Source of the DNA: a virus
Length of the DNA stretch: 23,578 nt
Strand: one strand, 5' to 3'
IMG/VR virus record: IMGVR_UViG_3300028837_003277
Coordinates: 1 to 23,578 of that record
Shown: positions 1-23,578 of the stretch, in pieces
How positions within the stretch are numbered: the first letter of the stretch is position 1
Layout of the letters: the number at the start of each line of letters is the position of its first letter
Made by a program: the position numbers and the translations under genes
Notes under the pieces: generated by a model
Seen by the model: the letters and a program-made list of their open reading frames with translations, nothing else
Databases searched by the model: none
What the model was told of the DNA's origin: nothing

Positions 1-549
1 GGGCCGGTCGGTGGCATCCCGCTGGCGACCGGGTTTCGGCTGCCGATGCAGAATGTCCACCTGGCGTGGTACGAGTACGCCCGTTGTCACGGATCGTACG
101 CCGGCCATCCTCCGGCGCGGGATTGGAATCTCGAGACAATGGGCAATACCGACCTGGGCGAGCCGTTGGTTGCGCCCTGGTCGGGGATCGTCATCACGGC
201 GACGAATATCGGTGGATCGGTCGGGCGCGTGATCCAGTTGTTGGGCGTTACGCCGGCGGGCGAGATGGTGTTGTGGGCTGGGTGGCATCTGCACACGATC
301 GAGGTTTCGCCGGGGCAGGTCGTCCAGGTGGGCGAGTTGATCGGCTCGATCGGGAATGCAGACGGGCGGTATGCCGGTGCGCACCTGCACGAGCAGATCG
401 CCGTCGTCAACGGGAGCTATGGTATCCCGTCCCCGGCGACGTTCACGACGGATACGCGCTACCAGTGGCGCGATCCACTCGAGTTTTACGTGGAGCACGG
501 TGTGGATCCTGCGCTGGTCGAGCACGCGTCGTTGTTTGACGGAGGGTGA
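1..549 (+). CDS. M23-family metallopeptidase (LytM-like), 5'-truncated by window edge
   Basis: The frame is open from base 1, so the first in-window ATG (46) need not be the start and the N-terminus probably lies outside the window. The visible 182 residues match the LytM/M23 zinc peptidase fold: a strand-turn block (LVAPWSGIVI), a central GWHLHTIEVSPGQ segment, the usual V-x-x-G-E-x-IG-x-x-G loop, and the C-terminal HxH motif (AHLHEQI) that supplies zinc and catalytic histidines. The N-terminal H-x3-D motif is less clear (GHPPARDWN has H-x4-D). In phages such enzymes cut peptidoglycan cross-links as endolysins or virion-associated lysins. Position just upstream of the terminase genes fits a lysis or structural lysin but does not decide between them. 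No signal peptide can be judged because the start is missing. Confidence 0.8.
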   Translation, partial: GPVGGIPLATGFRLPMQNVHLAWYEYARCHGSYAGHPPARDWNLETMGNTDLGEPLVAPWSGIVITATNIGGSVGRVIQLLGVTPAGEMVLWAGWHLHTIEVSPGQVVQVGELIGSIGNADGRYAGAHLHEQIAVVNGSYGIPSPATFTTDTRYQWRDPLEFYVEHGVDPALVEHASLFDGG

Positions 550-552
550 CCG

Positions 553-1104
553 GTGAAGGTGCGGCGGACGGGCGCGAAGCGGGGACAGTCGGCGACCTGG
601 TACGTGTGGGCGGATCAGCCGGAGGAGCAGGCGGTGATCCGGGCCGGGTTGCTGGAGGATCGGTCGCCGGATAATCGCGTCCGCTACGTGCTGGCCTGGG
701 GGCTTCTCAATCGCAAGGAGGCAGAGAAGGCGATGGAGGATCTCCGGCCAAAGATTGAGGAACTGACGAGCCGGGTGGGGGGGGTCTCGTTGTTGCAGCG
801 TGGCCGGGAGGTCCAGGCGCGGATCCTGGCCGAAGACGTGCGCCTGGATGTCTGTCGTACCGAACTGCGGGTACTCATCAGCCAGTTGAGCGTGTTGGCG
901 AGCGAGCTGGATAATGCGAGGCTCATCGCACTGGCGGAGGAGATGGGGCGGTGGCTCGAAGCAGAGGCGCGGTTGTGGATCCGGGCGGTGGATGCGATGC
1001 AGATGGCGTGTATGCTGTGTGTCATTTGTGACCAGTATACTTCGTGTAGTAATAGTGAAGAATCCCACGATGGGGAAACCTCTCAGAACAGCGTAAGTGA
1101 TTGA
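553..1104 (+). CDS. hypothetical protein, helical, upstream of terminase
   Basis: I do not recognise this 183-residue protein. It starts with GTG three bases after the preceding stop and overlaps the next gene by 8 bases, so it sits in the operon. The N-terminus (about 1-50) is basic then mixed; residues about 55-150 are rich in Leu, Glu, Arg and Ala and look alpha-helical or coiled-coil. The last ~30 residues are Cys/Ser/Asn-rich (CMLCVICDQYTSCSNSEES) and their DNA (about 1010-1100) is visibly lower in GC than the rest, so the true conserved protein may end earlier, with read-through into formerly non-coding DNA. A role in packaging (DNA recognition, small-terminase accessory) is possible from position only. 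Confidence 0.6.
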   Translation: MKVRRTGAKRGQSATWYVWADQPEEQAVIRAGLLEDRSPDNRVRYVLAWGLLNRKEAEKAMEDLRPKIEELTSRVGGVSLLQRGREVQARILAEDVRLDVCRTELRVLISQLSVLASELDNARLIALAEEMGRWLEAEARLWIRAVDAMQMACMLCVICDQYTSCSNSEESHDGETSQNSVSD

Positions 1105-1645
1105 GGGTATCGTGAGGGTATCGGTTGGCTGGGCGAGCGAGGAATTGGCCAAAGTGCTGGCCAGGTTGACGAGCCAACAGGCGCGTGGGGTGGTGCGCAT
1201 CGTGGAGGCAGAGCTCGAGGGGCGGTCGTTGTCGTCGCTGCTGGACACGCCGGGGCAGATCTGCACCTCGACCACGTACTATGGTTCGGGGAAGCGGCGA
1301 GGCTGGAAAGATAACGAGCATTTTCAGCGCTCGCTGGAGCTGGCCCGGCGGGACTACCGGCAGTGGCTGCTGGAGCATTCGACGGGCGAGGCGCTGGCCA
1401 TCCTGGCCAGCACGGCTCCGGAGGCGGTGGGCGCGATCGCCGGATTCCGGGATGGGGAGAGACGATTGGCGGCGACCAGTGTGTTGGATCGGGCGGCGGT
1501 GGAGACGGCGGCGAAACAGGCCCTCCTGGTAAGTGAAAATGATGTCGACGCCGCGATTGAACGGGAACTGGCGCGATTGGCCGGCGACGGCCAAGATGGC
1601 GCTTCTGGAGCGGCTGCAGGACAGGCCGACTCCGACGCACTTTGA
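1097..1645 (+). CDS. putative terminase small subunit
   Basis: This 182-residue protein has the layout of small terminase subunits. The N-terminal segment (about residues 10-60, LTSQQARGVVRIVEAELEGRSL) resembles a helix-turn-helix DNA-binding region. The central segment (about 70-120) has the pattern TYYGSGKRRGWKDNEHF followed by LARRDYRQWLLEHSTGEAL and ILASTAPEAVGAI, typical of phBC6A51-like small subunits. It would bind the packaging initiation site and hand DNA to the large subunit encoded next. Start is GTG 1097; a second GTG at 1112 is also possible. The C-terminus overlaps the large subunit frame substantially. Identification rests on pattern and position, not on a catalytic motif. Confidence 0.65.
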   Translation: MIEGIVRVSVGWASEELAKVLARLTSQQARGVVRIVEAELEGRSLSSLLDTPGQICTSTTYYGSGKRRGWKDNEHFQRSLELARRDYRQWLLEHSTGEALAILASTAPEAVGAIAGFRDGERRLAATSVLDRAAVETAAKQALLVSENDVDAAIERELARLAGDGQDGASGAAAGQADSDAL

Positions 1646-3230
1646 CAGATACATAGACGACCCTGCGGCTTTCTCACAGGAGGAGCTGGGCAGCCGGTTG
1701 ACGCCGCGGCAGGTGGAGATCCTGGAGTCGGTGCGCGATAACCAGGTGACGGTGGTCCAATCGGCGAATGCGGTCGGGAAGACGTTCGTCGCGGCGGATG
1801 CAGCACTGTGGTTCGTGCGGGTGTTCGAGCGGGCAGAGGTGTTTACGGCCGCGGCCCCTCCACTGGAGAATCTCGAGCGGCTGTTGTGGGGAGAGATCAA
1901 CAGCCGGCTGCTGGCCAGGCAGGATTTGTTCGAGGAGGCGCGGCAGGGGTATCTGCGGGTCCACCTGGGCCCGAACTGGTTCCTGGTGGGGGTGGCCATC
2001 CCCCAGAGCGGGAGCCCGGCCCAGCGCGAGGCCAAGTTTTCGGGGAAGCACAGCCCCCACCTGCTGTTCATCGTCGACGAGGGAGACGCGGTCCCGGAGG
2101 AGGTTTATCGCGGCATCCAGTCGTGTATGAGCGGCGGACACGCCCGGCTGCTGATCCTGTTCAACCCGCGCGAGGCGACGGGACCGGCATACCGGATGAT
2201 CCAGGCGGGGGCGCACGTGATCGAGCTGAGCGCGTTCGATCACCCGAACGTGATCAGCGGCGAGGAGATCATCGCCGGGGCGGTGACGCGAGCGCAGACG
2301 GTGAGGCGGGTGGCGTTGTGGAGCCGGCCGGCGGTGCAGGGGGAGATCAACGAAGACGCCCCCGACGCCCCCGAGACGGGGGCTCGGAGCTTGGAGGCGG
2401 GGGCGCGGAGCTTGCGCGGGGATCCCGATTGGTTCCAGGTGCCGGCGTTCCTGGACGGGGCGACGGCGGCGCTGGACGATGGGACGGAGACGGAGCCGCT
2501 GATTGGCGGGCAGTGGCGGAAGGTGACCAACCCGGCGCTATCCTACATGGTGCTGGCGCGGTTCCCTGGCCAGGCGGAACGGCAGTTGATCAGCCGGGCG
2601 TGGGTGGAGGCGGCTCAGCAGCGGTGGCTGGTGTGGCGAAACCAGCACGGGGACCAGCCTCCGGAGGGGATCCGGCCAGTTCACGGCCAGGACGTGGCGG
2701 AGTTCGGGGTGGATACGAACGTGGCGTGTTTCCGCTACGGCGGGTGGGTGGCGCCGTTCGAGCTGTGGTCGGGGGTCGACGTGTTGGTGACCGGTGACAC
2801 GGCGGCCCGGCTGGCGCAGGCACGGAACGCGAGAGATAGCTTTGTCGACGCGACGGGGGTCGGGTCGGGTGTAGCGCCGCAGATGCAGCGATGGTGGGCC
2901 CGGAACGGGGATCCAAAGTACAAAGGGCGGGCGACGCCGGTGAAGGTGGCGGAAGCGCCGACAGCGACGGTGGAGGAGGGGGAATTTGGACTTCTGCGGG
3001 ATCAGTTGTGGTGGTCGGCGCGGGAGTGGTTGCGGACGGATCCCAGCGCGATGCTGCCGCCGGATCCGGACCTGGCGGATGAGTTGTGTGCACCGCGGTA
3101 TCGGATTCGGCAGGGGAAGATCAAGGTAAGTGACAAGGAGGCGCTGAGGACGATGCTGCGGCGGTCACCGGATAAGGCGGATTCGCTGTGTCTGACGTTC
3201 GCGCCGGCGCACGGGTGGGGGGTGCGGTAG
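1533..3230 (+). CDS. terL: terminase large subunit (packaging ATPase/nuclease)
   Basis: This is the DNA-packaging motor that cuts concatemers and pumps DNA into the prohead. The N-terminal ATPase has Walker A SANAVGKT (about residues 77-84), Walker B LLFIVDEGD (Asp182-Glu183) and a coupling motif LFNP (about 209-212). The C-terminal RNase H-like nuclease has acidic residues in GQDVAEFG (Asp387), VDATGVGSG (Asp439) and PDKADSL (Asp547/Asp550). Length (565 residues from GTG 1533) is normal. The 5' end is uncertain: GTG 1533 overlaps the small subunit by 113 bases with no clear ribosome site, and ATG 1596 (MALLERLQD) would shorten the overlap to 50. Between the two domains a 7-residue tandem repeat (GARSLEA/GARSLRG, about residues 283-296) forms a low-complexity insertion built on a hairpin DNA element. 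Confidence 0.95.
   Translation: MKMMSTPRLNGNWRDWPATAKMALLERLQDRPTPTHFDRYIDDPAAFSQEELGSRLTPRQVEILESVRDNQVTVVQSANAVGKTFVAADAALWFVRVFERAEVFTAAAPPLENLERLLWGEINSRLLARQDLFEEARQGYLRVHLGPNWFLVGVAIPQSGSPAQREAKFSGKHSPHLLFIVDEGDAVPEEVYRGIQSCMSGGHARLLILFNPREATGPAYRMIQAGAHVIELSAFDHPNVISGEEIIAGAVTRAQTVRRVALWSRPAVQGEINEDAPDAPETGARSLEAGARSLRGDPDWFQVPAFLDGATAALDDGTETEPLIGGQWRKVTNPALSYMVLARFPGQAERQLISRAWVEAAQQRWLVWRNQHGDQPPEGIRPVHGQDVAEFGVDTNVACFRYGGWVAPFELWSGVDVLVTGDTAARLAQARNARDSFVDATGVGSGVAPQMQRWWARNGDPKYKGRATPVKVAEAPTATVEEGEFGLLRDQLWWSAREWLRTDPSAMLPPDPDLADELCAPRYRIRQGKIKVSDKEALRTMLRRSPDKADSLCLTFAPAHGWGVR
2367..2414. repeat. GC-rich hairpin plus 21-bp direct repeat inside the terminase gene
   Basis: GCCCCCG-AGA-CGGGGGC (2367-2383) is a perfect 7-bp stem with a 3-base loop. 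It runs into a direct repeat, GGGGGCTCGGAGCTTG at 2378-2393 and GGGGGCGCGGAGCTTG at 2399-2414, one mismatch and 21-bp period, giving two in-frame 7-residue units. The same stem with loop GGA recurs at 17815-17831. The stretch lies between the ATPase and nuclease domains and looks inserted without breaking the frame. Confidence 0.7.
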
Positions 3231-3272
3231 ACACGGATTTTGACACGGATTTTCGGGATGGCACGGATTCGG
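3231..3272. repeat. short direct repeats GACACGGATTTT
   Basis: The gap between terminase and the next gene (3231-3319) begins with GACACGGATTTT twice in tandem, followed by a degraded third copy (GGCACGGATTCGG). Such CACGGATT repeats occur between genes of several environmental bacterial lineages; here their role is unknown. The rest of the gap holds the next gene's strong ribosome site, TAAGGAGGG at 3305-3313. Confidence 0.6.
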
Positions 3273-3319
3273 AGTGTAGGGCGGATAAGGAGAGTTATGG
3301 GCGCTAAGGAGGGTATGGA

Positions 3320-3850
3320 ATGACTTGTGTCGTAGGGCTTGCGGAGGGAGGGAAGGCGTACATTGGAGCTGATTCGGCTGCGGCGGATGGCTGGGAGGTG
3401 CGCGCAACCGGGTTACGAAAGGTGTTTAGACGACAGGGTTTTATCATCGGATACACCACGTCCTTTCGGATGGGGCAGATTCTACAACATCATCTGACAG
3501 TTGAACCACGGAAGACTGAACTTGGCGAAGCCTATATGGTGTGCACCTTTGTCGAGGCAGTACGGTCGTGCCTCAAGGACCACGGTTTCGCAAAGGTTGA
3601 GAACAACGTGGAGGAAGGCGGCCAGTTTCTGGTCGGCTACGAGGGTGTTATCTATGAGATCGCCAGCGATTTCCAGGTGAACCGTTTCGCAGATGGACTT
3701 GCTGCCATCGGCTGTGGCGCGGCATACGCGCTGGGAGTGTTGAAGGCGCTGGACGATCTGCCCGCTAGGGAGCGAGTACTTCGTTCATTGGAGATCGCGG
3801 CGTATTTTAGTGGCGGCGTGATTGGGCCGTTCCGCGTAGTCCCTGAGTAG
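3320..3850 (+). CDS. proteasome-beta/HslV-like Ntn hydrolase
   Basis: The 176-residue protein begins MTCVVGLAEGGKAYIGADSAA. Removal of Met1 would expose Thr2 as an N-terminal nucleophile. Counting Thr2 as Thr1, the aspartate in GADS falls at position 17 and the lysine in LRKVF at position 33, reproducing the Thr1/Asp17/Lys33 catalytic set of proteasome beta subunits and HslV. There is no propeptide, as in HslV. The C-terminal helix (RSLEIAAYFSGG) matches the family. Similar proteins, annotated as 20S proteasome A/B-type or HslV-like, are known in phages and bacteria. Start ATG 3320 is supported by TAAGGAGGG six bases upstream. It lies between terminase and portal with no HslU-like ATPase in view, so the role is open: processing of virion proteins, or cleavage of host proteins. 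Confidence 0.85.
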   Translation: MTCVVGLAEGGKAYIGADSAAADGWEVRATGLRKVFRRQGFIIGYTTSFRMGQILQHHLTVEPRKTELGEAYMVCTFVEAVRSCLKDHGFAKVENNVEEGGQFLVGYEGVIYEIASDFQVNRFADGLAAIGCGAAYALGVLKALDDLPARERVLRSLEIAAYFSGGVIGPFRVVPE

Positions 3851-3874
3851 CGAGCATTTCCTGGGAAATGTGAG

Positions 3875-4081
3875 ATGGATATACAGGTGTTGGTTATTGA
3901 GATCGCCAAACTGGAGCTGAGCCCAGGGGATGTGCTGGTCGTCAAGCCTCGCGCCAGATTGTCGATAAACGATTGCCAAGTGCTTCAGTGGCATATTGAG
4001 CATTGCGTGCCTGCAGAGATCCAGGTGGTGATATTGAGAGAAGACGTCGATCTGGAGGTCGTGAGGCAGGCTAATGGCTGA
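3875..4081 (+). CDS. small conserved-looking phage protein
   Basis: This 68-residue acidic protein has alternating hydrophobic segments: VLVIEIAKLELSPGDVLVVK, then VLQWHIEHCVPAEIQVVILR and DVDLEVVR. The pattern suggests a small alpha/beta fold and resembles unnamed small proteins encoded next to portal genes in other siphoviruses. No catalytic motif is visible. It starts 24 bases after the Ntn hydrolase gene and overlaps the portal gene by 8 bases (ATGGCTGA), so translation is probably coupled to the portal. Function unknown. Confidence 0.65.
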   Translation: MDIQVLVIEIAKLELSPGDVLVVKPRARLSINDCQVLQWHIEHCVPAEIQVVILREDVDLEVVRQANG

Positions 4082-5441
4082 GAAGACGCCATTCTTGTAC
4101 AGGCTGGGGACGGCGTTGCAGGTCCTGGCCGGAGAGAAGGCGGCGGGGAGCGATAACGTGACGGCGTACTCGACGGTCTCGACTTGGAAGGAGGGACGGT
4201 CGCTCAGCAGCAATTTCGACTTTACGAGTGCGGCCCGTGAAGGGTACATGAGCAACGAGGTGGTGTATGCGGTGATCAGCGACATCGCCGAGAGCGCGGG
4301 CGAGCCGACGTTGCGGGTGTACGACGGCGACCAGGAGCTGGAGAACCACGCGGCCCGGCAGTTGATCGTGAAGCCTAACCCGGCGATGACGGAGTTCGAG
4401 CTGTGGGAGCTGACGCTGGTTTACCTGTGCCTGGCCGGAAATGCCTTCTTCCAGAAGGTGCGGAGCCGGGCGGGGATACCGGTGCAGTTGTGGCCAATCA
4501 CGCCCGGGCGGATGAGGCCAGTCCCGGACCGGGTCAAGTTCATTCGGGAGTGGCGATACCGGTTGGATGATGGGTCGGAGATCCCGATCGACCCACGGGA
4601 TATTGTACATTTCAAATATCCGCACCCGCTCAATCCTTATATGGGGCTGGCGCCGATGGCGGTGGCGGCCCGGGCGGTGGACCGGGACAACGACGCGACG
4701 GATTTTATTGGTTCCTTTTTCAACAACGCGGCGGTGCCGCAGGGTCTGCTCAAGATGAAACGGCAGGTCGAGGAGGGGGAGGCGGACCGGGTGCGGGCGC
4801 TATGGCGGGCGCGGTACGGAGGCCGGCGGGGGTGGTACGACGTGGCCGTGTTGGATGCGGACACGGAGTATCAGCGCCTCGGGCTGACCCAGCAAGAAAT
4901 GGGGATGCCCGACCTCACGGATCTGACCGAGACGCGAATCTGCATGATCTTTAAGTGGCCGGCGATCCTGATCGGGGCACTGGCCGGGCTCAAGCGCGCG
5001 ACGTACGAGAATATCAAGACGGCGCGGCGCATTGCCTGGGAGGACACGCTATCACCAATTTACCGACGCTTCAGAGCACGGATGAATATGCACCTGGCGG
5101 AGGACTTTGGCTGGAAGGCGACGATGGAGCCCTTCCGCTGGGATTTCAGCCAGGTATTGGCACTGCAGGAGGATGCGAACGCACGGGCGGAGCGGGGGCG
5201 GCAGGGGTTCCTCGCCGGGGGGATGACGCGGAACGAGTACCGGGCAATATTGGGGCTGGATCCTGATCCGGCCGGGGACGTGTACGTGGTTAGTTTGGGG
5301 GTGTACGAACTGCCGCAAGGGAGATCTCCCTCCGGCTCTCCAGATGAGGGGGAGAAATTCGAGGCGTATCCGGCGGTGAGCCGGATGTACCACCTGGTGC
5401 GCCGGGCGATGGCAGGCAATGAGCGCACGAGCCTGGATTGA
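4074..5441 (+). CDS. portal protein (HK97-type)
   Basis: The 455-residue protein matches the HK97 portal family. Landmarks are NEVVYAVISDIAESAGEPTLRVY (about 60-85), the region HAARQLIVKPNPAMTEFELWELT with LAGNAFFQKVR (about 92-128), DIVHFKYPHPLNPYMGLAPM (about 180-200), the NAAVPQGLL segment, and the C-terminal GMTRNEYRAILGLDP motif (about 389-403). Twelve copies form the ring at one capsid vertex through which terminase pumps DNA and to which the neck attaches. The gene overlaps the preceding one by 8 bases and the next by 23, typical of a packed late operon. Length is normal and I see no defect. The last ~35 residues carry a Ser/Gly/Glu-rich linker. Confidence 0.95.
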   Translation: MAEKTPFLYRLGTALQVLAGEKAAGSDNVTAYSTVSTWKEGRSLSSNFDFTSAAREGYMSNEVVYAVISDIAESAGEPTLRVYDGDQELENHAARQLIVKPNPAMTEFELWELTLVYLCLAGNAFFQKVRSRAGIPVQLWPITPGRMRPVPDRVKFIREWRYRLDDGSEIPIDPRDIVHFKYPHPLNPYMGLAPMAVAARAVDRDNDATDFIGSFFNNAAVPQGLLKMKRQVEEGEADRVRALWRARYGGRRGWYDVAVLDADTEYQRLGLTQQEMGMPDLTDLTETRICMIFKWPAILIGALAGLKRATYENIKTARRIAWEDTLSPIYRRFRARMNMHLAEDFGWKATMEPFRWDFSQVLALQEDANARAERGRQGFLAGGMTRNEYRAILGLDPDPAGDVYVVSLGVYELPQGRSPSGSPDEGEKFEAYPAVSRMYHLVRRAMAGNERTSLD

Positions 5442-6246
5442 TCATCTCCGGGAAGATTGGGACGGAGCCGGGCTGCGACTGTGGAAGGGGGTCATCGACC
5501 CGGTCGCCAGGAGTTGGGAGCGGCAGTTCGCGGAAACGGCGTCGGGGCTGTTCGGGGAAGAGAAACGAAGGCTGATCGAGGCGCTCAGGCCGGGGAAGGC
5601 GTCGGTCGTCGATTGGGTGGCGATCGAGTTAACAATCAAAGAGGTGCTAGAGTCCCGCGAGGGTGATTGGCGGGCCGGGTTCATCCCGCTATTCCAGGGA
5701 TTGAGCGAGGAGTGGGCCGACGAGTGGTCGGTCCAGCTCGGGGTTGATTTCGCGCTGACGCAGCAGGAGGTCCTCGATTTCGTCGAGGATTACTCGTTCC
5801 ACTTCGTGGAGCGGCATCAGGGCGTGACGCGGGATGGGGTGGCCCGGCTGGTGGCGCAAGCGGCCGAGGAGGGATGGGGCATCCTCGAGCTTATCGGGAG
5901 CGGGCGCGAGGGGACCGGGCTGCAGGGGCTCTACGACGGATGGTCGTTCCTGCGGGCGGAGATGATCGCCCGGACGGAGACGATCCGGAGTGAGAATGCA
6001 GGCGGCCTGGCGGCGTACGAGGGCGCGGGGGTCCAGCAGGTGCAGTGGTGGACGGCGCTGGACGACCGGGTGTGTGCGTTTTGCGGAGCGTTGCACGGAA
6101 AGATGTGGGTGACGGGCGATGCGCTGTTCAAGCTGGGGGATGAGTTTCGAGTGGGACGATCAGTGCTGCGGCTGAATTACGAGGATGTTCGTTATCCGCC
6201 GCTGCACGTGTTTTGCCGATGTACGTTGCTACCAGTGGTAGCGTGA
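5419..6246 (+). CDS. phage Mu gpF-like minor head protein
   Basis: The C-terminal half matches the Mu F/SPP1 gp7-like head morphogenesis domain. It has ARTETIRSENAGGLAAYEGAG (about 184-204), then WWTALDDRVCAFCGALHGK with Cys219, Cys222 and His225, and ends with YPPLHVFCRC (His263, Cys266, Cys268), a probable zinc site. The N-terminal ~150 residues are helical and less conserved. Such proteins are minor capsid components that bind portal and take part in head assembly or DNA ejection. Start ATG 5419 gives a 23-base overlap with the portal gene, the normal partner. Length (275) is typical and the motifs are intact. Confidence 0.9.
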   Translation: MSARAWIDHLREDWDGAGLRLWKGVIDPVARSWERQFAETASGLFGEEKRRLIEALRPGKASVVDWVAIELTIKEVLESREGDWRAGFIPLFQGLSEEWADEWSVQLGVDFALTQQEVLDFVEDYSFHFVERHQGVTRDGVARLVAQAAEEGWGILELIGSGREGTGLQGLYDGWSFLRAEMIARTETIRSENAGGLAAYEGAGVQQVQWWTALDDRVCAFCGALHGKMWVTGDALFKLGDEFRVGRSVLRLNYEDVRYPPLHVFCRCTLLPVVA

Positions 6247-6276
6247 GAAAATCCAGTTCAGTTAAGGAGGCGAACG

Positions 6277-7113
6277 ATGTTCAGTAGAAATGGCAGTGGT
6301 GGGATCAAGATCAGGATCTACAAGAGCAACGAGCAAGTGAATTGGTGGCAGGTGGTGCTCATGGTAGGGCTGATAATCGCGCTTGTCTTGCTTGCATTGA
6401 CTCTGCCGGGGTGCGCGGTCGAACCGGAGGAGCCGGTGGCACGGGGGACATACAACTGTGATGTCTATACGGAACAGGGATGTGCGAAGTTCGTGGTCGC
6501 CAGCGGGGGCGAGATCGAGGTGCAGTCCGGCGGGACGGTGGATGTGCAGGATGGAGCTACGATAGGCCTCGGTGGGACATCCTCATTCGGAGATATTGAT
6601 GCGACTGGCACGATCACGGCCGCGACGGGGTTTGTGGGTAGCGGGAATGTCTCGCTGGGGGATGCGATCGGGGACAATATCTACGTGTATGGCCAGATGC
6701 GGTCCTACGATGGTTCCGACAACTGGGCGGACATCTCCGACGTCAGTGCCCTGGGTAGAGGGAATGGGTGGCACGCCAGTTACAATGTCACAGACGGCGG
6801 GAGCGACCAATTCCAGGCGCTATTTGCGAATACTCAGGTTTGCACTACTACCAATACTGGGTCGATCTACGGCCTGGAGGCCAAGGCCACGTACAAGGCG
6901 ACCGAGGGATCCGGTCCTTACGCAATGGCGTACGGGGTATTTGGGAAGGTGACCGCAGGGTCACAGCGTGCAATCGAACAATCCCGATCTATTTGTTGTC
7001 GAGAACTCGGCCGGCACCGACCTCTTTGCTGTGGACAACACCGGTGTAGTCGACCTCGACGGCGAGCTGGATGTGGCCGGGGACGCGACGCTGGGGGATG
7101 CGATCACAGATAA
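6277..7113 (+). CDS. membrane-anchored surface-type protein, first fragment (frame breaks near 6955-6980)
   Basis: The start has a strong ribosome site (TAAGGAGG, 6263-6270). Residues about 22-45 are a membrane anchor or signal (WWQVVLMVGLIIALVLLALT), followed by LPGC, an imperfect lipobox, and the linker EPEEPVARG. Then come beta-rich segments (VASGGEIEVQSGGTVDVQDGATIGLGG) typical of surface or fibre proteins, and a ~100-residue module (LGDAIGDNIYVYGQMRSYD to YGVFGKVT). After codon ~226 the frame reads basic, Cys-rich nonsense (RSICCRELGRHRPLCCGQ), while the sensible continuation is in the +1 frame at about 6962. The real coding content therefore ends near 6955. I read 6277-7760 as one ancestral gene split by two +1 changes. 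Export to the envelope is inferred. Confidence 0.6.
   Translation: MFSRNGSGGIKIRIYKSNEQVNWWQVVLMVGLIIALVLLALTLPGCAVEPEEPVARGTYNCDVYTEQGCAKFVVASGGEIEVQSGGTVDVQDGATIGLGGTSSFGDIDATGTITAATGFVGSGNVSLGDAIGDNIYVYGQMRSYDGSDNWADISDVSALGRGNGWHASYNVTDGGSDQFQALFANTQVCTTTNTGSIYGLEAKATYKATEGSGPYAMAYGVFGKVTAGSQRAIEQSRSICCRELGRHRPLCCGQHRCSRPRRRAGCGRGRDAGGCDHR
6655..6954. repeat. tandem duplication, copy 1 (300 bp; pair of 7091-7390)
   Basis: Bases 6655-6954 align without gaps to 7091-7390 (offset 436). The first 156 bases differ at about two dozen sites, including amino-acid changes, while the last 144 (6811-6954 against 7247-7390) are identical. The offset is not a multiple of three, so the copies are read in different frames. 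Confidence 0.95.
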
Positions 7114-7396
7114 CATCTACGTGTACGGGCAGATGCGGTCCTACAACGGTTCGAGCAACTGGGTCGACGTCCCTGATCTCAGTGCCCTGGGCAGAGGAAA
7201 TGGGTGGCACGCCAGTTACAACGTTACAGACGGCGGGAGCGACCAGTTCCAGGCGCTATTTGCGAATACTCAGGTTTGCACTACTACCAATACTGGGTCG
7301 ATCTACGGCCTGGAGGCCAAGGCCACGTACAAGGCGACCGAGGGATCCGGTCCTTACGCAATGGCGTACGGGGTATTTGGGAAGGTGACCCAGTAA
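6968..7396 (+). CDS. second fragment of the duplicated surface-type protein
   Basis: Read from GTG 6968 this gives 142 residues: NNPDLFVVENSAGTDLFAVD and NTGVVDLDGELDVAG, a repeat-type linker common in fibre proteins, followed by the second copy of the ~100-residue module ending YGVFGKVTQ. It has no signal peptide or membrane segment and only a weak ribosome site, so independent translation is doubtful. It is best read as the continuation of the gene at 6277 in the +1 frame. Removing one base near GGG 6958-6960 restores continuity. Automated gene callers would probably list it as a separate gene. Confidence 0.5.
   Translation: MQSNNPDLFVVENSAGTDLFAVDNTGVVDLDGELDVAGDATLGDAITDNIYVYGQMRSYNGSSNWVDVPDLSALGRGNGWHASYNVTDGGSDQFQALFANTQVCTTTNTGSIYGLEAKATYKATEGSGPYAMAYGVFGKVTQ
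7091..7390. repeat. tandem duplication, copy 2 (300 bp; pair of 6655-6954)
   Basis: Partner of 6655-6954. The two copies end at the same GGGAAGGTGACC, after which each reading frame needs a +1 change to stay sensible. The identical 3' half against the diverged 5' half suggests recent gene conversion of the 3' part. Confidence 0.95.
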
Positions 7397-7469
7397 CGGA
7401 GAGACGTTAAAGAATACGACCGACACTGCCTGGCAAGTTGGTGGGTTCCTGGGGCTTGAGGAGGCATCT

Positions 7470-7760
7470 GTGGTGGACCTGGGGGCAGGATTCACGCTGA
7501 CGCCGGGTGCCAGTTACCAGCCGGTGACGAACTCCACGGGGGGGTCCATCACATCGGACACCTCCACGGCTATTGTAGATGGCGCTGTTCCTGGAGTGAT
7601 CTTGATCATCGTGAACGAGGATGCCCAGGACATTGTCCTGAAAGACGCGGCGAACACTCAGTTGGGTGGAGACATCACCCTGACCGGGGGAGCCGATGAC
7701 TCGATCACATTGCTTTGGGATGGTACCGATTGGACCTGCCTGTCGGTTCACGATAACTGA
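7470..7760 (+). CDS. C-terminal fragment of the surface-type protein, or separate small beta-rich protein
   Basis: From GTG 7470 this encodes 96 residues: VDLGAGFTLTPGASYQPVTN, STGGSITSDTSTAIVDGA, VPGVILIIVNEDAQDIVLKD, then LGGDITLTGGADDSITLLWD and GTDWTCLSV. It looks like a compact beta-sandwich or fibre head. The same frame is sensible back to 7398 (GETLKNTTDTAWQVGGFLG), just after the stop of the previous fragment, so it is probably the end of the gene that starts at 6277. Removing one C from CCC 7389-7391 joins them. GAGGAGG at 7458-7464 could permit independent initiation. It ends in TGATG, one base overlapping the protease gene. Confidence 0.55.
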   Translation: MVDLGAGFTLTPGASYQPVTNSTGGSITSDTSTAIVDGAVPGVILIIVNEDAQDIVLKDAANTQLGGDITLTGGADDSITLLWDGTDWTCLSVHDN

Positions 7761-8320
7761 TGACGACGTTCGCGTTTTGTTGCGCGAGTTTTGCAGAGAT
7801 GACGGAGCGGGCGGCGGGGGTGACGCCGCTGACCTCGCCGCCCGTCGATGCCGGCGACTTTGATCCGGCATGGCTCGAGGGACACGATCTGCTGTGGTTC
7901 GACCTGCACGGCCAGCCGGGGGCGGCCTGGTGGATGGGCGATAACCGGCTGATCGCGCTGACGGCGGGACAGATCCGGGATGCGGATCTGGGCGGGGCGA
8001 TCGTGTTCGCGCTGAACTGCTATCTGGCGGACGAGGGCTCGCCGATGTTGGATGCGCTGCTCGACGCCGGCGCGCGGTATGTGATCGGTGGGGACGGTCG
8101 GAACTGGGCCGGGCAGCGGACGTTGTATGGTGCGGCGGTCCTGGGGATGCGATTCGTGGAGGGGCTGTGCCAGGGGCAGGATCCACTCAGGGCGCTGGCG
8201 CTGGCGAAGCGACGGGTGAGGCTGTCGATGGTGCGAGATTGGTTGCTGAGGCGCGGGCAGCGGATCACGGCGGCAAAGGATACGTTGGCGTTTCGAGCTT
8301 ACTATAGGAGGTCAGCGTGA
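7760..8320 (+). CDS. CHAT/caspase-like (clan CD) cysteine protease candidate
   Basis: The 186-residue protein has the core of a clan CD peptidase. A hydrophobic strand ends in a histidine-glycine (LLWFDLHGQPG, His50), and a second hydrophobic strand ends in a cysteine (IVFALNCYLADE, Cys87). These are followed by the CHAT-like tail: LLDAGARYVIGG (about 100-111), then YGAAVLGMRFVEGLCQGQDP and RALALAKRRVRL (about 123-155). This parallels the H-G and S/A-C elements and the 'G-A..V...F...L..G..P..AL..A' helix pattern of CHAT proteases. It is small, with no partner domain in the same chain. It lies between two membrane-anchored protein genes inside a head operon, an unexpected place. Substrate unknown; assignment is by motif pattern only. 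Confidence 0.65.
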   Translation: MTTFAFCCASFAEMTERAAGVTPLTSPPVDAGDFDPAWLEGHDLLWFDLHGQPGAAWWMGDNRLIALTAGQIRDADLGGAIVFALNCYLADEGSPMLDALLDAGARYVIGGDGRNWAGQRTLYGAAVLGMRFVEGLCQGQDPLRALALAKRRVRLSMVRDWLLRRGQRITAAKDTLAFRAYYRRSA

Positions 8321-8826
8321 ACGGGTGGAGATTGTGGTCGGGCAGGTTGTTCACAGTTGCTGCTGTCGGCATCATCATTGCAGCGGTCGTCTTGGGAGTG
8401 ATTCAGGTAAGGGGGCTCCGGCCACTTCCGGAGGAGCCAGTTGCACGGAGCGTGGAGAATTACGGCTGGCTGAGGGTGGAGGAGATGACCGTCGCCGGGA
8501 CCGGGACGGAGGGGGCGGTGAGCGCGAGCCAGGCGAGCGACGAGGCGGTCCGGGGCCACATCTATGCGGTGCATCTGGATTTTTCTTCTTCGATCACGAC
8601 GACGACGGATCTTACGCTGACGCAGTCGTCCCCCTCGCTGACGGTGCTCCAGCTCACGGACTATTACACGGACACGTGGTTTTACCCGGGCGCCGAGTAC
8701 ACGAGTGTGGCCGGGGCCGGGTTGTCGGCGTATGACCGGCTGCTGGCGTCGGGGACGTTGACGGCGACGGTGGGAGAGACGATCTCGGGGACGATCGTGA
8801 CGGTGCGGGTGTATTGGGGGGAGTAG
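8317..8826 (+). CDS. membrane-anchored beta-rich protein with PEEPVAR linker
   Basis: The 169-residue protein has an N-terminal membrane segment (about residues 12-30, FTVAAVGIIIAAVVLGVIQV), a short linker PLPEEPVARSVENYG, and a beta/Thr-Ser-rich domain (about 80-169: HIYAVHLDFSSSITTTTDLT, LTVLQLTDYYTDTWFYPGAE, TLTATVGETISGTIVTVRVY). The C-terminal part resembles phage structural proteins that decorate heads or tails. The linker PEEPVAR is also present after the membrane segment of the protein at 6277, with near-identical DNA. Start ATG 8317 overlaps the protease stop by 4 bases. It may be a host-membrane display protein or a virion protein with an anchor; I cannot choose. Confidence 0.7.
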   Translation: MNGWRLWSGRLFTVAAVGIIIAAVVLGVIQVRGLRPLPEEPVARSVENYGWLRVEEMTVAGTGTEGAVSASQASDEAVRGHIYAVHLDFSSSITTTTDLTLTQSSPSLTVLQLTDYYTDTWFYPGAEYTSVAGAGLSAYDRLLASGTLTATVGETISGTIVTVRVYWGE

Positions 8827-8827
8827 G

Positions 8828-9004
8828 ATGATCACAAAGCGTTGGATTCTGCGACTGGTGAATGCCTGTATGTCCATCTTGCCCATGGTCAGGATTCGTT
8901 TCGTCATTGTGGCCAATGGATCAATATCATTGCTTGACAGGTTTGGTATCAGTTCGGCTGCTGTGAGAGCACGGATCAGTGAGTTGGCACAGGGCGGACA
9001 ATGA
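8828..9004 (+). CDS. 58-residue mini-gene carrying a tape-measure-like fragment
   Basis: ATG 8828 opens a 58-residue frame two bases after the previous stop. The first ~28 residues are basic-hydrophobic (ITKRWILRLVNACMSILPMV) and unrecognised. Residues 29-56 (with DRFGISSAAVRARISEL) match 19 of 28 residues of the tape measure protein encoded at 22683-22766 (DSFGISSGAVRARIEEL), ungapped. Many codons differ, so it is not a recent copy of the local gene. It may be a relic of another tape measure gene carried in by recombination. Whether it is translated is unknown. Confidence 0.45.
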   Translation: MITKRWILRLVNACMSILPMVRIRFVIVANGSISLLDRFGISSAAVRARISELAQGGQ

Positions 9005-9032
9005 CGGTTATCGGAGCTGAATGGAGGTACCG

Positions 9033-10304
9033 ATGCGGTATCTGAAGCGATTTGCGGAGCTGGTGAGTGACCAGGGCAACGGGGTTGTGGAGCACGTCAT
9101 CTCGGTGTTCGGAAATCAGGACGACGGCGGGGACATCGTCCACAACGGTGCATTCAAGAAAACGCTCCAGGAGAGCGGGCCGGCCGGGGCGGACCGGATT
9201 CGGGCTACGTGGCAACACGACATATGGGAGCCGATCGGGAAACCGCTGGAGATGGAGGAGGTGGGCAAGGCGGATCTTCCAGATCAAGTCCTGGTCCGGG
9301 CACCAGACGCCACGGGCGGACTCCGCGTCGTTACGAAGATCTCGATGACACACCGTGGGCAGGATGCATACACGTTGCTGCTCGACGAGGTGCTGCGGGA
9401 ATGGAGCATCGGCTACTATCCGGTCAAGCGACAGTGGGAAGACGACGTCGAAGGTGATCCGATCCGTCATTTGTTCGAGGTGAAGCTGATCGAGTACGCG
9501 CTAGTCACGTTGGCAATGAACATCGGTGCGGTGACGTCCGACGTGAAGGTGGTGGTCGCGTACCAGGATTTGCCGCTGGGGCCGGAGGATGAGGCGTGGG
9601 ACCACGATGCGGCGCTGGCCAGGGTGAAGGAATGGGCCGGTGGGGGCGATAGCCTGGAGGAGATGGATTGGGAGAAATTCCGATCGGCTCACGTGCTCTG
9701 GGATAAGGAGAGTCCAGAGCAGATGGGCAGCTATAAGCTGTTGATCGCCGACGTGGTCGACGGGAAAGTGACGGCGATGCCGCGAGGGATTTTTGCGGCG
9801 GCGGTGGCGCTGCAGGGAGGACGGGCCCCGATTCGGGAGTTCGACGACGGCGACGTGGAGGGCGCGAAGAAGCATCTTTCACGGTACTATGACCGGATGG
9901 AGCGGACAGCGCCGTGGGATCGGGATAAGGCCCTGACAGTGGAGTCGTTGATCGAGCTGGTCATCAGTAAAGCATCTCCCACGAAGCCGGTGGGTTTGGA
10001 TTCGTTCGTGACCGATCTGTTGCAGTTGCAGGCGCCGGGGGCGCAGGACGTGTGGCTGGAGCAGGTCGAGAGGTTCGCGTCGTCCTGGGCGGCGAACGCG
10101 GTGATTTTGAAAGAAGGCCGGATGCTCTCCGGCCGGAATGTCACGATCGTCGAGGATGCCATCCAGGAGATGCAGGAGGCGATAGCGGCGCTGCAGGTGT
10201 TGCTGGAGGCAGCCAAGCCGCCCGAGGAGCGGGCACTTACTGCGGCCAGGGCGATTCTACAGCGCAGGCTGGAGCTACAGTTATTCGAGTTGCAATCTAT
10301 GTAG
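9033..10304 (+). CDS. HK97-type prohead protease fused to a scaffold-like region
   Basis: ATG 9033 is preferred because TGGAGG (9022-9027) sits five bases upstream; ATG 9021 would add MEVP and place that site inside the gene. Residues about 1-165 are the U35 prohead protease: His62 in ATWQHDIWEP, Ser125 in LREWSIGYYP, and the LFEVKLIEYALVT strand. Residues about 185-290 (AWDHDAALARVKEWAGG to AKKHLSRYYDRM, with MGSYKLLIADV and MPRGIFAAAVALQGG) are a domain often found attached to phage proteases or capsid proteins. Residues about 300-423 are helical and probably scaffold. In such fusions the protease matures the prohead by cutting scaffold and capsid N-termini, then itself. Neighbour of the capsid gene, as expected. 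Confidence 0.9.
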   Translation: MRYLKRFAELVSDQGNGVVEHVISVFGNQDDGGDIVHNGAFKKTLQESGPAGADRIRATWQHDIWEPIGKPLEMEEVGKADLPDQVLVRAPDATGGLRVVTKISMTHRGQDAYTLLLDEVLREWSIGYYPVKRQWEDDVEGDPIRHLFEVKLIEYALVTLAMNIGAVTSDVKVVVAYQDLPLGPEDEAWDHDAALARVKEWAGGGDSLEEMDWEKFRSAHVLWDKESPEQMGSYKLLIADVVDGKVTAMPRGIFAAAVALQGGRAPIREFDDGDVEGAKKHLSRYYDRMERTAPWDRDKALTVESLIELVISKASPTKPVGLDSFVTDLLQLQAPGAQDVWLEQVERFASSWAANAVILKEGRMLSGRNVTIVEDAIQEMQEAIAALQVLLEAAKPPEERALTAARAILQRRLELQLFELQSM

Positions 10305-10316
10305 GAGGACGAAACG

Positions 10317-11621
10317 ATGAACTGGAAACAGTTGATGGAGAAAGCCCGGGAGCTCATCCACCAGGCCAAGGCGCTGATGGATGAGAACCAGGACGATGCC
10401 TGGACGCAGGAGCGAGAGAACCAGATCGAGGCGCTGCTGAACGAGTCCGACGACTTCAAGGAACGAGCCGAGCGAGCCCGGCGGGTGGAAACCGGGATGG
10501 CCTACTTTGAGGATCCGGCGGCCTCTCCGCCCCCGATGGCCGGAGAGACTCCGCCCGAGGCGATGGGCCAGGGCGGTATGACCGGAGATGCAGAGATCGA
10601 CACGGTGACGATCAACGCGGAGTACAAGGACACGTTCAGAGTCTATCTGATCGGCGGTATAGGCTCACTGAGCGCGAAACAGGTCGAGGTCCTGCAACGA
10701 GGATACGTCGAGGCCGACCGGAAGGTCCTGACTGGCAACACCGGCGTCGCCGGTGGGTTCCTGGTGGCGGCGGATTTCCGGGCCGTGATGGTCGAGGAGC
10801 AGGCCGCGCGGGCGTTCTTGCGCAACCTGGTGACCATGCAGCCGTGTTCGGGCGAGTTCCTGGAGATGCCGACGGTGGAGGCTCCGTCGTCCAACGCCGG
10901 GATCTATGCAAACGGGATCGTGTTCACCTGGGTCAACTCGCCGATGGACGAGGATACCGGGGACACGGAGCCAGAGTTCGGACTGATGCGGATCCCGATG
11001 CACGATGCGACGGCGAAGACCCGGCTGAGCATCAACATGGTCAACGACGCGGCCGTGAACATCGAGGCAAGCCTGCCGAGATGGTACGGTGAGGCGTGGG
11101 GGTTGCAGGAGGACTATGTGATCCTGCGCGGGACCGGGCGCGGGATGCCGCTGGGTATCCTGGAGGACACCGACATCACCGGGACCCACTACGTGGAAAC
11201 GGCGGCGTCGGGGACGGTCGGGGCGGACGATCTGATCGATCTGATGTACGACCTGGAGGCGCAGTACGCGGCAAACGCGGGGTGGGTCACCAGCCGGACT
11301 AATCTCAAGAGCGTGCGCAAGCTGAAGGACGGCGAGGGCAACTATCTGTGGCAGCCGGGGCTGCAGGCAGGTGAGCCGGACACGCTGCTGGGTGCTCCGG
11401 TGGCACAGTCGCCGTGGATGCCGAGTATCTCGGCCGGGAACTATTCGTTCATCTACGGCGATCTCAAACGGTACGCGCTGGGTGAGCGGCAGCGAATCAC
11501 GATGACCGTGCTGCGAGAGAAGTACATCGAGCAGTTGAAGATCGGCTACATGGCGCACATCCGCGTGGGTGGCCAGGCGATGATCGCGCGGGCGTTCCGC
11601 GTGTTGAAGATCAAGGCATAG
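10317..11621 (+). CDS. major capsid protein (HK97 fold)
   Basis: The 434-residue protein has HK97 capsid layout. The N-terminal ~70 residues form a charged coiled coil (delta/scaffold-like; MNWKQLMEKARELIHQAKAL and ERENQIEALLNESDDFKERA), then a Pro/Gly linker (about 70-90) where cleavage by the upstream protease is likely. The capsid fold follows: GNTGVAGGFLVAADFRAVMV (about 140-160), LVTMQPCSGEFLEMPTVEAP, LGILEDTDITG, WVTSRTNLKSVRKLKDGEGN, and the C-terminal SFIYGDLKRYALGERQRITM. Start ATG 10317 has TAGGAGGA upstream. It forms the icosahedral shell. No oddity seen. Confidence 0.95.
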   Translation: MNWKQLMEKARELIHQAKALMDENQDDAWTQERENQIEALLNESDDFKERAERARRVETGMAYFEDPAASPPPMAGETPPEAMGQGGMTGDAEIDTVTINAEYKDTFRVYLIGGIGSLSAKQVEVLQRGYVEADRKVLTGNTGVAGGFLVAADFRAVMVEEQAARAFLRNLVTMQPCSGEFLEMPTVEAPSSNAGIYANGIVFTWVNSPMDEDTGDTEPEFGLMRIPMHDATAKTRLSINMVNDAAVNIEASLPRWYGEAWGLQEDYVILRGTGRGMPLGILEDTDITGTHYVETAASGTVGADDLIDLMYDLEAQYAANAGWVTSRTNLKSVRKLKDGEGNYLWQPGLQAGEPDTLLGAPVAQSPWMPSISAGNYSFIYGDLKRYALGERQRITMTVLREKYIEQLKIGYMAHIRVGGQAMIARAFRVLKIKA

Positions 11622-11643
11622 TCCCCCTGACCCTCACCCCCAG

Positions 11644-11666
11644 CCCCTCTCCCAGGGGGAGAGGGG
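11644..11666. repeat. perfect GC-rich hairpin after capsid gene
   Basis: The arms CCCCTCTCCC (11644-11653) and GGGAGAGGGG (11657-11666) pair perfectly around the loop AGG. Flanks extend it imperfectly (CCCTCACCC upstream, GGGTGGGTAAGGGG downstream). No T-run follows, so an intrinsic terminator is not indicated; it could moderate capsid mRNA decay or downstream transcription. A degenerate relative lies at 20841-20860. Confidence 0.8.
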
Positions 11667-11715
11667 AGGGCAGGGTGGGTAAGGGGCGTTATCGGAACTG
11701 TAGGAGATAAGACCG

Positions 11716-12168
11716 ATGCAACGAGCGATGGGAAGTGAAATTCTGAAGGTCGTGAACGTCGAGCTGCCGGACGTGTTGACGGCAGAGGCGCACACGTCGA
11801 GCGCAATCGACACGCAGATGGCCGTCGGCGGCTTGCTGCTGGTGGACCTGGGCGTGGCGGAGGCGGATGCAACTGTGGACGTGGTGGTGCAGCATTGTGC
11901 CACGTCGGACGGCAGTTACGCGACGTTGTTCACGGCCACTCAGTTGACGCAGGCCGGCGATGACGACGAGATGATCTACTACCTGGACATCGATTTCCAG
12001 AATCCGAACATCAACCGGTATCTGAAGGTCGTCACGACCGTCGGTACGGACGTGACTGATGGCGCGGTGTTGCTGATCCTGTTCGGCCACCGGCGCGAGG
12101 CGGTGTCGCAACCGGACGACGTCGCGGCGCTGGCCGGGAGCTGGGCGACTGGCATCGTGCCGTCGTAG
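11716..12168 (+). CDS. putative virion surface/decoration protein
   Basis: The 150-residue acidic protein is beta-rich: EILKVVNVELPDVLTAEAHT, AVGGLLLVDLGVAEADATVD, VVVQHCATSDGSYATLFTAT, INRYLKVVTTVGTDVTDGAV. The pattern 'VDVVVQHCATSDGSYATLFTA' is common in phage structural proteins encoded after the capsid gene, many of them probable decoration or head-completion proteins. AGGAGA at 11702-11707 supports ATG 11716. No enzyme motif is visible. Role by position and fold pattern only. Confidence 0.65.
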   Translation: MQRAMGSEILKVVNVELPDVLTAEAHTSSAIDTQMAVGGLLLVDLGVAEADATVDVVVQHCATSDGSYATLFTATQLTQAGDDDEMIYYLDIDFQNPNINRYLKVVTTVGTDVTDGAVLLILFGHRREAVSQPDDVAALAGSWATGIVPS

Positions 12169-12198
12169 TGTCGTAGGTGAGGCGAGAGGGACCGCGGC

Positions 12199-12375
12199 GT
12201 GGAACAGGTCGAAATCGAATATACAGACAATCGGGGTTTGACGTGGCTGACGCATGAGGAAGCGCAACGACTTGTTCAACGTGGCGAGGCCAGGTTGACC
12301 GGGCGCACGCGGACCCTCTCGCCTGAAAACAAGGTGATCGTGCCGGAGTACTCGCGGCACGGGGAGGAACGATGA
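12199..12375 (+). CDS. small hypothetical protein (58 residues)
   Basis: GTG 12199 (ribosome site GAGAGGG about 9 bases upstream) opens a 58-residue frame ending at TGA 12373-12375, overlapping the next gene by ATGA. The sequence is charged and contains YTDNRGLTWLTHEEAQRLVQ and LSPENKVIVPEY. It looks like a genuine compact protein: codon composition matches the neighbours and the overlap is typical of this operon. Small proteins with a 'W-L-x-x-E-A-x-x-L-V-x-x-G-x-A' pattern occur after capsid genes in other phages, function unknown. Confidence 0.65.
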   Translation: MEQVEIEYTDNRGLTWLTHEEAQRLVQRGEARLTGRTRTLSPENKVIVPEYSRHGEER

Positions 12376-12884
12376 TCGAAGAGAGATTCGGATTGGCAAT
12401 GAGACGAGCGATGCACGTCGGCAAGATGCAGCAGGTTGCGCTCCGGATCGGCGGTCACGCGATGCTGGAGTTGTTCGACGCCGACGGCAAGCTGAAAGAG
12501 CGGCGCGAGACCAACAACCTGGTGGTGAACACCGGTCTGTATCACATCGCGGATCAGCTCAGCGACCAGGGTGAGTCGGCAATGAGCCACATGGCCGTGG
12601 GGACGGACGACACGGCTGTGGCCGCGGGTGATACGGCGCTGGGGACTGAGGTCGGGCGCGTGGCACTCACGTCGACGACGCAGGGCAGCGGCGCGAGCGC
12701 GGACGAGGTGACTTACGTGGGCACATTTGGGGCCGGGACCGGGACCGGGGCATTGGTGGAGGCCGGGATCTTGAACGCCTCCTCGGATGGGATCCTGCTG
12801 TGTCACACCACGTTCGACGTGATCAACAAGGGCGCGAGCGACAGTCTCACTATCACCTGGGTGCTGACCATTTCAGCGTCGTAG
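12372..12884 (+). CDS. phage structural protein (tail/fibre-associated type)
   Basis: The 170-residue protein has a helical N-terminus (1-25), then GHAMLELFDADGKLKERRET with NNLVVNTGLYHIADQL (about 28-60), then MAVGTDDTAVAAGDTALGTE and VGRVALTS, followed by VTYVGTFGAGTGTGALVEAG and NKGASDSLTITWVLTIS. This 'MAVGT..TA..AGDTALGTE' to 'LTITW.LT' layout is a familiar phage structural module, often labelled tail fibre or tail protein. Here it sits in the head block, so it may decorate the capsid. Start ATG 12372 overlaps the previous gene by 4 bases. Confidence 0.7.
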   Translation: MIEERFGLAMRRAMHVGKMQQVALRIGGHAMLELFDADGKLKERRETNNLVVNTGLYHIADQLSDQGESAMSHMAVGTDDTAVAAGDTALGTEVGRVALTSTTQGSGASADEVTYVGTFGAGTGTGALVEAGILNASSDGILLCHTTFDVINKGASDSLTITWVLTISAS

Positions 12885-12903
12885 CACGTGATTGTGAGTG
12901 TGT

Positions 12904-12933
12904 GAGGCGTGGGCTCGGGTGAGTCCACGCCTC
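12904..12933. other. 13-bp stem-loop between structural genes
   Basis: GAGGCGTGG (12904-12912) pairs with CCACGCCTC (12925-12933), and the inner bases GCTC/GAGT extend the stem to 13 pairs (one G-U) around a GGGT tetraloop. It fills the gap 12885-12949, just before the ribosome site AGGAG (12938-12942) of the next gene. No T-run follows. It may be an mRNA processing or stability element; a terminator is not supported. Confidence 0.65.
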
Positions 12934-12949
12934 ATGCCAGGAGTCTGAT

Positions 12950-13405
12950 GTGGCTGATCTGACGCTGTCTCTGGCGGATTCAGTTGTAGCGACGCTCGGC
13001 GATCTGGCGTTCGTCGAGACGCCGGGGATTTTGGTGGAGCTGCAGGGCAACGCGGCGGGCCGGGCGGTGGCCCGGCGGATCACACTGCTGGAGAGTGACA
13101 CGCTGCCAGTGCTCGTTTTCCTCGTCACGGACGGGGAGAACGGCGTGTACGATCTGAGTGACGCGACGGTGACACTCCGCATGCGGGAACGGGAGGCGGA
13201 CGCCGGCGACTATAAGATCGACGCGGAATGCACGCACCTGGATGATCCGATCAACCCGACGATGCCCGGCCTGGTGGAGTATCGGTTGACGGCGGACGAC
13301 ACGGATACGGCGGGGGAGTATTATGCTGAGCTGATAATGGATTTTGGTGGAACTCTGGTGTATACGACGGAGATGTTCGTGGTGCGAATCCGGGAGCGGT
13401 TGTAA
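12950..13405 (+). CDS. BppU-like baseplate/fibre domain protein
   Basis: The 151-residue protein contains LLESDTLPVLVFLVTDGENG, then VYDLSDATVTLRMRER, LVEYRLTADDTDTAGEYYAE and TTEMFVVRIRERL. This matches the N-terminal Ig-like domain family of phage baseplate upper proteins. The same arrangement, including the preceding LADSVVATLGDLAFVETPGI segment, recurs as the C-terminal ~135 residues of the 1004-residue protein at 14796 (LADQV to FVVRIRERL). The short protein therefore looks like the minimal form, with one repeat plus the terminal domain. Start GTG 12950 has AGGAG seven bases upstream. It ends TAATG with one base overlapping the next gene. Confidence 0.75.
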   Translation: MADLTLSLADSVVATLGDLAFVETPGILVELQGNAAGRAVARRITLLESDTLPVLVFLVTDGENGVYDLSDATVTLRMREREADAGDYKIDAECTHLDDPINPTMPGLVEYRLTADDTDTAGEYYAELIMDFGGTLVYTTEMFVVRIRERL

Positions 13406-14136
13406 TGGCGATCGCATTTGATGAGGTCGACGACTACTACACCATCGCCGACGCCGCCGGATTGACGTTGCAGGACGGCGACTGGTGCGTGGGGATCTGG
13501 ACTAAACTAGACGACCTCACCGGCGAGGACTACCAGAAATTGTTGTCTAATAACCAACTGGACACCAATGGATCGATGAATCTGTACCCGTTCGAAACCA
13601 ACCACGCATTCTTATCGGGCAAGTGGCGGATGAACGTGACAGATGGCGACGGTACGGTGTGTAATCCAACGTCCAGTAGTGCGCCAGGCGCCGACTCCAA
13701 GTGGCGCCTGGTCATCATGCAGCGCGATGCAACTCCACAGGAAATCCAACTGTGGCTTTGCGAGGCCAATGGGGTGGCCTCCAAAGAGGGAAGTGAGCCC
13801 GACACCGATCTCGGTGCCATAGACGGTGGTGACTGGTACGTCGCCCGGGCAAGCGACGGCAGAGCCGACCTCTATTACGGCGGAATCGCCGCCGAACTCT
13901 TCAAAGGTGACTTTGCCCTCACCCAAGCGCAAATTGAGACCCTCGCCGCCGGGTTGCCCATCAAGTCGCTCGCAAAGCAGGCCAGCCTCACGCTCGACGT
14001 GTATCTCCCGATGTGGGAGGCCGACGCTACGCTGCTGGACTATTCCAACAACGGCAACGATGCCACCCGCTCCAGCGCACCTACTACCACTACACATCCA
14101 CCCATTTGTACGCCCACCAAGAGACGGAGAATGTAG
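13405..14136 (+). CDS. ConA/LamG-like lectin-fold protein
   Basis: The 243-residue protein opens with MAIAFDEVDDYYTIADAAGL then TLQDGDWCVGIWTKLDD, the typical first strands of a concanavalin A-like/LamG domain ('F.G.DDYV.I.D...L......T...W.K'). The last part of the domain is GGIAAELFKGDFALTQAQIE with LAAGLPIKSL and DVYLPMWEAD (about 170-220), again the family pattern. Such domains bind glycans and occur in phage fibres and adhesins. The final ~25 residues (PTTTTHPPICTPTKRRRM) are a Pro/Thr-rich basic tail. It abuts the next gene with no gap. Target sugar unknown. Confidence 0.75.
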   Translation: MAIAFDEVDDYYTIADAAGLTLQDGDWCVGIWTKLDDLTGEDYQKLLSNNQLDTNGSMNLYPFETNHAFLSGKWRMNVTDGDGTVCNPTSSSAPGADSKWRLVIMQRDATPQEIQLWLCEANGVASKEGSEPDTDLGAIDGGDWYVARASDGRADLYYGGIAAELFKGDFALTQAQIETLAAGLPIKSLAKQASLTLDVYLPMWEADATLLDYSNNGNDATRSSAPTTTTHPPICTPTKRRRM

Positions 14137-14799
14137 ATGCAAGGGCCATTTCTCAGAAAATATGGCGTTGAGACCAAGATAGACTTTGTCCTCTACGACA
14201 CCGACGGTGCCAGCCTCAAGACGGATGCCTCCCACGCCAGCGGTGACAGTACCATCATGAAGGATGAGGGGGCAGAGGCGAACACGTCCAACGGATTCGT
14301 CGATGAAGGCAACGGCTACTCCATCACGCTCACCGCCACGGAGATGCAAGCCGCTCGGATCGTCGTCTATGTGATCGATCAGACGAGTCCGGCCGTGTGG
14401 CTGGACGAGGCTCTGGTCGTCGAGACGTATGGAAATGCATCTGCACAGCATGCTTTCGACCTGGACGATAATGATCTGAATGACGACACGTACCAGGCCA
14501 AGGTGTGGTTGACGGACGACGACGGCAACACCTACGACCGGTATGTGGGTGTGTGGTTCAAGAACGGTGAGCCGATCACCTCCGGGATCACGAGCCCGAC
14601 GATCCAGGTGATTCAGGCGAGCGACGGAAATGACCTGGTCAGCGTGCAGTCGATGACGCAAATCGGCAGCACGGGGATGTACAAGTATGACGAGAATACA
14701 AATCGGATCGCGGACGGTGCTGTGTACGTTGCCAAGGTGCAGGCGACGATCGATAGTGCGACGAGGACGTGGTATCAACCCGTGGGGCGGGATGGATGA
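14137..14799 (+). CDS. phage structural protein, beta-rich
   Basis: The 220-residue protein starts MQGPFLRKYGVETKIDFVLY and contains DGASLKTDASHASGDSTIMK, NGYSITLTATEMQAARIVVY, VIDQTSPAVWLDEALVVETY and NASAQHAF. This sequence type is common in phage contigs next to fibre genes and is built of Ig-like strands. Residues about 115-215 (AKVWLTDDDGNTYDRYVGVW to YVAKVQATIDSATRTWYQP) look like a second beta domain. I would expect an accessory or linker protein of a fibre or surface complex. It overlaps the next gene by ATGA. No catalytic motif seen. Confidence 0.65.
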   Translation: MQGPFLRKYGVETKIDFVLYDTDGASLKTDASHASGDSTIMKDEGAEANTSNGFVDEGNGYSITLTATEMQAARIVVYVIDQTSPAVWLDEALVVETYGNASAQHAFDLDDNDLNDDTYQAKVWLTDDDGNTYDRYVGVWFKNGEPITSGITSPTIQVIQASDGNDLVSVQSMTQIGSTGMYKYDENTNRIADGAVYVAKVQATIDSATRTWYQPVGRDG

Positions 14800-17700
14800 T
14801 CAACGGGGGGCGGCAATTCCTGCTGGTGGATTGGGATGGGGCGATTTTCCGCCAGGGCCAAGCGCTTACGAAGGACTTGTCGGACAGCGTATTGGTGCAG
14901 GATATGTCCGGGTTTCCGATTGTGGTGGTCATCGATGCGTTCACCACACCGGCCAGCGGGCCGATGGGGGACAACTGGAGTAGCGATCCGCTCAATGAGA
15001 GTGTTGGTGTGTTGGAGCACTACAACACACAGTGCACGATCTCTGCGGGAACAGTAGGCTCCGGGTATTGGAGTGCTGAGCAATTCGGGCCAGATTGTGA
15101 GGTGTATCTGACATTGGCGACGTATCTGGGGCAAACTGGTGAGAATGTTGATACGCTCAGTTTGCTCGTCAGGCTCCAGGATCCTGCGACGGTGGACGTG
15201 GATGGATACGAGATCAAGTTTCGCGGCGGAGCCAGCAACATGGACGTCAAGGCTACACGCATCAGCACGAGTGCCGAATTGGGAGCCGAGGGAAGTGTTC
15301 CGTCGTTGGCTACCAACGACAAGCTGGGGGTTCGTATCGTCGGAGACGTGATCATCGCGTATCACTGGTCCACAGCGAATTCTATGTGGTCGGTCGTCGG
15401 GCTCTGGTCTGATAGCAACGTGTCAGGTGCTGGATACGTTGGATTGGAATTGGTGACAGCAGACAATCCTCACGACGTTCGAGTCGATAATTTTGGAGCA
15501 GGGAATGTCTCCCAGGCATCTTGTGCAGTTGGCAGGGGCCTGGCGGATGGCGCTGTAGCGACCGAGTCACTGGCAACGCTGGCAGTGGCAAAGGCGTTGG
15601 CGGATAGCGCGGCAGGCTCTGAGGTGCTGGCGTTTGCGCTGGCGAAGGTGCTGGCGGACGGTGCGACGGGTTCTGATGTATTTAGCCGACTGGCGACATT
15701 CGTGCGGTCATTTGGCGACAGTGTGAATGTGGGGGATGCGGCGACGCGGGCGGTAGTGAAGGCTCTGGCGGATGGTGCAGCAGGCTCTGAGGTGTTGGCG
15801 TTTGCAGTGGCAAAGGTGTTGGCGGACGGTGCGACGGGTTCTGATGTGTTTAGCCGGGTGGCGACGTTCGTGCGGTCGTTTGACGATGGCGCGAACGTGG
15901 GGGATGCGCTGACGCGGGCAGTGGCGAAGTCGCTTGCGGATGGTGTAGCCGGCTCTGAGGTGTTGGCGTTTGCAGTGGCAAAGGCGCTGGCAGACGGTGC
16001 GACAGGTTCTGAGGTACTGAGCCGGGTAGCGACGTTCGTGCGGTCATTCGACGATAATGTGGTGGTCACCGAGGTGTTGGATCGGACGGGCACGTTTGGG
16101 CGGGAATTCGGCGATGGGGCCAGCGTGGGAGATGCGGCGACGCGGGGGGTAGGGAAAGCGGCAGCCGACGGGGTCACCGCCCTGGAGAGCCTGGATTGGG
16201 TGCTCGGGCTGGCGCTGCTGGATAGTGCGGTGGCCACAGAGGTGCTGGCGTTCGCGGTGGCAAAGGCGCTGGCAGATGGGGCGGTGGTCACCGACGCGCT
16301 GACCGAGCGGGAGTTGGGCCGGAGCCTGGCAGATGGCTTCACGATCGGGGACGATCTCGCGCCGTTTGCGGTGGCGAAGGCGCTGGCAGATGGTGCGGTG
16401 GCCATTGAGGTATTGAACCGGGTGATGACGTTCGTGCGGACGTTGACGGAATCACCCGTCGCGACGGAGACGATTGCGAAGGCGCTGACGCTGGCGGCCT
16501 GGGCGGACGGCGTCGACGTCGCCGATGCGTCGTCCTGGCAGTTCTTTCTAGCGGCGATAACGGAGATTATCACGGCTACAGACAGCACTGTGCCGGCGGC
16601 GACGATTACGAAGACGTTCAGTGAGTCGCTGGTGGCCAGTGAGGCACTGGCGAAGGCGCTGGCACTGGCGGCGTTCAGTGACGCGGTGGTGGTCGCCGAT
16701 TTGTTCATCGCCGGCAAGGGGCTGGTCTTGTCGGACAGCGTCGCGGCGAGCGATGCATTTAGCCGCGTGGCCACGTTCGCGCGGACGATCACAGAGTCAC
16801 CGGTGGCGAGCGAGGCGCTGGCGAAGGCGTTGGAGCTGGGTGCCTGGTCGGATAGTGTGACGGTGGCGGAGGCGTTGGCCCAGGGCTGGGCGCTGGCGTT
16901 TGCGGATGCGGTGACGGCCGGGGACGCGGTGGCGAAGACGCCGGGGAAAGCGGCAGCCGACGGGGTCGTGGCGAGCGATGCGCTGACGAAGGCGATCGCG
17001 GCGCGGTTGCAGGCGGCGATCCTGGCCGGGGAGGAGCGGCCGGCGTTCACTATTGGTACAGTGCTGAGCGACCAGGTGAACGCCGGCGAGGCGCTGGCCC
17101 GGGCAATCGTGTTCGTGCGGGCGTTCAGCGACGCGGCGGTGGCCGGGGATGCGCTGGCAAAGGCACTGGCGCTGGCGGCCTGGGCGGACGCGGTGAGCGC
17201 TGGCGATGCGGTGGCGCTGGGGCCAAACAAGGCGCTGGCCGACCAGGTGAGCGCCGGCGAGGCTCTGACGCGGGTGATCGAGGTCCTGCTCGCCGAGGGG
17301 GTCCTGGCACGGGAGCACATCTCGGGATTGCCTAATATGCTGCTGACGCTGGCGGACCGGGTGCTGGCCAGCGACGTGGCGACGGCGAGCATCGGGAAGG
17401 CGCTGGCCGACCAGGTCGATGTGGCGCTGGGGCTGCCGGCGGTGGTAGCGCTGCCGGGGGTGTGGCTGGCGTTGTGGGGTGACGCGGAGGGCCAGGCGAC
17501 GGGGCAGATCCTACGGCTGGTGGCCGGGGATACGCTGCCGTTCCTCATCTTCAAGCTGACGGACGCGGAGTCGGGGCCGTACGACCTGGACGACGCAACG
17601 GTGACGCTGCAGATGTGGGACCGGGAGGAGACGGTCACCGTCGAGGTGGTGTGCACGATGGTGGATGCACAGGACGGGCTGGTGAAGTACGAGCTGACGA

Positions 17701-17810
17701 CGGCGGACACGGCGGCGACGGGGGAGTACCGGGCGCATCTGGTGATCGAGGTGGGCGGACGGGAGTTCGTGTCGGAGTCGTTCGTGGTGCGGATTCGGGA
17801 GAGGCTGTAG
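14796..17810 (+). CDS. large repeat-array adhesin/fibre-like protein (ConA-like domain, ~34 repeats, BppU-like domain)
   Basis: ATG 14796 overlaps the previous stop by 4 bases and is preferred to GTG 14769; it gives 1004 residues. Residues about 45-245 form a ConA-like sandwich (IDAFTTPASGPMGDNWSSD, YWSAEQFGPDCEVYLTLATY, ENVDTLSLLVRLQDP, WSTANSMWSVVGLWSD). Residues about 249-888 are a degenerate array of about 34 units of 18-20 residues, consensus (L/F)-A/S-D-G/S-V-x-(A/V)-(S/G)-(D/E)-x-L-x-x-x-x-A-K-A. Residues about 890-1004 are a BppU-like domain (LVAGDTLPFLIFKLTDAESG to FVVRIRERL) shared with the protein at 12950. A long spacer between a binding domain and an attachment domain suggests a fibre. 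It lies between capsid and neck genes, so it may project from the head rather than the tail tip. Confidence 0.75.
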   Translation: MINGGRQFLLVDWDGAIFRQGQALTKDLSDSVLVQDMSGFPIVVVIDAFTTPASGPMGDNWSSDPLNESVGVLEHYNTQCTISAGTVGSGYWSAEQFGPDCEVYLTLATYLGQTGENVDTLSLLVRLQDPATVDVDGYEIKFRGGASNMDVKATRISTSAELGAEGSVPSLATNDKLGVRIVGDVIIAYHWSTANSMWSVVGLWSDSNVSGAGYVGLELVTADNPHDVRVDNFGAGNVSQASCAVGRGLADGAVATESLATLAVAKALADSAAGSEVLAFALAKVLADGATGSDVFSRLATFVRSFGDSVNVGDAATRAVVKALADGAAGSEVLAFAVAKVLADGATGSDVFSRVATFVRSFDDGANVGDALTRAVAKSLADGVAGSEVLAFAVAKALADGATGSEVLSRVATFVRSFDDNVVVTEVLDRTGTFGREFGDGASVGDAATRGVGKAAADGVTALESLDWVLGLALLDSAVATEVLAFAVAKALADGAVVTDALTERELGRSLADGFTIGDDLAPFAVAKALADGAVAIEVLNRVMTFVRTLTESPVATETIAKALTLAAWADGVDVADASSWQFFLAAITEIITATDSTVPAATITKTFSESLVASEALAKALALAAFSDAVVVADLFIAGKGLVLSDSVAASDAFSRVATFARTITESPVASEALAKALELGAWSDSVTVAEALAQGWALAFADAVTAGDAVAKTPGKAAADGVVASDALTKAIAARLQAAILAGEERPAFTIGTVLSDQVNAGEALARAIVFVRAFSDAAVAGDALAKALALAAWADAVSAGDAVALGPNKALADQVSAGEALTRVIEVLLAEGVLAREHISGLPNMLLTLADRVLASDVATASIGKALADQVDVALGLPAVVALPGVWLALWGDAEGQATGQILRLVAGDTLPFLIFKLTDAESGPYDLDDATVTLQMWDREETVTVEVVCTMVDAQDGLVKYELTTADTAATGEYRAHLVIEVGGREFVSESFVVRIRERL
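15540..17459. repeat. coding repeat array, ~57-bp unit, about 34 degenerate units, local 168-bp super-repeat
   Basis: The array encodes units such as LADGATGSDVFSRLATFVRS and FGDSVNVGDAATRAVVKA. Near the 5' end three units form a higher-order repeat: the DNA of LADGATGS begins at 15651, 15819 and 15987, exactly 168 bases apart, with high identity. Units towards the 3' end are more diverged (LADQVSAGEALTRVIEVL). This shows recent expansion at the 5' side of an older array. Confidence 0.9.
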
Positions 17811-17814
17811 CGCC

Positions 17815-17831
17815 GCCCCCGGGACGGGGGC
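17815..17831. repeat. GC-rich hairpin, second copy of the terminase element
   Basis: GCCCCCG-GGA-CGGGGGC is the same 7-bp stem as 2367-2383 with a one-base loop change, followed by CTAGAGCG, which resembles the CTCGGAGC that follows the terminase copy. It lies in the short gap between the repeat-array gene and the connector gene, without a T-run. Confidence 0.75.
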
Positions 17832-17858
17832 TAGAGCGCGTGAGGAGTAAGAAGTAGT

Positions 17859-18467
17859 ATGGCGGTTCCGCTGGATTTGAGTTCGCGAATGTACTGCGAT
17901 GAGGCGGATGTGACGACGCGGATCGACATCACGAATCTGCCGACGGTGAACCTGGAGTATCTGATCCGGGTGGCCACGGCACGGATCGAGCTGGAGACGA
18001 ACGGGCGGGTGTTCCAGCGGGTGCCGGCGACGGGGACGGAGACGCGACATTTCCTGGGAAATGGGCTGACGATGTTGCCGATCGACGATTTGCTGACGTT
18101 GTCGAGTATCACGATCGACGACGACGAGGAGGACGTCGACGACTTTCTGTGTATGCCCTTCGGGAAGACGCCCACGACCTGGCTGGAGTGGGCGGATCCC
18201 ACGGCCTGGTGGTATCCCGATTATGCGCGGGGGACGTGGCCACTGCGGGCGGACGTGGCGATCACGGGGGGGTGGGGGTATTCGGAGGACGTGCCCTGGG
18301 AGATATGGAACGCCTGCGTGGCGCTGGTGGTGCGGGCGCTGGGGCGGGCGAAGACGGCGTATCAGGATGCGAGCGCGATCCCGGAGCTGGGGGAGATGAT
18401 CTATGCGAAGGCGCTTCCTCCAGACGTGGCGAAGGTGCTGAGCTTAAAGCGGAAGTCGAATCTATGA
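17859..18467 (+). CDS. head-tail connector (gp6-like adaptor)
   Basis: The 202-residue protein matches head-tail adaptor proteins: RMYCDEADVTTRIDITNLPT, NLEYLIRVATARIELETNGR (about 31-50), TRHFLGNGLTMLPIDDLLTL with SSITIDDDEED (about 62-92), and a C-terminal helical part ending in MIYAKALPPDVAKVLSLKRK. These form the ring under the portal that joins head to tail. GAGGAG at 17842-17847 supports ATG 17859. It overlaps the next gene by ATGA. Order connector, gp10-like, terminator, tube is the standard siphovirus neck layout. Confidence 0.85.
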   Translation: MAVPLDLSSRMYCDEADVTTRIDITNLPTVNLEYLIRVATARIELETNGRVFQRVPATGTETRHFLGNGLTMLPIDDLLTLSSITIDDDEEDVDDFLCMPFGKTPTTWLEWADPTAWWYPDYARGTWPLRADVAITGGWGYSEDVPWEIWNACVALVVRALGRAKTAYQDASAIPELGEMIYAKALPPDVAKVLSLKRKSNL

Positions 18468-18955
18468 GCGTCGAAATCAGCGGGGAGTTGGAGGGGCTGG
18501 ACCAGGTCATGCGGCGGTTCCGGAAGGCGCCGGAGGTGTTCGGGCGGTATATGCGGACGTTTCTCCAGAAGGCGCTGGTGCTGATCGAGCGGATCGTCAA
18601 GCAGAAAACACCGGTGAATCTGGGGGTGCTGCGCTCCTCGGTGGGACACGAGATCCGGGGCGTGGGGGCACGGATGCAGGGGGTCGTGGGTTCGCCGAAG
18701 GATTACGCGCCGTTCGTGGAGCTGGACACGCGGCCACATTGGCCCCCGCAACGCCCGATTATGTACTGGGTGATGCGGAAGTTGAAATTGACGGGGGTGG
18801 CGCTACGGCAGGCGACCCGGGGCGTCCAGCGAAAGATCGCGCGCTCCGGGACGAAGGGGAAGCACATGTTCGAGCAGGCCTTCGAGGAGACGAAGGGGCG
18901 GGTGGGGGAGCTGTGGGCGAGCATATGGGGTGAGGCCGTGACGAAGGAGTTGTAG
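18464..18955 (+). CDS. HK97 gp10-like neck/tail-completion protein
   Basis: ATG 18464 overlaps the connector stop (ATGA) and gives 163 residues; the frame is open upstream but that part is shadow. Family landmarks are GLDQVMRRFRKAPEVFGRYM (about 10-30), IERIVKQKTPVNLGVLRSSV (about 40-61), and VVGSPKDYAPFVELDTRPHW with PPQRPIMYWV (about 75-105). The TP-V-x-x-G-x-L-R-x-S and Y-A-x-(F)-V-E motifs are hallmarks of the HK97 gp10 family. It acts at the head-tail junction. The C-terminus is basic and helical. No oddity. Confidence 0.88.
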   Translation: MSVEISGELEGLDQVMRRFRKAPEVFGRYMRTFLQKALVLIERIVKQKTPVNLGVLRSSVGHEIRGVGARMQGVVGSPKDYAPFVELDTRPHWPPQRPIMYWVMRKLKLTGVALRQATRGVQRKIARSGTKGKHMFEQAFEETKGRVGELWASIWGEAVTKEL

Positions 18956-19474
18956 ATGGCGATCGATTCGATCATCGGTGCGCTGGGGGACGTGTACGCG
19001 AATCATTTCCACCGGGGAGCGGGGGACCTGTGGATCAAGCGGGTGACGGAGACGGTGCCCGAGGTAGTGACGGAGTGGCCGTGGATGTTCTTCGTTTGCG
19101 ACGAGGGCGACGTCGAGCTGATGACGTTCGCGAGTGATTTGCCGGCAACGCCTCGACGGCGGCAGACGACGATCAAGGCGTTCGGCCAGGCGGCGGAGAC
19201 GGAGCGGCGGCCAAAGCTGCAGGTCACGCACCGGTTTAAATCGCAGCTCCTGGTGCGGCCGCGGCGGGACCTGGCGGAGGACGAGACGATGGTGCGACCG
19301 TTCATCGAGCCGGTGATCAAGGTGACGGCAGAGAATCTGGACCTGGGAGAAACAGTCGAGCATTGCAAGCCGACGGGGTACAAGTATGGGATGTTTTCGG
19401 TCGGGAAGGTGGATGAGCGGGCGGTGGAGTTCATCGGGATAGAGTTCAGCTACGAGGCACAGGAGGTCGTATGA
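18956..19474 (+). CDS. putative tail terminator/tail completion protein
   Basis: The 172-residue protein begins MAIDSIIGALGDVYANHF and has a mixed alpha/beta layout: EWPWMFFVCDEGDVELMTFA, RRRQTTIKAFGQAAETERRP, QVTHRFKSQLLVRPRRDLAE, DETMVRPFIEPVIKVTAENL and DERAVEFIGIEFSYEAQEVV. Tail terminators between the gp10-like and tube genes have this pattern, with a terminal strand like 'VEFIGIEFSYEAQE'. It would cap the tail tube and bind the neck. The family assignment comes mainly from position and size. It starts directly after the gp10-like stop and overlaps the next gene by 4 bases. Confidence 0.65.
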   Translation: MAIDSIIGALGDVYANHFHRGAGDLWIKRVTETVPEVVTEWPWMFFVCDEGDVELMTFASDLPATPRRRQTTIKAFGQAAETERRPKLQVTHRFKSQLLVRPRRDLAEDETMVRPFIEPVIKVTAENLDLGETVEHCKPTGYKYGMFSVGKVDERAVEFIGIEFSYEAQEVV

Positions 19475-19659
19475 GACAATGGTATCGCGTGCTCATGCGG
19501 ATGTACGTGGAGCCGGGTGACGAGGTGATCCTGGCCGACCGAAGCGTGGAGACAATCGCGACGTTAGTCGGGCAGGGAATCATCGAGCCGGTGGAAGAGA
19601 GCGCTGAAGCGCTCACTATGAACGTGGATACGAACGTGGAGGTGACAGATGGCGATTGA
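19471..19659 (+). CDS. small hypothetical protein between terminator and tail tube genes
   Basis: This 62-residue protein starts ATG 19471, overlapping the previous stop by ATGA, and runs 11 bases into the tube gene. It contains YVEPGDEVILADRSVETIAT then LVGQGIIEPVEES, with an acidic tail. The pattern 'GDEV.L......V..LV.QGIIEPV' appears in other small phage proteins of unknown function. Translation is probably coupled to the neighbours. No further assignment is justified. Confidence 0.6.
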   Translation: MRQWYRVLMRMYVEPGDEVILADRSVETIATLVGQGIIEPVEESAEALTMNVDTNVEVTDGD

Positions 19660-20080
19660 AGATACGGCGGTTGATGGCCACAACTACCAGATTTTGTTCG
19701 GAGGGTCGGAGACCGACATTTCCGGACAGTCGAACAAAGCGAGCCTGGCGCCCGCGAAGGCGATCAACGACGTGACGCCGTTCGGCGTGGAGTGGAAGGC
19801 GAAGATGAGCGGGCTGAAGGACTGGAAGGGCTCGCTCCAGATTTTCTACAACGAAGAGGCCAGCGAGGCGATGCTGTTGTTGTGGGCCGCGTTCACCGGG
19901 TCGAGCGAGTCCGCGCTCAAGCTTTCGCCGAAGGGTGGATCGGTCGGCAATTATCAGTGGAGCGGGAACGTGCACGTCGGCGAGGTCTCGCACGAGGCGG
20001 CGCCGGACGGCGGCCCGATCGCGGTCTCGGTGAGTTTCGAGGGCACGGGCACGCTGTCGTTCGCGGCAATCAGCGAGTAA
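19649..20080 (+). CDS. major tail tube protein
   Basis: The 143-residue acidic protein has tube protein features: DGHNYQILFGGSETDISGQS, TPFGVEWKAKMSGLKDWKGS, LQIFYNEEASEAMLLLWAAF, GGSVGNYQWSGNVHVGEVSH and VSVSFEGTGTLSFAA. The 'W.G.....V..V......G....VS.SFEGTG.LSF' ending is typical of TP901-1/lambda V-like tubes. It polymerises around the tape measure. It lies directly before the tail chaperone gene, the expected partner. A strong ribosome site (GGAGGTGA) precedes ATG 19649. Length is normal. Confidence 0.88.
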   Translation: MAIEDTAVDGHNYQILFGGSETDISGQSNKASLAPAKAINDVTPFGVEWKAKMSGLKDWKGSLQIFYNEEASEAMLLLWAAFTGSSESALKLSPKGGSVGNYQWSGNVHVGEVSHEAAPDGGPIAVSVSFEGTGTLSFAAISE

Positions 20081-20105
20081 TAACCTAACAATCAAGGAGG
20101 GCACG

Positions 20106-20513
20106 ATGAGGCGACGAAAACGAAGCAAGGTCGACCGGGTCCCGTCCGACGACGTGGAGAGCCAGGGCGACGGGACGTGGATCGGAATCCGGAAGAAGCT
20201 ATCGCTGCAGCATCTGCGGCCGGTGCTGCAGCTCGCGGCCTGGCGGGAGGATCCGCGCGTCAAGGGCGAGGCCGGGCAGGCGGCGATGGTGGAAGCGCTG
20301 GAGGAGATGCTGGACAAGTTCGGCGTGGCGCTGTATCCGCTGGTGACCGCGTGGAATTGGGTCACGGATATGGAGGCGGAGCTGGCGGCTCCTCCGGAGG
20401 TGGTCAGCGGCAGCGACCAGGTACGGGTGCGGTTGGAGACGCCGATCTGGGCCGGGAGCGATTTCCAGGTGAAGCGCCAGGAAGGGCGCCGGCACCCAAA
20501 AGCCAAAGCCTGA
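20106..20513 (+). CDS. tail assembly chaperone, short form (gpG-like)
   Basis: AAGGAGGG precedes ATG 20106. The 135-residue protein is helical after a basic N-terminus: KKLSLQHLRPVLQLAAWRED, GQAAMVEALEEMLDKFGVAL, YPLVTAWNWVTDMEAELAAP. It ends shortly after a slippery heptamer. In lambda-type siphoviruses gpG and its frameshifted form gpGT bind the tape measure and tube subunits during tail assembly. Position between tube and tape measure genes, and the frameshift site near the 3' end, support this. The family is poorly conserved, so the call relies on architecture. Confidence 0.8.
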   Translation: MRRRKRSKVDRVPSDDVESQGDGTWIGIRKKLSLQHLRPVLQLAAWREDPRVKGEAGQAAMVEALEEMLDKFGVALYPLVTAWNWVTDMEAELAAPPEVVSGSDQVRVRLETPIWAGSDFQVKRQEGRRHPKAKA

Positions 20514-20716
20514 AGTGGGAGGTCGTGGAGGCACTGCATACCGGTGGCCGGGCTCCACCGTGGGAGTACGTGGAGTTGGTGCTGTGCCGGGACATCTACC
20601 ACTGCGCGCCCGACCGGTTGGACGAGCAGGATCCGGTGCGGGTCCTGCGGCACCTGGAGGCGCTCTCAGGCGAGGCGGCGGCGTGGAAGATACGGCCAAA
20701 GACGCGATTCAAGTAG
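20106..20716 (+). CDS. tail assembly chaperone, -1 frameshift product (gpGT-like)
   Basis: A -1 slip on CCCAAAA (20495-20501) moves ribosomes from the gpG frame into a frame that continues AGC CAA AGC CTG to TAG 20714-20716, giving about 203 residues. The added T region reads as a natural protein (KWEVVEALHTGGRAPPWEYV, DIYHCAPDRLDEQDPVRVLR, LEALSGEAAAWKIRP), and there is no good independent start codon for it near the junction. The composition matches GT extensions of other siphoviruses. The product would be made at a small percentage of the short form and recruit tube protein to the tape measure complex. Confidence 0.8.
20495..20501 (+). promoter_or_regulatory. -1 programmed ribosomal frameshift slippery site CCCAAAA
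   Basis: Zero-frame codons are CAC CCA AAA GCC, so the heptamer reads C CCA AAA, the canonical X XXY YYZ pattern; after slipping, the tRNAs pair with CCC and AAA. The zero-frame stop follows at 20511-20513, and the -1 frame stays open to 20716. A G-rich stretch (GAAGTGGGAGG) follows; I did not confirm a stimulatory structure. Confidence 0.85.
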
Positions 20717-20811
20717 GAACAGTTCGATCCAGCGCAGTGCGACGGCATTGCGTCTGTGTGGGTCTGGTGCCCTCCTACCCCGATCGAGCTGGTACTCTCT
20801 TTCCTCCTGTT

Positions 20812-20850
20812 GGGGAGGGGTCGGGACTTACAATCCCGGTCCCTCTCCCA
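20812..20850. repeat. imperfect inverted repeat in the non-coding gap
   Basis: GGGGAGGGGTCGGGA (20812-20826) can pair with TCCCGGTCCCTCTCCC (20834-20849 region) around CTTACAA. The 3' arm (CCCTCTCCCAGGGGG) is close to the hairpin at 11644-11666. The gap 20717-20898 is otherwise free of recognisable genes. No T-run follows directly, so a terminator call would be weak. Confidence 0.6.
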
Positions 20851-20898
20851 GGGGGAAAGGTGAATGCAGGGCTGACAATGCTGATTATCAGAAGTACG

Positions 20899-20927
20899 TT
20901 GACAATTCGGGAGAAATCTGGTAAAAT
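20899..20927 (+). promoter_or_regulatory. strong sigma70-type promoter
   Basis: TTGACA (20899-20904, perfect -35) is followed by exactly 17 bases and TAAAAT (20922-20927, one mismatch to TATAAT). The start would lie near 20933-20935. The sequence around it is richer in A/T than the coding neighbours. It would drive the leader at 20934-21082, the gene at 21114, the HNH gene and the tape measure independently of the late operon. Confidence 0.8.
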
Positions 20928-20933
20928 GGAGCC

Positions 20934-21082
20934 AAGCTGGCGAGCTTGCGGAGAGGGCTTTTTTGTGCCTTCCACTTTCACAATTCAATCATCTTGTGAC
21001 TCAAAGAGCCACAGTGATAGGCTTAACCCCTCCGAGCTCGCCAGCTCCGGGAAGGCATTGTCACTGTGGCTCTTTGCGTTTT
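20934..21082 (+). ncRNA. structured leader or small RNA with alternative pairings
   Basis: Four arms are visible. A is AGCTGGCGAGCT (20935-20946) and A' is its exact reverse complement, AGCTCGCCAGCT (21035-21046). B is CAAAGAGCCACAGTGA (21002-21017) and B' is its exact reverse complement (21061-21076), followed by CGTTTT. Order A-B-A'-B' makes the pairings interlock as a pseudoknot or as alternatives. A third sequence, GGAGCTGGCGA (21101-21111), is perfectly complementary to A' (21038-21048) and contains the Shine-Dalgarno of the gene at 21114. An early terminator-like signal (AAGCT-GGCG-AGCTT, then GGGC and T6 at 20959-20964) lies just after the start site. No coding frame explains the region. 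I infer attenuation or translational control, or a small RNA ending at B'. Confidence 0.6.
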
Positions 21083-21113
21083 ATCTCCTGTGGAGAGAAA
21101 GGAGCTGGCGAAA

Positions 21114-21398
21114 ATGAAGGTGCAGAGCATCAGGGAAGGGTGTATGTCGGTAGGCCTGTCACCGGAGGATTGCGTTCTGCTGGCGGAGGCCTGCCAGGTG
21201 GCGGCGGAGAACATCATCGCCGAGGAGCGAGCGCAGGACGTCGCCCGGGTCGAAACGATGGGGGCCGTCTTTCACGCGGCAGGGATCGCGGCCTACGGGC
21301 AGAGAGTGATGGCCCTCAACGAGTTGCCGGCGTTGGAGCGGGTGCTGCAGGACGTGGGGCTGCACGAGGTGCCGTATCCGTTCCGGGAGCCGGCGTGA
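21114..21398 (+). CDS. small hypothetical protein under leader control
   Basis: ATG 21114 is chosen because AAAGGAG (21098-21104) lies 9 bases upstream; the frame is open further up but into the structured leader. The 94-residue protein is helical and acidic: GLSPEDCVLLAEACQVAAEN, IIAEERAQDVARVETMGAVF, HAAGIAAYGQRVMALNELPA. The C-terminus is EVPYPFREPA. I do not recognise it. Between chaperone and tape measure one would expect tail assembly accessory proteins. The stop overlaps the HNH start (TGATG). Confidence 0.65.
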   Translation: MKVQSIREGCMSVGLSPEDCVLLAEACQVAAENIIAEERAQDVARVETMGAVFHAAGIAAYGQRVMALNELPALERVLQDVGLHEVPYPFREPA

Positions 21399-22156
21399 TG
21401 AAGGAGGTGTGGCGAGATATTCCGGGGTTCGAGGGGTATCAGGTCAGTGACCAGGGACGGGTGAGGTCTCGTCGAAAACCTGGTCCTAATGCCGGAGAAT
21501 TAAGCGACGAATGGCATTTGATGTCTCCTTTTACAGATCAGCAGGGATATCTTGGGTTGCATTTAGCTGGACCTGAGAAACCAGTTCGTGTCAAGGTTCA
21601 CCGATTGGTGTTGGAAGCCTTTGTTGGGCCGTGTCCGCCTGGGGAGGAGTGTTGTCATAACAAGGGTGATCCAGCCGACAATCATTTGGAGAATCTTCGA
21701 TGGGACACCAGAAGTAGTAACGTTAAGGATGCTTACAAGCACGGTCGACTACCTTGTGGAGCAAAACACAGACAATCTAAGCTGACGTCCGACGACGTCC
21801 GTAAGATTCGTAGTCTATATGCTTCTGGAAACGTGACATATCAAGAGCTTGCAGATCGATTTGGTATAACCCCCTCAACCATCGGGAGTGTCATTGAGGG
21901 TAAGACGTGGAACCATGTAGACGGTGCTCTTTCCGATACTGATTTGAAGAGTCTACATTCGAGGATTCTGAACGACCGTAGACCTCGCGGAGCAAAAAAC
22001 GGAGCATCTAAACTGACGCCCGATGATGTTCGCGAGATTCGCAATCTGTATGCCTCTGGAAACGTGACATATCAAGAGCTAGCAGACCGATTCGGCATGC
22101 ATCGTTGCACAATTGGGAGCATCATTCGACGCGAGCTCTGGAAACACATAGAGTAG
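21398..22156 (+). CDS. HNH endonuclease (NUMOD4-type) with duplicated C-terminal HTH
   Basis: ATG 21398 overlaps the previous stop by one base; the 252 residues start VWRDIPGFEGYQVSDQGRVR, the NUMOD4 motif of free-standing homing endonucleases. The HNH core follows: VHRLVLEAFVG (His68), CCHNKGDPADNHLENLRW (His87-Asn88, Asn95-His96). The C-terminal half is a tandem duplication of a DNA-binding module (about 121-174 and 198-250), each with SKLT-DDVR-IR-LYASGNVTY and QELADRFG. Its DNA is clearly lower in GC than its neighbours, a sign of transfer. Such genes nick DNA and spread into phage genomes between genes, sometimes marking the site they cut. All catalytic positions are present. Confidence 0.92.
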   Translation: MKEVWRDIPGFEGYQVSDQGRVRSRRKPGPNAGELSDEWHLMSPFTDQQGYLGLHLAGPEKPVRVKVHRLVLEAFVGPCPPGEECCHNKGDPADNHLENLRWDTRSSNVKDAYKHGRLPCGAKHRQSKLTSDDVRKIRSLYASGNVTYQELADRFGITPSTIGSVIEGKTWNHVDGALSDTDLKSLHSRILNDRRPRGAKNGASKLTPDDVREIRNLYASGNVTYQELADRFGMHRCTIGSIIRRELWKHIE

Positions 22157-22192
22157 GTACAGGACAGACAAGACATCTTATCCGATCTAAAC

Positions 22193-22235
22193 GGAGGGCA
22201 AATGGAGGGCAAACTATGAGCGATCCGTAATCGTG
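22193..22235 (+). promoter_or_regulatory. duplicated ribosome site and MSDP mini-ORF before tape measure start
   Basis: GGAGGGCAAA occurs twice (22193-22202, 22204-22213). The second copy serves ATG 22216, which reads MSDP and stops at TAA 22228-22230. The tape measure frame begins at GTG 22233, three bases later, with no ribosome site of its own. Coupled re-initiation would explain this; an alternative is a small indel that detached the original ATG. Confidence 0.5.
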
Positions 22236-23578
22236 GCTGAAGCAGAACACAAAGTAAAAATTTTGCTTGCTGCCCAGGATAAAGCCGGGAGTGTTGTCGG
22301 CGGCTTGACGAAAACCCTTGGCGGCTTGGCGACCGCCGCGGCCGGATTAGCAGCCGGGGCGGTCGCTGGCGTTGGGGCGCTGGGGGCTGAGCTGGTCAAA
22401 ATGACGGCTGACGCTGCGTCAGTCGATCAGACACGGCAGGCGTTCAACGCGTTGGCAGATAGCATCGGCGAGAACGCTCAAGATATGGTCGACAACATGC
22501 GGATAGCCACCAACTGGATGGTCTCCGACGCCGATCTGATGGCGGGGGCCAACCAGATGATGAGCATGGGGTTGGCCGACTCTGCCGATGAGGCGGCGAA
22601 CCTGGCGACGATGGCCACCAAACTCGGTATGGCGATGGGCAGCGACGCCACCGGGGCGATGGAGAACTTTAACGCCATGCTCGCGAATCAGAGCCTGCCC
22701 CGGCTCGATTCGTTCGGGATTTCTTCAGGCGCCGTGCGAGCACGCATCGAGGAACTGACAGAGGGCGTCGAGCAGATGGATCGCGAGACGGCGTTCATGA
22801 CGGCCGTGATGGAGCAAGGGGCCGTCGCGATGGATCGCCTGGGCGACGCTGGCCAGGGCCCAGCCGTGACGATGGCTCAGCTCCAGGCGATGATCGCCCA
22901 CGTGCGAGATACCATCGGCCAGGCTTTCTTGCCGATTCTGGAAAAGTTGCTGAACATACTGGGTGAACCGTTCGGCAACATACTGTTGGAGCTGGTCGAT
23001 CTGGGAGTGGCGTTGGCTGACACTCTCGATAGCACATTGGGTCCAGCCATCGAGCAAGTTGCAGAGTTCCTCCTCAGCGACGCGTTTGTGTCATTCGTGC
23101 GAGATACGGGAGCGTCGTTGATCGATTTGTTTGCCCAGGTGGCCACACTGTTGATCAACGACGTGATGCCCGCGTGTTTCGAGCTGGCCCAGGGCGCGTT
23201 GCCGATTTTGAGTTCGGTGTTGAGCGCGGTGCTGGACGCGATGTTACCGCTGATCGCGGAGCTAACGTCGCGGTTCGTGCCGGTGCTGATGGAGATTCTG
23301 AACGCGATCTTGCCTCCCATCTTGCCGTTGTTCGAGATGCTGGCGGATGTGTTCCTGATGGTGGTGGATGCCGTGCTCCCAGTGGCCACCACGCTGCTGG
23401 AGTTGCTGATTCCTCCCTTGATGGATCTGATCTCGGCTCTGCTGCCCGCTCTGATGCCCCTGCTCAGCGGGTTGATGGAGGCCTTCGTCCAGATCCTCGG
23501 GGCGCTGATGCCGGTGGTCGAGGTCCTGCTGGCGGAGTTGTTGCCGATCTTTGTGGACCTGATCATTGAGCTGATCCC
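22233..23578 (+). CDS. tape measure protein, 3'-truncated by window edge
   Basis: The frame is open from GTG 22233 to the window end (448 residues shown). The N-terminus (EHKVKILLAAQDKAGSVVGG) and the Gly/Ala segment (about 24-50) are typical of tape measures. Residues about 60-225 form the conserved region: VDQTRQAFNALADSIGENAQ, GANQMMSMGLADSADEAANL, LPRLDSFGISSGAVRARIEE, TAFMTAVMEQGAVAMDRLGD. From about residue 235 the chain is hydrophobic, with repeated LLP-type helices (ILNAILPPILPLFEMLADVF, LISALLPALMPLLSGLMEAF), usual for tape measures that cross the host membrane. It sets tail length and guides ejection. Further tail genes should follow outside the window. Confidence 0.92.
   Translation, partial: MAEAEHKVKILLAAQDKAGSVVGGLTKTLGGLATAAAGLAAGAVAGVGALGAELVKMTADAASVDQTRQAFNALADSIGENAQDMVDNMRIATNWMVSDADLMAGANQMMSMGLADSADEAANLATMATKLGMAMGSDATGAMENFNAMLANQSLPRLDSFGISSGAVRARIEELTEGVEQMDRETAFMTAVMEQGAVAMDRLGDAGQGPAVTMAQLQAMIAHVRDTIGQAFLPILEKLLNILGEPFGNILLELVDLGVALADTLDSTLGPAIEQVAEFLLSDAFVSFVRDTGASLIDLFAQVATLLINDVMPACFELAQGALPILSSVLSAVLDAMLPLIAELTSRFVPVLMEILNAILPPILPLFEMLADVFLMVVDAVLPVATTLLELLIPPLMDLISALLPALMPLLSGLMEAFVQILGALMPVVEVLLAELLPIFVDLIIELI

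Follow-up and report, generated by a model that had tools for sequence, protein, structure and literature searches.

An IMG/VR virus fragment carries, between its tail chaperone and tape measure genes, a near-consensus promoter followed by a leader of extensive internal complementarity and a small orphan gene; in our interpretation, this arrangement is probably a moron-like unit that bears a structured phage leader of an undescribed kind. The window is the whole stretch analysed, 23,578 nt in length, and coordinates are window positions unless another locus is named. The reading that we moderately favor over its rivals is that of a moron-like cassette composed of its own promoter, a structured 5' leader of about 180 nt that would act in cis, and a small accessory gene. 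The candidate is a structured phage RNA family new to Rfam; it is linked with a family of orphan genes and with a movable cassette, in phages for which no host has been cultured. Should the RNA prove functional, it would offer a small and testable example of a moron with control of its own, and would indicate that accessory genes can take structured leaders along when they move.

Features of the window (position, strand, description):
20790-20868, no strand assigned: very stable hairpin with a dispersed repeat (fold -48.3 kcal/mol), just upstream of the unit
20899-20927, plus strand: sigma-70-type promoter, TTGACA-17-TAAAAT with extended -10 TG, 11/12 consensus
20935-20957, plus strand: arm A (20935-20946) with its extension (20949-20953, 20955-20957), the 5' strand of the 5'-terminal hairpin P1
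20966-20973, plus strand: arm C, complement of C' (21050-21057)
21002-21020, plus strand: arm B, pairing with 21058-21076 over 16 Watson-Crick bp, 19 with G-U
21027-21048, plus strand: 3' strand of P1, comprising CCC (21027-21029), CUCCG (21030-21034) and A' (21035-21046); 21038-21048 also complements the ribosome site
21058-21076, plus strand: arm B', followed by CG-UUUU, whose U-run (21079-21082) forms a weak terminator-like tail
21100-21111, plus strand: Shine-Dalgarno AGGAG (21100-21104) and A'' (21101-21111), the site of the ORF starting at 21114
21114-21398, plus strand: 94-aa orphan gene, homologues only at L009:3208-3462 and L011:3002-3256
21398-22156, plus strand: HNH/NUMOD4 endonuclease gene with two HTH repeats, its start overlapping the orphan-gene stop

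Genomic setting and promoter

The window contains a siphophage structural block (portal, Mu-F-like protein, prohead protease, capsid, major tail protein and tape measure), with about 1.5 kb of extra DNA, made up of the promoter-leader-orphan-gene unit and the HNH endonuclease gene, between the tail chaperone and the tape measure. Because a small ORF precedes the tape measure by less than about 300 bases in its relatives L018, L019, L020, L022 and L023, which are without a comparable insert, the roughly 1.5 kb seems to have been inserted in the window phage. The HNH/NUMOD4 gene was probably acquired together with the promoter-leader-orphan unit or next to it. The initial annotation had located the promoter and leader at the passage from tail chaperone to tape measure; the interval was right, but the gene that follows the leader is the 94-aa orphan (21114), then the HNH/NUMOD4 gene (21398-22156), and only then the tape measure, which starts at 22233. 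Its surprise at an internal promoter where phages normally have none is better met by an inserted cassette than by regulation of the tail genes.

The promoter had been described exactly, in both letters and coordinates: the -35 hexamer TTGACA (20899-20904) and the -10 hexamer TAAAAT (20922-20927) are separated by a 17-nt spacer, and transcription is predicted to start at about 20934. No other 11/12 match to the sigma-70 consensus exists between 4000 and 23578 (19.6 kb), and the looser pattern TTGAC-N18-TANANT, for which 0.06 occurrences are expected in the window, was observed once. The homologous loci L009 (2999-3027) and L011 (2786-2814) have TTGAC(A/G)-17-TA...T, with the hexamers kept and the spacers diverged. 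The dispersed repeat in the hairpin just upstream has a second copy, 84% identical, at 11639-11675. Hairpin repeats of the CCCTCTCCCAGGGGGAGAGG type are dispersed between phage genes (window 11639-11675 and 20835-20871; L045:17342-17396); they look like host REP-like repeats and could help to identify the host. Neither the small protein nor the portal had a match in a search of genome contigs.

Pairings of the leader in the window phage

Arms A and A' are complementary at 12 of 12 positions, and B (21002-21017) and B' (21061-21076) at 16 of 16 (19 with G-U in the longer arms). That these perfect complements interlock, as the initial annotation had asserted, is exact and well beyond chance: of 2000 dinucleotide-shuffled versions of 20928-21130, five had a perfect stem of at least 12 bp and one had a perfect stem of at least 16 bp, while two interlocking stems of at least 10 bp never occurred. 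Equally exact is the 11-base complement that it had noted between A' and the ribosome site of the gene at 21114; 21038-21048 pairs with A'' (21101-21111) at 11 of 11 positions, overlapping the Shine-Dalgarno AGGAG, and none of 300 shuffles contained a leader-to-ribosome-site complement of that length. A fourth complement, C/C' (20966-20973/21050-21057), had been missed. The RNA from 20935 to 21120 is more stable than expected (z = -5.0; 0/200 shuffles equally stable), and a second stability value against shuffles stands at z = -7.1 beside this one.

Before B' is made, the predicted nascent RNA, ending at 21060, folds into a single long 5'-terminal hairpin in which A/A', CGGAG/CUCCG and GGG/CCC add up to 20 bp. 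Folding of successive prefixes passes from A/A' at 21050-21060 to B/B' from 21070 onward, B/B' winning the nested folding once B' is made. The A/A' and A'/A'' duplexes have calculated energies of -28.3 and -24.7 kcal/mol, and the ribosome-site duplex -9.7 kcal/mol. Folding with and without the pseudoknot, which had been proposed as a check, gave rough sums of -77.6 kcal/mol for nested B/B', about -71 for A/A' with B/B', and about -76 for B/B' with A'/A''; the three states thus lie within about 7 kcal/mol of one another after an assumed pseudoknot penalty of 9.6 kcal/mol.

Relatives of the unit

Homologues of the orphan gene were found among the portal relatives, at L011:3002-3256 and L009:3208-3462, both upstream of the terminase/portal block; two more IMG/VR scans gave no further homologues. 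The order of promoter, leader and gene is conserved, and so is its spacing, the distance from the predicted start to the ATG being 180 nt in the window, 174 in L009 and 181 in L011. The long stem begins at +2 in the window and at +1 in both L009 and L011, and closes near +113, +99 and +102, respectively. Transcripts of L009 and L011 are predicted to start directly on a stem of 14-18 bp, GCTCCTGGCAGAGCA.../...TGCTCTGCCAGGAG, which closes about 100 nt on; the predicted start in the window lies one base before arm A.

The RNAs of L009 and L011 are about 90% identical over some 150 aligned columns, whereas the proteins are about half identical; in the nucleotide alignment the RNA aligns and the coding region of the small gene does not. 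A coding explanation for this conservation was rejected, as single-base indels shift the frame. The inner helix P1b has 10 bp in L009 (GGCAAGUGUA/UACGCUUGUC) and 9 bp in L011 (AGACGGAUG/CGUCCGUCU), with nearly all letters changed; counted by hand outward from P1, seven of nine positions differ on both sides and still pair. Although the register of P1b shifts between the two loci, so that this is not formal, column-by-column covariation, the comparison provides good evidence that P1b pairing is under selection. The whole sample consists of three loci, of which two are closely similar, and this counts against the favored reading of the unit.

The window leader, aligned with those of L009 and L011, has no similarity above that of shuffled sequences (whole leader, p > 0.8; 5' arm, p of about 0.05), and a covariance model built from L009 and L011 (R1) finds both, no further copy in the loci compared, and no match in window 20934-21113. 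What the three loci appear to have in common is thus an architecture, namely promoter, 5'-terminal hairpin, leader of about 180 nt and small gene, and not a sequence. A scan with the P1-stem pattern also returned a match in L041, which was discarded, as it falls within a reading frame of HNH type that has no relation to the unit. The Rfam family search that had been suggested was run on the window, L009 and L011, at the gathering score and at E<=10, and yielded no match for the leader, the best sub-threshold entries being at chance level and mostly miRNA precursors.

A neighbouring conserved small gene beside the cassette site has a near-consensus promoter of its own, TTGAC(T/G/C)-17-TA...T (L007:1543-1571, L009:3512-3540, L011:3283-3311), with its ATG six bases past the -10 hexamer; since the ATG follows so closely, its message would be leaderless.

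Probable mobility of the cassette

In L007 (95% portal identity; closer to the window phage) the flanks of the L009 unit are present and the cassette is absent, TTTTTGTGTAGCAT being followed by TTCTATTTAAATTTATTGAG within a few tens of bases. Because L007 is without the unit at the L009 site, the unit behaves like a phage moron. The cassette site itself differs, between tail chaperone and tape measure in the window and upstream of the terminase/portal block in L009 and L011. A promoter of its own, recognized from sequence features, and presence/absence or a differing site among close relatives were both found; own promoter, single gene, patchy presence and differing position are the marks of a moron. 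At its end the L009 unit has an inverted repeat and then a run rich in T, GGCCTGCCC-gt-GGGCAGGCC-TTGTT, resembling an intrinsic terminator; this closing hairpin is seen in L009 only, and none is evident before the HNH gene in the window. The unit resembles the moron cassettes of temperate phages in its single small accessory gene, own promoter, sporadic occurrence and varying place, and in L009 perhaps also in the terminator-like hairpin, but differs from them in its long, conserved structured 5' leader and, in the window, in the lack of an evident terminator ahead of the HNH gene. Immediately in front of the cassette site (L007:1360-1500, L009:2880-2990), repeats resembling TTTGTGCAATGATTGTGCAAA occur in pairs and TGCTACACAAA...TTTGTGTAGCA form an inverted repeat; these may be operators and a terminator.

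The orphan protein

Family profile searches, including defence families, gave no match above noise for the 94-aa protein, and it is not a member of the Abi_2 family. It is predicted, at low confidence, to be all-helical, and its AlphaFold model (pLDDT 58.8) is too poor for a fold search. PDB sequence matches to designed helical and TIM-barrel proteins, as well as NCBIfam matches far under the cut-off, were judged compositional. Phage and plasmid collections compared with the window DNA, the L009 DNA and the small protein contained chance-level matches only.

Proposed working of the leader and alternative explanations

Stems at the 5' terminus protect E. coli mRNAs from 5'-end-dependent decay. 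We propose that the leader most likely works in cis, on the transcript that carries it. This transcript would open with a long hairpin at +1, namely the 20-bp extended A/A' in the window and P1 in the relatives. Such a stem would shield the message from decay that depends on the 5' end and, by tuning translation, would set the amount of small protein made. In the window only, B/B' and A'/A'' would give two more folds, and release of A' onto the ribosome site might, speculatively, throttle translation. The leader of the phage lambda pL-N transcript similarly combines a strong promoter, a long leader hairpin (with an RNase III site) and a small phage gene; unlike there, the hairpin here begins at +1.

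A stronger version of this idea, close to that of the initial annotation, is a switch in which A' would alternate between A, leaving the ribosome site open, and A'', masking it, with the folding of B/B' during transcription driving the change. All of the pairings exist and are improbable by chance, prefix folding passes from A/A' to B/B' as the model would have it, and the A/A' and A'/A'' duplexes are comparable in energy, both beyond that of the ribosome site; since the fold states lie within about 7 kcal/mol (a rough value that includes the assumed penalty), the switch is energetically possible. Nevertheless, the A'/A'' complement is absent in both L009 and L011, where the longest leader-to-ribosome-site complement is 7 nt (p 0.18) and 5 nt (p 0.98), respectively, and, because arms A and A' each come close to being palindromic and A'' repeats part of A, one chance duplication suffices to make the A'/A'' pairing. 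We therefore consider the switch unlikely, a speculative hypothesis drawn from a single sequence. Of the earlier proposal of an RNA switch or attenuator, the structured leader after a promoter holds, with the same gene family and spacing in L009 and L011, but a conserved switch does not, A'/A'' being confined to the window; by the same token, the proposal of an undescribed phage regulatory RNA holds for a structured leader without an Rfam match, while its specific mechanism comes from one sequence. The pairings might also be a by-product of DNA-level repeats or of insertion, through mobile-element ends or HNH homing, with an RNA fold devoid of function. A dispersed repeat hairpin and an HNH gene do flank the unit, but the inner helix is kept despite sequence change and the same start-site geometry recurs in two lineages, which renders this explanation rather improbable.

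The main rival to the moron-like cassette with a cis-acting leader is an RNA-protein partnership, in which the transcript would mostly end as a short trans-acting or protein-binding RNA, akin to an RNA antitoxin, and read-through would yield the small protein as its partner. In L009 and L011 the RNA is more conserved than the protein; an RNA kept better than its gene may be one that acts in trans, which counts against the leader reading. The layout is that of RCd22-abiF, and in the window a short RNA could terminate at the B/B' hairpin with its trailing UUUU. In RCd22-abiF the start of the RNA lies 168 nt upstream of the toxin ATG (PMC12373285), and that system (RF03085) shares with the present unit a promoter, a structured RNA of about 170-180 nt, a gene on the same transcript and a phage-borne location. 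Against such a partnership, the 84-94-aa protein is far smaller than Abi_2, unrelated to it and without a defence-family match, Rfam searches of the window, L009 and L011 did not find the abiF RNA motif (RF03085) in the leader, and no clear terminator separates RNA and gene in L009 and L011. With the motif and the Abi_2 protein absent, and the RNA-protein pairing here only putative, the unit would be at most a functional analogue of RCd22-abiF, and we regard the partnership as an improbable account, on a par with the switch. Slightly more doubtful is the combined view of an undescribed phage RNA-protein module, in which a fast-evolving structured RNA from the promoter would partner with or control the 84-94-aa orphan protein, the two travelling together between phages whose host is uncultured, the three-way A/A'/A'' fold in the window tying 5'-end integrity to translation. 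A still more distant analogue is the put RNA of HK022, whose putL consists of two stem-loops right after the early promoter (PMC9378689). A polymerase-modifying antitermination RNA of this kind would allow read-through of later terminators into the long tape-measure gene; two hairpins from +1 directly after a strong promoter, and the location of the window copy upstream of a very long gene, would be consistent with it. The RNA is about twice the length of put and has no Rfam match, and the L009 unit ends in its own terminator-like hairpin, so that we deem this the least probable of the alternatives.

Additional observations

Within the HNH endonuclease gene the HTH segment is duplicated, window 21751-21921 and 21982-22152 being 74% identical. 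A tandem duplication of 300 nt, 90% identical (window 6642-6941 and 7078-7377), lies inside putative fibre-like genes and adjoins a depolymerase C-terminal domain. Finally, window 7760-8320 encodes a 186-aa protein, without a Pfam match and with a poor structure model, that is conserved in L010, L011 and L012; its DLHG is invariant, a C is likewise conserved (FALNCYL in the window), and its C-terminal stretch resembles, by eye, CHAT/caspase-like peptidases.
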